From the NCBI RefSeq assembly GCF_000011245.1, contig NC_004193.1, positions 2,706,501 through 2,770,500 of the forward strand: 64,000 nucleotides of DNA, in the 5' to 3' direction. Shown here piece by piece: positions 1 through 64,000 of the stretch; the stretch's first letter is position 1, and every line of letters starts with the position of its first letter. Origin of the DNA: Oceanobacillus iheyensis HTE831. GTDB lineage: Bacteria; Bacillota; Bacilli; Bacillales; Amphibacillaceae. Both the position numbers and the translations under genes were made by a program. The notes under the pieces are model-generated. The model was not told the DNA's origin. It made no database searches and worked only from the letters and a program-made list of their open reading frames with translations.

Positions 1-580
1 ATGGAGTTGTGAAGGTAGAATCAACGACTAAAGGAATTCCATGTTCATGTGCGATAGAACTTAATGCTTTAATATCAGCTATTTGTAACCCAGGATTTCC
101 AATTGTTTCTGTAAAGACTGCCTTGGTATTCTCGTTAATGGAAGCGGATATTTCTGAGAAGTTTGTACCTTCAACAAATCGAACTGTTACACCAAAGCGT
201 TTAAATGTCTCCGAAAATAGATTATAAGTACCACCATATAACTCATTTGTAGCCACAATTTCATCGCCTACTTTCGCAAGCGTTAATAAAGCAATTGTAA
301 TAGCGGATTGTCCAGAAGAAACTGCAAATGCATCAATACCACCCTCTAATTCAGCTATACGCTTTTCAAGAACACGGTTTGTTGGATTTGCATTACGTGA
401 ATAAATGTAGCCAGCTTCTTGCATTTGAAAAAGAGACGCAGCTTGTTCCGGACTTTCAAAACCATAGGATGTCGTTTGATAAATAGGTACTGCCCTAGCA
501 TTTGTTTCTCCATCAAACTCCTGTCCTCCATGTTGCGCAATCGTATTAAAATTTAATGTTCCGTCAAAATTATTCGTCAA
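1..580 (-). CDS. metY: O-acetylhomoserine sulfhydrylase (MetY), N-terminal part, cut by window edge
   Basis: PLP-dependent enzyme of the Cys/Met metabolism family that makes homocysteine from O-acetylhomoserine and sulfide. About 193 residues are visible; the rest lies beyond base 1. The N-terminus reads as a family-typical TIAQHGGQEFDGETNARAVP stretch, followed by PIYQTTSY, YSRNANPTNRVLE and the SSGQSAI cofactor loop. The start is taken as TTG at 580 because a GGGGGAG Shine-Dalgarno lies 8 bases upstream and an in-frame ATG there is absent. The gene belongs to a SAM riboswitch leader at 2041-2143, from which an insertion sequence now separates it. Assignment as MetY rather than a cystathionine gamma-synthase rests on the N-terminal motif set and is fairly secure. 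Confidence 0.88.
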   Translation of the reverse strand, partial: MTNNFDGTLNFNTIAQHGGQEFDGETNARAVPIYQTTSYGFESPEQAASLFQMQEAGYIYSRNANPTNRVLEKRIAELEGGIDAFAVSSGQSAITIALLTLAKVGDEIVATNELYGGTYNLFSETFKRFGVTVRFVEGTNFSEISASINENTKAVFTETIGNPGLQIADIKALSSIAHEHGIPLVVDSTFTTP

Positions 581-598
581 TCTTTTTTCTCCCCCTTC

Positions 599-606
599 AT
601 TCTATG
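599..606. repeat. Target-site duplication, metY side
   Basis: ATTCTATG, identical to 1973-1980 on the other side of the insertion sequence. It is the left copy of the 8-bp duplication made on insertion. Confidence 0.93.
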
Positions 607-1972
607 GGTTCTAAGTCAAATGTTGGGGTGAGCAATTAGCTCACTCCTATTTATATTAAACCACTTTCTTTTTATATTGATGATGTAATAGTATTCTTGC
701 TCGAAAGCGATCGAATCGCCTAAATCCAAATGCATTTCGTTTTATAACCTTTGTTTGATTGTTGATTCCTTCGATATAACCATTATGTAAATCAAAGGCA
801 AAACTATTCATAATTTCTTTTTGCCAATTATGAAAGGTTTCTTTTGCTTTTAGGAATTCCGGCAGCCCTGCATTTTGCACAAGTTCATAAAACTGATAGA
901 GATACTTTTTAGTATTTTTTAAAGCATTAGGGCCGTTGGCCTTGGCTAGTTGAAACCAGACATTATACGCTTCTTTTAACTCATGGGCGCGTTTTAAATC
1001 TGGTGACATGTGTAAATAGCGATCTAAATACCATTGTTGCTTTTTCGTTAACTTCGATTGCTTTTTATAAAACACATGTCGCATACGTTTACACTTCTTC
1101 CGATCATAATCATGAAACTCTCTCTGTACACGAATTCTCACTCTTTCTAAAGCCCAATATATATATCGTGTAAAATGAAAACGATCGGCGATAACAATGG
1201 GGTGCCCTAATGCCTTATCAACAGCTGCTTTAAAGGATGGACTCATGTCCATGACTACAAATTCTACCTTCTCACCATGCATCCTTAGATAATCCACTAA
1301 TGTATCTTTTTTACGATCTTTTAAAATCTCTAAAGGTTTTCTATTAATCGGATCTGCTATAACCGTTTGATACTTCTCGTTCCCTGCATCCCCTTTATAC
1401 TCATCAATCGCTATCACTTTAGGCAATGCTTGTGTTTCCTTCATCTTCGATGCAGTAATCTCATCAAATCGACGCATAATGGTAGTTGGCGATGTATGAA
1501 AACGTGTCGCCACGTCTCGAAAGCTTTTTCCATGAACAAGCTCTAATGACAATACTTGATTAAACTCAATGGATTGTCTTTTATAACGTTTGACTAAAGG
1601 GTTTCTTTCAAAAAATCGCTTTCCGCAGAAAACGCATTTATATCTTCTCTTTCGGTAAAAAATAATCGTTTGCCTTCCGAATATGCTAGGATGACGGACT
1701 TTCTGCGTACGATAATCATGTACCTTGTTTGTCCACTCTCCACACTGTGGACAACGATGAGAGGTTCTCTCTAACTCCCACCTAATGTAATAAATACCTT
1801 CTCGTACTTCTGTATCTAATATATTTCCTTCTTCCAACCCAGGTAATGTTATGTTAGAATTCAATTGCACGCATCTCCTTTTTGTTTGGTTTAGTGGTTT
1901 AAACAATGATAACAAAAATAGGAGATTGCGTGTTTTTTATTTTTCTTTTACCCCAACAAATATTATAGAGCC
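607..1972 (-). mobile_element. Complete ISL3-family insertion sequence
   Basis: The 1,366-bp element is bounded by imperfect 23-bp inverted repeats (607-629 and 1950-1972, 16 of 23 positions matching, beginning GGTTCT and GGCTCT and both ending TGTTGGGGT). It is flanked by a perfect 8-bp direct repeat ATTCTATG at 599-606 and 1973-1980. GGCTCT-type ends and 8-bp target duplications are established features of the ISL3 family. It carries one intact transposase gene. The perfect target duplication suggests a fairly recent insertion. It landed just downstream of the riboswitch terminator of metY, in the same orientation as metY. Confidence 0.95.
656..1870 (-). CDS. ISL3-family transposase
   Basis: Transposase of the insertion sequence at 607-1972. 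The N-terminus has two zinc-ribbon-like pairs (CPQCGEW and CVFCGKRF), then a helix-turn-helix region (SFRDVATRFHTSPTTIMRRF) and the DDE catalytic domain starting with AIDEYKG and VVMDMSPSFKAAV, with the C-terminal E in NGYIEGINN. The frame is open upstream to 1915 with a TTG. An AAGGAG site places the better start at GTG 1870 or TTG 1864, giving about 404 residues, normal for the family. The gene looks intact. It lies directly downstream of the metY promoter and riboswitch, so it may be transcribed from that promoter. Confidence 0.93.
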   Translation of the reverse strand: MQLNSNITLPGLEEGNILDTEVREGIYYIRWELERTSHRCPQCGEWTNKVHDYRTQKVRHPSIFGRQTIIFYRKRRYKCVFCGKRFFERNPLVKRYKRQSIEFNQVLSLELVHGKSFRDVATRFHTSPTTIMRRFDEITASKMKETQALPKVIAIDEYKGDAGNEKYQTVIADPINRKPLEILKDRKKDTLVDYLRMHGEKVEFVVMDMSPSFKAAVDKALGHPIVIADRFHFTRYIYWALERVRIRVQREFHDYDRKKCKRMRHVFYKKQSKLTKKQQWYLDRYLHMSPDLKRAHELKEAYNVWFQLAKANGPNALKNTKKYLYQFYELVQNAGLPEFLKAKETFHNWQKEIMNSFAFDLHNGYIEGINNQTKVIKRNAFGFRRFDRFRARILLHHQYKKKVV

Positions 1973-1980
1973 ATTCTATG
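1973..1980. repeat. Target-site duplication, riboswitch side
   Basis: ATTCTATG, the right copy of the 8-bp duplication. Immediately beyond it begins the T-run of the riboswitch terminator, so the pre-insertion leader can be read by deleting 607-1980. Confidence 0.93.
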
Positions 1981-1984
1981 TAAC

Positions 1985-2018
1985 AAAAAACTCTATTCCG
2001 TAATAAGAATAGAGTTTT
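1985..2018 (-). terminator. Intrinsic terminator of the SAM riboswitch
   Basis: On the minus strand AAACTCTATTC and GAATAGAGTTT form an 11-bp stem, followed by a run of T. It lies about 25 bases after the aptamer, as expected for the expression platform of an S-box leader that stops transcription when SAM is bound. Confidence 0.92.
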
Positions 2019-2040
2019 AAAGCTAATAAATTATTCTACT

Positions 2041-2143
2041 CTTATCTTTCAAGCAATTTGCTTGATGGAATTGGCACAGTATTCTAATAAGAACCTGTTG
2101 CCGAGGTTTCGTTGGGCCATTTCCCTCCGCCTCTCATGATAAG
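2041..2143 (-). ncRNA. SAM-I riboswitch (S-box) aptamer
   Basis: Minus-strand RNA begins CTTATCATGAGAGGCGGAGG, continues AAATGGCCC, AACGAAACCTCGGCAACAGG and TGCCAATTCC, and closes with TTGAAAGATAAG pairing to the first bases as P1. These are the conserved core elements of the SAM-I class. A promoter precedes it and a terminator follows. It is the leader of metY, represses on SAM binding, and is now followed by an insertion sequence before metY is reached. Confidence 0.96.
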
Positions 2144-2171
2144 AAAAACGTATATAAAGTTGTTGGTAGAA

Positions 2172-2200
2172 TAATAATTCAATATGTAAGAAATGTCAAT
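2172..2200 (-). promoter_or_regulatory. Sigma-A promoter of the metY leader
   Basis: Minus-strand TTGACA (2195-2200) and TATTAT (2172-2177) are separated by exactly 17 bases. The site lies about 30 bases upstream of the aptamer, so it is the natural promoter of the riboswitch transcript. Confidence 0.85.
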
Positions 2201-2274
2201 AAATTTTCTTTGATTTCAGATAAATAAATTAAATCACTTCAAACTTAAATATCCTGCTGCTTACAAATTTTGAT

Positions 2275-2320
2275 AAAAAAAAGAGAGAAAATATTTAATT
2301 AATAATTCCTCTCTTTTTTA
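2275..2320. terminator. Bidirectional terminator
   Basis: AAAAGAGAG and CTCTCTTTTTT flank an AT-rich loop. The T-run exists on both strands. It ends the small secreted-protein gene at 2330-2638 and insulates it from the metY promoter. Confidence 0.75.
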
Positions 2321-2329
2321 TTCTTTTAT

Positions 2330-2638
2330 TTACGAGTGATCTTCACTATGTTCAACCTTTTCTAAAATTGTTTCTACTTTTGTATGTCCATGTATCTCAC
2401 AATAGTAAACAATCGTTCGAATATGATGATAAATTTTACAAGGTCTTGTTTCTTTAATAAAATTTCGACGGTATTCAATATCATGTGTGTCTACATGAAT
2501 CTTTTCCACATGATTTTCGATTTCTTTCCATTGATGTATCGTATTTTTAGGGGTATCCCCTTCTAACGGCTCAGCAAAAGTCTCTATATGGTTAAAACTA
2601 AATATTAATACAAGTGTTAAAATAAGCAACCGTATCAT
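2330..2638 (-). CDS. Small secreted protein of unknown function
   Basis: About 102 residues. Residues 1-22 form a typical signal peptide (MIRLLILTLVLIFSFNHIETFA) with likely cleavage before EPLEG. The mature part is short, charged and His-rich, with two Cys residues (RPCKIYHH and VYYCEIHGH) that could form a disulfide or, with nearby His, bind a metal. A GTG nine bases upstream also opens the frame, but AGGTG is better spaced for the ATG at 2638. I do not recognise the family. The neighbours (dipeptidase upstream, metY leader downstream) give no clear functional hint. Confidence 0.65.
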   Translation of the reverse strand: MIRLLILTLVLIFSFNHIETFAEPLEGDTPKNTIHQWKEIENHVEKIHVDTHDIEYRRNFIKETRPCKIYHHIRTIVYYCEIHGHTKVETILEKVEHSEDHS

Positions 2639-2697
2639 GTATAGCACCTGCCATTCTATTCTTATCTAATGGCTAGTATTGGAAAAAACATAATTTC

Positions 2698-3651
2698 TTA
2701 TACATGAGGTAAATGATTCTTAAAGTTTTGATATATAAACCCTCTTACTAATTCTTCAGAATAATGCTTTTGTAATTCTTCTCGCAAGAATTCATACTTA
2801 GAAGCATCCTCGATTCCTTCAATGAAATAAGAAATACCATCAAAATCCGAACCAAATCCAATGTGTTTCTCTCCACCGAGTGCACATATATGATCGATAT
2901 GATGGAAAAGATCAGATACTCTAGCGGACTCTGCATCTTTTACAAGAAATGGAGGATATAGTGCAAGCTGTATTTGTCCGTTGTGATTAATCAACGCCTC
3001 AATCTGATCATCATATAAATTTCTTGGATGATCGCAAATCGTGCGAACATTCGAATGGGAAGCAAAAGGATATTTTGCACTTTTCATTACATCCCAAAAA
3101 CCTTCTACAGTTAAATGAGATACATCCGTAAAGACCATATGGTTATTATTCATTTCAACAACCGACTTACCTAATTTTGTTAATCCACCACCTCGTAGTT
3201 CCTCTGCCCCGTCGGCACATAGGTTAGCGTGATTCCACGTTAACCCAATAGAAAGAACACCTAGCCGATACAAATGTCTCAATTTCACCAAGTCATTACC
3301 TATTGCTTCTGCTCCCTCTAATGTAAGGACTGCACCAATTTGATTCTCTTCAAGATCATTTAATTCATCCCATTGTTTAATATGTTTTATTTGTGGGAAT
3401 TTCCCGATAATCTCTGAGTAAAACAAATCTATTTGCTCTAAAGCATGCTGCCATTGCTCATTTGTTGGTACATCTGGATGTATGAAAATAGCAAAGAACT
3501 GTACTTGCACACCACCTTGCTGTAACCTTTCTAAGTTTGTATTTAACTCAAGATCATTTTCAAAATTCAACAGTTTTTTTGGTTGTTGAATGCCCCTTTT
3601 TGCCATCTGTAATTTAAGAAGTGCATCACAATGTGTGTCGATAAATCTCAT
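2698..3651 (-). CDS. M19 (renal-type) membrane dipeptidase homologue
   Basis: Zn-dependent dipeptidase of peptidase family M19, 317 residues, probably cytoplasmic because no signal peptide is visible. Metal-ligand motifs appear in order: DTHCD near the N-terminus, the Glu of LTLEGAEAIG, DVSHLTVEGFWDV, ASHSNVR and GSDFDG. A good AAAGGAG site precedes the ATG. The family hydrolyses L-D or L-L dipeptides and some lactams; the substrate cannot be read from sequence. A second, secreted M19 enzyme lies at 56772-58196. Confidence 0.9.
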   Translation of the reverse strand: MRFIDTHCDALLKLQMAKRGIQQPKKLLNFENDLELNTNLERLQQGGVQVQFFAIFIHPDVPTNEQWQHALEQIDLFYSEIIGKFPQIKHIKQWDELNDLEENQIGAVLTLEGAEAIGNDLVKLRHLYRLGVLSIGLTWNHANLCADGAEELRGGGLTKLGKSVVEMNNNHMVFTDVSHLTVEGFWDVMKSAKYPFASHSNVRTICDHPRNLYDDQIEALINHNGQIQLALYPPFLVKDAESARVSDLFHHIDHICALGGEKHIGFGSDFDGISYFIEGIEDASKYEFLREELQKHYSEELVRGFIYQNFKNHLPHV

Positions 3652-3732
3652 TCTTTACACGCTCCTTTACATATACTATACATCATAATACACCTATATT
3701 AATGACATGATATTTTATAAATGTATTCAAGT

Positions 3733-3764
3733 AAAAAACCCGAATTTATTTTCATAAATTCAGG
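3733..3764 (-). terminator. Terminator of the acyl-CoA synthetase gene
   Basis: On the minus strand CCTGAATTTA pairs with TAAATTCGGG across a 6-base loop and is followed by six T. It lies about 20 bases after the stop at 3782. Confidence 0.8.
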
Positions 3765-3781
3765 TGTGGTTTCAATGTATA

Positions 3782-5374
3782 TTAACGTTTTATATCATCC
3801 ATCACGTTTTGTTTTTCTTTCTGTCTTAATTCCACTCTTCGAATTTTACCTGAATTGGTTTTCGGTAATTCGGATACAAATTCTATTTTCCTCGGATATT
3901 TGTATGGAGCTACACTAAGTTTCACATGTTCTTGTAATTCTTTTACTACCGCGTCATTCCCGATGATATCATCCTGTAAAATAATAAATGCTTTTACAAT
4001 ATTTCCTCGTTCATCATCTGGACTTGCTACAACTGCACATTCTTTTACTAAGGAATGCTTAACTAAGGCATCTTCTACTTCAAAAGGACCAATTGTATAC
4101 CCGGAACTAATGATGATATCGTCACTTCTACCTTCAAACCAGAAATATCCATCTTTATCAATTCGTGCTTGGTCGCCAGTGACATAATAATCTCCACGTC
4201 GTGATTTTAGTGTGCGTTCCTCATCTTTATAATATCCCATAAACAAAGCTGGTGTATCAAGAGGTATAGCTATATCTCCTACTACTCCATTATCGACCGG
4301 ATTCCCCTCTTCATCAATAACTTGCACGTTATTACCTGGAGTTGGTTTCCCCATCGATCCTGGTCTCACTTCCATACCTTTTAAAAATCCAAGTAATAAT
4401 GTATTTTCTGTTTGTCCATACCCATCCCGCACGGTTACATTAAAATACTTACGAAAACGTTCAATCACTTCACGATTCAATGGTTCTCCTGCTGATACTG
4501 CACTGTGTAGAGCGTCTAAATGATAATCAGACAGATTCTCCAATTTCGCCATTAAACGGTATTCTGTAGGTGTACAACAAAATACATTAACCTGATGTTT
4601 TTCAAGTATTTCAAGGTACCTGTTCGGATCGAATTTCCCTTGATAAACAAAAGCCGTACCACCTTTATATAATACAGATAGGAATGGACTCCACACCCAT
4701 TTCTGCCATCCAGGAGCAGCTGTTGCCCATACAGTATCTCCTTCTTCTATACTAAGCCAATGTTCAGGAGCTGTTTGCATATGAGCATAGCCCCAGCCAT
4801 GTGTATGCATGACTGCTTTAGGATTGCCCGTTGTTCCTGATGTATAAGGTAAAAAAGCAATATCGTCTTTTTTAGTATAGATCGTCTCTAATTTCGTAGA
4901 AGCTGTTTGTTTCAAGTGATCCAAAGATAACCACTCTGATTTTTCCTGCCCAACAGAAAACTTTATCAAATCGTTAAATTCTTCTACATCTTGGAATTCG
5001 CTGGTGTACGCAGAATAACTAACAACACCTTTTACTTCACCATGCGTAATTCGATATTGTAAATCTTTTGTGCGAAGCATCTCCGAACTAGGAATAATAA
5101 TAACTCCTGTCTTTAGCGCAGCAAGATATATTTCATAGGTTTCCATCAACTTAGGAAGCATTACAAGAATCTTATCACCTTTTGATAACCCGTTTTCCAA
5201 AAAAAGATTTCCTATTTTATTAGCATTATCGAATAATTCTTTGTACGTTATTTGCATGTTTTCACCATGCTCATCTTCCCACTTCACTGCAACTCTCAAG
5301 TTATCTTCTGCATATTTCTCAAACTCATTTACAATATTATACTGTTCTGGTGCATGTAAATTAGATTGGTTCAT
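3782..5374 (-). CDS. Acyl-CoA synthetase, medium-chain (MACS/YtcI-like)
   Basis: AMP-forming enzyme of the ANL superfamily, about 530 residues, which activates a carboxylic acid to its acyl-CoA. The P-loop motif YTSGTTGNPKAVMHTH lies near residue 180, followed by DGYGQTE, the YVTGDQARID hinge and the C-terminal catalytic Lys in PKTNSGKIRR. Spacing and overall length resemble acetyl/medium-chain acyl-CoA synthetases such as B. subtilis YtcI rather than long-chain ligases. ATG 5374 and TTG 5377 are both possible starts after GGAGGG. It is a single gene with its own promoter (5422-5449) and terminator. The true substrate is not determinable here. Confidence 0.87.
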   Translation of the reverse strand: MNQSNLHAPEQYNIVNEFEKYAEDNLRVAVKWEDEHGENMQITYKELFDNANKIGNLFLENGLSKGDKILVMLPKLMETYEIYLAALKTGVIIIPSSEMLRTKDLQYRITHGEVKGVVSYSAYTSEFQDVEEFNDLIKFSVGQEKSEWLSLDHLKQTASTKLETIYTKKDDIAFLPYTSGTTGNPKAVMHTHGWGYAHMQTAPEHWLSIEEGDTVWATAAPGWQKWVWSPFLSVLYKGGTAFVYQGKFDPNRYLEILEKHQVNVFCCTPTEYRLMAKLENLSDYHLDALHSAVSAGEPLNREVIERFRKYFNVTVRDGYGQTENTLLLGFLKGMEVRPGSMGKPTPGNNVQVIDEEGNPVDNGVVGDIAIPLDTPALFMGYYKDEERTLKSRRGDYYVTGDQARIDKDGYFWFEGRSDDIIISSGYTIGPFEVEDALVKHSLVKECAVVASPDDERGNIVKAFIILQDDIIGNDAVVKELQEHVKLSVAPYKYPRKIEFVSELPKTNSGKIRRVELRQKEKQNVMDDIKR

Positions 5375-5413
5375 CAATTATTTTCCCTCCTCAAATTAGG
5401 ACCTACTATTATG

Positions 5414-5449
5414 TTCTGACTATTATATCAGAAACAATTGTTTATTCAA
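5414..5449 (-). promoter_or_regulatory. Acyl-CoA synthetase promoter with embedded palindromes
   Basis: Minus-strand TTGAAT (5444-5449) and TATAAT (5422-5427) have a 16-base spacer. The spacer contains the perfect palindrome AAACAATTGTTT (5432-5443), and a second inverted repeat TTCTGA-N8-TCAGAA (5414-5433) straddles the -10 box. Such placement is typical of repressor operators; the regulator is unknown. Confidence 0.65.
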
Positions 5450-5555
5450 AACGATAATAATATTCTGATTATACATCTTACTTACTAGCTAGAATCGAAT
5501 AACTGGTGTATGATTCGTTATATCAGGGAATAGTAGAACTAAGGGGCGTGAGATC

Positions 5556-6560
5556 GTGCAAGAATTTAATGAAAAAGATTTTGAGCAAGCTTATAATCAA
5601 GAAACTTCCAAAATAAATGATCAGTTAGATAAAGAGATACTATTTGCAATGATAGGTGATGTAAACACAGGGAAATCCTCTACCATAAACCAATTAATTG
5701 GGGATGAAGTAGCAAAGGTTGGAGCGCAACCAGGAGAAACGACTGGAATTGATAAATACATTTATCGAGATAAAATTATCTTTGCAGACACTCCTGGTTT
5801 AGATGATATTAATCATAAAAATTCGGATGAAACCATTTCTTTTTATCAACAAGCGGATGTTGTATTATTTTTCTTAAACGCGGCAGGAACTGTATTTTCT
5901 GATGGAGAACGAAAATCGGTCGAACTAATTGAAAAACACAACAAAAATATTGTATTTGTATTAAATAAAATTGATGCTGCAGACGATATTCCGGCTCTTG
6001 TTCAATATATTAAAAAGCATACGAAAAATCGTTATACTGTCGTACCGATATCATCACGAACAGGTGAGAATATTCATCAATTACGAGATGAAATTTTAAG
6101 TATTCTTAAAAAAAAACAAAAAGAAATTCAGTTCGCACGACTAATAAAAGAAAAATCTGCTACTGCAAATAAGTGGATTTTAGCCGCTTCCGGATCAGCA
6201 ACTGCTGTAGGAGCTGTTCCATTACCAGGTTCTGATTTCGTTCCGCTCACCGGAATACAAGTTGGTCTCATTGTTCGATTAGCAGCTCTTTATGAAAAAC
6301 CTCTATCCAAAAAGAAGGCTAGAGAACTTACCATTGCTACCATTACCGGGAATATTGGTAGAACAATCTTTCGACAGGTTACAAAATTTGTTCCAGGTGC
6401 AGGCTCTGTTATAGGCGGAAGTGTTGCTGGTGGAATGACTTTAGCCTTAGGTTATGCAGTGAAATATGCATATGAAAATAATATCGAACTAAATGCCGAC
6501 ACATTAAAATCTTTATATACGTACTTTCAAGAAAAAGACAAGAAAGCTTCTCGCCAATAG
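5556..6560 (+). CDS. Era-like GTPase with C-terminal DUF697 domain
   Basis: 334 residues. The GTPase domain shows G1 GDVNTGKSS at about residues 34-42, G3 DTPGLDD, G4 NKID and a G5-like ISSRTGE. The C-terminal half contains two hydrophobic, Gly-rich stretches (GSATAVGAVPLPGSDFVPLTGIQ and VPGAGSVIGGSVAGGMTLALG) that match the DUF697 type and probably associate with the membrane. The start is GTG with an upstream AAGGGG. Relatives are often called YcjF- or EngA-like; their cellular role is poorly known. The gene stands alone, followed by its own terminator. Confidence 0.82.
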   Translation: MQEFNEKDFEQAYNQETSKINDQLDKEILFAMIGDVNTGKSSTINQLIGDEVAKVGAQPGETTGIDKYIYRDKIIFADTPGLDDINHKNSDETISFYQQADVVLFFLNAAGTVFSDGERKSVELIEKHNKNIVFVLNKIDAADDIPALVQYIKKHTKNRYTVVPISSRTGENIHQLRDEILSILKKKQKEIQFARLIKEKSATANKWILAASGSATAVGAVPLPGSDFVPLTGIQVGLIVRLAALYEKPLSKKKARELTIATITGNIGRTIFRQVTKFVPGAGSVIGGSVAGGMTLALGYAVKYAYENNIELNADTLKSLYTYFQEKDKKASRQ

Positions 6561-6577
6561 TGACGAGAAGCTTTTTG
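6543..6577 (+). terminator. Terminator overlapping the GTPase stop codon
   Basis: AAGCTTCTCG and CGAGAAGCTTTTT form a strong stem with the stop codon in the loop, so the last codons of the GTPase gene encode the upstream arm. Confidence 0.88.
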
Positions 6578-6652
6578 TTGCGTGCGTCAATTTCATAATA
6601 GCTTTTTGTTAGCGGTTTTGATTTTCATTTACAATCCAGCGTTTTCCGTTCA

Positions 6653-7216
6653 TCACAAATATTCCGATTGTAGTATAGCATACATTTTTAAATCATCTTG
6701 TTTTCCTTTTCGGAACATTGATTTTCGCAGTGTTCCCTCATACGTCATTCCAACCGTTTCCATTAGACGATAAGAAGCAATATTTTCTGGTACACACCTA
6801 GCTTGAATGCGTTCTAATTCCATCTTATTGAAGCCAAAATCAATGATTTTCCTAATTGCTTCGGTACCTATACCTTGCCTCCAAAATTCTCGAGATATTG
6901 CATAGGCTAGTTCTGCACTATGATGTTTTTTATTCCAAATTAAATCAATTGTTCCAATCACCTGATTTGTTTCTTTCCATACAATTGCCCATGGACCAAC
7001 ACCATTTTCCTCATATTGCTTACATGCAAACTGAATAAAATTCTGAGTATCTTGTAACGTCTGATGAGCATCCCAAGTTACATGTGTTGTTAACAATGGA
7101 TCTGATGCGTAAGCAAATATATCCTCTGTATCACTTTCCTCCACTTGCCTTAAGAATAATCGATTCGTGTCTAATCTTGGATATGGTAAAAACAAATCCG
7201 GTATCGGCAATTTCAT
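6653..7216 (-). CDS. GNAT N-acetyltransferase, RimJ/RimL type
   Basis: About 187 residues. It has the features of ribosomal-protein-alanine acetyltransferase-like GNATs: LDTNRLFLRQVEESD at the start, IGTIDLIW, then the acetyl-CoA-binding loop region REFWRQGIGTEAIRKIIDFGF and NIASYRLMETVGM near the end. The start is ambiguous: ATG 7216 lies very close to GGAGG, and TTG 7210 has better spacing. It may acetylate a protein N-terminus or a small amine; the substrate cannot be inferred. It converges on the GTPase gene. Confidence 0.82.
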   Translation of the reverse strand: MKLPIPDLFLPYPRLDTNRLFLRQVEESDTEDIFAYASDPLLTTHVTWDAHQTLQDTQNFIQFACKQYEENGVGPWAIVWKETNQVIGTIDLIWNKKHHSAELAYAISREFWRQGIGTEAIRKIIDFGFNKMELERIQARCVPENIASYRLMETVGMTYEGTLRKSMFRKGKQDDLKMYAILQSEYL

Positions 7217-7306
7217 CCCCTCCAATTAAATAAAAATTATAATTATTATAAGGGAATAAAATTATCATGTCATCAGGAGGAAAAATATTTCTTATTTCCC
7301 CACCTG

Positions 7307-8716
7307 TTATATTTTTCGTTTTAGCATTTCTTTTCCATCATAGGTATATAGCATTTCTTTTTCTTCCAGAACCGTCTCCAAATGAATGGTTCTTCCCCAT
7401 AACTGATAAATATACGGCATTACATGTTCCAAATATTTAATATCTAATTCAATTCCCTCGTATCCATGTACAAGATACAGTTCTCCATTGCGAAGATAGT
7501 CTCCATCCTCTACCGTAATATAAGGAAATCCACCATTTACCCGCATTGAAATAAGTTGATCACGTATTTGCTGATGATCTTTTTCTGTAATTCGATAATC
7601 TCTTCCCTTTTTCTCAAAAAGATACATATCTTCTTGTGCAACAAGATCTTTTGTTAAGTAATTACGAATAAACGAAATATCTGATTCAATTTCTCTAACT
7701 TCAAAGATTTTTTCTCTTCCTCCATTTGGTTTATAACCGTTTTCTATCATTTCTTTTGTAGGGTGGTTATATCGTTCCTCGATGTCTTCAAATATTTTGA
7801 TGCCTAAATAATATGGATTGATGGATGTTCGAGATGGCTGTACTACGCCAGCATTTAACTTAGAGTATTCAATGGTTTCATTCGTTGTTAAATCTAGTTC
7901 TCGCATAATACGTTGATGCCAATAAGATGCCCATCCTTCATTCATGATTTTTGTTTCTAATTGTGGCCAAAAATAAAGCATTTCTTCACGCATCATCGTT
8001 AAGATATCCCGTTGCCATCCTTCCAGTTCACGACTGTATTCTTCAATAAATAATAGAATATCCTTCTCTGGTTGTGGAGGAATTTTCTTCATTTTTTTTC
8101 TTTTCTTTGGTTCTTGTTTTAATCGATCTTCATCTAACTTCCATAAGTCATCATACTCTGATACTTTTGAAAGTGTCGTATCCTCTATATCTTCCTCCTC
8201 AGTTTGAGGTAATTTTGATCGAACGATAGACGGGTCAATATGCTCTTGAATTGATAATACAGCATCGAGAAAACTTTCCACTTCATCCTTTCCATACACC
8301 ATTTCATAATGAGCAATTCTTTCTGCCGTAGCAGTCATACTCTCCACCATATCACGACGCGTATTTGAAAAACGAACATTATTTTTAAAGAAATCACAAT
8401 GCGCGAGCACATGTGCAATAATTAATTTATTTTGCACCAAACTATTTGTATCCAATAAAAATGCATAGCATGGGTCTGAATTAATGACTAATTCATATAT
8501 TTGGCTCAATCCTAAATCATACTGAAGTTTCATTTTATGGAATTGTTTTCCAAAACTCCAATGGGTAAACCTTGTAGGCATCCCATATGCACCGAATGTA
8601 TAGATAATATCCGCTGGGCAAATCTCATATCGCATTGGATAAAAATCAAGTCCAAATCCCTTTGCCACTTCCGTAATTTCGTCAATTGCATATGATAATT
8701 CTTTAGTCTGATCCAA
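7307..8716 (-). CDS. spoVR: SpoVR family sporulation protein
   Basis: About 469 residues, the usual length of stage V sporulation protein R, which is involved in spore cortex formation in B. subtilis. The N-terminal region has the conserved [28 protein letters not shown] and [10 protein letters not shown] segments, then [17 protein letters not shown] 8716 is chosen because GGAGG lies 8 bases upstream; the frame is open upstream through that site. Its usual partners yhbH (next upstream, 8900-10072) and prkA (14201-16096) are both in the window. A sigma-E-like promoter lies at 8747-8775. Confidence 0.92.
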
Positions 8717-8746
8717 CAAATACCCCTCCCTCAATCACTTATTAAT

Positions 8747-8775
8747 AGTCTATGATACGGAGTTAAAAAATTTAC
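8747..8775 (-). promoter_or_regulatory. Putative sigma-E promoter of spoVR
   Basis: Minus-strand GTAAATT (8769-8775), 14-base spacer, CATAGACT (8747-8754). This resembles the sigma-E consensus KMATATT-N14-CATACANT. The prediction gains weight from the matching sites before yhbH and prkA. Confidence 0.45.
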
Positions 8776-8854
8776 GTAGATTTGTGAGAGTTTTAAAATT
8801 GATAACACTTTTAAAACAAATATTCTACTCTTACATTCCCATAAATAAAATACG

Positions 8855-8898
8855 AAAAAGGCTCAAAAGCATATGACACCTTACTTTTGAGCCTTTTT
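8855..8898 (-). terminator. Terminator of yhbH
   Basis: AAAAAGGCTCAAAAG and CTTTTGAGCCTTTTT form a long perfect stem directly after the yhbH stop. It can act on both strands and separates yhbH from spoVR transcription. Confidence 0.9.
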
Positions 8899-8899
8899 G

Positions 8900-10072
8900 C
8901 TACACTTTTTCCGGCTGCTTATGAAAGAAACTTTTCATTGCATGATATACATCTGCTTTTTCTTTCAAAATATAATGCTTAAATTTTGGGTCTTCTATAT
9001 TCTTATAAGCATTCATTAACGTAGAATAACGATTGTACCCATTTACTTCGCCATACCCAAACATATTCGATTTTTCCATGATTTCATGAACTAAATCTAT
9101 ACAGGTAGCATTATCTGAACTAATATTCTCTCCATCTGAAAAATGGAATGGATAAATATTATAGCTTCTTGGATTAAACTTCTCATCAATAACTTCTAAT
9201 GCTTTGTGATAAGCCGACGAACAAATAGTTCCCCCACTCTCTCCTTTCGAAAAGAAATCTTCCTCAGAAACAACTTTCGCTTCGGTATGATGAGCTATAA
9301 ATTCAAATTCTACAGTATCGTACTTTGTACGCAAGAAACGATTCATCCAAAAGAAAAAGCTGCGTGCCATGTACTTCTCGAAGGTTCCCATGGATGCGCT
9401 AGTATCCATCATGGCTATAACAACCGCTTTAGAGTCACGTTTAATAATTTCATTCCATGTCTTAAAACGAAGATCATCATTATAAATCGGTGTAATTTGT
9501 GCTTTCCCTTCACGTGCATTACGTTTTAATGCAGTTAAAATAGTACGCTTCTTATCAACATTGCCCATAAGTCCTTTTTTACGAACATCATTAAATTCTA
9601 TTTTTTCTGTAGTTATTTCCACTTCATCTTTTTGTTTTAGATTTGGTAGCTCTAACTCTTGAAATAAAGCTTCTTCGATTTCTGCAATGGATACCTCAGA
9701 TTCATAAAAATCAGTTCCTGGCTGATCCCCTGCTTTCTTTCCATTACCCTGACCTTGTTGACCTTGTTGAGAAGCATTCGGATCACGAGCTACAACATCT
9801 CCAACTTCTGATTCTCCATCTCCCTGCCCGACGTGCTTTGATTTCTCATAATTATATCGAATTTTGTATTCATCTAGTGAGCGTATTGGTATCTTCACCA
9901 CATCGCGACCATTGGACATAATAATATTCTCTTCACTAACCAGATCAGGCAAGTTGTTTTTAATGGCATCTTTCACTTTGTCACTATGTCGTTGCTGATC
10001 TTGGTAACCTTTTCGATGGAGAGACCAGTTTTCCTGGGAAACTACAAAATTATGCTCATGTTCTTCCGGCAT
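8900..10072 (-). CDS. yhbH: YhbH family sporulation protein (DUF444)
   Basis: 390 residues, the usual length for YhbH/YeaH. The N-terminal motif [21 protein letters not shown] and the glycine/glutamine-rich linker (about residues 100-115) are typical. A von Willebrand A-like fold follows, with the MIDAS-type [10 protein letters not shown] (about residue 220) and [13 protein letters not shown] 10072 has AGGAGAGGG upstream. YhbH is expressed in the B. subtilis mother cell and its E. coli counterpart YeaH is encoded beside the kinase YeaG (PrkA). Here prkA is 4.1 kb upstream, on the far side of the sulfur island. Confidence 0.92.
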
Positions 10073-10131
10073 GTTAACCCTCTCCTATTATTATAATTTT
10101 CAGTATTTTCAAGCTATAAAATACTTTCTTT

Positions 10132-10160
10132 ATCCTATGCAATAGAATACAAGTTATTTC
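10132..10160 (-). promoter_or_regulatory. Putative sigma-E promoter of yhbH
   Basis: Minus-strand GAAATAA (10154-10160), 14-base spacer, CATAGGAT (10132-10139). The block GCATAGGATAAAGAAA is nearly identical to GCATAGGATATAGAAA before prkA, which suggests the same sigma factor. Confidence 0.5.
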
Positions 10161-10162
10161 CT

Positions 10163-10211
10163 AATAATTGAAAATAGGGCTAACAAGTTTGTAGGCCTAT
10201 TTTCAATTATT
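10163..10211 (-). terminator. Hairpin ending the sulfur operon
   Basis: AATAATTGAAAATAGG and CCTATTTTCAATTATT form a perfect 16-bp stem with a 17-base loop. It lies 60 bases after the tauE-like stop and just upstream of the yhbH promoter. The T-tract is weak, so termination is likely but not certain. Confidence 0.65.
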
Positions 10212-10270
10212 AACACACACTTTAAATAAAAATATAACACTTGTATCAATTCTAATTTATAACTTCATAC

Positions 10271-11053
10271 TTAAAATAAGATATCTGTCCATATTTTAAG
10301 GGCAGTTACAGAAACCAATATTGCTAGAATCAACTGCAATATTTTTGTATTCATCTTTTGTCCAAGTTTAGCTCCTATTGGCGCTGCAAATAAACTTGCA
10401 ATAATCATAATTGCAGCTGGCAATAGTGGGACTTGACCGGTAGATAATTTTCCAATCGTTGAACCGATGGATGAAATAAAGGTTATTGCTAATGATGAAG
10501 CAATGGTAACTCTAGTTGGAATTTTTAAGATGGTAAGCATAATTGGAACTAATAAGAATGCACCTGCAGCACCAACGATACCTGCTCCAATTCCAACGAT
10601 AAGAGCAGATACACTTGCAACTATTCTATTAAACTTTATTTCATTTGAAGTCACATCGATTTCTTTTCTTGGAATAAACATCATCATAGCAGCTGTAATT
10701 GCTAAGATCCCATAAACCATATTAATAATCGACTCAGTAAATAAGCCGGATCCAAAACTCCCGATGATACTTCCAATTAATACACTGATCCCCATGTAGA
10801 AAATTAATGATCGATGTAAGTACCCTGTGTTTCTATATGCCCATACACCACCAATGGTTGCAAAAAGTACCTGGACTGCACTGATTCCAGATACCTCATG
10901 TGCAGTAAATGCAGTAAATCCTAAAAATGACGGAATATAAAGTAGCATTGGGTACTTGATGATTGAGCCCCCTATACCAACCATTCCAGAAATCATCGAA
11001 CCAATGAATCCAATTAGAAACACCGTTAACATAAAAAATATATCCAATTCCAT
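10271..11053 (-). CDS. TauE/SafE-type membrane exporter
   Basis: 260 residues with about eight hydrophobic segments and the two Gly-rich family repeats (MISGMVGIGGSIIKYPML and GIVGAAGAFLLVPIML). TauE/SafE proteins are thought to export sulfite, sulfoacetate or related anions across the membrane. GGGGG precedes the ATG. It is the last gene of the CstR-type operon; a TauE protein is also part of the S. aureus cst locus. The likely role is removal of sulfite or thiosulfate formed by the upstream sulfur-transfer enzymes. Confidence 0.88.
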   Translation of the reverse strand: MELDIFFMLTVFLIGFIGSMISGMVGIGGSIIKYPMLLYIPSFLGFTAFTAHEVSGISAVQVLFATIGGVWAYRNTGYLHRSLIFYMGISVLIGSIIGSFGSGLFTESIINMVYGILAITAAMMMFIPRKEIDVTSNEIKFNRIVASVSALIVGIGAGIVGAAGAFLLVPIMLTILKIPTRVTIASSLAITFISSIGSTIGKLSTGQVPLLPAAIMIIASLFAAPIGAKLGQKMNTKILQLILAILVSVTALKIWTDILF

Positions 11054-11109
11054 TCTTTATCCCCCATCACAATAATAGAAGGGACCAATGATGGCCCCTA
11101 ATTATCTTG

Positions 11110-11337
11110 TTATCCTTTTTTGATCCAGAATTTGAATACACCATCTTCTTCACTTGACTCCAGTAGTTCATGACCTCCTGATTTAGCCCAGGCAGTCAAA
11201 TCATTTTTTGCACCTGGGTCTGTTGCGAGGATTTCAATAATCTCACCTGAATTAATTTCTCCTATTGCTTTTTTTGTTCTTACGATTGGCATTGGGCATG
11301 CCAATCCTTTTGCGTCTAATACTTTTTTCACATTCAT
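11110..11337 (-). CDS. TusA-like sulfur carrier protein
   Basis: 75 residues. TusA/SirA/YedF fold with the catalytic motif [13 protein letters not shown], Cys14 being the persulfide carrier, then [21 protein letters not shown]. The frame is open 117 bases upstream, but AGGAGG stands just before ATG 11337, which gives the normal family length. It is 31 bases downstream of the rhodanese-MBL gene, so cotranscription is likely. Its sequence is close to the TusA domain of the fusion at 12543-13121, so it is probably a duplicate. Confidence 0.92.
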   Translation of the reverse strand: MNVKKVLDAKGLACPMPIVRTKKAIGEINSGEIIEILATDPGAKNDLTAWAKSGGHELLESSEEDGVFKFWIKKG

Positions 11338-11368
11338 TTTTAATCCTCCTAATACGTTAAAGTTTGAA

Positions 11369-12490
11369 TTAGCGAATAGCACATCGGTTTGGACCAATTT
11401 CCATTTCACGCTGTTGTTCTGCATCTGGGCTAATTTTACCCAAATTGGTTTCACGAATTTCTTGATAAGAATTTGGTTGTGGAGGAAGATTTGTGGTAAC
11501 TGATTTTGTAAATGCTTCTTCGTCCATATTCAATCCGTGATTCTCTTCATATAACTTGGATAATTTTTTTGCTACAGTTCCGTCTTCATTCAATTCTTTC
11601 ATAATCATAAAATGTGCAGGCAATACGATTAATTCTCCAGACAGATCTTTATATTTGTTATACAGGCTATCTCTTAAATCATCTCCCCAGCTTTTTGCTT
11701 TCCCGGCTAAGTCTGGTCGTCCGATGGAATCAATAAATAAAATATCTCCTGTTAATAGATACATACCATCAATAATCAAAGATGTTGAACCAATCGTATG
11801 TCCTGGTGTATGAATTGCTTTTATATCAATAGTTGAAGATCCAACTGTTAGTTGACTGCCATCTTGTAGTCTTTCATAGTGAAAGGTCACCTCTTCTGCA
11901 TCCCGTGGCGGCAGCCAATAATACCCTCCTGTTTGTTCTGCCAGTTTGCGACCTCCAGAAATATGGTCTGCATGTAGATGCGTATCAATCGTGTGTATAA
12001 TTTTCACTTCTTTCTCTTTTGCAAATGTTGTATATTTATCTATCATTCTTGTCGAATCAATAATTGCCGCTTCTCCATTTGAGAGAACCATATAAGATAG
12101 ACATCCTTTTCCGATTCGCACAAATTGATATAGTTCACCCTTACCATTTAAATCACCTAATTTGATTGGCTCTACATGTTCACTCCATGCTTTCATTCCA
12201 CCTTCAAGATAAAAAACATCTATACCCTTTTCAGAGAGCATTTCCGATATCATGACTGATGAACCTTCTTTTGCACAAACAACGAGAATATCTTTATCAG
12301 AAGGTAGTTCGCTTACTAAACCATCGACACCTTCTAATAATTCAAAATAAGGTATGTTCTTTTGCGTAAGTTTTTCACCTTCTACTTTCCATTCCTCAAA
12401 GTCTGATTGATTACGAACATCCAAAATAAATAATTCATCTTTCTGTAAAATGCGTCGTGTTAATTCATGCGCACTCATTTTTTTCATCAT
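11369..12490 (-). CDS. Rhodanese-MBL fusion, persulfide dioxygenase-like
   Basis: About 373 residues. Residues 1-105 are a rhodanese domain with active-site Cys72 (VVCAKEGSS). From about 125 there is a metallo-beta-lactamase fold with THLHADH (about 170-176), [23 protein letters not shown] and LPAHF, the set found in ETHE1/CstB-type persulfide dioxygenases that oxidise glutathione or other persulfides to sulfite. Order is rhodanese first, the reverse of S. aureus CstB. ATG 12490 is preferred over ATG 12496, because the GGGGG then has a 7-base spacing. That GGGGG lies inside a putative CstR operator (12495-12510). Confidence 0.88.
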
Positions 12491-12494
12491 TTTC

Positions 12495-12510
12495 ATACCC
12501 CCATACGTAT
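12495..12510. promoter_or_regulatory. Putative CstR operator 4
   Basis: ATACCCCCATACGTAT, one mismatch from the ATACC...GGTAT palindrome seen three more times upstream. It overlaps the ribosome-binding region of the rhodanese-MBL gene, so binding there could only act on an internal promoter or on initiation. Confidence 0.6.
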
Positions 12511-12542
12511 TTAATATAATAAAAATAAAATGCCTTGTCGGC

Positions 12543-13121
12543 TTATAATTCGCTTCTTATATCCCCTTGCCATTGACTCATACCTGGTTTCACATTAATT
12601 ACATGCTCATACCCGCTATCTATGAGCTTTTGTGCTGCCATCCCGCTGCGTGTACCAGTTCGGCAAATAACATAGATTGTCTTGTCTTTGTCTAATTGGT
12701 CCATTCGATTATCTATTTCTCCTAAAGGAATAGATACTGCCTGGGGAATATGGCCAAAAGCGTACTCTGCTTGCTCACGAACATCTACTAATATGGATTG
12801 ATCCGTATGATAGTCTACTAACTTTTTCGTTAATTCATCGTTATCTATTGTTCTTGAAAATATCATTTCTTCTTTTTCCACCTCTGTAGTCTTTCGTAAA
12901 TAATGCTTGAGTACATTATCTTCTTCGATTGTTCCAAGATATTGATGTCCAGCACTCTTTGCCCATGCCTGTATATCCGATTTCGAACCTTGATCAGTGG
13001 CGAGAATTTCAATTATTTCTCCTGCTTTCACATTGTTCATCGCTTTTTTTGTTTTTACAATTGGCATTGGACATGCTAATCCCTTAGCATCAACTTGATG
13101 ATCTGTTTTCAAGTATTCCAT
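12543..13121 (-). CDS. TusA-rhodanese fusion protein (CstA-like)
   Basis: 192 residues. Residues 1-78 form a TusA domain with Cys17 in [12 protein letters not shown]. Residues about 90-192 form a rhodanese domain with [15 protein letters not shown] and the active-site loop CRTGTRS (Cys153). Together they would pass persulfide sulfur between two Cys residues in one chain, as in S. aureus CstA, which has an additional rhodanese domain. The frame extends upstream without a stop; AAAGGAGG fixes ATG 13121. It lies between the DsrE-like gene (20 bases upstream) and rhodanese-MBL. Confidence 0.9.
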
Positions 13122-13140
13122 CAAACATTCCTCCTTTAAA

Positions 13141-13617
13141 TTATATAAATAAGTTAATTTGTCCCTCTTCAGCGTCACCAATATATGCAGCTACACCCGC
13201 ATATTCGATGTCATCTAATAATTCTTCTTTTTGAAGGCCTAGTAAATCCATGGTCATCGTACATGCAATTAACTTTACATCTTGTTCTTGAGCTAGATTA
13301 ATTAGATCTGGTAATGGCATTGCATTATGCTTGTTCATAACTTGCTTTATCATTTTGGGGCCCATTCCACCATAATTCATCTTAGATAGACCCATTTTAT
13401 CTGCACCACGTGGCATCATTTTCTCAAACATTCTTTCCATAAAACCTTTTTTTACAGGCACTTGCTCTTCTTTTCGGAGTGCATTTAGCCCCCAAAATGT
13501 ATGAAAAATAGTAACCTCATGATCATATGCTGCTGCACCATTTGCAATAATGTATGCTGCCATTGCTTTATCATAATCCCCACTAAACAGGACAATCGTT
13601 GTTTTCTTCTTTTCCAT
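13141..13617 (-). CDS. DsrE/F-like sulfur-transfer protein
   Basis: 158 residues of the DsrE/DsrEFH-like fold, with a beta-strand start TTIVLFSGDYDKAMAAYIIANGAAA, HEVTIFHTFWGLNAL and the probable active Cys119 in IACTMTMDLLG. A central lysine/methionine-rich stretch (about 56-92) is typical of the long DsrE subgroup found beside TusA and rhodanese genes. GGAGGG stands before the ATG. It heads the sulfur-transfer gene run and is preceded by two operator-like palindromes at 13647 and 13718. The probable role is accepting persulfide sulfur from or to TusA. Confidence 0.87.
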   Translation of the reverse strand: MEKKKTTIVLFSGDYDKAMAAYIIANGAAAYDHEVTIFHTFWGLNALRKEEQVPVKKGFMERMFEKMMPRGADKMGLSKMNYGGMGPKMIKQVMNKHNAMPLPDLINLAQEQDVKLIACTMTMDLLGLQKEELLDDIEYAGVAAYIGDAEEGQINLFI

Positions 13618-13646
13618 AATTTTCTTTCCCTCCTCGTCGTATACTT

Positions 13647-13662
13647 ATACCCGCATAGGTAT
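13647..13662. promoter_or_regulatory. Putative CstR operator 3
   Basis: ATACCCGCATAGGTAT, an interrupted palindrome (ATACC-N6-GGTAT). It lies 30 bases upstream of the DsrE-like start. Confidence 0.75.
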
Positions 13663-13717
13663 TTAATAATTGAAATAAAAAACGAGTAAATGAGGTAACA
13701 TTTAATTTCCATTACCA

Positions 13718-13733
13718 ATACCCGTACAGGTAT
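13718..13733. promoter_or_regulatory. Putative CstR operator 2
   Basis: ATACCCGTACAGGTAT, same pattern, 71 bases upstream of operator 3 in the intergenic region between the CstR-type gene and the DsrE-like gene. The pair could flank an operon promoter and allow cooperative repression. Confidence 0.75.
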
Positions 13734-13771
13734 ATAATATAGGTAAAAAAAGGAGCTGTCAACCTTTTTTA

Positions 13772-14032
13772 TTATCTACTTTTTACAAGCATGTTGACAG
13801 CTTCTTTTACTAGTTCATCACTATCCTCACCACGTTCTTCTGCGTTTCTAACACACTCTATCAAGTTCGTACTAACTAATACACCAATCGTACGGTCAAT
13901 AGCAGTACGACTTGCCGACAACTGAGTAATAATATCTTTACATTCTTTTTCTTCTTCCATCATCTTCAATACTCCCCGAAGTTGTCCTTCAATTCGTTTT
14001 AATCTATTTTTAGTTTGAACATCGTAGTCCAT
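13772..14032 (-). CDS. cstR: CstR-type persulfide-sensing repressor (CsoR family)
   Basis: 86 residues, all-helical CsoR/RcnR family (NRLKRIEGQLRGVLKMMEEE). Starting at ATG 14032 the two cysteines are Cys31 and Cys60, the same numbers as in S. aureus CstR, and the position of the copper-ligand His of CsoR is Asn56. Loss of that His and retention of two Cys is the known mark of persulfide sensors rather than Cu(I) sensors. ATG 14038 is an alternative start. It is first in the sulfur operon and its own promoter carries an operator in the spacer, so autoregulation is expected. Confidence 0.9.
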   Translation of the reverse strand: MDYDVQTKNRLKRIEGQLRGVLKMMEEEKECKDIITQLSASRTAIDRTIGVLVSTNLIECVRNAEERGEDSDELVKEAVNMLVKSR

Positions 14033-14079
14033 AATCATTATCCCTCCTTCACTTCTATATTATGGTGACGTTAGCCTAT

Positions 14080-14108
14080 ATTTTATACCCCTATAGGTAT
14101 AATGTCAA
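14080..14108 (-). promoter_or_regulatory. cstR promoter with operator 1 in the spacer
   Basis: Minus-strand TTGACA (14103-14108) and TAAAAT (14080-14085) are 17 bases apart. The operator ATACCCCTATAGGTAT occupies 14085-14100, filling the spacer. A repressor bound there would block polymerase; this is the best placed of the four sites. Confidence 0.82.
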
Positions 14109-14148
14109 ATGAATAATTTATACCTTGGGACTAGATCAATTTGCAAAT

Positions 14149-14196
14149 AAAAAAGCCAAGAAGTTGATGATCACTAATCAAGCTTCTTGGCTTTTT
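14149..14196 (-). terminator. Terminator of prkA
   Basis: AAAAGCCAAGAAG and CTTCTTGGCTTTT form a perfect 13-bp stem followed by T on the minus strand. It separates prkA from the cstR promoter. Confidence 0.92.
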
Positions 14197-14200
14197 CTAT

Positions 14201-16096
14201 TTATCTATTCAATAAACTTCCAACATACCGCAGTAATTCATTTGCAGAAACTGAATTATAACCATGTTCATCAATTAGACGAGCAATAACTTCATTAATC
14301 TTCTTAAGTTGTGATTCATCTGGTGTTTTGGACGAGGTAGTGATTTTAACCACATCTTTTAAATCTGCAAACAGCTTTTTCTGAATTGCTTCCCTTAAGC
14401 GTTCATGCGAATTATAGTCAAAACGTTTGCCTTTTCTTGCATAAGCAGATAATCGAATTAAAATTTCTTCTCGGAATGCTTTTTTCGCATTTTCTGAAAT
14501 ACCTATTTGTTCTTCAATCGAGCGCATTAATTTTTCATCTGGATTCATTTCTTCTCCAGTCAATGGATCACGCAGCTTATTCTTATTGCAGTATGCCTCT
14601 ACATTATCAAGATAATTATCCATTAATGTCTTTGCAGATTCCTCGTATGAATAAACAAAAGCTTTTTGTACTTCTTTCTTTGCAATTTCATCATATTCTT
14701 TTCGTGCAATCGAGATATAATTCAAATATGTTTCCAAATCATCTTTTGAAATAGATGGATGTTGATCCAAACCTTCTTTCAATGAACGAAGAACATCTAA
14801 TGCATTAATTGATGGGATTTCTTTACGAATAATCGTAGAAGATATGCGATTAATGACATATCTTGGATCTATTCCATCCATGCCTTCATCTTGATATTCT
14901 TTCCGCAGCTCTTCAACATCTACTTGATTAAAACCTTCTACGCTTTCCCCATCATAGAGTCGCATTTTCTTAACAACATCTACGCCTTGTTTTTTGGATT
15001 CTTTTAATCTACTTAATATAGAAAAAATCGCTGCTGCTCGTAAAGCATGTGGTGCCACATGTACATGTGATATATCACTTTCTTTAATCATTTTTTGATA
15101 TATACGCTCTTCTTCGCTTACTTTCAAGTTATAAGGTATTGGCATAACAATCATTCGTGAATGTAATGCTTCGTTTTTCTTATTTGATATAAATGATTTA
15201 TACTCTGATTCGTTTGTATGCGCAATGATAAGTTCGTCTGCCGATATCAGAGCGAACCTTCCAGCTTTAAAATTCCCTTCCTGTGTTAAAGAAAGTAAAT
15301 GCCATAAAAATTTCTCATCACTTTTTAAGATTTCCTGAAATTCCATCATTCCACGATTAGCTTTATTTAACTCGCCATCAAAGCGATAGGCACGCGGATC
15401 TGATTCGGAACCGAACTCTGCAATTGTAGAAAAATCGATACTTCCTGTTAAATCAGCAATATCTTGTGATTTTGGATCTGATGGACTAAATGTTCCAATC
15501 CCTATTCTTTTATCTTCAGAGAAAAAGATCCGTTCTACTTTTACGTCTTCAATTTTCCCACCATAATCTTTATCCAATCTCATTGTATTTAATGGCGATA
15601 AACTACCTTCAATACGAATACCATATTCTTGGAAAAAATCTTCTCTTAAGTGTTGTGGAATTAAATGTAGAGGATCTTCATGCATCGGACAACCTTTAAT
15701 TGCATATACTGCACCTTCATCTGTACGAGAGTAATGTTCTAATCCTCTCTTCAACATGCTAACAATAGTTGATTTCCCTCCACTAACTGGCCCCATTAAT
15801 AACAAAATACGTTTTCTAACATCGAGTCGTTTGGCAGCTGGATGAAAATACTCTTCTACTAATCGTTCGATTGCGGACTCTAAGCCAAAAATGGATGACC
15901 CAAAAAATTCATACATTCTACGACCATCTCGTTCCTCTACCCCTGCACTTTTAACCATATTATATACACGTGAATGTGCGGTTTGAGCAACTTCTGGACG
16001 ATCCTTTATTATTTCTAAATAATCGGCGAATGTACCTTCCCATTCTAATCGTTTTTCTTCATCTCTCAAATTTCTCACTTTGTTTATTATATCCAT
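14201..16096 (-). CDS. prkA: PrkA serine protein kinase / AAA+ protein
   Basis: 631 residues, normal for PrkA/YeaG. The N-terminal AAA domain has Walker A GPVSGGKST at residues 102-110 and the conserved HEDPLHLIP segment; the C-terminal part is the PrkA kinase-like domain ending AKLFADLKDVVKITT-like. In Bacillus it is a sporulation protein, described both as a kinase and as an ATP-dependent protease. GGAGGG precedes ATG 16096. A sigma-E-like promoter lies at 16130-16158. Its usual downstream neighbour yhbH is here displaced by the sulfur operon. Confidence 0.94.
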   Translation of the reverse strand: MDIINKVRNLRDEEKRLEWEGTFADYLEIIKDRPEVAQTAHSRVYNMVKSAGVEERDGRRMYEFFGSSIFGLESAIERLVEEYFHPAAKRLDVRKRILLLMGPVSGGKSTIVSMLKRGLEHYSRTDEGAVYAIKGCPMHEDPLHLIPQHLREDFFQEYGIRIEGSLSPLNTMRLDKDYGGKIEDVKVERIFFSEDKRIGIGTFSPSDPKSQDIADLTGSIDFSTIAEFGSESDPRAYRFDGELNKANRGMMEFQEILKSDEKFLWHLLSLTQEGNFKAGRFALISADELIIAHTNESEYKSFISNKKNEALHSRMIVMPIPYNLKVSEEERIYQKMIKESDISHVHVAPHALRAAAIFSILSRLKESKKQGVDVVKKMRLYDGESVEGFNQVDVEELRKEYQDEGMDGIDPRYVINRISSTIIRKEIPSINALDVLRSLKEGLDQHPSISKDDLETYLNYISIARKEYDEIAKKEVQKAFVYSYEESAKTLMDNYLDNVEAYCNKNKLRDPLTGEEMNPDEKLMRSIEEQIGISENAKKAFREEILIRLSAYARKGKRFDYNSHERLREAIQKKLFADLKDVVKITTSSKTPDESQLKKINEVIARLIDEHGYNSVSANELLRYVGSLLNR

Positions 16097-16129
16097 CGAT
16101 GACTCCCTCCATCTTGCAACGATTTCTAT

Positions 16130-16158
16130 ATCCTATGCATAGGCTGTTTAAATCATGC
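16130..16158 (-). promoter_or_regulatory. Putative sigma-E promoter of prkA
   Basis: Minus-strand GCATGAT (16152-16158), 14-base spacer, CATAGGAT (16130-16137). It matches the site before yhbH and is placed 34 bases upstream of the start codon. Confidence 0.5.
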
Positions 16159-16218
16159 TTGTACGAATGATTTTGACGAATGGTCCTTATAAACTAACTT
16201 CTAATTCGACATATAAAT

Positions 16219-16312
16219 TAAAGCGCAAGCGTCCGTTTATCACCATATGTCTAGCCAGAACTGTATGAGATCAAGGAAATCGATGTTGACTTTCACCGTA
16301 AGGGCATAAGTA
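16219..16312 (-). repeat. Degenerate copy of a dispersed intergenic repeat
   Basis: On the minus strand it reads GGTGAAAGTCAACATCGATT and later GGTGATAAACGGACGCTTGC, both also found in the same order in the larger element at 55099-55375. The interior between these blocks is shortened. No ORF is present. Confidence 0.75.
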
Positions 16313-16326
16313 ATTTCATCGAACAG

Positions 16327-16366
16327 AAAAAAAGTCTGTAGATAGCAAAATTGCTCTACAGACTTT
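16327..16366 (-). terminator. Terminator of the HesB-like gene
   Basis: AAAGTCTGTAG and CTACAGACTTT form an 11-bp perfect stem, with a T-run on the minus strand, eight bases after the stop. Confidence 0.9.
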
Positions 16367-16374
16367 GATTACGA

Positions 16375-16674
16375 TTAGTGATGATGATGGTGTCCTTTTG
16401 TTGGGTTTGTTATTACAAATCCCTCGTCTTCCACAAAAAAGTATTGAATCCAAATTCCATCTAAGAATTCCTCTCTACAATCTAATATAATATCTACATC
16501 TTTATCGGTTGGTACAACAATATCATGTTCACCTGGAGTATCTAAAGACATTCCATAATGAGCGTGATCACCATGCATATGAGAAATATATATACGAACT
16601 TTTTTATCCGAACCGTCCTCTAACAACATACGTTTTAACACCTTTGCAGCATTACGATTAATTTTTACCTTCAT
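16375..16674 (-). CDS. HesB/IscA-like protein with natural C-terminal His5 tail
   Basis: 99 residues. The fold-level signature is of A-type Fe-S carriers (KINRNAAKVLKRML at the start, then a beta-rich core DIILDCREEFLDGIWIQYF). The three Cys of true IscA are absent: only one Cys remains (about residue 66), and the usual C-terminal CGC is replaced by TKGHHHHH. A further His cluster, SHMHGDHAHYG, lies at about 31-41. It may bind iron or another metal through His, but this is inference. It is probably monocistronic, with its own terminator. Confidence 0.78.
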   Translation of the reverse strand: MKVKINRNAAKVLKRMLLEDGSDKKVRIYISHMHGDHAHYGMSLDTPGEHDIVVPTDKDVDIILDCREEFLDGIWIQYFFVEDEGFVITNPTKGHHHHH

Positions 16675-16697
16675 CTTGTCATCTCCATTTCTAACGT

Positions 16698-17138
16698 TTA
16701 GTTAATAATTTCTTCATTATATCTATCAAAACTCATTCGATCACTATTGACAAGAATATAGCTTGCTTCACCACGAATAATCGTCCAAACAACTACTTCT
16801 TGATCATTTGTTTGAGCTACTACAATATGCCAATCATCGTTCCCATACTGCTTCTCTACTTCTTCTATGTAAGAATCTTGTAATTCTCTATTTCGTAATT
16901 CTTTCAAGTTCATCATGTTTATACCATAGCGATTTCTAACATCTTCTGCCATTTCCTGTGTTAGTTCTTCAGCGGGATGTTGTAATAAATACTCCTCTGA
17001 AAAATATCTAGCGACTAATTCATCGTCTTCTACAATTGCAGCCTCATATGCATCTGATACTACTTTTACGGAAGTTGGACTAAGACAGCCTGCTAGTATA
17101 AATGGCATACATAGCACAACCAGCAATATTTTCTTCAT
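16698..17138 (-). CDS. Putative lipoprotein of unknown function
   Basis: 146 residues starting MKKILLVVLCMPFILAGC, a type II signal peptide with lipobox LAGC (Cys18). The mature part is acidic and ends in a small alpha+beta region with WHIVVAQTND and VVVWTIIRGEASYILV, which could be an NTF2/DUF-like fold. The frame is open 75 bases further upstream, but AGGAG before ATG 17138 and the signal peptide decide the start. Family not recognised. Confidence 0.75.
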   Translation of the reverse strand: MKKILLVVLCMPFILAGCLSPTSVKVVSDAYEAAIVEDDELVARYFSEEYLLQHPAEELTQEMAEDVRNRYGINMMNLKELRNRELQDSYIEEVEKQYGNDDWHIVVAQTNDQEVVVWTIIRGEASYILVNSDRMSFDRYNEEIIN

Positions 17139-17332
17139 TATTGTAACTCCTAACTGACAACATTCTAGTATGATTGTAAGCGATTTGTTGAATTTTGTGA
17201 AATTAAAAGTCAAAAAATAATAGAAATTAAGATCTAAATAGATGATACTGCCACTTCTAAAATTTTTAGGTTGTGTTATAATTAAATGTTATTTTCTGAA
17301 AATACATACATGGATAGGATGGTGCTGACTAC

Positions 17333-18562
17333 ATGAATTTATCTTCCCGTAGTAAGGTTGCATGGATTGCCATTATTACAGGCGTTACAGTTATGGGTGA
17401 TGCTATGTTATTTATCGTGCTTCCGTTGTATTGGCAAGATTTTGGACTAACGGAAATATGGCAGATTGGAGTATTGCTATCGATTAACCGGTTTATTCGA
17501 TTGCCATTAAATCCATTCGTAGGCTATTTTTATAAACATTTTCAACTGAGGACTGGTGTTTTTATTGCGCTCATTCTTGCCGTAATTACCACATTATCCT
17601 ATGGTATCTTTGAAGGATTTTGGATGCTTGTTATTATGCGGGCCTTATGGGGAGTAGCTTGGTCGTTTATAAGATTAGGAGGATTTTTAACCGTTATAGA
17701 TGTGACAACAGATAATAATCGTGGCTGGCACATGGGTATGTATAACGGATTATGGGGATTAGGTGGTCTTACCGGTATGTTGGCAGGAGGATTCCTAGTC
17801 GATCAAACTTCTATTCTATTTGTAACTGTGATATTCTCCTTCATTAGTTTACTAGCAATACCCGTAGCTTGGTTTGTTGTTCCTCCTAATAAAAGAGAGA
17901 AAAAAGATCTTTCAGTTCATAGTTCAGTACCAAAAACTAAGTGGATGACTCCTTTCACTGTACTCGTACTAGCTACAGGGATTACTCAAGGCTTTATTAT
18001 TATGGGATTATTTAATTCCACTATCAGCCCTTTACTAGAAAATGTATATCAACGTCCAATACAGGTAGGAACTATTATTCTAGGGGTAGCTACGTTAGCT
18101 GGTACAATGCAAGCAATCCGATGGTCATGGGATCCATTTATTGCTCCAGCTATCGGTAAAATGATTGATCAGCGTACATTCATCTATCCAATTATACTTG
18201 TTCCGTTAATAGGTGGATCGATTCTCTTATCAGCGATGGCATATACCTCTTCCATTGTAATATTAATACTATTGATATTTTTATTTCAATTATTATCTAC
18301 AATATTTACTACTACCACAGACACACTTGCAGCTCGTGCGGTCGTTCGCACGGATCGTGTTAAAATGATGACTGCCCATACGATCGTTGTAGATGTTGGT
18401 TCAGCATTAGGACCGATGGTTTCATTTATAATTTTAATGTATTTACCATTGTCTGCAGTGTATATATTTGCTAGTTTCCTAATGATAACTTTGGCCATAT
18501 TTTGGATTGTATTTCGTAGGCTTGAATTAGAAACGATACATGCCCAAAGTAATATAAGTTGA
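17333..18562 (+). CDS. MFS transporter
   Basis: 409 residues with about 12 hydrophobic segments and a central cytoplasmic loop (FVVPPNKREKKDL) between the two six-helix halves. The motif VGYFYKHFQLRTG after helix 2 and RALWGVAWSFIR in helix 4 fit the major facilitator superfamily. No drug- or sugar-specific signature is clear, so the substrate is unknown. An extended -10 box (TGTTATAAT, TATAAT at 17277-17282) lies upstream; the -35 is weak. It is divergent from the lipoprotein gene. Confidence 0.85.
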   Translation: MNLSSRSKVAWIAIITGVTVMGDAMLFIVLPLYWQDFGLTEIWQIGVLLSINRFIRLPLNPFVGYFYKHFQLRTGVFIALILAVITTLSYGIFEGFWMLVIMRALWGVAWSFIRLGGFLTVIDVTTDNNRGWHMGMYNGLWGLGGLTGMLAGGFLVDQTSILFVTVIFSFISLLAIPVAWFVVPPNKREKKDLSVHSSVPKTKWMTPFTVLVLATGITQGFIIMGLFNSTISPLLENVYQRPIQVGTIILGVATLAGTMQAIRWSWDPFIAPAIGKMIDQRTFIYPIILVPLIGGSILLSAMAYTSSIVILILLIFLFQLLSTIFTTTTDTLAARAVVRTDRVKMMTAHTIVVDVGSALGPMVSFIILMYLPLSAVYIFASFLMITLAIFWIVFRRLELETIHAQSNIS

Positions 18563-18624
18563 ATACGATGACTACTTTCTCCATAATAGAGTCGTATGAC
18601 ATCGTTAAAGAATAGAGGGATAGA

Positions 18625-19413
18625 GTGGTTAAAGAATCAAGCATTATATTTTTTGATATTGATGGGACACTTCTAACGGAAGACGATAAATTATTACCGT
18701 CATCAACAAAGGATGCAATAATTCAATTAAAAAACCTTGGGCATGAAGTAGCGATTGCTACTGGTCGAGCACCATTTATGTTTGAAGATATACGAAAAGA
18801 ACTAGAGATTGAAACGTACGTCTGTTATAACGGTCAATATGTAGTGTATAAAGGAAATGTTGTCTATGCTAATCCACTAAAAGCAAGTTCCCTAGACGAT
18901 CTTACTCAGTTCGCACTAGATCGTGATCATCCAATTGTATTTATGAATCATGAATTCATGAAAGCGAATGTACCAGAAGACCATGATTATATTAAAGAAA
19001 GTATTAACAGCTTAAAGTCAGTGCATTACCCTACTCATGATCCAGCTTTTTATAAAGGGAGAGAAATATATCAAGCACTTTTATTTAATACAGTTGGAGA
19101 AGAAAAACAATATGAAGATGCGTTCGAGGATTTCCAATTTATTCGTTGGCATGAGAAATCCGTCGACATTTTGCCGGCAAACGGTTCTAAAGCAAATGGA
19201 ATTAATAAATTATTAGCTTATACGAACTATCCAAATGAAAGACAGTACGCATTTGGCGATGGACTTAATGATATTGAAATGCTCACAGAAATTACAAACA
19301 GTGTAGCGATGGGTAATGGGAAACCAGAGGCAAAAACAGCAGCAAGTTATATTACTAAAGACGTAGACAAAGATGGAATTTTACACGGATTAAAAATGGT
19401 TGGATTACTATAA
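18625..19413 (+). CDS. Cof-type HAD-IIB phosphatase
   Basis: 262 residues. HAD motif I is FFDIDGTLL near residue 11, motif II is IATGRAPF, and the C-terminal motifs are SKANGINKLL and FGDGLNDIEML, as in the Cof subfamily that dephosphorylates sugar phosphates or flavin precursors. The cap domain (about 85-185) is of the IIB type. The GTG start has GAGGG five bases upstream. It is 62 bases after the MFS gene and could be cotranscribed with it. Substrate not predictable. Confidence 0.87.
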   Translation: MVKESSIIFFDIDGTLLTEDDKLLPSSTKDAIIQLKNLGHEVAIATGRAPFMFEDIRKELEIETYVCYNGQYVVYKGNVVYANPLKASSLDDLTQFALDRDHPIVFMNHEFMKANVPEDHDYIKESINSLKSVHYPTHDPAFYKGREIYQALLFNTVGEEKQYEDAFEDFQFIRWHEKSVDILPANGSKANGINKLLAYTNYPNERQYAFGDGLNDIEMLTEITNSVAMGNGKPEAKTAASYITKDVDKDGILHGLKMVGLL

Positions 19414-19425
19414 TTAAAAATTATT

Positions 19426-19467
19426 CCCCTGCAATTAGAATTTGAACTAGTTGCAAGGGGTTTTTTA
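19426..19467 (+). terminator. Terminator of the HAD phosphatase gene
   Basis: CCCCTGCAA and TTGCAAGGGG pair with one bulge and are followed by TTTTTT. Confidence 0.82.
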
Positions 19468-19577
19468 TTACAATAAAAGATTTTTCTTACTTAGAAGTCA
19501 TCTCTTAACTCTGTTATGAATACACTCTTAATGATGTTTTGCATAATCTCTAAGCTTTATTAGGAGGGGTAATAAAT

Positions 19578-21641
19578 ATGTCAGATCAAGATAATCAACA
19601 AGAAAAACGAAAACAAGATGACAATAAGAAAATCGATCAATTAAAGAAATTCTATCGGGATAATACTGACAAGATAATGACTACAGATGAAGGGGTAAAG
19701 ATATCCAATGATGAGAATACGTTAAGTGCAGGAGACAGAGGTCCTCAATTATTAGAAGATTTTATGTATCGTGAAAAACTGGCTCACTTCGATCGAGAAC
19801 GTATCCCTGAACGAAACGTTCACGCACGGGGCTATGGTGCACATGGAGTATTTGAATGTTATGAATCTCAATCAGATTTAACGAAGGCACATTTCTTACA
19901 AAAAGCTGGGCAACAAACACCTGTATTTGTCCGATTCTCACAAGTAGCCGGTTCAAAAGGAGCCAATGAAACACTACGTGACGTTCGGGGTTTTGCTACA
20001 AAATTTTATACGAATGAGGGAAATTTTGATTTAGTTGGAAATAATATTCCTATATTTTTCATTCAAGATGGTATTAAGTTTCCAGACTTAATTCACGCAC
20101 TGAAACCTGAACCGAACAATGAAATCCCTCAAGGACAAACAGCGCATGATACATTCTGGGATTTTATCGGTAGTAATGAAGAATCGGCAGCTATGATGAT
20201 GTGGATTATGTCAGATCGGACCATCCCTAGAAGTTTCCGTACTATACAAGGATTCGGAGTACATACATTTCGGCTTGTTAATGCGGAAGGTAAATCCGTC
20301 TTTTGTAAATTTCATTGGCGGCCTGTTCTAGGGATACATTCATTAATTTGGAATGAAGCGCAAAAAATTGGCGGTGCTGATCCTGACTTTCACCGAAGAG
20401 ACCTTTGGGAAAATATTGAACAAGGATTTTATCCAGAATATGAGCTAGGAGTTCAGGTCATCGAGGAAGGGCAAGAATTTGATTTTGATTTCGATATACT
20501 AGATGCAACAAAGCTCTGGCCAGAAGAAGAAGTACCATTACAAATGATTGGAAAAATGACTTTAAATAAAAACGTAGAGAATGTTTTTGCTGAGACTGAA
20601 CAAGTCGCACTACACCCAGGCAACATTGTACCAGGTATTGATTTCACGAATGATCCTCTACTACAAGGAAGGCTATTCTCCTATACGGATACGCAAATTT
20701 ATCGAGTTGGTACTAACTTCAAACAACTTCCTATTAATCGTCCCGTATGCCCTTTTCACAATAATCATCGCGATGGATCTCAACGTTATATTATTGATAA
20801 GGGCCAAGTAGCCTACCATCAGAATTATTTAGCTGGTAATACTCCATACACCGTACCTGGTTCTCAAGGTGGTTTTGTTACGTACCCATCTTTAGTAGAA
20901 GGATTAAAAGTACGAAAAACTGCGCCTAGTTTTCTCGATCACTTCTCACAAGCAAGACTATTTTGGAACAGTATGACAGATGTTGAACAAAGTCATATAC
21001 TTCAAGCATTTAGTTTTGAATTAGGTAAAGTTAATGTTCCAGAGGTACGCCAACGTGTTGTAAATCTTATCGGTCATATAAGCCGACCGCTCGCTACTGC
21101 AGTAGCAGAACAAGTTGGTGTGGAACCACCAGATAAGAGCATAAAACAATCAGATGTCACTAAATCCTCCCCTACTTTAAGTTTAATGAATACAAAATTC
21201 CTTCCTAATACATTAAAAGTTGCTATTATTGTTGGTAATGGATATGGTGGCAACGCTTTAGAATCATTATTAGAATCTTTAAAGGAAGTCGAACTTAAAC
21301 CATATATAATAAGCGAGCGCTTAGGAGAAATAACTGCAGATAATGGTGATACCTTAAATGTAGATGCTACCTTCTTAACAACTTCACCAGTTCTGTACGA
21401 TGGGTTACTTGTTGTTGGTGGAGATCATATCAATGATCAGTTTGCTTATGAAGCTGGCAACTTTATTACTGAGCAATTTAACCATTATAAACCAATTGGA
21501 GGCATGGAAGAAGGTGCTACTTTAATTCAACAGTTAGGAATTGCTAATCGACCAGGAGTGTTCATAAGTCAATCAGGCAGCAGACAATTCACTAGACAAT
21601 TTATAGACGGAATGGCAAAACAACGATTTTGGGATAGATAA
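19578..21641 (+). CDS. katE: Large-subunit catalase (KatE/HPII type)
   Basis: 687 residues, the clade 2 length, with a C-terminal DJ-1/PfpI-like domain (about 545-687; KVAIIVGNGYGGN and the VVGGDHINDQ loop). The catalase core includes the distal-His region ERNVHARGYGAHGVFE, the NIPIFFIQDGIKFPD stretch and the proximal heme Tyr in RLFSYTDTQIYRVGTN. AGGAGGGG stands before ATG. It degrades hydrogen peroxide in the cytoplasm and is often produced in stationary phase or spores. No clear sigma-B promoter was found in front of it. The gene is followed by a terminator and then an ECF sigma gene. Confidence 0.95.
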   Translation: MSDQDNQQEKRKQDDNKKIDQLKKFYRDNTDKIMTTDEGVKISNDENTLSAGDRGPQLLEDFMYREKLAHFDRERIPERNVHARGYGAHGVFECYESQSDLTKAHFLQKAGQQTPVFVRFSQVAGSKGANETLRDVRGFATKFYTNEGNFDLVGNNIPIFFIQDGIKFPDLIHALKPEPNNEIPQGQTAHDTFWDFIGSNEESAAMMMWIMSDRTIPRSFRTIQGFGVHTFRLVNAEGKSVFCKFHWRPVLGIHSLIWNEAQKIGGADPDFHRRDLWENIEQGFYPEYELGVQVIEEGQEFDFDFDILDATKLWPEEEVPLQMIGKMTLNKNVENVFAETEQVALHPGNIVPGIDFTNDPLLQGRLFSYTDTQIYRVGTNFKQLPINRPVCPFHNNHRDGSQRYIIDKGQVAYHQNYLAGNTPYTVPGSQGGFVTYPSLVEGLKVRKTAPSFLDHFSQARLFWNSMTDVEQSHILQAFSFELGKVNVPEVRQRVVNLIGHISRPLATAVAEQVGVEPPDKSIKQSDVTKSSPTLSLMNTKFLPNTLKVAIIVGNGYGGNALESLLESLKEVELKPYIISERLGEITADNGDTLNVDATFLTTSPVLYDGLLVVGGDHINDQFAYEAGNFITEQFNHYKPIGGMEEGATLIQQLGIANRPGVFISQSGSRQFTRQFIDGMAKQRFWDR

Positions 21642-21655
21642 ATAAGATTAGAATG

Positions 21656-21687
21656 CTACCACAGTAATTCATGCTGTGGTTTTTTTG
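21656..21687 (+). terminator. Terminator of katE
   Basis: TACCACAG and CTGTGGT form a stem followed by seven T, 15 bases after the stop. Confidence 0.85.
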
Positions 21688-21696
21688 TGTTTAAGA

Positions 21697-21724
21697 TGAT
21701 CCAAAGCATGTAAAATGTCCGTTA
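21697..21724 (+). promoter_or_regulatory. Putative ECF promoter of the sigma/anti-sigma genes
   Basis: TGATCCAA, 15-base spacer, CGTTA. The same two blocks with a 14-base spacer stand before the surface-protein gene at 23811-23837. Autoregulated ECF promoters commonly share such -35 and CGT-type -10 blocks. No experiment supports it yet. Confidence 0.55.
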
Positions 21725-21795
21725 TCTATTTAAACATTTTATATACCTCCTTACTCTATGGTATCTTTAAATCAAACAACTAAAAGGAGAATCAG

Positions 21796-22359
21796 ATGCG
21801 AATAGATGACACACAACTATTTCGGCGTATTCAGGAAAAAGATGAAGAAGCGTTAGAGCAATTATATGATCGCTATGAAAAACTACTCTTTTCATTTTCT
21901 CTTCGAATGACGAACAATGAAACAATCGCAGAAGAGGCTGTTCAAGATGTTTTTACAAAGTTATGGACAAAAAAACTTCCATATAAAAAGGAAAAAGGAA
22001 AGTTCTCTTCTTGGCTACTAACTATTACGAGGAACGCTTGTTTAGATTTAATTAGAAAAACAAAGACAGACAATGTTGAATTCCAAGAAAGAGATAGCTT
22101 AAAAGAAGACAATGAACCTACACCAGAAGAACATGTAGAATGGAATGAAAAAAGACAACAAATCAAATCTGCAATGCAGAGTTTAAATGATGAACAAAAA
22201 GAAATTATCGAATTATTTTATTTTAAAGGATTATCACAATCCAAAATATCTGAAGCATGCAATATACCTTTAGGAACAGTGAAAGGAAGAGTACGATTAG
22301 CGCTAAACCATCTAAACAAACAAATGGAAAATACGAATGAAAGGGGGATTCAATCATGA
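21796..22359 (+). CDS. ECF sigma factor (SigK/SigW-like, RskA-linked)
   Basis: 187 residues. Region 2 includes LEQLYDRYEKLLFSFSLRM and AEEAVQDVFTKLWT, and region 4 includes LNDEQKEIIELFYFKGLSQS with the helix-turn-helix SKISEACNIPLGTVKGRVRLAL. It overlaps the following anti-sigma gene by four bases, an ATGA arrangement that indicates translational coupling. It would direct RNA polymerase to its own promoter and to the surface-protein gene downstream, both of which have matching upstream motifs. The signal it responds to is unknown. Confidence 0.92.
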   Translation: MRIDDTQLFRRIQEKDEEALEQLYDRYEKLLFSFSLRMTNNETIAEEAVQDVFTKLWTKKLPYKKEKGKFSSWLLTITRNACLDLIRKTKTDNVEFQERDSLKEDNEPTPEEHVEWNEKRQQIKSAMQSLNDEQKEIIELFYFKGLSQSKISEACNIPLGTVKGRVRLALNHLNKQMENTNERGIQS

Positions 22360-23117
22360 CAAAGCTTACTTGCGATAATTTAATCGATTATATTAATCAT
22401 CAATTAACCGAAGAAGAAAGAAAATCTTTTGAACAGCATCTTGAAGAATGCGAAGAATGCAAAAGTGAATTAGATGAGCTACAAGAACTAATGGATGATC
22501 TCCCTTATCATAGCAATCCAGAGCCAGTTCCTTCCGATATGAAGCAAAGAGTATTGGCAAATGTTCTAGATAGTGAAAGCTCTATCAATAATAGTAAAAA
22601 TACTGAAGAGGAAGTAAAAAAAGACAAACTTGTGCAAGTGCCAAAAAAGAAGAATAATACCTGGCTTAAGCCTGTATTAGCTGCCGGTCTTACCCTATCA
22701 CTGATTGGGAATGGTGCAGCACTCTATTATATTAATGCTGGATCTACAGAAGAATCTAACCCGCCAATAGATTCAGTAAACCAAATTGCCAATAAATATC
22801 AAATGCAAGCTTCTGAAAATGTGAATGCAAATGCTACAGCATTTTTACTTGACCAAAAAGAGACGCCGACATTGATGATCCAAGCTGATAACCTACCTGA
22901 CCTAACAGGTGATGAAACGTATCAAGTTTGGGTGTTAGAAGGAGAAACACCACATCGAGCAGGAACTTTCACTGTTGATCAAGATGGTACAGGTGCTGTC
23001 ACCCACTCCTTAGAAAATATAGAAGATTATAATTACGACACTATTGCCATCACAAAAGAACCAAATGCAAATAGTCAAACTCCACAAGGAGAAATTATTT
23101 TGCACAGTGCTTTTTAA
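22356..23117 (+). CDS. RskA-type anti-sigma factor
   Basis: 253 residues. The N-terminal zinc-binding anti-sigma domain has H28-x3-C32-x2-C35 (EQHLEECEECKSELDEL). A single transmembrane helix lies at about 103-128 (WLKPVLAAGLTLSLIGNGAALYY), then an extracytoplasmic anti-sigma-K/RskA domain ending with DETYQVWVLEG, AGTFTVDQDGTGAV and ITKEPNANSQTPQGEI. In this family the outer domain senses a signal and the sigma factor is released by proteolysis. It overlaps the sigma gene by four bases. Confidence 0.92.
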   Translation: MTKLTCDNLIDYINHQLTEEERKSFEQHLEECEECKSELDELQELMDDLPYHSNPEPVPSDMKQRVLANVLDSESSINNSKNTEEEVKKDKLVQVPKKKNNTWLKPVLAAGLTLSLIGNGAALYYINAGSTEESNPPIDSVNQIANKYQMQASENVNANATAFLLDQKETPTLMIQADNLPDLTGDETYQVWVLEGETPHRAGTFTVDQDGTGAVTHSLENIEDYNYDTIAITKEPNANSQTPQGEIILHSAF

Positions 23118-23145
23118 AATAACATTTTAATAATATCGTTATTTC

Positions 23146-23278
23146 AAGGTTAGAGGTTGTTGGACAAAAGTATTTACTTAAAAGATATATTGAAATTGAT
23201 AAATGGATAAAACTGATTCATCCATTTATCAATCATCTTTTGAGCAAATCTTATTATTACGTCCATCCCTCTAACCTT
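23146..23278 (+). repeat. Structured intergenic element with GAGGTTG-type arms
   Basis: AAGGTTAGAGG (23146-23156) and CCTCTAACCTT (23268-23278) are perfect inverted ends, followed by TTTT. Inside, ATTGATAAATGGA and TCCATTTATCAAT form a second hairpin. The left arm continues TTGTTGGACAAAAG, similar to elements at 28117 and 44800. It may serve as the terminator of the sigma/anti-sigma transcript. Confidence 0.7.
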
Positions 23279-23410
23279 TTTGTTACTAAAGTCAAGTTAT
23301 TTCATTAAACCAAGATGAATAATAGTTTTATATTACATTTTTAGTTTATAGAATCACTACCATTATTAATATATTTGGTACAATTCGAACATTAATGTTT
23401 ATATTCTTAA

Positions 23411-23679
23411 GTCAATTTCATAATTAAGTATTTGGTTTAGAACCCGAATGCCGTGCTGTTTGATTTCCATTGCAGACGGCGCTTTCCACAGGCACGGCTT
23501 CAACTTACTTGAAAAAGAAGAATCCAATTTCTGCGTGGATCTTCAGCTCGTTGTTCTGACCAGGAGTCGCCGTCTTCCATTCCAATCAAAGCCAAGAATT
23601 TCCTGTAACCTAAGCATTAGTATTTGTTTTCTTTCTAATCATTCGTTTTTTAATGAGACTTGGCAATTATGAAATTAAC
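23411..23679. repeat. MITE-like element, copy 1
   Basis: 269 bp. The ends are GTCAATTTCATAATT and AATTATGAAATTAAC, near-perfect inverted repeats. The interior matches the reverse complement of copy 2 at 33001-33267: ATTTCCATTGCAGACGGCGC, GATCTTCAGCTCG and GTCGCCGTCTTCCATT blocks recur. No transposase is encoded. Confidence 0.85.
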
Positions 23680-23810
23680 ATTGATTTTATATAGAAAATC
23701 GGCGACTTTTTTAGAAACAACAAAAGCTTCCCCCTATAACTCTAGCAAGGGATTTTCTTTTTCAAAAGAGGTTAAATGAAAGTCCTTTTTTAAATTTTTT
23801 TATAAAAAAG

Positions 23811-23837
23811 TGATCCAATCTATCTTTCCTTTCGTTA
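23811..23837 (+). promoter_or_regulatory. Putative ECF promoter of the surface-protein gene
   Basis: TGATCCAA, 14-base spacer, CGTTA. It matches the blocks before the sigma gene (15-base spacer) and lies 35 bases upstream of the start codon. Confidence 0.55.
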
Positions 23838-23871
23838 GCTTAGTAACTAAAGAAAAAGGAGAGGGATTTTC

Positions 23872-25221
23872 ATGAATTGGAAAAAAACAATATCAATCGT
23901 ACCATTAAGCGCAGCATTAGTTTTTTCAGGTACAGCTAATTTTGTTGGTGCACACGAAGGAGAACACAGTGAGGAGCCTACAGTTCAAACAGCAGCAGTA
24001 GACTTACGATCAGATTTAGGTCACTTATTGAGTGAACATGCCTATCTAGCTGTAGAGACCATGAGAAACGGAGCAAATCAATCTGAGGATTTCGAGGCTT
24101 CTGTTAATGCTTTAAGTGGAAACACAGAAGACTTATCCAATGCAATTGCTTCCGTATATGGTGATGAAGCAGGGGAAGCATTTAAAGAGATGTGGAGCGA
24201 CCATATAGGATTTTTTGTTGACTATGTAAATGCAACAGCTGAAAATGATGAAGAAGCAAAACAAGCAGCGTTAGATGAACTCTCACAATATCGTGAAGAC
24301 TTTTCTCAATTCTTAGAAGATGCAACTGGAGAACGTCTTGAAGCTGATTCACTAGCAGAAGGATTACAAATGCACGTAAATCAACTTATTGGAGCATTTG
24401 ATAGTTATATAGAGGAAGATTATGCAACTGCCTACAAACATGAAAGAGAAGCAATTGGTCATATGCATATGGTAGCCAAAGGCCTATCCACAGCTATTTC
24501 CGACCAGTTCCCAGAGGATTTCGATAATACAAAAGCGGCTACGCCTGCTGGAGATTTGCGAGCTGACTTGGGACATCTACTTTCTGAACATGCTGGTCTA
24601 GCTGTAGTTGCTATGCAGAATGGATCAGATGGGGCACCTGATTTTGATGCTGCTGCCAATGCACTGACTTCAAATACAGAAGATTTATCCAAAGCGATTA
24701 GCTCTGTATATGGTGACGAAGCAGGGCAAGCTTTTGAAGAAATGTGGTCAGAACATATAGGATATTTCGTTGATTATGTAAATGCAACAGCTGAAGAAGA
24801 TGAAGCTGCTAAGGAAGAAGCATTAAATAATCTAGAAAATTATAGAGATGAATTCTCTGGATTTATGGAAGAAGCAACTGAAGGGAATGTTCAAGCTGAC
24901 GGTTTAGCGGAAGGATTACAGATGCATGTAGAACAATTAATTGGAGCATTTGATGCCTATGTAGCTGGGGATTATGAAGAAGCATACAGTCAAGCAAGGG
25001 AAGCATATGGGCACATGTATGGTGCAGCTGAATCCCTATCTTCAGGCATCGTAATGCAACATCCTGATATGTTTGCTGCGGATATGCCTTCTGAAATGCC
25101 AAACACTGGACTAGGAACACCTGAAACTCAATCTACTAATGCGCTAATGTGGACAATGGGAGCAATTATTTTAGCTGGAATTGTCGTATTTACAATTCGC
25201 CAAAAATATTCAAAACAATAA
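23872..25221 (+). CDS. Duplicated His-rich wall-anchored surface protein
   Basis: 449 residues. Signal peptide 1-27 (cleavage after FVGA). Two copies of a helical domain of about 170 residues (44-212 and 228-396, offset 184) each contain DLGHLLSEHA, SVYGDEAG, MW-(S)-(D/E)-HIG, VDYVNATAE, LAEGLQMHV, QLIGAFD and GHM. Five His are conserved between copies (H51/235, H56/240, H111/295, H168/352, H197/381), which suggests metal binding in a four-helix bundle. The C-terminus has MPNTG (409-413), a hydrophobic helix (about 425-441) and a basic tail, a sortase sorting signal. I do not recognise the domain. The adjacent sortase gene is the likely partner. Confidence 0.85.
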   Translation: MNWKKTISIVPLSAALVFSGTANFVGAHEGEHSEEPTVQTAAVDLRSDLGHLLSEHAYLAVETMRNGANQSEDFEASVNALSGNTEDLSNAIASVYGDEAGEAFKEMWSDHIGFFVDYVNATAENDEEAKQAALDELSQYREDFSQFLEDATGERLEADSLAEGLQMHVNQLIGAFDSYIEEDYATAYKHEREAIGHMHMVAKGLSTAISDQFPEDFDNTKAATPAGDLRADLGHLLSEHAGLAVVAMQNGSDGAPDFDAAANALTSNTEDLSKAISSVYGDEAGQAFEEMWSEHIGYFVDYVNATAEEDEAAKEEALNNLENYRDEFSGFMEEATEGNVQADGLAEGLQMHVEQLIGAFDAYVAGDYEEAYSQAREAYGHMYGAAESLSSGIVMQHPDMFAADMPSEMPNTGLGTPETQSTNALMWTMGAIILAGIVVFTIRQKYSKQ

Positions 25222-25244
25222 TAGAAATTAAAAGGAGGAATTGG

Positions 25245-25898
25245 ATGTTTCGTCTAATAATCAGTTTTATGTTACTTTTTTTAGTCGCATGTAGCCAAGA
25301 TAATCAATCATCTTCATCTGACAGATCCAGTTCCTCTTCACAACAGGAAAATGATACGTATGTACCATTAGAATATAATACAGATATAAATGATGATGAG
25401 GATGATACTTCCTCCTCATCTATCATTAAAGATAAACAATACAATATAACTCCTAGTGAAATTAATATAGATTCAATCAATGTTTCTTCTTCTGTTGAAA
25501 GTGTTGGTTTATTAGAAAATGGAGAAATGGCTGTCCCAGAGGATTTCACAAAAACCGGTTGGTTTGACTTAGGAACAAACCCTGGAAACCGTGGCAGTGC
25601 AGTTATTGCTGGGCACGTCGATGATAAAACTGGACCAGGAGTCTTTTTTGACCTTGATAAACTTAAAAAAGATGATGAAATTGAGGTTATTGGAGAAGAT
25701 GGGAAGAAATTAACGTTTAAAGTGGTTGACACAGAAGTCTTTCATAAAGATAATGCACCAATTGAAGATATATTTGGCTATACATCTAGAAGGATGTTAA
25801 ATTTAATTACCTGTATTGGAACTTTCGATCATTCTATTGGTGGTAGAACAGAAAGATTAGTCGTGTATACTGAATTAGTTGAAGAAGATATAGAATAA
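25245..25898 (+). CDS. Class F-like sortase with a lipoprotein signal
   Basis: 217 residues, starting at the ATG after AAAGGAGG (the frame is open 96 bases further up). Residues 1-16 end in lipobox LVAC with Cys16, then a long Ser/Asp/Glu-rich linker (17-65). The sortase core has His124 (IAGHVDD), Cys190 (NLITCIG) and Arg201/204 (GGRTERLVVY), and the GWFDLGTNPGNRGSAVIAGH region typical of class F/E-like sortases. It lies 23 bases after the MPNTG protein, so it is probably dedicated to it. Lipid anchoring instead of a transmembrane helix is unusual for sortases. Confidence 0.88.
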   Translation: MFRLIISFMLLFLVACSQDNQSSSSDRSSSSSQQENDTYVPLEYNTDINDDEDDTSSSSIIKDKQYNITPSEINIDSINVSSSVESVGLLENGEMAVPEDFTKTGWFDLGTNPGNRGSAVIAGHVDDKTGPGVFFDLDKLKKDDEIEVIGEDGKKLTFKVVDTEVFHKDNAPIEDIFGYTSRRMLNLITCIGTFDHSIGGRTERLVVYTELVEEDIE

Positions 25899-25922
25899 AA
25901 ACAAAGTAGGATGTTTTTCGAT

Positions 25923-26177
25923 TCTATTCACCATTTTTACTGATTTCTAAAGCTGTTTTGGGTTTTAGAGCCGCTCTATTCACCATTTTTACAGATTTCC
26001 AAAGCTGTTTTGGGTTTTAGAGCTGCTCTATTCACCATTTTCACAGATTTCTAAGGCTGTTTTGGGTTTTAGAGCCGCTCTATTCACCATTTTTACAGAT
26101 TTCCAAAGCTGTTTTGGGTTTTAGAGCTGCTCTATTCACCATTTTCACAGATTTCTAAAGCTGTTTTGGGTTTTAGA
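25923..26177. repeat. 52-bp tandem repeat array, five units
   Basis: TCTATTCACC starts at 25923, 25975, 26027, 26079 and 26131, so the period is exactly 52. Units 2 and 4 are identical; units 3 and 5 form a second subtype, which gives an A-B-A-B pattern with a 104-bp higher-order period. Every unit contains CTGTTTTGGGTTTTAGA. No spacers separate the units, so it is not CRISPR. Confidence 0.93.
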
Positions 26178-26223
26178 TCAAGATCAGCTTCAATTAGTGA
26201 TCGTACAAGATAATTAAAACCTA

Positions 26224-27051
26224 TCAATCAAAACTATCTGGATTACTACCGGAACGATCATTTTGATTCATCGCATCTATCTGGTTCATTTCTTCTTCTG
26301 TTAAAGAAAAGTCAAAGATATCTGCATTGGCTATGATTCTTTCTTTTGTAATTGATTTAGGTATCGTGATTACTTCATGCTGAACATCCCAACGTAAAAT
26401 CACCTGTGCTGCAGATTTACCATATTTTTTAGCTATCGTTTGAATAATATCCTCTTCTAGCAATTGTCCTCGCTTCAACGGAGACCAAGCCTCTAATTGA
26501 ATATTATGTTGCCGACAAAATGCACGTAATCCTTCTTGTGTTAAATGCGGATGAAATTCCACTTGATTTACTGCCGGTATAACTTCAGCATTCACAAATA
26601 ACTTTTCTAAATGTTGTACATGGAAATTACTTACACCGATAGCTTTTACTTTACCGTCACGATAAAGTTCTTCCATCGCCCTCCATGTTTCCACAAAAGT
26701 ATCCTTCACCGGCCAATGGATTAAATATAAATCCAAATAATCCGTTCCTAATTTATCTAAACTTCGTTGAAACGCCTGCTTAGTCGAAGTATATCCTTGC
26801 TCATCATTCCATACCTTAGAAGTAAGAAAAATATCTTCACGAGGTACTCCAGAATTTTTGATACCCTCACCTACGCCTTTTTCATTATCATAGAATGAAG
26901 CAGTATCAATACTACGGTATCCGTTTTCTAAAGCTATTCTCACTGACTCTTCTGCAACCGATCCATCTTCAACTTTATAAACCCCTAAGCCGAATCCAGG
27001 CATCTCTACTCCATTATTTAACGTAAATGTATCTTGTAAACCTTTAATCAT
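26224..27051 (-). CDS. Aldo/keto reductase
   Basis: 275 residues, NADPH-dependent AKR5-like (YtbE/YvgN type). Catalytic residues are visible as DTASFYDNEKGVG (Asp, Tyr), LTSKVWN (Lys) and LYLIHWPVK (His), with GVSNFHV, VNQVEFHP and the IPKSITKERI cofactor loop. The start is set at ATG 27051, after GGAGGTG; the frame opens six codons earlier. It probably reduces methylglyoxal, glyoxal or other small carbonyls. It stands next to the MBL hydrolase but the 80-base gap leaves cotranscription open. Confidence 0.9.
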   Translation of the reverse strand: MIKGLQDTFTLNNGVEMPGFGLGVYKVEDGSVAEESVRIALENGYRSIDTASFYDNEKGVGEGIKNSGVPREDIFLTSKVWNDEQGYTSTKQAFQRSLDKLGTDYLDLYLIHWPVKDTFVETWRAMEELYRDGKVKAIGVSNFHVQHLEKLFVNAEVIPAVNQVEFHPHLTQEGLRAFCRQHNIQLEAWSPLKRGQLLEEDIIQTIAKKYGKSAAQVILRWDVQHEVITIPKSITKERIIANADIFDFSLTEEEMNQIDAMNQNDRSGSNPDSFD

Positions 27052-27132
27052 GTAGCGCACCTCCATCATTCATTGTTAGTACCATCATACATGAAATACC
27101 CTTTTCACTTAAATATATTGTCCCACGAAAAC

Positions 27133-28074
27133 TTAGTTTGTTTTATATTGATATACCCCATTAGTTAACTCTTTACTGCATTCTCCTGCTATTCTTAAAT
27201 ATTCTAAGTGAGCAATGGTCTCACCAACTGCAAATCGAGAATCATGAACTGACATTTTCTTCGGGAACAGTTTTTCAGTTGCTTCATATACAGTAGTTTC
27301 TACTTTTATCTCTTCCAAGAGAAAAGATAGTCGATCCTCATGGTGTTTTTTTATCTCTTGTATTCGTTTATTGGCATCTAAAAACGGGTTACCGTGAGAT
27401 GGGATTACCCATTCAACTTGTAACTTTTTAATTTTTTCTAGTGAAGCTAAATAATTTTTTAATGGATTTTCTTCACCATGAAACCAATAGGATATATTTG
27501 GGGTTATCTTTGGTAAAATATGATCTGTTGATAAAAGGACATTTTTCTCTGGATTATACAAAGTGACTAATCCATCTGAATGACCTGGCGTACAGATAAT
27601 TTCATATTCATATGTACCAAACTGAATTTGTTCTCCTTCCCTTAAATAATCATGAACAATTGGATACGGAGTTACATAAGGGTAAAAGGATGATGTATTA
27701 TCTGCTAATTCTGTTGCTATTTCTTTCGGAATACCAGCCAATTTATAATTATCTTTTAACTGTTGCAGAAATGGTTTTTCCCAAGAGGAAAATGCTGCAC
27801 GCTCATCAGTCTCTGTCATCCATACATTTGCTCCGGTTAATTGTTGTAATCCCCCTGCATAGCCAAAATGATCTGGATGATAATGAGTAATGATAATATC
27901 AGAAACACGCTTCCCTTCTAGTTCTTCATTCCACCGTTGTACCGTTTGGTTACGATGTAGCCCTGTATCCATCACTTTCACACCATTATCTGTTTCACCA
28001 ATAAAACAATTTACATGATTTAATCGAAACGGTAAATCTAAGGTGACTTTTTTAATTCCAAGCTGATCTAACAA
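27133..28074 (-). CDS. MBL-fold metallo-hydrolase (glyoxalase II-like)
   Basis: About 313 residues. The zinc site is seen in TTHYHPDHFGYAGG-like IITHYHPDHFGYAG, then CTPGHSDGLV, LLSTDHILP and PSHGNP near the C-terminus. A C-terminal helical extension (about 225-313) is the type seen in MBL hydrolases with a beta-lactamase 2 C-terminal domain. GTG 28092 and TTG 28074 are both possible starts; AAGGGA favours TTG. Substrate unknown. Confidence 0.83.
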   Translation of the reverse strand: MLDQLGIKKVTLDLPFRLNHVNCFIGETDNGVKVMDTGLHRNQTVQRWNEELEGKRVSDIIITHYHPDHFGYAGGLQQLTGANVWMTETDERAAFSSWEKPFLQQLKDNYKLAGIPKEIATELADNTSSFYPYVTPYPIVHDYLREGEQIQFGTYEYEIICTPGHSDGLVTLYNPEKNVLLSTDHILPKITPNISYWFHGEENPLKNYLASLEKIKKLQVEWVIPSHGNPFLDANKRIQEIKKHHEDRLSFLLEEIKVETTVYEATEKLFPKKMSVHDSRFAVGETIAHLEYLRIAGECSKELTNGVYQYKTN

Positions 28075-28116
28075 ACAAATCCCTTCTTTCACTAAACTCT
28101 TGGTTGTTGAATGAAG

Positions 28117-28314
28117 AAGAGGTTGGGATAAACAAAAAGCGGCATGTAGCTAGAATAAGCATAAGAAATGTACGTAGATTCCTGTAAGAGCAACACATAG
28201 GTGAGCCTACGATTCAGCAGGCTCACCATTTGCTTTAACATAACCGCAGTTTATTTCTGAAGCTTTTTTCAAAGCTAATTCATCTTTGGAATAAATACTC
28301 TCTCCCAACCTCTT
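28117..28314. repeat. Inverted-end intergenic element, GAGGTTGGGA family
   Basis: 198 bp. AAGAGGTTGGGA (28117-28128) and TCCCAACCTCTT (28303-28314) are perfect 12-bp inverted ends. The interior has a GGTGAGCCT (28200) to AGGCTCACC (28219) hairpin. It has no ORF. It lies between the MBL gene and the fatty-acid operon end and may be an RNA hairpin cluster or a mobile miniature element. Confidence 0.8.
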
Positions 28315-28380
28315 TTAACAAAAATCTATAAACTCGAACTTCGTAACTCTTTTTCTAGTTATCAACTTTATAGTGTTACA

Positions 28381-29973
28381 TTAATTTACTCTCTTTGCTC
28401 TTTCCCAGTACAACTCTCGCAAACGGAATTTTTGCAGTTTTCCTGTTGCTGTCTTTGGTAATTCTTCAACAAACTCAACTTTTTTAGGAGATTTAAAGTG
28501 AGCAAGATTTTCTCGGCAATAGGTTATGACTTCCTCTTCTGTCAGTGCTGAATGTGGTTGTGGCACAATGATTGCTAATGGTACTTCTCCCCACTTTTCA
28601 TCAGGAATTGCAATTACGGCTACTTCTAATACATCTGGATGTTTATAAAGCACTCCCTCTACTTCTGTAGATGAAATATTCTCTCCACCGGAAATAATTA
28701 AATCCTTTGCTCGATCCCGAATTTCTATAAAACCATCTGAATGAATGACAGCTAAATCTCCAGTATGGAACCATCCGTCTTTCATGGCCGCATCGGTTTT
28801 TTCCACATCTTTATAATAACCTTGCATCACTACATTTCCACGAGTGACAATCTCTCCTAATTCCTCCCCATTCCAGAGAACTTCTTCTCCATCAGGACGA
28901 ATGACGGTAGTTTCACCATTAAATGCAAGCTCAATTCCCTGTCTTGCTTTAATTGTTGCTTGTTCATCGGAGGATTTCTCATTAAAATCTTGTTTCCATT
29001 CACAATATAAGATAAAAGGTGACGTTTCTGTTAGTCCGTAAACATGCACCATTTCTAATCCTAAAATATCTTGTGCTTTTTGGATTAATGCCGCTGCAGG
29101 AGGAGATCCTGCGGTTGCCATCCTAAGCTTCGATTGTAAATTTAATTGTTTTGCTTTGGGCTCATTCACCAGCATATTAACCACTGTAGGTGCCCCGCAA
29201 AGCATGGTTATCTGTTGTTCTTCAAAAATATCTAATATTAATGGCGGATCCACTTTGCGCAAGCACACATGCGTACCACCTGCAGCAGTTATTGCCCACA
29301 CTCCTCCCCATCCATTCGCATGAAACATTGGTAATGTATGCAAATAGCGATCATCATGAGAAACATTAATATGATAAAGGAAGTTGGCTGCGTTTATATA
29401 GTTACTACGATGGGTTAGCATAACCCCCTTTGGATTCGACGTAGTACCACTTGTATAATTAATCGTCATTAACTGATTTTCATCAATTTCTACTATTGGT
29501 AATTCGACCTTATCATTATCATGATGTATTAACGCTTCATAAAGAGTACCTTGTAAGGAAGTACTCTCTCCATCAACTTCTACGATAATCATCTCTTCCA
29601 AGGACAAACTATTCTGAATTTCTTCAATAGGCTCAGTGAATGCCTCATCAACAATTAATAACTTAGCATCACTATGATTAATAATATAGTTTAAATCTTT
29701 TGCTGATAGACGATAGTTTAATGGAACCATGACTGCTCCAATCTGACAGATTCCATAAAAGCACTCCAACATATAATGTGTATTTGGAAGCATTACAGCG
29801 ACATGGTCACCTTCTTTAATACCTTTTTCGAGCAAACCTTTAGATAATTGATCAACTCGATGACCAAATTCTTTATACGTAAATGATTTATCTCCATCAA
29901 CTATCGCTATTTTTTCCGGATAATACTTGATAGCTCTACGTTTCCAATCTAGTGGGGTTAGTGGTGCTAGCAT
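28381..29973 (-). CDS. Acyl-CoA ligase (AMP-forming), branched-acyl cluster
   Basis: About 530 residues of the ANL superfamily. Signature P-loop NYTSGTTSNPKGVMLTHRS near residue 175, VYGLTETSP, WFHTGDLAVIHSDGFIEI and the C-terminal PKTATGKLQK with the catalytic Lys. It activates a fatty or aryl acid to its CoA ester. ATG 29973 is preferred over TTG 29979 on the position of GGGAG. It is the last gene of the long minus-strand catabolic cluster; a second ligase is at 33278-34894. Exact chain length is not readable. Confidence 0.9.
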   Translation of the reverse strand: MLAPLTPLDWKRRAIKYYPEKIAIVDGDKSFTYKEFGHRVDQLSKGLLEKGIKEGDHVAVMLPNTHYMLECFYGICQIGAVMVPLNYRLSAKDLNYIINHSDAKLLIVDEAFTEPIEEIQNSLSLEEMIIVEVDGESTSLQGTLYEALIHHDNDKVELPIVEIDENQLMTINYTSGTTSNPKGVMLTHRSNYINAANFLYHINVSHDDRYLHTLPMFHANGWGGVWAITAAGGTHVCLRKVDPPLILDIFEEQQITMLCGAPTVVNMLVNEPKAKQLNLQSKLRMATAGSPPAAALIQKAQDILGLEMVHVYGLTETSPFILYCEWKQDFNEKSSDEQATIKARQGIELAFNGETTVIRPDGEEVLWNGEELGEIVTRGNVVMQGYYKDVEKTDAAMKDGWFHTGDLAVIHSDGFIEIRDRAKDLIISGGENISSTEVEGVLYKHPDVLEVAVIAIPDEKWGEVPLAIIVPQPHSALTEEEVITYCRENLAHFKSPKKVEFVEELPKTATGKLQKFRLRELYWERAKRVN

Positions 29974-30028
29974 TTGCAAACAACTCCCTTATAGTAAGAT
30001 TTGTTTCATTCTTCTCACTTAAAAACAG

Positions 30029-31195
30029 TTACTTTGACAACAATTCTCTACTAATAATTAGCTTCATCACTTCCGATGTACCGCCATAAATCCGTTGAAC
30101 TCGAGCATCCGCATAAGCTCGAGCTATAGGGTACTCTAGCATATAGCCATATCCTCCAAATAACTGCAGACACCGATCAATCACTTCACCTTGAACTTCA
30201 GTACAACTTAGTTTTGCCATACTAGCTGTAGCAGTGTCTAAATTCCCTTCTATACACCTTGTTGTACATTCATCGGCAAAAGACCGTTGGACACGTACTT
30301 TGGTTTGTAATTCAGCCAATGTAAATTGCGTATGCTGGAATTGATCAAGGGTTGTTCCGAATAACTCTCGCTCCTTCACATAGCTCACCGTGTCAGTAAG
30401 TACGCCTTCCATGGAGGCAACAGCACAATTGGCAACAATCAACCGTTCCCGAGGTAATTCGTTCATTAACACGGAAAAGCCTTGATTTACTCCTCCAAGA
30501 ATATCAGACTCATCTAAAAGAATATCTTCAAAATATAATTCAGACGTATCACAAGCATGTAGTCCTATTTTTTCAAGATTTTTTCCTTTAGTAAAACCAT
30601 TCTTCTTTGCGTCAACGATAAATAGCGATATACCTTTTGATGGTTTTACATCCACTTTCGTTTTCGCCACAACAATTGCAAAGTCACAATGCTGGCCGTT
30701 CGTAATAAATGTTTTTGAACCATTTAAAACATAGCCATTTAAGCCTTCATCAAAATTGGCTGTGGTTTTTATCCGTTGAAGGTCACTCCCCGCCCCCGGC
30801 TCAGTCATTGCAATTGCACCAACTAATTCACCTGAAATCATTCTCGGCAAGTAATATTTCTTTTGTTCTTCGGTTCCATATTGCAAGAAATAGTTTGCTA
30901 GTATCGTATCATGTACGGATAGATTTGCTGCGATCGAGCTATATCCCTGTCGACAAAACGACTCTATTATTGTTGTCGAATAAAGAAAGCTTGCACCAAG
31001 ACCTCCATATTCTTCTGGTACTTCTGGAAGTAAAAATCCTTGTTCTCCAAGCTTATTCCAAAATTGTCTCGGAACCATTCCTTGTTCTTCCCAGTTCGTA
31101 TAATATGGGGTGACCTCCTGTTTGCAAAAAGTCTCCACGCTACGTCTTAATAAATCTAGTTCTGCCTGTTCCGATGAAGAAATAGATAAATTCAT
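30029..31195 (-). CDS. Acyl-CoA dehydrogenase
   Basis: 388 residues, FAD flavoprotein that inserts the alpha,beta double bond of an acyl-CoA. Visible are AMTEPGAGSDLQ (substrate/FAD region), GSKTFITNG, the RELFGTTLDQFQHTQF segment and the C-terminal LFGGYGYMLEYPIARAYADARVQRIYGGTSEVMK with the catalytic Glu in YGGTSE. ATG 31195 has GGAGAGG upstream. It is 49 bases before the ligase gene and 15 bases after the enoyl-CoA hydratase. Confidence 0.95.
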   Translation of the reverse strand: MNLSISSSEQAELDLLRRSVETFCKQEVTPYYTNWEEQGMVPRQFWNKLGEQGFLLPEVPEEYGGLGASFLYSTTIIESFCRQGYSSIAANLSVHDTILANYFLQYGTEEQKKYYLPRMISGELVGAIAMTEPGAGSDLQRIKTTANFDEGLNGYVLNGSKTFITNGQHCDFAIVVAKTKVDVKPSKGISLFIVDAKKNGFTKGKNLEKIGLHACDTSELYFEDILLDESDILGGVNQGFSVLMNELPRERLIVANCAVASMEGVLTDTVSYVKERELFGTTLDQFQHTQFTLAELQTKVRVQRSFADECTTRCIEGNLDTATASMAKLSCTEVQGEVIDRCLQLFGGYGYMLEYPIARAYADARVQRIYGGTSEVMKLIISRELLSK

Positions 31196-31210
31196 TACGG
31201 ACCTCTCCTT

Positions 31211-31987
31211 TTACTTCCCTTTAAAAGCAGGTTTTCTTTTTTCAAAGAAGGCTGCAATTCCCTCTTTATTATCTTCTGACTGTAAAAGTAAGGTTTGTAC
31301 CGCTAATTCTTGTAGATCATTCGTATCCTGGTTGTATTCACTAGCATGATTCACCATGTGCTTAACAAATTGATTAGCTAATGGCGGACCTTGTACAATA
31401 AATTGTGCAAAATCCGTCGCTTCTTCTAATAGATCTCCTTCTACTACACGATTTACTATTCCTCGCTCATAAGCTTCTTGTGCAGTAATATGCCTTCCGG
31501 ATGAAATCCACTCTTTTGCAACAGCTGTTGGTAGTTTATCAGCAAGACCTTTTAAAAGACCTAAATCCGGGATAATACCTACATTTGTAAAACTACAAGC
31601 AAAACTAGCATCTTTCTTTGCTACTATAAAATCGGCTGCAATTGCAATGCTAAATCCCGCTCCTGCTGCAAATCCATGCACAGCACTGATTACATATTTA
31701 TCTAAGTCCCGCATCGTTTGAATAATTTGCAGTGCTTTCTTCATATAATTCATAATTTGAGCGGAATTATTTAATGAATGCAGTACTTGTAGATCCCCTC
31801 CAGCAGAGAAACCTTTTCCTTCACCGGTTAAAATTACTACCTTCACCTCTGAATCTTTCTCTGCCTGATGTAGTGCTGCTATTAATTCTTCTGCCATTTC
31901 TATCGATAATGCATTTCGTTTTTCTGGTCGATTCATTGCTATATAAGCTATTTGATTTTCCTTTTGATAACGAACCGCAGATGTCAT
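31211..31987 (-). CDS. Enoyl-CoA hydratase/isomerase family protein
   Basis: About 258 residues. Crotonase fold with RPEKRNALS, the oxyanion-hole stretch GEGKGFSAGGDL and HGFAAGAGFSIAIAADF, then FTNVGIIPDLG. It hydrates the enoyl-CoA product of the adjacent dehydrogenase, or isomerises it. ATG 31987, GTG 31993 and GTG 32002 are alternative starts near AAGGGGTGG; ATG is chosen. The gene is 15 bases upstream of the acyl-CoA dehydrogenase start and 25 bases after the flavin oxidoreductase. Confidence 0.9.
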   Translation of the reverse strand: MTSAVRYQKENQIAYIAMNRPEKRNALSIEMAEELIAALHQAEKDSEVKVVILTGEGKGFSAGGDLQVLHSLNNSAQIMNYMKKALQIIQTMRDLDKYVISAVHGFAAGAGFSIAIAADFIVAKKDASFACSFTNVGIIPDLGLLKGLADKLPTAVAKEWISSGRHITAQEAYERGIVNRVVEGDLLEEATDFAQFIVQGPPLANQFVKHMVNHASEYNQDTNDLQELAVQTLLLQSEDNKEGIAAFFEKRKPAFKGK

Positions 31988-32011
31988 TGTCACTTTTTCC
32001 ACCCCTTACTT

Positions 32012-32974
32012 TTACTTAATAGCAATTTCGTTTTTGTTTTTGGCTTGCTCATATTGTTGCTGAAGTTCATTAACTACTTGTTGAATTGACTGTACTTTTG
32101 TTGTTCCTGCTACACCTTGACCAGCACCCCAAATATCTTTCCATGCTCTTATTGATGGGTCACCAAGCTCAGAAAAATCTATTTTCTCCTTCTTTGGTAG
32201 TTTATTAGGATCAAGTCCTGATTTTACTATACTTGGTATTAAGTAGTTTGCTGGTATCCCGCTAAATGCAGGCGTATAGAGTATATCTTGGCTGGTTGCC
32301 TCAATCGTTGATTGTCGGTATTCTTCATTCGCTCCGCTTTCTTCGGTTGCGATAAAATGAGTCCCAATATAAGCAAAATCAGCCCCTAATATTTGCGAAG
32401 CTAACACCTGATCACCTTGCGAAATAGCTCCTGCTAAAGCAATTGGACCATCAAAGAACGTCCGTACTTCTTGAATAAAAGCAAACGGATTTAATGTCCC
32501 ACCATGACCACCTGCACCATTTGCAACAAGTATTAATCCATCGCTTCCCTTTTCTAAAGCTTTCTTGGCAAATTTAAGATCGATTACATCAGAAAACACC
32601 ATTCCACCGTACGAATGAACAATGGAAACAACTGGAGACGGATCACCTAACGACGTAATGACGATTGGAGGTTGATGTTTTTCTATCAACTTTAAATCTT
32701 CATAAAACCGTTTATTTGATGAATGACTAATAAAATTAATTCCCCAAGGCGCAATTTTTTTATTGGGATCTTCAGCTCTTTTCTCCTCTAAAGTTGTATT
32801 AATCTCTGTCATCCACTCATCTAAGATATCCGTAGTACGAGCATTTAAAGCTGGAAAAGTACCAATAATTCCTGCTTCACAACCTCGAATAACCATATTC
32901 GGATTTGAAATTAAAAACATCGGCGCCATCATTACTGGTAAAGTCATTTGATTCTTTACATCTATTAATTGCAT
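32012..32974 (-). CDS. Nitronate monooxygenase-like flavoprotein
   Basis: About 320 residues, TIM-barrel FMN oxidoreductase of the 2-nitropropane dioxygenase / FabK-related family. Motifs: PVMMAPMFLISNP at the N-terminus, NGAGGHGG, FAFIQEVR, LAGAISQGDQVLA and GTHFIATEESGA. Such proteins occur in acyl-CoA catabolic clusters, although nitronate oxidation itself may not be the role here. ATG 32974 follows AAAGGAG; eight upstream codons are probably not translated. A MITE-like repeat begins 26 bases before the start codon. Confidence 0.87.
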   Translation of the reverse strand: MQLIDVKNQMTLPVMMAPMFLISNPNMVIRGCEAGIIGTFPALNARTTDILDEWMTEINTTLEEKRAEDPNKKIAPWGINFISHSSNKRFYEDLKLIEKHQPPIVITSLGDPSPVVSIVHSYGGMVFSDVIDLKFAKKALEKGSDGLILVANGAGGHGGTLNPFAFIQEVRTFFDGPIALAGAISQGDQVLASQILGADFAYIGTHFIATEESGANEEYRQSTIEATSQDILYTPAFSGIPANYLIPSIVKSGLDPNKLPKKEKIDFSELGDPSIRAWKDIWGAGQGVAGTTKVQSIQQVVNELQQQYEQAKNKNEIAIK

Positions 32975-33000
32975 AATTAAAGTCTCCTTTTTATACATAG

Positions 33001-33267
33001 ATCAATTTCATAATTGAAATGTTTTCTTTATAACAAATAATTTGTGAGAGTAATAGTTAAAATTTTTCGAATTAAAGCTAAACCTTGGCTTTGATTGTAA
33101 TGGAAGACGGCGACTTCAGCAGGAATAGTACGAGCTGAAGATCCACTTGAAAAGTGTTCTTCTTTTCAAGTTAGCTGAAGCCGTACCTGCGGAAAGCGTC
33201 CGTCTGTAATGGAAATCAAATTTGCTACCATTCGGATTTCACATAAATATCATATTATAAAATTGAC
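33001..33267. repeat. MITE-like element, copy 2, inside the catabolic cluster
   Basis: 267 bp. Ends ATCAATTTCATAATT and ATTATAAAATTGAC mirror each other. The interior has GTAATGGAAGACGGCGAC, GAGCTGAAGATCCAC and the hairpin-like CTTGAAAAG/CTTTTCAAG around 33150-33170. It is in opposite orientation to copy 1. It separates the ligase stop at 33278 from the flavoprotein start at 32974. Confidence 0.85.
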
Positions 33268-33277
33268 TCATTATTTT

Positions 33278-34894
33278 TTACTCATCTTTAATAGATAGTG
33301 TCTCTTTCACTTGGTCTCTCAATGCTTTTTTCAGGAATTTACCTACGGATGTTTTCGGAATTTCATTCATAAATATAACTTCATCCGGCAACCAGAATTT
33401 TGCAAATTGAGGTTGTAAAAATTGCAATACATCTTCTTTCGTCAGTTGTGCATTTTCTTTACATACTACACATGCAATCGGACGTTCTTGCCACTTAGGG
33501 TCTGGTATCGCTACTACAGCAGCTTCAAATATATCTTCATGTGCCATTAAAGCGTTTTCTAAGTCAACAGAGGAAATCCATTCTCCTCCGCTTTTAATAA
33601 GATCTTTTGTGCGATCGACAATTTTTATAGTCCCTTCTTCATCTATCGTGACAACATCTCCTGTATGCAACCAACCATCGTGAAATGTATCTGCACTACG
33701 ATCATCTTTATAATATTGATCGGCAATCCATGGGCCTCTAATTATCAATTCCCCCATATCTTCCCCATCTCGGGTAACATCTCCATTTTCGTTAATCGCT
33801 CTAATTTCAATACCAGGAACGACCATACCTTGTTTGGAACGCAACTCTAGTCGTTCTTCCGAATCTATATTATGCTGATAACTTTTTAATCTGGAGACCG
33901 TAACTAAAGGCGATGTTTCTGTCATCCCATATGCATGTAAAAATGGTATATTATACTTTGTTTCGAATGCTTTTATCATACTCTTTGGAGCAGCAGATCC
34001 ACCACAAAGTATGTTTCTTAAACTTTTCATCGAGTAATTGCCTGACTCTAATTCTTTTAACAGCCCTAGCCATATCGTTGGAACGCCAGCAGTGGTTGTC
34101 ACTTTATATTCATCAATTAATTGAGCTAATACTTGAGGTGTTGGCATTGGACCTGGTAATACTTGTGTTGCTCCAAACCAAGTGGCAGCAAATGGCATAC
34201 CCCAAGCATTCACATGAAACATTGGGACAACTGGCATTGTTGTATCCGTTTCTGATAATCCAACTGTATCTGTCATTCCTAAAGCCATACTGTGTAAATA
34301 AATTCCGCGATGAGTATACACCACTCCTTTAGGTCTACCTGTTGTTCCTGAGGTATAACAAATTCCAGCAGGATCTTCTTCGTTTAATTCAGTTGTAAAT
34401 TCATATTCTGAATCCGCTCTTTCTAAGAGTGATTCATAGGAGTAGACAGAAGTCAAACTAGTTTCAGGTAGATTTTCTCGGTCTGTCATAACGATATAAG
34501 CTTCCACATGTGCTAATTGATCCGCAACTCTTTCAATCAATGGCAATAGATCTTCATCAACTAGAATCACTTTATCTTCAGCATGGTTGATAATATAAAC
34601 TAAATCTTCCGGCGCTAATCTAATATTTATTGTGTGTAATATTGCTCCCATACTCGGAACAGCAAAATATGCTTCAAGATGGCGATGGTGATTCCACGCA
34701 AACGTACCTACTCGATCACCTTTTTTAATACCAAGAGACTCTAAAGCATGACCAAGGCGTTTCATACGTTGAACTGTCTCTTCATATGTAAACGTCTGTA
34801 TACCGGCTAACGTTCTTGATATCACTTCTTTCTTTGGAAAATACTTTTCCGTGTGTTTAATCATCGATGCTAGAGTTAATTGCGTGTTCATCAT
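33278..34894 (-). CDS. Long-chain fatty-acid-CoA ligase
   Basis: 538 residues. P-loop CYTSGTTGRPKGVVYTHRG near residue 180, HAYGMTETSP, the long-chain linker GWLHTGDVVTIDEEGTIKIVDRTKDLIKSGGEWIS, and PKTSVGKFLKKALR with the catalytic Lys. The SGGEWIS motif is typical of long-chain acyl-CoA synthetases. AAAGGGG precedes ATG 34894. It lies between the CaiB-like gene and the MITE copy; the second ligase of the cluster is at 28381-29973, so the two may act on different chain lengths. Confidence 0.92.
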   Translation of the reverse strand: MMNTQLTLASMIKHTEKYFPKKEVISRTLAGIQTFTYEETVQRMKRLGHALESLGIKKGDRVGTFAWNHHRHLEAYFAVPSMGAILHTINIRLAPEDLVYIINHAEDKVILVDEDLLPLIERVADQLAHVEAYIVMTDRENLPETSLTSVYSYESLLERADSEYEFTTELNEEDPAGICYTSGTTGRPKGVVYTHRGIYLHSMALGMTDTVGLSETDTTMPVVPMFHVNAWGMPFAATWFGATQVLPGPMPTPQVLAQLIDEYKVTTTAGVPTIWLGLLKELESGNYSMKSLRNILCGGSAAPKSMIKAFETKYNIPFLHAYGMTETSPLVTVSRLKSYQHNIDSEERLELRSKQGMVVPGIEIRAINENGDVTRDGEDMGELIIRGPWIADQYYKDDRSADTFHDGWLHTGDVVTIDEEGTIKIVDRTKDLIKSGGEWISSVDLENALMAHEDIFEAAVVAIPDPKWQERPIACVVCKENAQLTKEDVLQFLQPQFAKFWLPDEVIFMNEIPKTSVGKFLKKALRDQVKETLSIKDE

Positions 34895-34947
34895 AACAAT
34901 CGGCCCCTTTACATTTTTTAATTTTTAGAACAACTCATCATCCAAAC

Positions 34948-36069
34948 TTAATATATTTTTTTTGCTCGGTTTAATAGTTCTTCATTATGTTCACCAAGAG
35001 TTGGCGAAGTTCTCCGGATTTCTCCCGGGGTTTCAGACATCTTAATCGGTATTCCGATTTGTTTCATCCCCCCTTTATCAATAATCATTTCTCGGGAAGC
35101 AACATGTGGATCTACTACTAGCTCATCTAGGGTTTGTAATGCTGTAACACATGCATCTTCCCCATCAAATAAAATCATCCATTCATCTAATGTTTTTTTC
35201 TTGATGACATGTTGGATAGAGGTAATCATTTCTCGTTGAATCTCAAGTGAAGCATGTAATTGTGATACATACTCATATTTACCGATAACTCTACAAAACG
35301 TTGACCAAAATTTATCTTCTAATCCGCCCATGGACAAGTAGCGGCGATCTTTCGTCTCGTATATTTGATAACATGCGTACCCACCATAAAGCAGTGATTT
35401 CTCTCGGTTCATCGACTGGCCATGAAAGGTTGCAGGTAACAGCATATGGAGCCAGGAAACCGCCCCATCTAACATGGAGACATCAATATACTGGCCCACT
35501 CCAGTATTCTGACGATGAATATACGCCATTAAAATTCCGATTACTGCTGGATAAGCCCCCATTCCTATATCTGCCATTTGAACAGATGGTAATACGGGTT
35601 TTTTCTTATTATCACTCATCATTTGAAGGATACCTGCCGTACTTAAGTAATTAATATCATGTCCAGCTTTGTCTTTATATGGTCCTGTCTGGCCATAACC
35701 AGTTAAAGAACAATAAATTAAACTAGGTTGATATTCTTTTAGTGTGTCGTAGTCAAGACCAAGATTTTTCATTACTCCTGGACGAAAAGATTCTATTAAT
35801 ATATCAGCACTAGCTAGTAATTCTAGAAAGCTCTGTCTATCCTCGTCATCTTTCAAATCTAGACAAACACTCTTTTTATTTCTATTTATTGACTGGAAAA
35901 GAACACTATCTTCGTTTCCGTATTTAGGATCAAAATTACGTAGATAATCTCCACCATTCGGTTGTTCTATCTTGATTACCTCCGCTCCAAAATCTGCTAG
36001 CATCATCGAACAATAAGGACCGGGTAGTAGTCTTGTTAAATCTAAAACTCTTATATTGGAAAGCGGCAT
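34948..36069 (-). CDS. CaiB/BaiF family protein, alpha-methylacyl-CoA racemase-like
   Basis: 373 residues of class III CoA transferase fold: VLDLTRLLPGPYCSMMLADFGAEVIKIEQP at the N-terminus, SLTGYGQTGPYKDKAGHDINYLS in the centre. The GHDINYLS stretch is the one that carries the catalytic His of alpha-methylacyl-CoA racemases, which favours an epimerase role over CoA transfer, but the family is hard to split by eye. A racemase would fit the breakdown of 2-methyl-branched acyl chains with the flanking dehydrogenase, hydratase and HSD10-like genes. Confidence 0.85.
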   Translation of the reverse strand: MPLSNIRVLDLTRLLPGPYCSMMLADFGAEVIKIEQPNGGDYLRNFDPKYGNEDSVLFQSINRNKKSVCLDLKDDEDRQSFLELLASADILIESFRPGVMKNLGLDYDTLKEYQPSLIYCSLTGYGQTGPYKDKAGHDINYLSTAGILQMMSDNKKKPVLPSVQMADIGMGAYPAVIGILMAYIHRQNTGVGQYIDVSMLDGAVSWLHMLLPATFHGQSMNREKSLLYGGYACYQIYETKDRRYLSMGGLEDKFWSTFCRVIGKYEYVSQLHASLEIQREMITSIQHVIKKKTLDEWMILFDGEDACVTALQTLDELVVDPHVASREMIIDKGGMKQIGIPIKMSETPGEIRRTSPTLGEHNEELLNRAKKIY

Positions 36070-36090
36070 AATGCTCCTCCTCTTATACGA

Positions 36091-37242
36091 TTAATCCAAT
36101 CTTTCGATAATGGTGGCGTTTGCCATACCATGTCCTTCACACATCGTTTGAAGACCATATCTTCCACCTGTTCTTTCCAATGTGTGCAACATAGTAGTCA
36201 TTAATCGGGCACCACTAGCACCGAGAGGATGCCCTAATGCAATCGCACCTCCATCTTGATTCATTTTCTTCGGATCCGCTCCCGTTTCTTTCAGCCACAT
36301 TAAAGGCACAGAAGCAAACGCTTCATTCACTTCAAATACATCGATTTCTTCTAACTTTACATTTGCTTTTTCAAGCACCTTTTTTGTAGCAGAGACAGGA
36401 CCAGTTAGCATTAATGTTGGATCTGATCCAATTACAGAACGAGCTATAATTCGAAAGCGTGGTTTTAACCCCAATTCTTGTGCCTTTTCTCGGGACATAA
36501 TCAATAATGCAGCTGCACCATCACTAATTTGACTCGCATTCCCAGCAGTTACACTACCATTCTTTTCAAACGGCGATGATAATCCAGCTAATTTGTCCAT
36601 TGAGGAATTTTCTCTTGGACCTTCATCAGAATCAATGCTCACTTTTGTTCCATCAGCTCTTGTGATCTCTACTGACATAAGTTGTTCTGTAAAATAACCA
36701 TTGTTTCTGGCTTCAATTGCTTTTTGATGGCTTTCTAAAGCAAATACATCCATTTCTTCTCGGGAAATATTCCATTGCTTTGCAATTCTTTCTGCCGACA
36801 ATCCTTGATTAATAATTTCATATTTCGTCGTCAATGATTTACTTAGCTTTACTCCTTGTTGATTTGACCCCATCGGAACACGAGACATACTTTCTATTCC
36901 AGCAGCAACAACTATATCCATGTCTCCGCTTAAAATTGCCTGAGCTGCAAAATGAATAGCTTGTTGACTCGAACCACATTGTCTATCTATTGTTGTGCCT
37001 GGAACTTCTATCGGATATCCAGCGATTAAAGCAGCTTGCCTGCCTATATCAAAGGCTTGTTCACCACTTTGGGTGACACAACCCATAATGACATCTTCAA
37101 TTAATCCTGAATCCAATCCAGTACGAGTTACTAACTCTTTTAAAGGCATCGCTGCCAAATCCTCTGCTCTAATTTCACTAAGTGAACCGTTTCGCTTCCC
37201 GACTGGTGTACGCACCGCTTCTACTATTACTGCTTCACGCAA
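36091..37242 (-). CDS. Thiolase (acetyl-CoA acyltransferase)
   Basis: 383 residues. Catalytic Cys in DRQCGSSQQAIHFAAQ (about residue 89), NEAFASVPL, GGAIALGHPLGASGARL with the catalytic His, and the second Cys loop MCEGHGMANATI. It cleaves 3-ketoacyl-CoA to acetyl-CoA or propionyl-CoA and a shortened acyl-CoA. The start is TTG 37242 with GGAGGAG upstream. It begins a run of genes that continues to 28381. A 141-base gap upstream of it, with a small AAATCACC/GGTGAATTT inverted repeat, may hold an internal promoter. Confidence 0.95.
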   Translation of the reverse strand: MREAVIVEAVRTPVGKRNGSLSEIRAEDLAAMPLKELVTRTGLDSGLIEDVIMGCVTQSGEQAFDIGRQAALIAGYPIEVPGTTIDRQCGSSQQAIHFAAQAILSGDMDIVVAAGIESMSRVPMGSNQQGVKLSKSLTTKYEIINQGLSAERIAKQWNISREEMDVFALESHQKAIEARNNGYFTEQLMSVEITRADGTKVSIDSDEGPRENSSMDKLAGLSSPFEKNGSVTAGNASQISDGAAALLIMSREKAQELGLKPRFRIIARSVIGSDPTLMLTGPVSATKKVLEKANVKLEEIDVFEVNEAFASVPLMWLKETGADPKKMNQDGGAIALGHPLGASGARLMTTMLHTLERTGGRYGLQTMCEGHGMANATIIERLD

Positions 37243-37383
37243 ACGAACTCCTCCTTTAATGATCAGGTTAGTACCAAAATATTCATGTCTATCACTTGAC
37301 TCTTAACTTGCAACCATTGTCAAATCACCCTCTGAAAAAAGGTGAATTTTAATGTTGATTTTCGGACGCTATCACTTTTCTTA

Positions 37384-38151
37384 TTACTTTGGTTGCATTC
37401 GAATTGCTCCGTCCAATCGTATTACTTCTCCATTTAACATAGGGTTTTCAATAATACTTTGTGCGAGTTTTGCATATTCGATAGGCTTCCCTAATCTGGA
37501 TGGAAAAGGTGTCATTTTTCCTAATTCTTCTTTTGCTTTATCTGGTAACTTTTCAAATAATGGAGTTAAAAATAATCCAGGAGCAATGGTCATAACTCGA
37601 ATTCCAAGTGTAGATAAGTCTCTGGCAATCGGAAGGGTCATTCCCGCAACGCCTCCTTTTGAAGCACTGTATGCTGCCTGTCCAATTTGACCTTCAAACG
37701 CAGCTACAGAAGCAGTATTAATGATAACGCCGCGCTCTCCCTCATCGTTTGGACTATTTAATGCCATTTTTTCAGCAGCAAGTCGAATTACATTGAATGT
37801 ACCGATGAGGTTGATTTCTATTACGTTTGAAAAATGTTGTAATGAATGGACGCCTTTTTTTCCAATCGTTTTTTCTGCGATTGCAATACCAGCACAATTA
37901 ACAACTGCATGAATACCGTCACTTTGTTCCATGACATTATCCAATGCCTTTTGAACACTAGTTTCATCCGTTACATCAACTTGAAAATAATCGACATTAT
38001 CGCCTAGCTCTGTCGCGAGACGTTCTCCATTCTCTTTATTCAAATCAAAAATAGCTACTTTACCACCTTGATTATGTAGTCTCCTCACAGTTGCTTCTCC
38101 TAAACCGGAAGCACCACCTGTAACGACTGCAGTCATTTGATTTATATTCAC
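37384..38151 (-). CDS. SDR dehydrogenase, 3-hydroxyacyl-CoA dehydrogenase type 2-like
   Basis: About 255 residues, classical SDR: cofactor motif [19 protein letters not shown], catalytic Ser in [15 protein letters not shown] and YSASKGG. The overall pattern, with [31 protein letters not shown], resembles HSD17B10, which oxidises 2-methyl-3-hydroxybutyryl-CoA and other 3-hydroxyacyl-CoAs with NAD. ATG 38157 is almost on top of AGGAG, so GTG 38151 is preferred. It lies 21 bases after the TetR-type regulator gene. Confidence 0.9.
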
Positions 38152-38171
38152 AAACATTCTCCTTTTCTGCC

Positions 38172-38759
38172 TTACTTTGCTAATATATTTAATAGGTATT
38201 CTGCCATTTGATCCAGTATTTCTTGCTTTTCTTTCTTACCCTTATTGTCATACCATTGTGTTAACCAATTCATTGCTCCTAAATAAATATTACGTGTGAC
38301 TTTCGAATCTAATGCTTGAAATACACCATCTTCTATACCTATTACTATTAATTGATCCAATAATTCAGTATAGTCTCGATGGAGTTGTAAAATAATTTCT
38401 AATTGTTGATGTGAAAAGAATTGTTCTGGTTTATGCATGAGTTCAAATCCATATTGATCATCTAACAGATGGTCCATATGTGCGATCATTGCATTTTTTA
38501 ATTTTTCTCTTGGATGTAATGGTTGCGTGTGGATATGTTTTAAGTTTTCGATGCTATTTTGAAGAAGTAATTGATGACTTTGGAATAATAGATCTTGCTT
38601 ATCCTGAAAATAATAGTATACAGTGCCCTTAGTGATTAGTAGCTTAGAAGCAATATCATCTATAGTTGTACGATAGTAGCCTTTTTCAGCAATAATTTGC
38701 ATTGCTGAGTGTATGATTTCTTTCTTTTTTTTCTCTGTTTTCTCTTCACGTAGAGACAA
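38172..38759 (-). CDS. TetR-type regulator of the catabolic cluster
   Basis: 195 residues. N-terminal helix-turn-helix [40 protein letters not shown]; the C-terminal ligand domain resembles the FadR/YsiA subgroup that senses long-chain acyl-CoA (TetR_C, with [20 protein letters not shown] helices). TTG 38759 has GGAGGG upstream. It heads the cluster and is therefore the probable repressor of the downstream genes and itself. Confidence 0.9.
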
Positions 38760-38809
38760 AAGATCCCTCCTTTTCTCTTCTACATTTTTGAAATCGCTTT
38801 CATAATTAC

Positions 38810-38838
38810 ATTCTAGTAAGTATAAAATTGAATGTCAA
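38810..38838 (-). promoter_or_regulatory. Sigma-A promoter of the catabolic cluster
   Basis: Minus-strand TTGACA (38833-38838) and TAGAAT (38810-38815) have a 17-base spacer. The sequence TATACTT occurs in the spacer and again just upstream of the -35, a possible regulator contact. Confidence 0.83.
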
Positions 38839-38928
38839 GTATAATTTCTGAAAATTTAGTCTTGTGTTGTTTCAATTGTGTGTTGTATATGAAAATGTTT
38901 TACGAAATATATCGATATAAATATCAGC

Positions 38929-38979
38929 AAAAAAGCAGATAACTAGTCGCCTATGTTTAAGAGGACGATGTTATCTGCT
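38929..38979 (-). terminator. Terminator of the membrane-protein gene at 38995
   Basis: AGCAGATAAC and GTTATCTGCT form a 10-bp stem with a long loop, followed by TTTTTT on the minus strand. Confidence 0.82.
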
Positions 38980-38994
38980 AATTTGTTATCTATA

Positions 38995-40413
38995 TTAACT
39001 TGTCAGTACAACCATGATTTGAATATATGCCATAACAACAATATAAAATGCTAATGCAAACCACCCATTAAACCGCAGTCCGTTTTTAAAACCGCTAAGT
39101 CCATTCGATCCACTTAATATAATGATAGGCATAATCACTGGCGAAAGCATTATAGAAATCGAACTTCCTAAGGTTACTGCCAAAACAATTAATTCTGGCG
39201 GATACGGTAAATGAATCGACTGTAAAATACCTGCCACAAGTACCATCACTGTTAATGGACCAAGTCCAAAGAATCCTAATATGATTACCATAATAGGTAA
39301 TAAATATAGGACATTAACAAATGGGAGTACATTTTGAATAGAATAAATGCCGTTAACTACATTTTCAGCAAACGAAGTATAGCTTAAAGAAGTAATCAAC
39401 ATCCCCGCACCTAGCATTACACATAGTTGATAAGACTTGCTTGCCATTTCTTCTTTAATATAGCTAGTTGCGATTTGGGTTAATTTATATACCCTCCGCT
39501 TCATAACGTAATAACATATAATCCAAACTATAATTGCTAAAGGAATCAAGACTAAGAGCTCGATTTCAACGAAAAAACTGAGTATAAAAATAGAACCAAA
39601 TAATGTAATAAATAAAATAGCAAATTCACGAACTACTCGATTCATTTCTTTTTTATTTTTAGAATGATGCAGAACTTCATCGATTTCTTTTTGCAAACCT
39701 GCTGTAAAGTTTACTTGATAACGTTTCTGTTCTTTCGTAGTAAAAACAAGTGCTAACAGTGAGCCGAATATAGCTACGGCCATACCTTGTATAATAGCAG
39801 AACTCAACGAAGCACCCATAATCTCAACAACGTATGCAAACGAAGGAATACTCAATACCCACATGACCGAAAGAGCAAATCCGCGAAGTAATGCAGTTCC
39901 TTTAAAATACTCCCATGCTTCTCCTTTTTCATCCTTTAAAATCATACTAACAAATTGATACATCATAGGAATCGCACCAAATAATAAAAAGTAAGAAATG
40001 ATTTGAGTGAATGAAACCATGCCAAGATAAAATTTTCTGCTTGAATTTAGCATGCGATGACCAAAGCTGATAATTGATTCTAAGAAAGCTTCCTCTCGTA
40101 ATACCCAACTGACCATTGGAATTACTACCAGCAATCCAATCATATTACGCATTTGCTGCAGCCCTTCTCTAAGCCCATCGATAAGATTCGCATCCGTAAA
40201 AAGAAAAATGACTATCCCTGTTACAAATAATCCTAACGGCATTTTTAAATTTGAAGGTCCATAATAAAATGTAGCAAACAAAACAATCGCAAACCCACTA
40301 ATCGCCATCAGCAGTATTAAGCTCTCTAACTCTTGAAAATACGTAAAGAAATGGAGGATAGTAAAACCTATAATTCCTGCTGTTAAACCTGTTGTTATAA
40401 ATCGATTACGCAT
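38995..40413 (-). CDS. Polytopic membrane protein, possible transporter
   Basis: 472 residues with 10-12 hydrophobic segments and an internal pseudo-repeat pattern: a first half with GLLVVIPMVSWVLREEAF, a central cytoplasmic loop (about 220-265, ENDVLHHSKNKKEMN-like, charged) and a second half with GLGPLTVMVLVAGIL and SSISIMLSPVIMPIIILSGSNGLSGF. The Gly/Ser/Pro-rich re-entrant look of these stretches resembles ion-transporter superfamily members. Family not firmly recognised. It stands alone, between its own AGGAG site and its terminator. Confidence 0.65.
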   Translation of the reverse strand: MRNRFITTGLTAGIIGFTILHFFTYFQELESLILLMAISGFAIVLFATFYYGPSNLKMPLGLFVTGIVIFLFTDANLIDGLREGLQQMRNMIGLLVVIPMVSWVLREEAFLESIISFGHRMLNSSRKFYLGMVSFTQIISYFLLFGAIPMMYQFVSMILKDEKGEAWEYFKGTALLRGFALSVMWVLSIPSFAYVVEIMGASLSSAIIQGMAVAIFGSLLALVFTTKEQKRYQVNFTAGLQKEIDEVLHHSKNKKEMNRVVREFAILFITLFGSIFILSFFVEIELLVLIPLAIIVWIICYYVMKRRVYKLTQIATSYIKEEMASKSYQLCVMLGAGMLITSLSYTSFAENVVNGIYSIQNVLPFVNVLYLLPIMVIILGFFGLGPLTVMVLVAGILQSIHLPYPPELIVLAVTLGSSISIMLSPVIMPIIILSGSNGLSGFKNGLRFNGWFALAFYIVVMAYIQIMVVLTS

Positions 40414-40579
40414 AAAAATTAACTCCTATACAATAACTCTCTATATTTAACTATACACCCTTTGTCAAACCAACTAACAAGAGGGACACTATTATTATAT
40501 TGAAAATTTAAGCTCACCGGTCAAAGGGGATTTTTGTGATATGGTTATAAAGGGTTTTTATGGGGGTGTGGCGAGTCTG

Positions 40580-40735
40580 TCTATTAACCACTTTTCCCGG
40601 TTTCTCCTGTTTATTTGGGTTAGAGAGCACTTCTATTAACCACTTTTTTCGATCTATCCTGTTTATTTAGGTGAGAGAAGCCCTCTATTCACCATTTCCC
40701 AGGATTTCTTAAGCTTTGCTGGATTTTAAAAGCGC
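40580..40735. repeat. Diverged 52-bp tandem repeat, three units
   Basis: TCTATTAACC at 40580 and 40632 and TCTATTCACC at 40684 are spaced exactly 52 bases. The third unit has CTTTGCTGGATTTTAAAAGCG, comparable with GCTGTTTTGGGTTTTAGAGC of the array at 25923. It is the same family at a more degraded stage. Confidence 0.85.
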
Positions 40736-40752
40736 TCAAACTTTACCACAAA

Positions 40753-40788
40753 CAAAAAGCTAATCATCATTATAGATGATTAGCTTTC
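40753..40788 (-). terminator. Terminator of the pxp operon
   Basis: AAAGCTAATCATC and GATGATTAGCTTT form a perfect stem with TTTTTG following on the minus strand. Confidence 0.9.
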
Positions 40789-40832
40789 ATTCATTTATCC
40801 AATCTTTTTGCTCAGTCCCAAAGTAAAAAAGA

Positions 40833-41783
40833 TTAAGAAATTGCTAAATGTCGTAAGAAGCTTTCTTGGTCTTTATAGAGTTGCTGCGCTTCTTCCAAAG
40901 AAATTAATTCAAATGTAAATGCAGTTCCACTCATTCGCTGAATTACCTGTGGTAAATCAACAGAGATGACCGTTGCCATACGAGCATATCCTCCAGATGT
41001 TTGCCGGTCAGCTAATAAGATGATTGGTTGCCCATTGGCTGGAATCTGGATGGTACCTGGTAATATGGCGTCTGAAATAATATCAGCACTATCTCCATCA
41101 ATATGCGAAATAGGCTCACCTTCTAATCGATACCCCATTCGATCTGATTGGGGAGACATTTTATATGTAGAAGCAAAAAAACTATCGTAACTAGTTGATG
41201 AAAACAATTGCTGATCTGGTCCTTTGATAACTCGTATTGGACGGTTGTAATCGTAATCGGGAATATCTTTATTTTTTAGCTGTCTACCAGGACGAGCATT
41301 TATACCGTAGCTATCATTGCTACTAAGAATATCTCCTTTTTGCAAAAAGCGACCATGAAATCCTCCAAGTCTTGCCTTTACAAAAGTGGATTTACTTTTC
41401 ATAACGGAAGGTACGTCAATTCCACCTGCTATTGCTAAATAAGCATAGCTCCCCTGTGCTGGTTGTCCAAAGGAGAGAATCTGTCCTTTACTAGCTCTAT
41501 AAGATTTCCATGGTTGTATCAGTTGATTATCTAACTTCGCAGACAAGTCCGCCCCACCAATGGCAAAAATTATATCTTCTAAGATTTTCATTTTTGGTCC
41601 CATAATGACAATCTCTAAGCCGGCTTCTGTTCTTTCATTTCCAACTAATACATTTGCAACTTGAAGCGCAAAAGCATCCATCACCCCTGATACAACTACT
41701 CCGTATTGCTGATATCCAGTTCTTCCAAGGTCTTGTACTGAAGTAGCTAATCCAGGCTTCATCACTTCGAAACATTTAACCAT
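40833..41783 (-). CDS. pxpC: 5-oxoprolinase subunit PxpC (KipA-like)
   Basis: 316 residues, biotin-dependent carboxyltransferase/KipA fold. It starts VMKPGLATSVQDLGRTGYQQYGVVVSGVMDAFALQVAN and has the FGQPAQGSYAYLAIAGGIDVPSVM and ADRQTSGGYARMATV segments. With PxpB and PxpA it forms the ATP-dependent 5-oxoprolinase that opens 5-oxoproline to glutamate. It overlaps pxpA by eight bases, so the two are translationally coupled. In B. subtilis the homologue is also known as KipA, which acts with the KinA inhibitor KipI. Confidence 0.93.
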   Translation of the reverse strand: MVKCFEVMKPGLATSVQDLGRTGYQQYGVVVSGVMDAFALQVANVLVGNERTEAGLEIVIMGPKMKILEDIIFAIGGADLSAKLDNQLIQPWKSYRASKGQILSFGQPAQGSYAYLAIAGGIDVPSVMKSKSTFVKARLGGFHGRFLQKGDILSSNDSYGINARPGRQLKNKDIPDYDYNRPIRVIKGPDQQLFSSTSYDSFFASTYKMSPQSDRMGYRLEGEPISHIDGDSADIISDAILPGTIQIPANGQPIILLADRQTSGGYARMATVISVDLPQVIQRMSGTAFTFELISLEEAQQLYKDQESFLRHLAIS

Positions 41784-42549
41784 GATGCATTTCTCTCTTT
41801 TGAATGGATATACCTTGGTTTTTTAGTTCATGTGATAAACGTCTTGAAAATTCTAACGATTTTGGTCCATCACCGTGTATACAAATTGTATCAGCAATAA
41901 TACTTATATCTGTCCCGTCAACTGCTTCTATTTTATTTTCTTTAACCATTCGTATCACACGTTCTACCGCTTCGTCAGTATCATGAATCATAGCATTCGG
42001 TGACGTACGAGGGGTTAGACTTCCATCTGGTTGATACGTTCGATCAGCAAAAACTTCATTTGCAACATTAAGTCCTACTTCTTTGCCCATGCGAATTAAT
42101 TCTGAATTAGCAAGTCCAAACAATATTAAGTTTGGATTGTAATCATAAACTGCTTGCGCAATCGCTTTAGCAATAGCTGTATCCTTTGCCGCCATATTAT
42201 ATAGAGCTCCATGAGGTTTAACATGGTAAAGATTATGCCCTTTCACCTGTGCAAAGGCTTGTACTGCTCCAATTTGATAGACCGTTAGTTGATAGACTTC
42301 TTCCGGTGAAATTTGCATTGGTCTTCTACCAAATCCGATCAAATCCTGCAATCCTGGGTGCGCACCAATCGCTACGTTATTTTTTATCGCCAAGTCAATT
42401 GTGCGGTGAATAATATTATGATCCCCAGCATGATACCCACATGCGATGTTAGCAGAAGTAATAAATTCCATTACCTCATCATCTTGACCAATCGTATAAG
42501 CACCATAACTTTCACCGATGTCACTATTTAAATCTACTTGATATTGCAT
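41776..42549 (-). CDS. pxpA: 5-oxoprolinase subunit PxpA (LamB/YcsF family)
   Basis: 257 residues. N-terminus DLNSDIGESYGAYTIG, then ANIACGYHAGDHNI, GAHPGLQDLIGFGRR, HVKPHGALYNM, EVFADRTYQPDGSLTPR and ICIHGDGP, all typical of the YcsF family. It is the catalytic subunit of prokaryotic 5-oxoprolinase. GGGGGA precedes the ATG. It overlaps pxpC by eight bases and follows pxpB by 20 bases. Confidence 0.95.
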   Translation of the reverse strand: MQYQVDLNSDIGESYGAYTIGQDDEVMEFITSANIACGYHAGDHNIIHRTIDLAIKNNVAIGAHPGLQDLIGFGRRPMQISPEEVYQLTVYQIGAVQAFAQVKGHNLYHVKPHGALYNMAAKDTAIAKAIAQAVYDYNPNLILFGLANSELIRMGKEVGLNVANEVFADRTYQPDGSLTPRTSPNAMIHDTDEAVERVIRMVKENKIEAVDGTDISIIADTICIHGDGPKSLEFSRRLSHELKNQGISIQKREMHHG

Positions 42550-42569
42550 TCGTCATATCCCCCTAAGAT

Positions 42570-43283
42570 TTAAGTCTCTATCGTAGGGTGAAAACTTCCT
42601 GTCTCCACCTTTTTTGTAATATCGTCAAATTCTTGACGGTCAATTGGTATAAAACGAATATAATCTCCTGCTTTTAATAAAATAGGCTGTGCTTGTTGTG
42701 GATTATATAAAGGAATTGGAGTCTGACCAATAATTCTCCAACCACCTGGTGACTCCAATGGATAAATCCCTGTTTGTTCTCCTGCTATTCCAACACTACC
42801 TGCTGGAATACTCCTCCTTGGTTTATCTAACCTAGGAGTAGCAATTTGCTTTGAAAGTCCTCCAAGATACGGAAAACCAGGTATAAATCCCATCATATAG
42901 ATAAGATAATCGGAATTAGCATGAAGTGACACTACTTCATCTGTAGTTATCCCATGATATTCTGCCACTTCATTTAAATCCGGACCTTTTTTGCCACCAT
43001 AAAGTACAGGAATATGAATGATGCGAGCCGGAGAAATATCTTCACTATTCATTTTTTCTTGTACATTGAAAATTTTTTCCTTCAATGATTCATAAACAAT
43101 TTCAAACGGATCATACAAAATCGTTACTGCTGTATATGTAGGAATCCATTCAAGAACGCCATTAATACGTGACTTTTCTAAAACAGAACAAAAATCTCGT
43201 ATCTGCCTGTTGACATTCTTATCAATAGACTCCCCAAATTGAACTCTTACTCCTCTATCCCCATAGGGTTGAACCTCAAACAT
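42570..43283 (-). CDS. pxpB: 5-oxoprolinase subunit PxpB (KipI-like)
   Basis: 237 residues, allophanate-hydrolase-subunit-1 fold: YGDRGVRVQFGESID, IHIPVLYGGKKGPDLNEVAEYHG, YMMGFIPGFPYLGGL, TPRLDKPRRSIPAGSVGIAGEQTGIYP and SPGGWRIIGQTPI. It is the partner of PxpC. In B. subtilis the homologue KipI inhibits the sporulation kinase KinA, so a second role is conceivable. It lies between the NRAMP-like transporter and pxpA. No strong Shine-Dalgarno is visible. Confidence 0.94.
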   Translation of the reverse strand: MFEVQPYGDRGVRVQFGESIDKNVNRQIRDFCSVLEKSRINGVLEWIPTYTAVTILYDPFEIVYESLKEKIFNVQEKMNSEDISPARIIHIPVLYGGKKGPDLNEVAEYHGITTDEVVSLHANSDYLIYMMGFIPGFPYLGGLSKQIATPRLDKPRRSIPAGSVGIAGEQTGIYPLESPGGWRIIGQTPIPLYNPQQAQPILLKAGDYIRFIPIDRQEFDDITKKVETGSFHPTIET

Positions 43284-43309
43284 TTTGAACCAACCACTTT
43301 CTGTGAATT

Positions 43310-44533
43310 TTACATATTAAATAATTGCGGAATTTGAGTGATTAATGTTTGGATGCCTAAATACGTAGTCAGGATAACTACAATAGCTCCAAAGACGGTT
43401 AACCAAATTGGATGTTTATATGTTCCCACAATTGATTTTTTATGTGCTGCAAATAGGATAGAACCTAATGTTAATGGTAAAATCAAACCATTTACTGCAC
43501 CTGCTAATACTAATAATAAAGCAGCGTCCCCAATTAGCACAAATACAACGGTTGAGAAAACAATAAATCCAATTATCCAATAACGGTAGTGTTCATCAAT
43601 TTTTTTATGGAATGTACGCAAGAATGAAACAGACGTGTAAGCTGCTCCAATCACGGATGTAATACCTGCCACCCATAGCGCCAATCCAAATAATCGTAAC
43701 CCTATTTCACCTGCTGCATGTTGGAACACAGATGCTGCCGGATTTACTGGATCAAGTCGTAACCCAGCAGAAACTACACCAAGAACTGCTAAAAACAACA
43801 GAATACGTATAACAGAAGCTACAAGGATTCCCATAACCGATGTTCGTGTCACTTCACGTATACTCTCTTTGCCTGATATTCCTGCATCAAGTAATCGATG
43901 TCCACCTGAGAATGTAATATACCCTCCGACAGTACCGCCAACAACCGTAATAATTGCATAAACATCTAATTCAAGCGGTATAAATGAACGATGAATTGCT
44001 TCTCCTACTGGTGGTTGACTCACAACCATAACATAAGCAATCAATAGTATTAATAATCCACCCAGCCATTTTACGATCTGGTCCATCGCTGCACCGGCTT
44101 CTCTAGATAAAAATACAAAAATTGCAATACCTGCTGTTATAATTGCTCCGAGTCTAGGATCAATTCCTAATAATGCATTGGTTCCTAAACCAGCTCCACC
44201 AATATTACCGATATTAAAAGCGAGTCCACCAATAACAACAAAAATGGCTACTACAAAACCTAAGCCTGGTAATACCTCATTAGCTATTTCTTGTCCTCGC
44301 TTTTTAGAGACTGCAATTATTCTCCATACGTTTAACTGTGCCCCTATATCTAAAATGATTGACGCTAAAATAACAAATCCGAAACTAGCTAAAAGTGTTT
44401 CCGTAAAAACAGCAGTTTGAGTCAGAAAACCTGGCCCAACAGCTGAAGTTGCCATTAAAAAGGCTGCGCCAATCAAGGAATTTCTTCTATTCTTTTTTTC
44501 TTCCTTTGACATCAATTGAGGATCTTTTTCCAT
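43310..44533 (-). CDS. ycsG: NRAMP-like transporter (YcsG type)
   Basis: About 407 residues with 11 hydrophobic segments; ATG 44533 is set by GGAAGGAG. The first segment has AVGPGFLTQTAVF, a form of the NRAMP helix-1 region; helix 6 has GITSVIGAAYTSVSFLR. The metal-ligand DPGN motif of true Mn/Fe carriers is not present, which is known for the YcsG group. Its place at the head of pxpBAC, as in B. subtilis ycsG-kip, suggests uptake of 5-oxoproline or another organic substrate; this is inference. Confidence 0.87.
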   Translation of the reverse strand: MEKDPQLMSKEEKKNRRNSLIGAAFLMATSAVGPGFLTQTAVFTETLLASFGFVILASIILDIGAQLNVWRIIAVSKKRGQEIANEVLPGLGFVVAIFVVIGGLAFNIGNIGGAGLGTNALLGIDPRLGAIITAGIAIFVFLSREAGAAMDQIVKWLGGLLILLIAYVMVVSQPPVGEAIHRSFIPLELDVYAIITVVGGTVGGYITFSGGHRLLDAGISGKESIREVTRTSVMGILVASVIRILLFLAVLGVVSAGLRLDPVNPAASVFQHAAGEIGLRLFGLALWVAGITSVIGAAYTSVSFLRTFHKKIDEHYRYWIIGFIVFSTVVFVLIGDAALLLVLAGAVNGLILPLTLGSILFAAHKKSIVGTYKHPIWLTVFGAIVVILTTYLGIQTLITQIPQLFNM

Positions 44534-44799
44534 GATGCCCACACTCCTTCCAATACGATTTATTTACAGCGATTAGTTTCTCCGATTTAAGATAATTTAT
44601 TTGATAATTTCTAAGAATGGAAGGTGGCTGGAAAATTTCAACTCATTATATCACAGGTTTTTTTTTATGACACCCCGAAACTCAATTTTAAAATAGATTA
44701 TTTTGCGAATAATTTCTGATGTCCCCCCCGTACTCAGAGCTATATACAAGTTAGCCTTGCGTCTTGGACAGGTAGTACTCTAGATATAAAATCGATTGA

Positions 44800-44960
44800 A
44801 TGAGGCTGGAACAAAAGATAATTCCGAATGAATGATTTGCTTTGGAAAACCGATTCAGAAATATACTGCATTTATCCTAGCTATCATCCGCCTTATTTTA
44901 TACCCCATTCTCATTCTACACGCTTCGATTCATTTTTTTATTTTCAGTACTTTCAAAAAC
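44800..44960. other. Intergenic stretch with one arm of the GAGGNTGGNACAAAAG element
   Basis: The 500-base gap between ycsG and yaaN contains TGAGGCTGGAACAAAAG at about 44800-44816, similar to the arms at 23146 and 28117. The complementary right arm was not found, so this copy is incomplete. The remainder of the gap is AT-rich and shows no supported gene. Confidence 0.5.
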
Positions 44961-44987
44961 ATCTTTTTAATCTTATCCTCCCCCAAT

Positions 44988-45027
44988 AAAAAAAGCATCG
45001 TTAGCAAATTGTCGCTAAACGATGCTT
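44988..45027 (-). terminator. Terminator of yaaN
   Basis: AAGCATCGTTAGC and GCTAAACGATGCTT pair with one bulge, followed by seven T on the minus strand. Confidence 0.9.
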
Positions 45028-45034
45028 CATACAG

Positions 45035-46189
45035 TTATTCTTTAAACTCCAACATTTTTGTTTTTAGTTCTTCTTCCATTCCCATTAATTCTTTTTCCGC
45101 TTCTGTTCTTTTCTTGCGTCCTTCAGATTGAATTTGTAACGTTTCTTCAATCGTAGACATTAATTTTTCCTGTGTTTGTTTTAATGTTTCTAAGTCAATA
45201 ATTCCTCGCTCGTTTTCTTTCGTAGTTTCTACTGCATTTTCATTTAATAACTCTGCATTTTTTAATAATAAATCATTGGTTGTCTTTGATACTTGCTTTT
45301 GCGCTTCCATCGCATGACGTTGACGTAATAACGTTAACGCAATGGCAACTTGATTTTTCCATAAAGGAATCGCCGTGAGTACTGATGATTGGATTTTTTC
45401 CACCAATGCTTGATTTGTATTTTGAATTAAACGTATCTGAGGTGCACTTTGCATGGTTATTTGTCTACTTAGTCGTAAATCATGCGTTCGCTTTTGAAGT
45501 CGGTCAGCAAATTGCCTTATATCATTTACTTCTTGTACATCCATTTGGCTTTGACTTTGATCCGCTTTGGTACGTAATGAAGGAAGAAGTTCTTGTTCGA
45601 TTTCTTCCTGTTTTAATTCTCCGGCTGCAATATAAATATTCAGTGCATCATAATAGTCCCTATTTGTTTGAAATAGTTTATCCAGCATCTCATTATCAGA
45701 TGTTAAGATATCTTTGTTACGCTCTAAACGTACACTGATACGATCAATCTGTGCACTTGTTTTTTGATATCGGGATATGACTTCATTCACTGACTTCGAA
45801 AATTTCCCTAAGACTTTCGCAATAATTCCTTTCTTTTCCTGCTGTAACTCACTTGGATCTACTTGCTCTAGTCTTTTCATTAAATTTTCTAATATGGAAC
45901 CAACCTGACTTATATCTTTTTCTTGAACATGCTCTAACATTTGATGCGAAAACTGAATTAGCTTTGATTGAGCTTCGGTCCCAAATTGAACGAGTGCTTG
46001 TTGATTGTTTGTATCTATTTGAGCAGCTAAATGTTCTGCTTTTTTTCTGTTCTCTTCTGGCAACTGATCTACCAGTCTTTTGTTTTGATTTGGAGATTTA
46101 TCTATTTCAATGTCGGATGCCTTTGAATCTCCAAATGGATTATTTAATAATTCATCCATCGCATCCTGTCTATTTGGTTGAGCTGTCAT
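45035..46189 (-). CDS. yaaN: TelA/YaaN family protein (toxic-anion-resistance family)
   Basis: 384 residues, mostly helical and coiled-coil, with LVDQLPEENRKKAEHLAAQID, the central TAIPLWKNQVAIALTLLRQRHAMEAQKQVSKTTNDLLLKNAELL block that defines TelA, and a charged C-terminus. TelA proteins are linked to tellurite and lantibiotic tolerance; their biochemistry is poorly known. GGAGG precedes the ATG. It is 17 bases after the XpaC-like gene, the same pair as in B. subtilis xpaC-yaaN. Confidence 0.93.
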   Translation of the reverse strand: MTAQPNRQDAMDELLNNPFGDSKASDIEIDKSPNQNKRLVDQLPEENRKKAEHLAAQIDTNNQQALVQFGTEAQSKLIQFSHQMLEHVQEKDISQVGSILENLMKRLEQVDPSELQQEKKGIIAKVLGKFSKSVNEVISRYQKTSAQIDRISVRLERNKDILTSDNEMLDKLFQTNRDYYDALNIYIAAGELKQEEIEQELLPSLRTKADQSQSQMDVQEVNDIRQFADRLQKRTHDLRLSRQITMQSAPQIRLIQNTNQALVEKIQSSVLTAIPLWKNQVAIALTLLRQRHAMEAQKQVSKTTNDLLLKNAELLNENAVETTKENERGIIDLETLKQTQEKLMSTIEETLQIQSEGRKKRTEAEKELMGMEEELKTKMLEFKE

Positions 46190-46206
46190 AAGTAAAACCT
46201 CCTAAA

Positions 46207-46830
46207 CTATTTTTTCGATCTTTTTAAAGATTGCTTGGCAACATCTAATTCATAATCCAGTGTGTCCAGGTCTTCATTAAGCATTACATGTAAATCTTTT
46301 TGAATTGTCCCGCCTAATTCGGTTAACGTATGCCTCGTTTGTTTTAGAGACTGCTGCATTTCTACAGATTTTGAAGGCTGATTATATAGGTAAGCATATC
46401 TTTCAGCTAATTCTACAAGGGAGTCAAGATGATTGTAAAAGAATGACTCGGCTTGATAAAAACGCGCTGGCTCTTTTCTAGCATTACTATAGATTTTCTG
46501 TGCTGTTCGAGCAATGGATAAATTCTCACGTGCATGCTGAAAAGACCGAACTCGAAGTAGTGCTTTATGCATTCGAGAAATTTTCTGCTTTGCTTCTTTT
46601 AGATTTGTATCAATATATTTGTACTCTTTCTTCTTTAATCCATGTCGCTTTACAAAACGATAATCGAGTAATTGTTTTGAAGAAATATACATTACTACTC
46701 CACCAATCGCTGCGAATAAACTCGTTAATAAAACAGTTTGACTATATATAAAAAAGCTCACCAGCCAAATAGCTGTCATACTCGTAAAACCAATCATACT
46801 TTGTAAAATAAATTGGAATATTGCTCTCAT
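46207..46830 (-). CDS. xpaC: XpaC-like membrane protein
   Basis: 207 residues. Two adjacent N-terminal hydrophobic helices (about 5-25 and 30-50), then a long helical cytoplasmic domain (KQKISRMHKALLRVRSFQHARENLSIARTAQKIYSNARKEPARFYQAESFFYNHLDSLVEL). It matches the XpaC family, first found through hydrolysis of an indolyl phosphate; its true role is unsettled. AGGAG precedes the ATG. It forms an operon with yaaN. Confidence 0.9.
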   Translation of the reverse strand: MRAIFQFILQSMIGFTSMTAIWLVSFFIYSQTVLLTSLFAAIGGVVMYISSKQLLDYRFVKRHGLKKKEYKYIDTNLKEAKQKISRMHKALLRVRSFQHARENLSIARTAQKIYSNARKEPARFYQAESFFYNHLDSLVELAERYAYLYNQPSKSVEMQQSLKQTRHTLTELGGTIQKDLHVMLNEDLDTLDYELDVAKQSLKRSKK

Positions 46831-47086
46831 CCCATCACTCCTAGATCATTTAGCCATCTAACATCATACTTTTATTATACTATTACGAATGAAAGCTTTA
46901 AAAGTTTCACCTTCTATTATTTCTATTATTTCCAGAAAACGGAGATAGAATTCAAAGTTTTCCGATTTCAATTCCTCCACTTACTTTGATTTATATATAT
47001 TTCAATTGTTGCTCTATAGCGCTCTTCACTAGCCAAGAGCTGAATTCATATAACAGAAGCATTTATCACACGTCTTATTCTTCTCA

Positions 47087-47133
47087 AACTGTGGTTTGCA
47101 GAATTTATTAGGGAATTCCCCTAAACCGCAGTT
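47087..47133 (+). other. Hairpin element upstream of coaW
   Basis: AACTGTGGTTT and AAACCGCAGTT form an 11-bp stem (one G-U pair on RNA) around an inner AGGGAATTCCCCT near-palindrome, followed by TTTT. It lies in the 371-base gap before coaW, which shows no ORF. It could be an attenuator, a terminator or a protein site. Confidence 0.45.
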
Positions 47134-47201
47134 TTACGGAAACTTCCACACCGTGGTAAACTATTAGCAATTACTTGAGTGAGATAGTGAGGAGGATGTA
47201 A

Positions 47202-47990
47202 ATGAAACGAATAGGTATCGATGCTGGAGGTTCTCTAGTTAAAGTTGCTTACGAAGAACATGGAAAAATGCATTTGAAAACATACTCATCTCATAAAATG
47301 GAAGAAGTAATTCAGTGGTTAAAAACGCTTTCTCCATATGCTTCATTCCATATTACTGGGGGAAGATCGAGAGAATTAAACTTAGAAGGATATCGTGTCT
47401 ATACCATTCCAGAATTTAAAGCAATTATGGAAGGAACATCCTATCTGCTGCATCAAGAACGTAAACTACCAAAAAGTGACTATTTACTGGTGAATATTGG
47501 AACAGGTACTTCAATTTTTTATAATGAAAATCGTATTGCTGGAACAGGAATTGGAGGTGGTTTATTAACCGGACTCGGGGAACTATTAACAAAAGAGTCT
47601 TCTTATACTCAACTTATCCAAATGGCAAAACAAGGTGACCGTACTAAAAGCGACTTAATGGTCAGAGATATTTATAAAGATTCTACCTCACCGATTGATG
47701 AAACACTCACCGCTGCTAATTTTGGAAAAGTTGGATTAGATCCTTCAAATTCCAAAGAAGATCAAATGGCTGCTTTAATACAATTAATTGGAGAAACAAT
47801 ACTTTTGATATCACATGGAGCTGCACAATCAGTAAAGACAAGCCAGATTGTTTTTATTGGCGGTACATTAACAAATAATCAACCTTTACAACGTGTATTC
47901 CTACATTTCCAAGAACAAATGAACTATACCGCTACTTTCCTAAATAATGGTGGTCATGCTGGTGCAATTGGCGCTATGCTATCCTCCTGA
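47202..47990 (+). CDS. coaW: Type II pantothenate kinase
   Basis: 262 residues, ASKHA fold as in S. aureus CoaW: RIGIDAGGSLVKVAYEE (phosphate-1), LVNIGTGTSIFY (phosphate-2), GGGLLTGLGELL and VFIGGTLTNNQPLQ (adenosine). It phosphorylates pantothenate as the first step of CoA synthesis and in this type is not inhibited by CoA. AGGAGG precedes the ATG. It is apparently monocistronic, 90 bases before the MBL-HhH gene. Confidence 0.93.
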   Translation: MKRIGIDAGGSLVKVAYEEHGKMHLKTYSSHKMEEVIQWLKTLSPYASFHITGGRSRELNLEGYRVYTIPEFKAIMEGTSYLLHQERKLPKSDYLLVNIGTGTSIFYNENRIAGTGIGGGLLTGLGELLTKESSYTQLIQMAKQGDRTKSDLMVRDIYKDSTSPIDETLTAANFGKVGLDPSNSKEDQMAALIQLIGETILLISHGAAQSVKTSQIVFIGGTLTNNQPLQRVFLHFQEQMNYTATFLNNGGHAGAIGAMLSS

Positions 47991-48080
47991 TGGTAATTTT
48001 CATACCTTTGGTGGATAGTTTCCTCTTCCATATTTTGGTAACCTAATAGTCTAATCAGACAAGATGGGAGTTAACAAACA

Positions 48081-49160
48081 TTGCTAAAAAAATTTATCTT
48101 CGTCCTATCTTTCATATTATTGCTGATCGGCTGTGGAGATACTCAGACATCTGAAGCTAATAATCTTTCAAATTCATCTACAGATGGCAACTTAAAAGTA
48201 CACTTTATCGACGTTGGACAAGCAGATGCAACTTTATTTTCCTATAAAAATGGAGATGAAGCTTATTCTGTCCTGTTTGATACTGGGGATTGGCAAGGTG
48301 ACGAAGTAGTTCCTTATCTACAAGAACAAAATATTGATCATCTTGATCTTGCCATCATTAGTCATCCTGATGCTGATCATATCGGACAATTATCAGATGT
48401 ACTAGAAAATATTCAAGTTGATGAAGTATGGATGTCTGGAAATGAAAGTACTTCCCAAACTTATTTAGATGCAATGGAAGCTATTTTCGACCAAGATAGT
48501 ACGTATCAAGAACCTCGTACTGGGGATGAGTACACAATAGGACCACTTGATATAGAGGTGCTATATCCAGAAACAATCTCAGGCAAATCAAATGAGGAAT
48601 CCATATCTATACGATTGGGTTACAATGAAGTTTCCTTTGTACTTACGGGAGATGCCGGTAAACAAGAGGAGCTTGAAATGATAGAATCTACCGAGTCACT
48701 TGATAGTACAGTCTTACATCTTGGGCACCATGGATCTGATACTTCCTCTGACGCTGATTTTGTAAAGGAAGTCGATCCAGAGCTAGCAATTTATAGTGCT
48801 GGAGAGGATAATTCATATGAACATCCGAGTGAAGAAGTAATTCGACTATTAAATAATGAGGAAATTGATTGGTATGGCACCGATGTCAATGGTACGATTA
48901 TTGTTGAGACAGACGGACAAGAATACGCTGTACACACGGAACATCCTCATGATGATTCTGAACAAACTGCGTGTGTAAATATTAATGAAAGTACAGAAGA
49001 ACAACTTCAAGAGATAGTTCATATTGGTGCCTCTCGAGCAGAGCAAATAGTAGAAGAACGTCCCTTTGAATCACTTCAAGATCTTGATAGCATACAAGGC
49101 ATAGGGATGAGTCGAATTACAGATATTGAAGAACAAGGAATTGTTTGTCGTTTAGATTAA
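48081..49160 (+). CDS. Secreted MBL-fold protein with C-terminal helix-hairpin-helix
   Basis: 359 residues. Signal peptide with lipobox LIGC (Cys18), so probably a lipoprotein outside the membrane. The MBL domain (about 35-285) has FIDVGQADA, SHPDADHIGQ, LTGDAG, LHLGHHGSDTS and SAGEDNSYEHP, the pattern of the ComEC extracellular nuclease-like domain. The C-terminus (about 297-359) is a ComEA-type double helix-hairpin-helix (CVNINESTEEQLQEIVHIGASRAEQIV) that binds DNA. The start is TTG with GGGAG. It could be an extracellular nuclease; its DUF3006 partner follows. Confidence 0.9.
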   Translation: MLKKFIFVLSFILLLIGCGDTQTSEANNLSNSSTDGNLKVHFIDVGQADATLFSYKNGDEAYSVLFDTGDWQGDEVVPYLQEQNIDHLDLAIISHPDADHIGQLSDVLENIQVDEVWMSGNESTSQTYLDAMEAIFDQDSTYQEPRTGDEYTIGPLDIEVLYPETISGKSNEESISIRLGYNEVSFVLTGDAGKQEELEMIESTESLDSTVLHLGHHGSDTSSDADFVKEVDPELAIYSAGEDNSYEHPSEEVIRLLNNEEIDWYGTDVNGTIIVETDGQEYAVHTEHPHDDSEQTACVNINESTEEQLQEIVHIGASRAEQIVEERPFESLQDLDSIQGIGMSRITDIEEQGIVCRLD

Positions 49161-49172
49161 GGAGGATATCAT

Positions 49173-49433
49173 TTGAAAGGAATCATTGATCGTTTCGAAA
49201 AAGACTTTGCTGTTATTCTCGTTGAAGAACAGCAAAAAGAATATGTACTCCAAAAATCTAACCTTCCCACAGGCTGTACCATAAACTCAGTAGTACAAAT
49301 AGATGAGAGAAATGGTCAACTACATGTAACCTTAGATTATCAACAGAAAAAACAATTGCAAGATAAGGCAACTGCACTTCGTAAAGCACTACTAAACAAG
49401 AAAAATCCGAGTAAATTAAAAAGAAAGAAATAA
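49173..49433 (+). CDS. DUF3006 family protein
   Basis: 86 residues: KGIIDRFEKDFAVILVEEQQKEYVLQKSNLPTGC, the DUF3006 beta-barrel motif, with a basic C-terminal tail (NPSKLKRKK). It is often encoded beside secreted ComEC-like MBL proteins. Here it is 12 bases after the MBL-HhH gene, with AAGGAGG before a TTG start. Function unknown. Confidence 0.85.
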   Translation: MKGIIDRFEKDFAVILVEEQQKEYVLQKSNLPTGCTINSVVQIDERNGQLHVTLDYQQKKQLQDKATALRKALLNKKNPSKLKRKK

Positions 49434-49572
49434 AACAAAGCACAAGTACCTGTTTCGAAATTTCACGAGGCATACCTTGTTCTTAAGCGCGAGTATATAA
49501 AACCATCTAGTTTCTAGACTTGGCTGGTTCAATTATTTTAAAAAGCTACAGCATCAATCATTTGCTATATAA

Positions 49573-49613
49573 TTAAGCTAGAGGGCCAATCATTTATCGT
49601 CCCCCTAGCTTGA
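49573..49613 (-). terminator. Hairpin downstream of the CsbD-type gene
   Basis: AAGCTAGAGGG and CCCCCTAGCTT pair around a 17-base loop; the T-tract on the minus strand is weak. Confidence 0.55.
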
Positions 49614-49622
49614 TCACTTAAA

Positions 49623-49799
49623 TCACTTATTGTTATTCTTCGCATCGGCAATCGTGTCTTGAGCTTCGCCCTTCGCTTTATCACGCTTTCCTTCTGCTTT
49701 TCGTTGAGGATCATCCGTTGCGCTACCCCATTGATCTTTTGCTTCACCTTTAATTTTTTTTCCAATTGCTTTCGCTTTATCTTTCATACCATCACTCAT
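49623..49799 (-). CDS. CsbD-type stress protein
   Basis: 58 residues: MSDGMKDKAKAIGKKIKGEA, then KDQWGSATDDPQRKAEGKRD and AKGEAQDTIADAK. It has the lysine/alanine-rich repeats of the CsbD-like family, which are general-stress proteins of unknown biochemistry. GGAGG precedes ATG 49799. A sigma-B-like promoter at 49835-49859 fits the known sigma-B control of B. subtilis csbD. Confidence 0.88.
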   Translation of the reverse strand: MSDGMKDKAKAIGKKIKGEAKDQWGSATDDPQRKAEGKRDKAKGEAQDTIADAKNNNK

Positions 49800-49834
49800 G
49801 ATGAAAACCTCCTATCATGTTTGTTAGTATGTGT

Positions 49835-49859
49835 TTTCCCTTAATGATATTGACTAAAC
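49835..49859 (-). promoter_or_regulatory. Sigma-B-like promoter of the CsbD-type gene
   Basis: Minus-strand GTTTAG (49854-49859), 13-base spacer, GGGAAA (49835-49840), close to the sigma-B consensus GTTTAA-N12-14-GGGTAT. The -35 box overlaps the last codons and stop of pdxT. Confidence 0.72.
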
Positions 49860-50456
49860 ATGATTGAAGTTCTTGTTTGAAGAAATCATAGTTAAAAACA
49901 TCTCCAAAAACCGATCATCATCCGTCAGTTCGGGATGAAATGCACAAACAAGAACGTTTTTTTGACGTGCAGCTACGATTTTATCATTATAGGAAGCTAT
50001 TACTTCCACACCTTCTCCAACGGATTCGATATAAGGCGCACGGATAAATACAGCATGATAGCTATCATCCATATATTTAGCTTGAATAGTAGCTTCAAAA
50101 CTATCCTTCTGTCTTCCAAATCCATTACGTTGAACGGTTATATCCATAAGTTTTAAGGTAGGAGTATAATCCCTTCCTATTGTTGTTTTACTTAATAGTA
50201 CTAACCCTGCGCAAGTTCCAAAAATAGCTTTTCCTTCATTTGCAAAGTTCTGGATAGGTTCATATAATTTATTCTCTTCAATCAGTTTCCAAATAGCTGT
50301 ACTCTCACCACCAGGAATAATTAAACCATCTAGTTGATGTAAATCCGTTGATTTTTTGACAACTACAGGTTGCTGTTCTAATTCCTTTAACCGGTTTACA
50401 TGTTCACTTATGGCCCCTTGTAAGCCCAATACTCCTATACGAAAAGAATTGCACAT
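49854..50456 (-). CDS. pdxT: Pyridoxal 5'-phosphate synthase glutaminase subunit PdxT
   Basis: About 200 residues, class I glutamine amidotransferase: IGVLGLQGAISEHVNRL, LIIPGGEST, catalytic Cys in IFGTCAGLVLLS, and His-Glu in CAFHPELTDD. It supplies ammonia to PdxS for PLP synthesis. ATG 50456 is chosen with GGTGG upstream; the frame opens four codons earlier. It follows pdxS by 23 bases, in one operon. Confidence 0.95.
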   Translation of the reverse strand: MCNSFRIGVLGLQGAISEHVNRLKELEQQPVVVKKSTDLHQLDGLIIPGGESTAIWKLIEENKLYEPIQNFANEGKAIFGTCAGLVLLSKTTIGRDYTPTLKLMDITVQRNGFGRQKDSFEATIQAKYMDDSYHAVFIRAPYIESVGEGVEVIASYNDKIVAARQKNVLVCAFHPELTDDDRFLEMFLTMISSNKNFNHV

Positions 50457-50479
50457 GCTATTCACCACCCTTTACGTTA

Positions 50480-51367
50480 TTACCAACCACGTTCTTGCAT
50501 ACGTTGATCAGCAGCTAGAGAATGCACATCTATCCCTGTCATCGCTTCCCCTAGATCTTTTGATACTTCTGCAATACGTTCATAATCGTCAAAATACGTA
50601 GTTGCTTGTACAATCGCACGGGCAAACTTCTCAGGATGATGAGATTTAAAGATACCAGATCCAACAAACACACCGTCTGCTCCTAATTCCATCATCAACG
50701 CAGCGTCTGCTGGTGTAGCTACTCCTCCTGCTGCAAAATTAACGACTGGTAATCTACCATTTTCTTTAATTTGCAAAAGTATCTCATACGGTGCTCCAAG
50801 ATTTTTTGCTTCTGTCATTAATTCATCTTTGCTCATATGAACAACTTTGTTGACTTGCGCTTGAACCTCTCGTATATGACGAACCGCTTCCACAATATTC
50901 CCTGTACCCGGTTCTCCTTTCGTACGTAGCATTGCTGCTCCTTCTCCAATTCTCCTTGCTGCTTCACCTAAGTCTCTGCAACCACAAACAAACGGAACTG
51001 TATAATCAGACTTATTTAAATGAAATACTTCATCTGCTGGAGTTAACACTTCACTTTCATCGATATAATCAACTCCCAAAGATTCTAATACTCTTGCTTC
51101 TACAATATGACCTATACGTGCTTTCGCCATTACAGGAATCGATACGGATTGAATAATTTCTTCTACTAAGCTCGGATTTGCCATCCTTGCAACTCCACCA
51201 GCAGCACGAATATCAGATGGTACTCGTTCCAATGCCATAACAGCAACCGCGCCTGCTTGTTCAGCTATCTTAGCCTGTTCACTATTGACAACATCCATGA
51301 TTACTCCGCCTTTTTGCATTTGAGCCATTCCTCTTTTAACTCGATCTGTACCAAGTTTTCTTTCCAT
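50480..51367 (-). CDS. pdxS: Pyridoxal 5'-phosphate synthase subunit PdxS
   Basis: 295 residues, TIM barrel: [76 protein letters not shown], the Lys-containing [15 protein letters not shown] and [12 protein letters not shown]. It makes PLP from ribose 5-phosphate, glyceraldehyde 3-phosphate and ammonia. ATG 51367 with AGGAGGAG gives the standard length. It is divergent from pdxR across a 126-base region. Confidence 0.97.
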
Positions 51368-51493
51368 AAATCCCACTCCTCCTAATAGATTTTCTGATGA
51401 TTTTTTATTATTATAAAAATAGATTGATATGTTTAAAAGTGCCAATTTCTTATAATTTGATAAGGTCAGTTTAGTAGAGAGGAGTTATTCAGC

Positions 51494-52888
51494 ATGGAAA
51501 TGCTTAGTATACATTTGGATAGATCCATAGATACACCACTATATGAACAAATATATATGTATATAAAACAGGAAATCATCAATTCTCATCTTGCATATGG
51601 AGAAAAGTTACCCTCCAAACGTAAATTATCGGAATTTCTCGAAGTCAGTCAAAATACAATTGAAACTGCATTTGATCAGCTTGTAGCAGAAGGATATATT
51701 GAATCGAGACCGCGAAAAGGATATTTTGTATTGGCACAAGGCGATTTAGAATATATTTATCAAGCGAAAAACACTACATACGCAGAAAATACGTCTACAG
51801 ATGAAATTAACTACGATTTTTATCCTAGTCGGATTGATACGGAAGCTTTTCCATTCGATCAATGGAAGAAGTATACAAAACAAATGATTGATAAACAGCA
51901 TCATCAGCTACTACTACTAGGAAACGCACAAGGGGATGTTGAGTTAAGAGAAGAAATTGCAAACTATCTTTATCACGCAAGAGGAATACGTTGTGACCGT
52001 GATTCCATTATCGTTGGTGCCGGTGTTGAAATTTTGTTACAACAACTTATTTCTTTGTTCCCAAAAGAAACGTTATTTGGTATCGAAGACCCTGGTTACC
52101 AGCTGATTTTACATATTGTAAAACATTTTGGTCACCAAGCTTTCCCATTAGAAATGGATGATCAAGGGATTATTATGAAGAGATTAGAAGAAGCAGATCC
52201 AACATTAATTTATGTAACACCTTCTCATCATTTCCCATATGGATCTGTATTATCTATTAATAGAAGAAATCAATTACTTCAATGGGCAGAAGATGATCAG
52301 CAACGATATATTATTGAAGATGATTACGACAGTGAATTTCGATATACTGGAAAAACAATCCCGCCATTGAAAAGCATGGATGCGAACGATCGCGTCATAT
52401 ATTTGGGATCCTTTTCGAAATCCTTAATACCTTCACTTAGAATAAGCTATATGATTTTGCCAAAGCAGTTATTGAACCTTTTTAACCATAAGCTTTCATT
52501 CTATCATTCCACTGTCTCCAGAATTGACCAACAAGTACTTGCACAATTCATGAGAAATGGGGATTTTGAGAAACATCTTAATCGAATGCGAAAAATTTAC
52601 CGAAGGAAGTTGGAATTGGTTCTGGAACTTATCAAACCATACCATCCGACTATTCGTTTCATTGGGGAACAATCTGGATTGCATATTGTTTGTGAAGTGA
52701 GAAATGGAAAAACGGAACAGGAGATCATAAATAATGCAAAAAAAGCAAAACTCAAAGTCTATCCGATTACTGCCTATACTGCTACCGATTGGTTAACAGA
52801 ACACCCGCAATTTATTATTGGATTTGCTGGGATTCCATATAGACATTTACAAGATGCGGTGGAATCATTTTTAGACATCTGCCTGTAA
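51494..52888 (+). CDS. pdxR: MocR-type regulator PdxR
   Basis: 464 residues. An N-terminal GntR winged helix (about 10-75; YEQIYMYIKQEIINSHLAYGEKLPSKRKLSEFLEVSQNTIETAFDQL) is fused to an aminotransferase fold I domain with the PLP Lys in YLGSFSKSLIPSLRISYM. Divergent placement from pdxST is the known arrangement for PdxR, which activates pdxST when PLP is low and represses itself. GAGGAG precedes the ATG. Confidence 0.93.
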   Translation: MEMLSIHLDRSIDTPLYEQIYMYIKQEIINSHLAYGEKLPSKRKLSEFLEVSQNTIETAFDQLVAEGYIESRPRKGYFVLAQGDLEYIYQAKNTTYAENTSTDEINYDFYPSRIDTEAFPFDQWKKYTKQMIDKQHHQLLLLGNAQGDVELREEIANYLYHARGIRCDRDSIIVGAGVEILLQQLISLFPKETLFGIEDPGYQLILHIVKHFGHQAFPLEMDDQGIIMKRLEEADPTLIYVTPSHHFPYGSVLSINRRNQLLQWAEDDQQRYIIEDDYDSEFRYTGKTIPPLKSMDANDRVIYLGSFSKSLIPSLRISYMILPKQLLNLFNHKLSFYHSTVSRIDQQVLAQFMRNGDFEKHLNRMRKIYRRKLELVLELIKPYHPTIRFIGEQSGLHIVCEVRNGKTEQEIINNAKKAKLKVYPITAYTATDWLTEHPQFIIGFAGIPYRHLQDAVESFLDICL

Positions 52889-52942
52889 ACATAGAAATAT
52901 GATATAATTAGCATTTGTATTTATTTTTAAAGGTGTGACAGG

Positions 52943-53572
52943 ATGAATAAACAGGAAATTATACAACGTATACTCATTGTATTCACTACAACATTAGCAG
53001 TAGCGTGTATAGGTATTTATATGGGACAATATATACCAAAACAATGGATGCTACCATTAATGATTATTGAAATTATCATGTTAATAGCTGCTGCTCTTTT
53101 ACGACGAAGGAGCCGAGTCGGGTATATATTCTTATTTTCATTTGTGGTAATTTCTGGAATAACCATGTTTCCAGCAATTTACTTTTATGTAAGTGAAATT
53201 GGTGCTGTTGTTGTTTTATTTGTATTTTTGTTAACTTTAATGATTTTCACCATTTTAGGAATGGTAGGATGGGTGCTACAAAAAGATCTTTCTTTTATGG
53301 GGTCTACATTGTTTATTATCTTGATTGTACTAATTGCTTTTAGTATCTTTACTTGGTTTATTCCACAATCTGATACAGTATTAGTAATCGTGGCTTGTGT
53401 CTCTGCCGGTCTATTTTCGGTATATATCGTTTATGACTTCAATCAAATCAAACATCGAGCATTAACCGCAAAGGATGTTCCAAGTGCAGTATTAAGTCTA
53501 TACCTTGATGTTGTTAACCTATTCCTTCATTTATTACGAATCATATCTTATGTTTTCAAAAATAGAGGTTAA
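52943..53572 (+). CDS. Bax inhibitor-1/YccA family membrane protein
   Basis: 209 residues, seven hydrophobic segments and the BI-1 signature IVYDFNQIKHRAL, then VLSLYLDVVNLFLHLLRII near the C-terminus. The family comprises pH-sensitive calcium-leak channels in the bacteria studied. It lies 54 bases after pdxR and just before the alanine symporter; whether these are cotranscribed is unclear. Confidence 0.85.
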   Translation: MNKQEIIQRILIVFTTTLAVACIGIYMGQYIPKQWMLPLMIIEIIMLIAAALLRRRSRVGYIFLFSFVVISGITMFPAIYFYVSEIGAVVVLFVFLLTLMIFTILGMVGWVLQKDLSFMGSTLFIILIVLIAFSIFTWFIPQSDTVLVIVACVSAGLFSVYIVYDFNQIKHRALTAKDVPSAVLSLYLDVVNLFLHLLRIISYVFKNRG

Positions 53573-53606
53573 CTACGCTTGTTATTATTTATAGAAAGGA
53601 AGATTA

Positions 53607-55028
53607 ATGTTGGAAATCATTCAATCAATTATAGATCATGTAAATACCTTTTTATGGTCATATGTATTAATCATCGTATTAGTAGGTTTAGGATTATACT
53701 ATACCGTTAAAACAAATTTTGTTCAGTTTCGTTTATTGCCGGAAATGTTTCGAGTTATTGGAGATAAACGTTCGTTTGATGCTTCAGGTAAAAAAGGAAC
53801 GAGTTCCTTTCAAGCATTTGCCATAAGTGCAGCATCCCGTGTTGGAACAGGAAATATGGCTGGCGTTGCGTCGGCTGTTGCTTTAGGTGGTCCGGGTGCG
53901 CTATTTTGGATGTGGCTTATCGCCCTATTAGGAGCTGCTTCTGGTTTTGTGGAAAGTACACTAGCACAACTTTATAAAGAAAAGGACTCGAATCAATATC
54001 GAGGCGGCCCTGCCTATTATATCGAAAAAGGTATGAAAAAACGTTGGCTCGGAATTGTATTTGCCATTACGATAACATTTACATATGGGCTCGTATTCAA
54101 TTCCGTACAATCCAATACAATCAGTCTAGCATTCGAAGGGCAATTTCAAATTGATCCTGTTTGGATCGCTATTGTATTAGCCACACTCGTTGCTGTGATT
54201 ATATTTGGTGGACTAAAGAGTATAGCTAATGTATCACAAATTATTGTACCTTTTATGGCAATAATCTATATCGTACTTGCTTTAATCATTCTAATAATGA
54301 ACATTCCTGCTATTCCAGATATGTTTGCACTAATTTTTGCAAATGCATTTGGAATAGAACAAGTAGCAGGTGGTGGATTTGGTGCAGCAATTATGATGGG
54401 AATTAAACGTGGACTATTCTCTAATGAAGCTGGTATGGGTGCTGCTCCTAATGCTGCTGCAACTGCTGAAGTCAGTCACCCAGTAAAACAAGGATTAGTT
54501 CAAGCACTAGGTGTATTTTTTGATACTATTCTAGTATGTACAGCAACTGGATTTGTTATCTTGACTGCAGGTGGTTTTGCAGGTAGTGAAGATGACGGTA
54601 TACAAATAACACAATCTGCATTTACACAGTCCCTTGGCGATTGGGCAGGAATATTTATTGCAATAGCGATATTCTTATTTGCATTTAGTTCTATCCTTGG
54701 TAACTATTACTATGGGGAAAATAATATTGCATATATACGCGATACGAAGATCGGTTTATTTATTTATCGAATTGCAGTTCTAGCAATGGTTATTTTTGGA
54801 ACGCTGGCTTCATTTGATATGGTATGGTCGTTAGCAGATGTAACGATGGCATTGCTTGCATTAATTAACTTGTATGCCATTACTATCCTATTTAATAAAG
54901 CAAATATACTTCTCAAAGACTATGTGAAACAGCGGAAACAAGGAAAAGATCCTGTATTTTATAAAGATACGTTAGATGATCAAACTGGTATTGAATGTTG
55001 GGATCGAGAATTCCACAAAAATCAATAA
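53607..55028 (+). CDS. Alanine/glycine:cation symporter (AGCS family)
   Basis: 473 residues, about 11 transmembrane segments. Family motifs GTGNMAGVASAVALGGPGALFWMW and GMKRGLFSNEAGMGAAPNAAATA-like (IMMGIKRGLFSNEAGMGAAPNAAAT) are complete. It imports alanine or glycine with Na+ or H+. AAGGAAG precedes the ATG. A terminator follows directly. Confidence 0.95.
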   Translation: MLEIIQSIIDHVNTFLWSYVLIIVLVGLGLYYTVKTNFVQFRLLPEMFRVIGDKRSFDASGKKGTSSFQAFAISAASRVGTGNMAGVASAVALGGPGALFWMWLIALLGAASGFVESTLAQLYKEKDSNQYRGGPAYYIEKGMKKRWLGIVFAITITFTYGLVFNSVQSNTISLAFEGQFQIDPVWIAIVLATLVAVIIFGGLKSIANVSQIIVPFMAIIYIVLALIILIMNIPAIPDMFALIFANAFGIEQVAGGGFGAAIMMGIKRGLFSNEAGMGAAPNAAATAEVSHPVKQGLVQALGVFFDTILVCTATGFVILTAGGFAGSEDDGIQITQSAFTQSLGDWAGIFIAIAIFLFAFSSILGNYYYGENNIAYIRDTKIGLFIYRIAVLAMVIFGTLASFDMVWSLADVTMALLALINLYAITILFNKANILLKDYVKQRKQGKDPVFYKDTLDDQTGIECWDREFHKNQ

Positions 55029-55037
55029 TATGTAACG

Positions 55038-55067
55038 AAAAGCATCGCTTCATGCGATGCTTTTTTT
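55038..55067 (+). terminator. Terminator of the alanine symporter gene
   Basis: AAGCATCGC and GCGATGCTT pair around a short loop, followed by TTTTT. Confidence 0.92.
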
Positions 55068-55098
55068 GTTATCTAGGAAATTATAAAATTTTGGGGCT

Positions 55099-55375
55099 GT
55101 GGCTAAACAACTAAGTTATTTAGCCACGTCCAGCTCCAGCGCCCATCACCTATTGTCCTTCCGGAAACCTCCTTACGATAAAGAAGACTGCCGAATGTTC
55201 TTTATGAGGCATAGTCGCACTTATACCCGTGCGGTGAAAGTCAACATCGATTCGCATACGCTTATCGTGTTTCCTTTATCTCAAAGAAATAAAGAAGTTC
55301 GACCAGTCGAACCACCCCTTGAAAACCAGGGGCGCAGGACATACGGTGATAAACGGGCGCTTGCGCTTTTGTTCT
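55099..55375 (+). repeat. Composite intergenic repeat, large copy
   Basis: It starts with a GTGGCTAAA/TTTAGCCAC hairpin (55099-55127), continues with CCAGCTCCAGCGCCCATC and ends GGGCGCTTGCGC. Two blocks, GGTGAAAGTCAACATCGATT and GTGATAAACGGGCGCTTGCG, recur at 16219-16312. It is more GC-rich than its surroundings. The open frame in it is not supported by a ribosome site or homology. Confidence 0.8.
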
Positions 55376-55392
55376 AAACAATTATAGTACGT

Positions 55393-55469
55393 GTTCAAAA
55401 AGGAGGACAAAAGGACCAAGAAGTTCAAGGCGGCGTAGCTCGTAGCTTTGAGAACCGAACTTTTTGAAC
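55393..55469. repeat. 77-bp miniature element with 10-bp terminal inverted repeats
   Basis: GTTCAAAAAG (55393-55402) and CTTTTTGAAC (55460-55469) are perfect inverted ends. The interior is GC-richer, with GGCGGCGTAGCTCGTAGC. It lies 18 bases after the composite repeat. Confidence 0.75.
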
Positions 55470-55611
55470 AATCTCTTATAGTTGAACATTTTTCTGTCAC
55501 ATTTATCTTTTACACACCTATATAGAATGCTACTTAGGTGACAATCCTTACATCGCTTCGATAGAATAGGTATGTCGAATATACTCGAAGATTAATAGGA
55601 GGTACATTCCT

Positions 55612-56721
55612 TTGACGATAGAAAAAGTTTCTCAAGAAGCGAAGTTGTTTTTAACACAATACTTTAATGAAACAGATAAACCATATGAGTACTTAACCCA
55701 ACGAATTGCTCAAGTTAACTCTGAGATAGATCAAAAAGGATATTATACACAAACGTACGATGAGATAGTCTATGGCGCTAAGTTAGCATGGAGAAATTCC
55801 AACCGATGTATTGGTAGACTTTTTTGGGAACGGATAGAAGTCGCTGATGCCCGAAAAGCTGACACTTACGAGGAAGTTTTCGACTACCTTCTCAGCCATA
55901 TACAATTATCGTTCAACCATGGTAGAATCAAGCCATATATTACTATCTTCCGTCCACAACAAGAAAAGAAAAACATCATAAAAATTTGGAATCATCAACT
56001 ATTAAGGTATGCAGGTTATCAAACGGAGGAGGGTATCATCGGAGATTCAGATTCCATCCAATTCACAAAAATTTGTGAAGGTTTAGGTTGGAAAGGCGCA
56101 CGCACAAATTTCGATATCTTACCACTCGTTGTACAAATTGGAGACAACCATCCTCAATGGATGGAAATCCCAGATGACATAATTCCAGAAATACCTATCG
56201 AGCATCCAGATTATCCAGAAATCGCTTCGTTAAATTTAAAATGGTATGCTATTCCAATCATATCTGATATGCGTTTAGAGATTGGTGGACTCGATTATAT
56301 TGCAGCTCCATTCAATGGATGGTATATGGGAACAGAAATAGGTGCAAGGAATTTTGCCGATGAGTATCGATATAATATGTTACCAAAGGTCGCTGAAAAG
56401 ATGAACATAAATACAAAACATGAAAGTAATCTTTGGAGAGATCGAGCATTAGTAGAATTAAATGCCGCAGTTCTATATTCATTTAAAAAGCAAGGTATTA
56501 CAATTACAGACCATCACACTGCAGCAAAACAATTCGAAGTTTTCGAGAAGCATGAGGCGGCAAAAGGTCGGGATGTCACAGGTAAGTGGACTTGGCTTAT
56601 ACCACCTGTCTCTCCTGCAACAACACATATATGGCATAAACCTTATACTAATGATATTTTAACACCTAATTTTTTTTATCAAGATAAATCTTATCAACCA
56701 TTATCTTGTCCTTTTCATTAA
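55612..56721 (+). CDS. nos: Bacterial nitric oxide synthase, oxygenase
   Basis: 369 residues, oxygenase domain only, as usual for bacterial NOS. The heme-thiolate motif WRNSNRCIGR has Cys66, followed by RIKPYITIF, the substrate-site ISDMRLEIGGLDYIAAPFNGWYMGTEIGARNFADE with the Arg-binding Glu, and DHHTAAKQFEVFE and WTWLIPPVSPATTHIWH at the dimer/pterin side. It makes NO from L-arginine using host reductases. The TTG start has AGGAGG upstream. A dipeptidase gene follows at 50 bases. Confidence 0.96.
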   Translation: MTIEKVSQEAKLFLTQYFNETDKPYEYLTQRIAQVNSEIDQKGYYTQTYDEIVYGAKLAWRNSNRCIGRLFWERIEVADARKADTYEEVFDYLLSHIQLSFNHGRIKPYITIFRPQQEKKNIIKIWNHQLLRYAGYQTEEGIIGDSDSIQFTKICEGLGWKGARTNFDILPLVVQIGDNHPQWMEIPDDIIPEIPIEHPDYPEIASLNLKWYAIPIISDMRLEIGGLDYIAAPFNGWYMGTEIGARNFADEYRYNMLPKVAEKMNINTKHESNLWRDRALVELNAAVLYSFKKQGITITDHHTAAKQFEVFEKHEAAKGRDVTGKWTWLIPPVSPATTHIWHKPYTNDILTPNFFYQDKSYQPLSCPFH

Positions 56722-56771
56722 TAATTTGTCCATGAGGGATAAATCTAAAGCTTTTGGAGGAATTTGTTAGA

Positions 56772-58196
56772 ATGAACCTTTCATCAATTTTATTATGGGG
56801 AATGTTATCCATTTTACCAGGTATAAATAATGCCGATATTTGGGAGCACATAACGAAACCTTTCCAACTCATACATGAAATACAAGAAGAACAGCCCGTT
56901 CATGAGCAATCTATCGTTGTTGATAGTCATATTGATACAATGATGAATGTTCTTGACGAGAATACCTGGCTTCCAACTCTCGATATTGCAGAATCAACAT
57001 CTCTTCATATCGATATGCAAAAATTAAAAGAAAGTGGTATAGATGTAGGCTATTTTGCTGCATTCACAACAGATTACGGCTATACAGAAAGAAACTTAAG
57101 TAGAACATTGGCTTTAATAAATGCTTTATACTGGACTGCAGAAAACAATCAAAAATCCATGACAATTTCAACTTCCTTAGATGAAATTAAAGATACACTT
57201 GCTAATGACAAAATTGCAATCGTACCTACTATAGAAGGCGGCTATTCTTTTTCACAAGAAAATAGTATAGAACTTGTGCAACAATATAAGGATCTTGGAA
57301 TAAAAGCAATCGGTTTTAATTGGAACTACTCAAATATACTTGGTGAAGGGGCAGATGAAGTTTATTTAGATGGCAGGTCTTCTTCAGGAGGATTAACGAC
57401 AACCGGTGAAGAACTCGTTCAAGAAATGAATCGATTAGGAATGATTGTAGATGTTTCTCATATGTCTAGAGATACATTTTGGGATGTCATCGAAACAACA
57501 GAAGCCCCCATTATGGCAACACACTCTGGTGTGGAAGAATTGAGAAGTCATCAAAGAAACCTTACTGATGAGCAGCTACAAGCAATCAAAGAAAATAATG
57601 GCGTGGTTGGTATTGTGTTTTATCCCGTATTCTTATCTGAAAATAATCAAGCTACAATCAATGATATTGTAGACCACATCGATTATGTCGTCGATTTAAT
57701 TGGAATAGACCATGTTGCGATTGGATCTGACTTTGATGGAGCTGACCTTCCTTCCGATATGAAAGATAGTACGGACCTTCCACTTCTGACCAAAGAATTG
57801 GAAAATAGAGGATATTCAGATGAGGATATTCGAAAAATTCTTGGAGAAAATTCCTTAAGAGTAATGAAAGAAGCTGAAGAAATTTCAGAAGTTGAAAATG
57901 CTTCATCAAGCTCAACTGCTAAGATTGTTCCTGAATATCAAATGGGAGATCACATAAAATCTTCAACTCCTACTTTCAAAGCAACTATCGAGAAGGATGA
58001 TTCAGCTCAAGTCGAAGATGTTACTATGATTATTGATGGACAGAAATATAACGCAGAGTATGACGAAAACTCTTTAGAGGTTTCTCATACAGTTAAGGAA
58101 AAATTGACGGAATATTACCATGTCGTCACCTTTGAAGTCTTATTAGATAATGGAGATACTATCCGAGATACTGCGATAGTATATTTAAATAATTAA
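56772..58196 (+). CDS. Secreted M19 dipeptidase with C-terminal extension
   Basis: 474 residues. A signal-like hydrophobic N-terminus (SSILLWGMLSILPGI) indicates export. Metal and active-site motifs are VVDSHIDTMM, PTIEGGYSF, VDVSHMSRDTFWDVI, ATHSGVEEL and IGSDFDGADLP. The family core ends at about residue 375; the remaining 100 residues are a beta-rich, probably Ig-like extension (EDVTMIIDGQKYNAEYD). ATG 56772 has GGAGG 11 bases upstream. Close to nos and on the same strand, so cotranscription is possible. A cytoplasmic homologue is at 2698-3651. Confidence 0.9.
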   Translation: MNLSSILLWGMLSILPGINNADIWEHITKPFQLIHEIQEEQPVHEQSIVVDSHIDTMMNVLDENTWLPTLDIAESTSLHIDMQKLKESGIDVGYFAAFTTDYGYTERNLSRTLALINALYWTAENNQKSMTISTSLDEIKDTLANDKIAIVPTIEGGYSFSQENSIELVQQYKDLGIKAIGFNWNYSNILGEGADEVYLDGRSSSGGLTTTGEELVQEMNRLGMIVDVSHMSRDTFWDVIETTEAPIMATHSGVEELRSHQRNLTDEQLQAIKENNGVVGIVFYPVFLSENNQATINDIVDHIDYVVDLIGIDHVAIGSDFDGADLPSDMKDSTDLPLLTKELENRGYSDEDIRKILGENSLRVMKEAEEISEVENASSSSTAKIVPEYQMGDHIKSSTPTFKATIEKDDSAQVEDVTMIIDGQKYNAEYDENSLEVSHTVKEKLTEYYHVVTFEVLLDNGDTIRDTAIVYLNN

Positions 58197-58204
58197 CTAA
58201 TTGA

Positions 58205-58410
58205 GTCAATTTCATAATTGCTAAATCCAGTCTAAAAAGCGAACGTTCTAGATATTATTATATTTAATGTTCGGATTATAGCAACAACTTGGCTTTGATT
58301 GTAATGGGAGACTCCTGCAGGAACCACACGATCTAAAAACCGGTGCCTACGGAAAGCGCCGTCTGCAATGAAAATCAAACAACGCATACGGATTTTACAT
58401 CAATTATATT
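58205..58410. repeat. MITE-like element, copy 3 (shorter)
   Basis: It starts GTCAATTTCATAATTG like copies 1 and 2, contains TGGCTTTGATTGTAATGG and GGAAAGCG, and ends with a decayed TCAATTATATT. About 60 bp of the interior seen in copy 2 are missing. Confidence 0.75.
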
Positions 58411-58462
58411 AAGAACGAGCTCTGGATGAACATAAGATTCCATCCTAAAGCTCGTTCTTTTA
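58409..58462. terminator. Bidirectional terminator between the dipeptidase and purU
   Basis: AAGAACGAGCT and AGCTCGTTCTT form an 11-bp stem with an inner ATGGA-type pairing, usable by both converging genes. Confidence 0.85.
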
Positions 58463-58464
58463 CT

Positions 58465-59367
58465 TTATTCAAAAATAATCGTCTTGTTTCCATGCACAAG
58501 AATACGATCTTCTAAATGCCATTTTACAGCTCGTGCAAGAACACGTCTCTCAATTGATTGCCCGATTTTCTTTAAATCTGCTGCATCTTGTTCATGATTG
58601 ACACGATCAATATCTTGTTCAATAATCGGCCCTTCATCTAAATCATTTGTTACATAATGTGAAGTTGCACCAATCATTTTGACCCCTCGATCATATGCAC
58701 GTTCATACGGTTTTGCTCCAATAAAAGCAGGTAAAAATGAATGATGAATATTTATAATTTTACTCTCATATTTTTCTACAAAATGAGGGCTCAATATTTG
58801 CATATATCTTGCTAATATAATCAGCTCGATATCATATTTTTTGAGGATTTGATTTTGTTTTTCCTCTGCTTCTTTTTTTTGTTCTTTCGTAACTGGAATA
58901 TGATAAAAAGGAATTCCAACAGCTTCAACCATTTCCCTTGCAGTTTCATGATTACTAATTACTACTTTAATATTTGCTAATAAATCTCCACTTTGCCATT
59001 CCCATAACAATTCAAGTAAGCAATGAGGTTCTTTCGAAACAAAGATAGCTACATTTTTAAGCTCGCTCATCATAGCAATTCGCCATTCCATATCCATATG
59101 TTCAGCTACAATTTGAAACTTTTCCTTTAACTGCCCTACTTGTTCAGATAAACCTTTGATTTCAAATTCTAAGCGCATAAAAAATTGTCCACCCTCTGGA
59201 TCAACAGTATATTGATTTGAAGCTACAATATTAGCTCCTTGTTCATGTAAAAATGTTGAAACTGCAGCGACAATTCCTTGTTTGTCTGGACATTTTATCA
59301 ATAGTCGAGCTCTATCTTTATACCTTTCTTGAAATACATCTAATTTATTTTCTGAATATCGGTACAT
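58465..59367 (-). CDS. purU: Formyltetrahydrofolate deformylase
   Basis: 300 residues. The N-terminal ACT domain (RARLLIKCPDKQGIVAAVSTFLHEQGANIV) precedes a formyltransferase fold with the conserved Asn-His-Asp set in VISNHET, INIHHSFLPAFIGAKPYERAYDRGVKMIGATSHYVTNDLDEGPIIEQD. It releases formate from 10-formyl-THF for purine synthesis and folate balance. ATG 59367 gives the B. subtilis length; the frame is open 13 codons upstream. Confidence 0.95.
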   Translation of the reverse strand: MYRYSENKLDVFQERYKDRARLLIKCPDKQGIVAAVSTFLHEQGANIVASNQYTVDPEGGQFFMRLEFEIKGLSEQVGQLKEKFQIVAEHMDMEWRIAMMSELKNVAIFVSKEPHCLLELLWEWQSGDLLANIKVVISNHETAREMVEAVGIPFYHIPVTKEQKKEAEEKQNQILKKYDIELIILARYMQILSPHFVEKYESKIINIHHSFLPAFIGAKPYERAYDRGVKMIGATSHYVTNDLDEGPIIEQDIDRVNHEQDAADLKKIGQSIERRVLARAVKWHLEDRILVHGNKTIIFE

Positions 59368-59448
59368 ATAAATCACAACTTTCTCTCGTCTTTTATTTAC
59401 CCGCATGTAACGAATATGAATATCACACTGAAATAGTTTTACTTTATA

Positions 59449-59462
59449 GTACTTTAAAGTAC
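59449..59462. promoter_or_regulatory. Perfect palindrome between purU and hsp20
   Basis: GTACTTTAAAGTAC, 14 bp, in the divergent intergenic region. Possible operator; no regulator is known here. Confidence 0.4.
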
Positions 59463-59626
59463 GAAAGAGCTCTCAGTCAAGTTATGACGTTATACCATAT
59501 CTTTGTAAACCATAATAATACCATTACCTCTGATGAATTTACTATGTCTCTCCAACTTTCGCCCATCCTAAATGATTATGCTTTGCATAAAGTATAGATA
59601 GAACATCCAGAATAGGGGGTATTGAA

Positions 59627-60094
59627 ATGACTTCAGACAATAATTCATCTGATCCGAACAAGAAAAAATTATTACCTGAGAACTGGGATATTGATTTTAA
59701 GCCACTTCATCAATTCATGGATCGTATGGACTCTTTATTCAATCATTCATTTAAGCAAATAAATGGTCATGTATTTCATCCCTTTTTTGTAGAGACCGTT
59801 GAAACTGATCAAGCTATGATTATTAAAGCGGAGTTACCAGGATATACAAGAGAGCAAATTGAATTAGAACTCATTGGCAATCGTATAAAAATAGTTGCCG
59901 AAAGCAGTATATCCGATGAGCTACAATCCGATTCATTCTCTAAAAAGGAATCATCCATTGAAAAAAAAGAAAGAATCATCACCATTCCTTTTAACATTCC
60001 TAAAAAGGAAACAACCGCAAATTTAGAAAATGGAATTTTAATTATTACGGTACCTAAATTGAATACGAACCGACATTATTTAGATATTGAATAA
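59627..60094 (+). CDS. Hsp20/alpha-crystallin family small heat-shock protein
   Basis: 155 residues. N-terminal region FKPLHQFMDRMDSLFNHSFKQING, then the alpha-crystallin domain (about 60-145) with FVETVETDQAMIIKAELPGYTREQIELELIGNRIKIVAESS and the ANLENGILIITVPK motif. It prevents aggregation of unfolded proteins; some relatives in Bacillales are spore-coat associated (CotM/CotP type). AGGGGG precedes the ATG. Confidence 0.92.
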   Translation: MTSDNNSSDPNKKKLLPENWDIDFKPLHQFMDRMDSLFNHSFKQINGHVFHPFFVETVETDQAMIIKAELPGYTREQIELELIGNRIKIVAESSISDELQSDSFSKKESSIEKKERIITIPFNIPKKETTANLENGILIITVPKLNTNRHYLDIE

Positions 60095-60180
60095 GACTCC
60101 CCGTTTAGTAACGTAGCGCATGCGTCTCGTTTTTTTAGGGTAGGGTAAAACAGTTAAACTCAATTATAACTCTCAGTAAA

Positions 60181-60218
60181 AAACAGAGGCTACGTCCATT
60201 TCAACGTAACCTCTGTCT
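60181..60218 (-). terminator. Terminator of the YppG-like gene
   Basis: ACAGAGGCTACGT and ACGTAACCTCTGT pair with one mismatch, with TTTTTT on the minus strand. Confidence 0.85.
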
Positions 60219-60227
60219 CTTTATTAA

Positions 60228-60530
60228 TTATTTTAATTTCTTCATTACACCACTTATTAATGGACTGACATTTTGGTATACATCCTGTAATTGACCAGCT
60301 GTCGTCATTAGCTTCCCGTAATCCCATTCACCTTTTTCATCTTGAAACATCGTTTTCACATGATTAGCAGTGCCTTGTATTTGACTATACTTATGGGATT
60401 GACCTGGTAAATACTTATTTTGTGGAGATAATCCCAAACCTCTCCTTCTTGTTACAGGCGGTTGAGGTCTACGTGGACGCGGTCTTGGTCCAGGCCCAAA
60501 AAATGGTCTTTCTGAACGTCGATCAAACAT
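60228..60530 (-). CDS. YppG-like protein
   Basis: 100 residues. A proline/arginine-rich N-terminus (PGPRPRPRRPQPP), then FQDEKGEWDYGKLMTTAGQLQDVYQNVSPLISGVMKKL, which has the pattern of the YppG family seen in Bacillaceae (DEKG.xD..KxMxTAGQ). The role is unknown; members may be spore- or cell-envelope-related. It is separated by a terminator from hsp20 on the opposite strand. Confidence 0.75.
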   Translation of the reverse strand: MFDRRSERPFFGPGPRPRPRRPQPPVTRRRGLGLSPQNKYLPGQSHKYSQIQGTANHVKTMFQDEKGEWDYGKLMTTAGQLQDVYQNVSPLISGVMKKLK

Positions 60531-60641
60531 TATAGAGTTTACCCTCCTCCGATACTTTGCTATAACTTATGCATTTATCTTTTGATGGAAAGGGCAATCC
60601 GTCTATCTACACGTAAAAAATACCTCTTTATTATTCTCTTA

Positions 60642-61610
60642 TTAAGCGAGTCCAATTTGTTTTCTTGCAGCTTCCATTACACTAGCTACATGAACGGAAT
60701 GTTCTAATAACGCATCTCTTGTATGATAATCTTCGTTTTTAATGATCTCTTGAAAACGTCTAAATTCATACGTTAATCTAGGATCATCTTGTTGAATGGA
60801 AATAATAACTTCTTCTTCATCTTTTTTCTTCATCGTTACTTGTTGAACTCCATTGGTTCCTTGAGAAACATAGAGATATCCTTCTTCACCTTGAATCATG
60901 GCAAAATTAACACCAGTCGTATCCTTCGCCCCTACGCAACTAGCTTGAAATGTCGGATAGGATAACACAGCTACTCCAGATGTATCTATACCATTGCTAT
61001 ATAGATTCGCTGCATAGTTAACTTCCTCTGGTCTGCCGAATAAGTTGAGCACAAAATGAAGATTATAAATGTTGATATCTGCTAGCGCACCTCCAGCAAA
61101 TTTAGGGTCAAATATATTCGTAACCTCCCCATTTTTTAGTTGATCATATCGACTAGAATACTGACTATAATTACATTGCACCAACTTAATTGGTCCGAGA
61201 TGGTCCATATGTTCTTTAATTAGCTGGAAGTTTGGCAAATGTAATGTTGGAATAGCTTCAAAGAGAAATAATTCTTTCTCTTTTGCAAGATTGAATAATG
61301 CCTTAGCTTCATCTTGAGATGAAGTAAATGGTTTTTCACATATGACATTTTTTCCAAATTCCATTGCAAGACGAGCTTGTTCAGCATGTAAACTATTAGG
61401 TGAAGCAATATAAACAGTATCAACCTCATCGTCATTTAACATTTCCTCTAAATCGGTAAATGTCTTTGTAATATCATAACGATCTGCCAGGTGCTGTGCT
61501 TTTTCTCTAGTCCGTGAAAAAGCAGCAACACATTGCACATCTTGTAACGGTTCTATTGCTTGTAGCATTTCCTCTACAATTTTCCCAGATCCAATCGTTG
61601 CTATATTCAT
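60642..61610 (-). CDS. Gfo/Idh/MocA family oxidoreductase
   Basis: About 322 residues. Rossmann N-terminus IATIGSGKIVEEML, DEVDTVYIASPNSLHAEQARLAMEFGKNVICEKPF with the catalytic Lys in EKP, and the C-terminal GFO domain ADINIYNLHFVLNLFGRP. The dehydrogenase acts on a sugar or polyol with NAD(P). ATG 61610 is preferred on the GAAGGG site; 18 upstream codons are probably untranslated. It is the last gene of the rpiA-kinase-HPS-like run but separated by 141 bases. Confidence 0.9.
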   Translation of the reverse strand: MNIATIGSGKIVEEMLQAIEPLQDVQCVAAFSRTREKAQHLADRYDITKTFTDLEEMLNDDEVDTVYIASPNSLHAEQARLAMEFGKNVICEKPFTSSQDEAKALFNLAKEKELFLFEAIPTLHLPNFQLIKEHMDHLGPIKLVQCNYSQYSSRYDQLKNGEVTNIFDPKFAGGALADINIYNLHFVLNLFGRPEEVNYAANLYSNGIDTSGVAVLSYPTFQASCVGAKDTTGVNFAMIQGEEGYLYVSQGTNGVQQVTMKKKDEEEVIISIQQDDPRLTYEFRRFQEIIKNEDYHTRDALLEHSVHVASVMEAARKQIGLA

Positions 61611-61751
61611 TTCAATCATCCCTTCTTCGTATGTTAATTCGGTATCACCTACATTGTAATCCAAATAACTACAAAGCTGTAGTCTTTTTACCTAAACATT
61701 CTTCTTCACCATACTTTTTACATTCTTTTCACTTACAGGACCTATGATTGA

Positions 61752-62297
61752 TTAGCTACCTTGCATCATATTTTTGATTGTCTTAGCAACTAGTTCTGGG
61801 TTATCTTGTCCAGTAATTGCACTGCCGATAATAACAATATCTGGTTTGTGTTGTGTAATTTCTGGTAATGTTTTCAGATTAATTCCTCCGGCAACTGCTA
61901 CCTTTACAGGAACTCCCTCGATCAACGAAAATAAATCAGTATGAAAAACCCCTTCTGTTTGTTTATCTTTTCCTACATGGAGACTCACTAATTCTACACC
62001 AATTAATGATAGCTCTCTTACTCGATCAGCAGATTGAATTTCTAACAAATCGACCATCATCTGTCCATCCATTTCTTTCGCAACTTGTAGCGTTTCTTTA
62101 ATGATAGGATTAGCTGCGAACCCCATTAGAATCGTTTTATCAGGATATAAATCTCTTATTTCTTTTATAATAGAGACTCCATATTCTTTTATTACCCCAG
62201 TTCCAACTTCGATAATATCAACATATTGTTTCACACTTTCTAATATACGAATACTTTCTCCACGTGTTAGTCGATCCAATGCTAATTGTAATTTCAT
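61752..62297 (-). CDS. Hexulose-6-phosphate synthase-like protein with internal deletion
   Basis: 181 residues, about 30 shorter than HxlA-type HPS (about 210). The start MKLQLALDRLTRGESIRILESVKQYVDIIEVGTGVIKEYGVSIIKEIRDLYPDKTIL and the end VAVAGGINLKTLPEITQHKPDIVIIGSAIT match the OMP decarboxylase suprafamily. The DxKxxD catalytic stretch and the following AGA-DxVTV strand, expected after KTIL, are absent; the sequence goes on GFAANPIIKETLQVAKEMDG. It may be inactive or altered. It lies between the kinase and the oxidoreductase gene. Confidence 0.75.
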   Translation of the reverse strand: MKLQLALDRLTRGESIRILESVKQYVDIIEVGTGVIKEYGVSIIKEIRDLYPDKTILMGFAANPIIKETLQVAKEMDGQMMVDLLEIQSADRVRELSLIGVELVSLHVGKDKQTEGVFHTDLFSLIEGVPVKVAVAGGINLKTLPEITQHKPDIVIIGSAITGQDNPELVAKTIKNMMQGS

Positions 62298-62312
62298 AAA
62301 TTCTCACCTCAA

Positions 62313-63263
62313 TTACCGCTCTATTCTCTCTATTTCTCCTAGTCGTTCTTGGACATCTTCATAATACGGTAGTCCTTCATTATCACCTGTAATACCAACG
62401 ACCATCGATCCTATTGTATTTCCAAATGTAAGTGTCCGCTCTAAAGACCAGTCATGAAGATAGCCATAAAGAATTCCAGCATTAAATCCATCTCCTGCAC
62501 CTACCGTATCCACGACTTTGCTAGCTTTAACTGGAGCTGCCTTCATCGTTTCACCTTGAGAATACCCTACTGAACCGTTTTCACCTTGCTTAATCGCTAC
62601 ATACGGGATTCCTAATTCTTTACACGTTTCGATAATGTCTACTGGATCCCGTTTTCCAATAATAATGTCCATTTCCTCATCACCAGCTAGTAGAATATCA
62701 ACATCTGGCAGTATTTCTAACAATACCTTACGCGCTTGCTCCTTCGACCACATTTTTAAGCGAATATTTGGGTCAAAGGATATTTTAACTCCATGCTTCT
62801 TTGCTAAATGTATTGCCTGCTTCCATACTTTTAATGCTCCCTCTCCAATAGCAGGGAATATTCCAGTTAGGTGAAGAATTTTTGCATTTTTAAAGTACGA
62901 TTCATTTAGAACATCCGGTGTCATGGATAACGTAGGCGATTTATCACGATAATAAAATGTTCTTACACTACCGTCTTCCATAATTTCTTTAAAATTAATT
63001 GATGTCGGATAATGATCAATAAAATCTATTTCTGATGCATCAATGCCTTCCCCTCTTACAAAATTACGAATAGATTTCCCAAATTCATCATTACCAAGCC
63101 TGGTTATATAACCAGTATCCAGGCCTAATCGAGCGCATCCGATCGCCAAGTTCAACTCTGCTCCACCAATTGTCTTATGAAATCCATTTACAAATTTCAT
63201 CGGTCCAGTAGATGCTGGGTTAAATACTACCATTGCCTCTCCTAACGTTATAATATCTTTCAT
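62313..63263 (-). CDS. PfkB family sugar kinase (2-keto-3-deoxygluconate kinase-like)
   Basis: About 316 residues. Ribokinase/PfkB fold: ITLGEAMVVFNP, GGAELNLAIGCARLGLD, FDPNIRLKMWS, KQGENGSVGY and the C-terminal DTVGAGDGFNAGILYGYL with the catalytic Asp. The GxxE start and overall pattern fit KdgK-like kinases. ATG 63263 with GGAGGGG. It lies 22 bases after rpiA and 15 bases before the HPS-like gene. Substrate not determinable. Confidence 0.9.
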   Translation of the reverse strand: MKDIITLGEAMVVFNPASTGPMKFVNGFHKTIGGAELNLAIGCARLGLDTGYITRLGNDEFGKSIRNFVRGEGIDASEIDFIDHYPTSINFKEIMEDGSVRTFYYRDKSPTLSMTPDVLNESYFKNAKILHLTGIFPAIGEGALKVWKQAIHLAKKHGVKISFDPNIRLKMWSKEQARKVLLEILPDVDILLAGDEEMDIIIGKRDPVDIIETCKELGIPYVAIKQGENGSVGYSQGETMKAAPVKASKVVDTVGAGDGFNAGILYGYLHDWSLERTLTFGNTIGSMVVGITGDNEGLPYYEDVQERLGEIERIER

Positions 63264-63285
63264 ATAGACCCCTCCCAATTAACTT

Positions 63286-63960
63286 TTATTTTTCCAATAT
63301 GGATAACTCACCGTTATCTGCAACAATTGCTTTATCTACCATATTTATAAAAATCCCAGTTTCGATTACACCTACAATTTGTTTTAATGATCGATGTAAT
63401 GCTTCTGCATCATCGATTTCTTTAAAATCACAATCAATAATATAGTTCTGATTGTCCGAGACAAAAATGTCTTCTTCCACCATCCGCAAATTGGTCTGAC
63501 ATCCAAATTGTTGCAGCCTTTGTTCGGTAGCCTGCCATCCAAATGGTACTACTTCAACTGGTACTGGGAACGATCCTAGCTTCTTTATTTTCTTTTTACC
63601 ACTAGCAATTACGATAAAGGTTTCAGCAACCAAATCGATCATTTTTTCTCTTACTAGTGAGCCGCCCCCACCTTTAACTAAATACAGCTGGTCATCGATC
63701 TCATCTGTTCCGTCAATTGCAATATCAACGTTTTGATAAGTAGCAAAAGTAGTTAAAGGGATTCCAAGCTCCGTTGCTAATCGCTCTGATTTTTTCGACG
63801 CAGGTATCCCTACTACTTGTAATCTCTCTTTTCTCATTCTAGCTGCTAAACAATAGAGAAATTCATTTACGGTTGATCCAGAACCAATTCCAATAACCAT
63901 ACCATCTTTGATATACCTTACCGCTTCTTGTGCTGCAATTTGTTTATCACTGTATTCCAC
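63286..63960 (-). CDS. rpiA: Ribose-5-phosphate isomerase A
   Basis: 224 residues. IGIGSGSTVNEFLYCLA, DIAIDGTDEIDDQLYLVKGGGGSLVREKMID with the catalytic Asp, Lys and Glu, and the C-terminal VIETGIFINMVDKAIVADNGEL. It interconverts ribose 5-phosphate and ribulose 5-phosphate. The start is GTG 63960 with AAGGA 9 bases upstream, only 40 bases from the window end; the promoter is probably outside. First gene seen of the sugar cluster. Confidence 0.95.
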   Translation of the reverse strand: MEYSDKQIAAQEAVRYIKDGMVIGIGSGSTVNEFLYCLAARMRKERLQVVGIPASKKSERLATELGIPLTTFATYQNVDIAIDGTDEIDDQLYLVKGGGGSLVREKMIDLVAETFIVIASGKKKIKKLGSFPVPVEVVPFGWQATEQRLQQFGCQTNLRMVEEDIFVSDNQNYIIDCDFKEIDDAEALHRSLKQIVGVIETGIFINMVDKAIVADNGELSILEK

Positions 63961-64000
63961 TATAATCGTTCCTTTCTACTAATTAGAATAAGCTAGGATT

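Follow-up and report, generated by a model that had tools for sequence, protein, structure and literature searches.

A probable cell-surface ECF sigma factor regulon around a two-domain MPxTG protein and a neighbouring sortase in Oceanobacillus iheyensis

A stretch of the Oceanobacillus iheyensis HTE831 genome probably holds the core of an ECF sigma factor regulon dedicated to the cell surface. The stretch lies at 21697-25898 of the 64,000-nucleotide window analysed here (NC_004193.1, 2,706,501-2,770,500, forward strand), to which all coordinates refer. It contains genes for a sigma factor, an anti-sigma factor, a two-domain surface protein and a sortase (Table 1). In the model we propose, the RskA-type protein would keep the sigma factor at the membrane until a signal from outside the cytoplasm frees it, as the two protein families suggest. 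The freed sigma factor would transcribe its own operon together with genes carrying the promoter GTGATCCA-N15/16-CGWTAGCT, a step for which the comparison between genomes argues strongly. The two-domain MPxTG protein would be exported by Sec, and the neighbouring lipoprotein-type, class F-like sortase probably fixes it to the wall, as their linkage and shared motif indicate. In O. iheyensis itself the regulon would also include an array of three micropeptide genes and two ABC half-exporter genes; these are present in the sequence, and their control and the export are predicted. Our guess is that this yields a surface layer or display made on induction, with the three or four conserved histidines of each helical domain binding a metal or a cofactor.

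Table 1. Features of the system region, in window coordinates.
Feature	Position	Strand	Basis or remark
Promoter-like site of sigma gene, TGATCC-N17-CGTTA	21697-21724	+	sequence; related sites in other loci
ECF sigma factor, 187 aa	21796-22359	+	Pfam Sigma70_r2 5.5e-17, Sigma70_r4_2 5.7e-12
RskA-type anti-sigma factor, 253 aa	22356-23117	+	Pfam RskA_C 4.6e-17, zf-HC2 1.7e-7
Promoter-like site of surface gene, TGATCC-N16-CGTTA, then GCT	23811-23837	+	same form in other loci
Surface protein, 449 aa, signal peptide-like start (by eye), two His-containing domain copies	23872-25221	+	sequence
Domain copy 1, residues 42-219	23995-24528	+	sequence alignment
Domain copy 2, residues 226-403	24547-25080	+	sequence alignment
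MPNTG sorting motif, residues 409-413	25096-25110	+	then hydrophobic stretch and basic tail (by eye)
Class F-like sortase, 217 aa, lipobox-like LVAC at residues 13-16	25245 (ATG)-25898	+	PF04203 1.7e-21, 76.7 bits

The sigma factor pair and its promoter motif

A preliminary description of this DNA placed an ECF sigma/RskA pair ahead of the surface gene, and Pfam agrees with this assignment. Sigma regions 2 and 4 are found in the first protein. The adjoining protein carries zf-HC2 and RskA_C and matches NF052375 with 109.5 bits (cut-off 100). A promoter-like motif common to the sigma gene and its candidate targets is seen in comparative sequence only. For this comparison we used 80-81 surface-gene loci from related genera, in stretches reaching ~6 kb from the surface gene, and a sample of 397 genomes of the order in which motif, surface family and micropeptide arrays were counted. 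The system is borne by relatives of Bacillus, with many marine or halophilic organisms among them. Sigma-related genes are found in 60 of 80 loci and anti-sigma-related genes in 63; the 20 loci with no sigma match in the stretch examined include some cut by contig ends. The locus counts are not independent, since the loci come from related genera, and the shuffles ignore kinship.

The two genes were also said to share promoter blocks. Both sites are present, and the other loci bear this out. In 76 of 81 loci, against ~0.11 expected, TGATCC-N16/17-CGWWW precedes the surface gene, and the spacer is 16 in 74 of them and 17 in two. A loose pattern detects related sites 5' of the sigma gene in 50 of 61 loci, a stricter one in 28. 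The -10 variants of the two promoters covary: 31 of 49 loci have the same variant in both, against a mean of 16.2 and a maximum of 25 in 10,000 shuffles. In addition, Tyr is found at sigma position 80 in 10/10 loci of the CGATA type and in 1/37 of the CGTTA type. Other sigma positions also separate these groups, and the switch to CGATA may be one or a few events.

Among the 397 genomes, the strict motif and the surface family occur together in 106, the motif alone in 7, the family alone in 95 and neither of them in 189 (Fisher p = 1e-30). If the family is restricted to its close members (E < 1e-100), the numbers become 104, 9, 48 and 236 (p = 2e-46). The strict motif is missing in 95 of 201 family genomes and in 48 of the 152 with close members. 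A genome search for the motif had been proposed as a check. In the O. iheyensis genome (3.63 Mb) its count proves nothing, because 3 sites are found and a backward-read control gives 4; the counts across genomes, however, do support the motif. On these grounds, both the promoter of the sigma gene and the surface gene are probably under the control of the sigma/anti-sigma pair. A membrane-controlled switch acting on a single wall protein was the earlier proposal. Its first part, sigma control of the surface gene, is supported by comparative sequence, while 'single' fails because the motif, here or in other genomes, also precedes surface paralogs, distant sortases, micropeptide arrays and further exported-looking proteins.

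The surface protein, the sortase and a possible metal role

The duplication within the surface protein is clear, with 112 of 178 residues identical between the copies. The helical character ascribed to the domain is read from hydrophobic periodicity only: the hydrophobic moment at 100 degrees is 0.85 for copy 1 and 0.79 for copy 2, against 0.54 +/- 0.07 for shuffled copy 1. No NCBIfam model matches the protein above cut-off, and in Pfam only PF09920 (DUF2150, archaeal) passes, with 32.6 bits (cut-off 28) and a best stretch of only 50-112 of 189. We do not adopt DUF2150 as its family because the match is partial, is given for 14 of the 120 relatives shown and falls below cut-off in a longer relative (L199). 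The domain can still be called unrecognised, with this partial match as a caveat. No solved structure matches the protein at E <= 10. The system cannot be called new, as had been proposed, because the family is found in 201 of the 397 genomes at E <= 1e-10, remote relatives included (152 better than 1e-100), and already carries a database name, although a wrong one for this protein. The C-terminal MPNTG signal is as described, and relatives keep it as MPxTG (75 of 80) or MPxTA (4).

The sortase gene follows 23 bases past the surface stop, in agreement with the preliminary description. Catalytic-type His, Cys and Arg are read in AGH, TC and RL contexts, as in a sortase domain, and the best sortase class model, NF033748, scores 139.7 bits, under its cut-off of 166. 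A lipobox-like N-terminus is found in 47 of 58 sortase relatives with a strict pattern. In 22 of 80 loci no sortase match is seen in the stretch examined, some of which are cut by contig ends. Nine sortases distant from the surface gene carry a motif site of their own; in G076 such a site stands at a sortase, recognised as one by eye, 833 kb away on the contig. Coupling of the sortase to the surface protein is thus supported by linkage and, where the sortase lies elsewhere, by the common motif. The O. iheyensis genome has two further sortases.

Five histidines had been reported as conserved per domain. Within this protein the five can indeed be matched from copy 1 to copy 2 (51/235, 56/240, 111/295, 168/352 and 197/381). 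Across 93 domain sequences of the family, however, three are near-universal (93, 92 and 93), a fourth is common (80) and the fifth is weak (45). The near-universal three are also present in single-domain relatives. This conservation favours another reading, which we regard as possible but do not prefer, in which the system handles metals at the wall. Its His-rich domains would bind copper, iron, another metal or heme, the regulon would be a metal or redox response, and the micropeptides and exporters would form a side branch. Consistent with it, certain motif sites outside O. iheyensis stand before genes for YtkA-like lipoproteins (PF13115; two were tested) and for DoxX proteins (one was tested), and a looser site is found ahead of a CopC-CopD gene in G094. 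Near the surface gene (~6 kb), however, DoxX is found in 2/80 loci, YtkA in 0/80 and CopC relatives in 3/80, a CopC/CopD link too weak to keep, and the conserved histidines may be structural or catalytic instead.

The catalase gene at 19578-21641 had suggested an oxidative link. We reject this partnership because a catalase match is found in only 2 of 80 loci, where it reaches no more than 43% identity and lies on the other strand. A defence system was likewise dismissed: padloc gave mainly ATPase matches, to the exporter, and one weak match to the surface protein (0.0052). The search for RNA elements returned one match, at E 0.75 and far below the gathering score.

Micropeptide arrays and ABC exporters

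In the O. iheyensis genome the motif also stands ahead of three micropeptide genes (29-30 aa) with two ABC exporter genes behind them. Such arrays are rare: in 8 genomes, 6 of the 397 in the order sample plus G033 and L. jeotgali, 3-11 short genes resembling one another form an array, and an ABC pair lies downstream in 8/8. An array-associated motif site is located within ~250 bases upstream in 7/8. G263 has only the variant motif CGTTATCT, three times before its array, and in G028 the closest strict site is found ahead of a surface paralog that lies ~2.5 kb 5' of the array. Micropeptide-like matches in G356 and G414 were dropped, as each is one match with no array, site or ABC genes seen. A Shine-Dalgarno-like sequence is present at 50 of 52 peptide genes, and 60% of the differences fall at third codon positions. 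The peptides are acidic with a conserved TQ-L core, and one protein-database search found 4 relatives.

For these peptides we suggest, as a doubtful extension of the regulon model, that they are exported by the ABC pair and assemble outside, with the sortase-anchored His-helical protein holding or nucleating them; that protein would act as a scaffold and not as an enzyme, and the whole would be a new kind of inducible surface assembly. The peptide component is possibly new. It seems unlikely to us that they are leaderless antimicrobial or signalling peptides, with the regulon as a competition or defence response and the ABC pair serving either for export or as an immunity pump. Such a role would suit the constant order of array and ABC pair, and the pair does match peptide, lipid and drug exporter models, all below cut-off. 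However, 5 of 6 peptides checked have a charge of -5.5 to -6.5, and the peptides are similar across genomes of four families and not diversified. The 19 aligned peptides contain no Cys and a GG pair in only one, and no peptidase domain is found in the exporters by Pfam. That the arrays share the motif but are functionally separate, so that only sigma factor, anti-sigma factor, surface protein and sortase form the working unit, also appears improbable. The arrays do occur in few surface-family genomes (6/201), but the close upstream sites in 7/8 array genomes, with three in G263, speak against separation, and in the order sample each of the 6 genomes with an array also possesses the surface family.

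Naming and comparison with known systems

Many relatives are named copper amine oxidase in databases, but the surface protein can hardly be one, having no amine oxidase domain in Pfam; the label probably came from relatives bearing a Cu_amine_oxidN1 tail (1.4e-29, 8.1e-24), which is not known to be the catalytic domain. A family that occurs in roughly half of the genomes sampled from the order bears a wrong name, and no described role was found in the papers searched. Among the literature matches listed, as far as the listings show, the TGATCC/CGWTAG sigma/RskA system is not described, nor is the sigma/surface/sortase system in the excerpts of PMC8103513, PMC5817068, PMC13257024 and PMC4452262. 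With the regulon model the family gains a candidate regulator, a promoter motif, a probable partner sortase and candidate co-regulated genes, and a widespread surface system gains a testable outline. For work on class F-like sortases, the sortase-substrate pair and the motif they share would be a suitable subject. The micropeptide-array genes are largely missed by annotation, and the promoter motif offers a way to find more.

Phenol-soluble modulins are short leaderless peptides encoded in several copies and exported by the ABC exporter Pmt. The micropeptides resemble them in being short, leaderless and present in several copies, with an ABC pair linked to their genes, but they are acidic, have 29-30 aa and a TQ-L core, and the likeness is one of description only. 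Fibres of S. aureus phenol-soluble modulins are named in the excerpts of PMC5817068. The Bacillaceae proteins annotated as copper amine oxidases belong to the same two-domain family, whereas the window protein has neither the Cu_amine_oxidN1 tail nor an amine oxidase domain. LPXTG proteins with dedicated sortases share the C-terminal motif, the hydrophobic stretch, the basic tail and the linked sortase. The surface family differs in its motif, which begins with M and not with L in 79 of 80 relatives, and the window protein is not among the 10 places found by the PF00746 anchor model at E <= 1 in its own genome. The first report of class F sortases came from Cutibacterium acnes, with LPXTG as the signal, and their roles are called inconclusive (PMC13257024). 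The present sortase is like them in its best NCBIfam model and catalytic-type residues, but its score stays below the class F cut-off, its N-terminus is lipobox-like and it adjoins an MPxTG substrate. Pairs of the SigK-RskA type (class I anti-sigma factors) share zf-HC2 and RskA_C, the gene order and a motif common to sigma gene and targets; here, in contrast, the candidate targets encode a sortase substrate together with its sortase and proteins that look exported, and the motif is TGATCC/CGWTAG.

The four-gene locus and its promoter motif

The host genome of the window is a single contig of 3.63 Mb. All four genes lie where the preliminary description put them, and the sigma, RskA-type anti-sigma and sortase assignments are backed by profile databases. 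The sigma and anti-sigma genes overlap by 4 bases. The sortase is nearest to the class F model, yet its score of 139.7 bits is below the cut-off of 166; a lipobox-like LVAC is read at its N-terminus. For the surface protein, DUF2150 is the sole Pfam model above cut-off, with a partial match (32.6 vs. 28 bits). It is given for 14 of the 120 relatives among the matches listed and falls under cut-off in the relative at L199. The gap between the anti-sigma and surface genes holds a dispersed repeat (identity 70–92%), which no Rfam family fits; at least 39 of the 43 matches listed lie inside it (40 of 165 candidates scored). Immediately 3' of the sortase gene, a 52-base unit is found in tandem (4.9 copies, 93% matches).

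Coordinates of the features described
Feature	Position	Remark
Sigma gene	window 21796-22359	Pfam and NCBIfam agree
Anti-sigma gene, RskA-type	window 22356-23117	Pfam and NCBIfam agree
Dispersed repeat	window 23412-23680	
Surface protein gene	window 23872-25221	
Sortase gene	window 25245-25898	Pfam and NCBIfam agree
52-base tandem repeat	window 25923-26177	
Own-genome micropeptide array with motif and two ABC half-exporters	L093 4885-8843 (G000:C1 from 286884)	far from window
CopD-like/CopC-like genes in G287	L195 8062-9755	by eye
~80-residue C-terminal stretch	L193 6673-7071; L195 7324-7758	also L226, L228

A genome scan confirmed 368 surface loci, of which the best 80 (L010–L089) were analysed with up to 6 kb per side; some stretches are cut by contig ends, and absences are upper bounds. 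Near the surface gene, 60 loci have a related sigma gene, 63 have RskA and 58 have a sortase; 46 combine the three. Among the 58 sortases, 43 begin within 400 bases downstream of the surface gene, 12 elsewhere on the same strand and 3 on the opposite strand; 47 match a strict lipobox pattern. Catalase occurs in only 2/80 loci, and its adjacency in the window loses its value as an oxidative hint.

The promoter blocks proposed to be common to the sigma and surface genes hold up well. The form [GA]TGATCCN-N13-17-CGWWW lies 5' of the surface gene in 76 of 81 loci (the 80 plus the window), while first-order Markov sequences give a mean of 0.11 loci and a maximum of 1. The spacer from TGATCC to CG is 16 bases in 74 promoters and 17 in two. 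Of the loci missing the motif, L010, L011 and L087 have variant or misplaced sites by eye, and L035 and L053 (Planococcus) show no site upstream of the surface gene by eye. The same form precedes 28/61 sigma, 8/59 sortase and 1/63 RskA genes; a looser pattern places a site at 50/61 sigma genes. Both promoters have sites in 49 loci, and in 31 of these the two share the same five-base −10, vs. a mean of 16.2 and a maximum of 25 in 10,000 shufflings, which ignore relatedness.

Region 2.4 of sigma factors contacts the −10 element. The L3 loop determines −10 specificity (PMC8103513). Ten surface promoters are of CGATA type; their sigma promoters read CGATA (8) or CGATT (2), forms absent from the sigma promoters of the other 39 loci. 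Position 80 of the sigma alignment is Tyr in 10/10 CGATA loci vs. 1/37 CGTTA loci. Judged from the alignment, this association is partly one of lineage, since further positions also distinguish the two groups.

Candidate targets beyond the surface gene

Evidence for a regulon comes from promoter-like sites in related loci and genomes. The proposed motif search is uninformative within the own genome, with three TGATCCN15-17CGTTA sites vs. four for the backward control, and informative across the order sample, where the strict form TGATCCRN15CGWTAGCY is found in 113 of 397 genomes vs. 15. The surface family is present in 106/113 motif genomes vs. 95/284 without motif (Fisher p = 1e-30), and its close members in 104/113 vs. 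48/284 (p = 2e-46), both p-values overstating significance because the genomes are related. Backward-control genomes carry the family in 8/15 cases.

A site stands directly 5' of nine sortases not behind the surface gene (L018, L019, L021, L026, L028, L030, L038, L041, L046). In G076 the surface gene and a sortase, named by eye, lie on one contig at a distance of 833 kb, and the sortase retains its site (L163, L165). These separately placed sortases are the best evidence, at sequence level, that sortase and surface protein would belong together.

Forty of the sites among the matches listed, mostly distant from surface genes, were chosen by hand and include those of all seven motif genomes that lack the family. 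In family-bearing genomes, 31 of 33 loci have a called gene start within ~210 bases (exceptions L225, L231). The first genes encode the surface protein or a paralog (10), a secreted low-complexity pair (6), a sortase (5), YtkA-like (4), sigma (3), DoxX-like (3), PepSY-like (1) and unclassified (1) proteins. These names were given by eye, apart from the proteins that were scanned: YtkA (L230, L237), both L245 pair proteins and, from an earlier batch of loci, DoxX (L164) together with three members of the L158 and L166 pairs. With the same gene caller, five of the family-less sites have no start within 600 bases, one precedes a 39-codon ORF and one has a start at +194. At L157, a CHRD-domain protein (8.5e-25) with MPQTG also bears a site. 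A single wall protein as the target is thus too narrow: paralogs, sortases, secreted pairs, YtkA-like and DoxX-like genes and a micropeptide array have the site as well.

The secreted pair is seen behind the motif at L158, L166, L240, L241, L244, L245, L246 and L253. In most cases the first protein terminates close to YYDQWLNAPPxQPPQ; the second has an acidic, repetitive sequence. No Pfam model exceeds cut-off in the five proteins scanned. An ~80-residue C-terminal stretch (ERKSYT...YYVTSVD...SEPS) is common to longer sortases and small secreted motif-bearing proteins. By eye it resembles a fibronectin III fold; a Pfam scan gave nothing above cut-off.

The third own-genome site (G000:C1:286884) precedes three ORFs of 29–30 codons, followed by two ABC half-transporter genes. 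A 19-peptide profile matches 8/397 order genomes. G356 and G414 were dropped as lone hits; with G033 and Lentibacillus jeotgali (L013) added, eight genomes have arrays; of these, G091 and G287 belong to one genus and are nearly alike. One protein-database search gave only four relatives. One pattern finds 52 peptide genes (own genome 3, G028 11, G033 4, G091 10, G249 7, G263 4, G287 10, L. jeotgali 3), encoding 29 (30 genes) or 30 residues (21), and once 48 with a repeated second half. A Shine-Dalgarno-like sequence precedes 50/52. Among pairwise differences 60% fall at third codon positions, with 3373 synonymous vs. 2583 non-synonymous codon differences in pairs that are not independent. Five residues are invariant in 19 aligned peptides (D-x-T-Q-x-L-x-x-x-L). 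Both ABC genes lie 3' of the array in 8/8 genomes, with 40–50% identity to the own pair in the other seven; in G091 one is split across reading frames. A site lies within ~250 bases 5' of the array in seven genomes, with a variant −10 (CGTTATCT) in G263. The nearest strict site in G028 is ~2.5 kb upstream, before a surface paralog and sortase. Just 5' of site and array in G287, CopD-like and CopC-like genes are seen by eye; their relatives occur in only 3/80 surface loci.

The surface protein family and the proposed working

For the surface protein, a protein search scored at least 7995 candidates and gave at least 516 relatives, 120 of them listed. With the A2 family profile, members are found in 201/397 order genomes (E ≤ 1e-10) and 63 of 135 genera, close ones (better than 1e-100, read off the match list) in 152 of the 201. 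The phylum sample has them in 16/299 genomes (E ≤ 1e-6); the three other own-genus members of the order sample give no match. Single-domain relatives exist, at least one with LysM (L224). We aligned 93 sequences of the domain, to which 39 two-domain proteins contribute 78 copies, tailed relatives three first copies and single-domain relatives 12 (His pairs denote copy 1/copy 2). His 56/240 is kept in 93, His 111/295 in 92, His 168/352 in 93, His 197/381 in 80 and His 51/235 in 45, which reduces the five conserved His per copy first described to three or four family-wide. The C-terminal motif in 80 relatives is MPxTG (75), MPxTA (4) or neither (1). In Salinicoccus sediminis (P0027) and S. albus (L046) the protein stops shortly past MPxT; it may be released or held differently, since a membrane stretch is unclear.

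The sigma/anti-sigma pair would act as an on-off switch at the membrane, with candidate targets predicted to serve wall or export functions. The lipoprotein sortase would attach the wall protein, and the arrays would supply a small acidic peptide in many copies together with its exporter. An inducible surface layer is the most likely reading of these predictions. Metal binding by the His domains is possible, and there is a hint of salt or wall stress as the signal because the hosts, by name, are often marine or salt-loving.

Many of the 120 listed relatives carry the name 'copper amine oxidase'. This name likely originates from longer relatives with a C-terminal Cu_amine_oxidN1 domain (L199, 1.4e-29; L219, 8.1e-24), in which this tail occupies the place of the MPxTG signal of the window protein.
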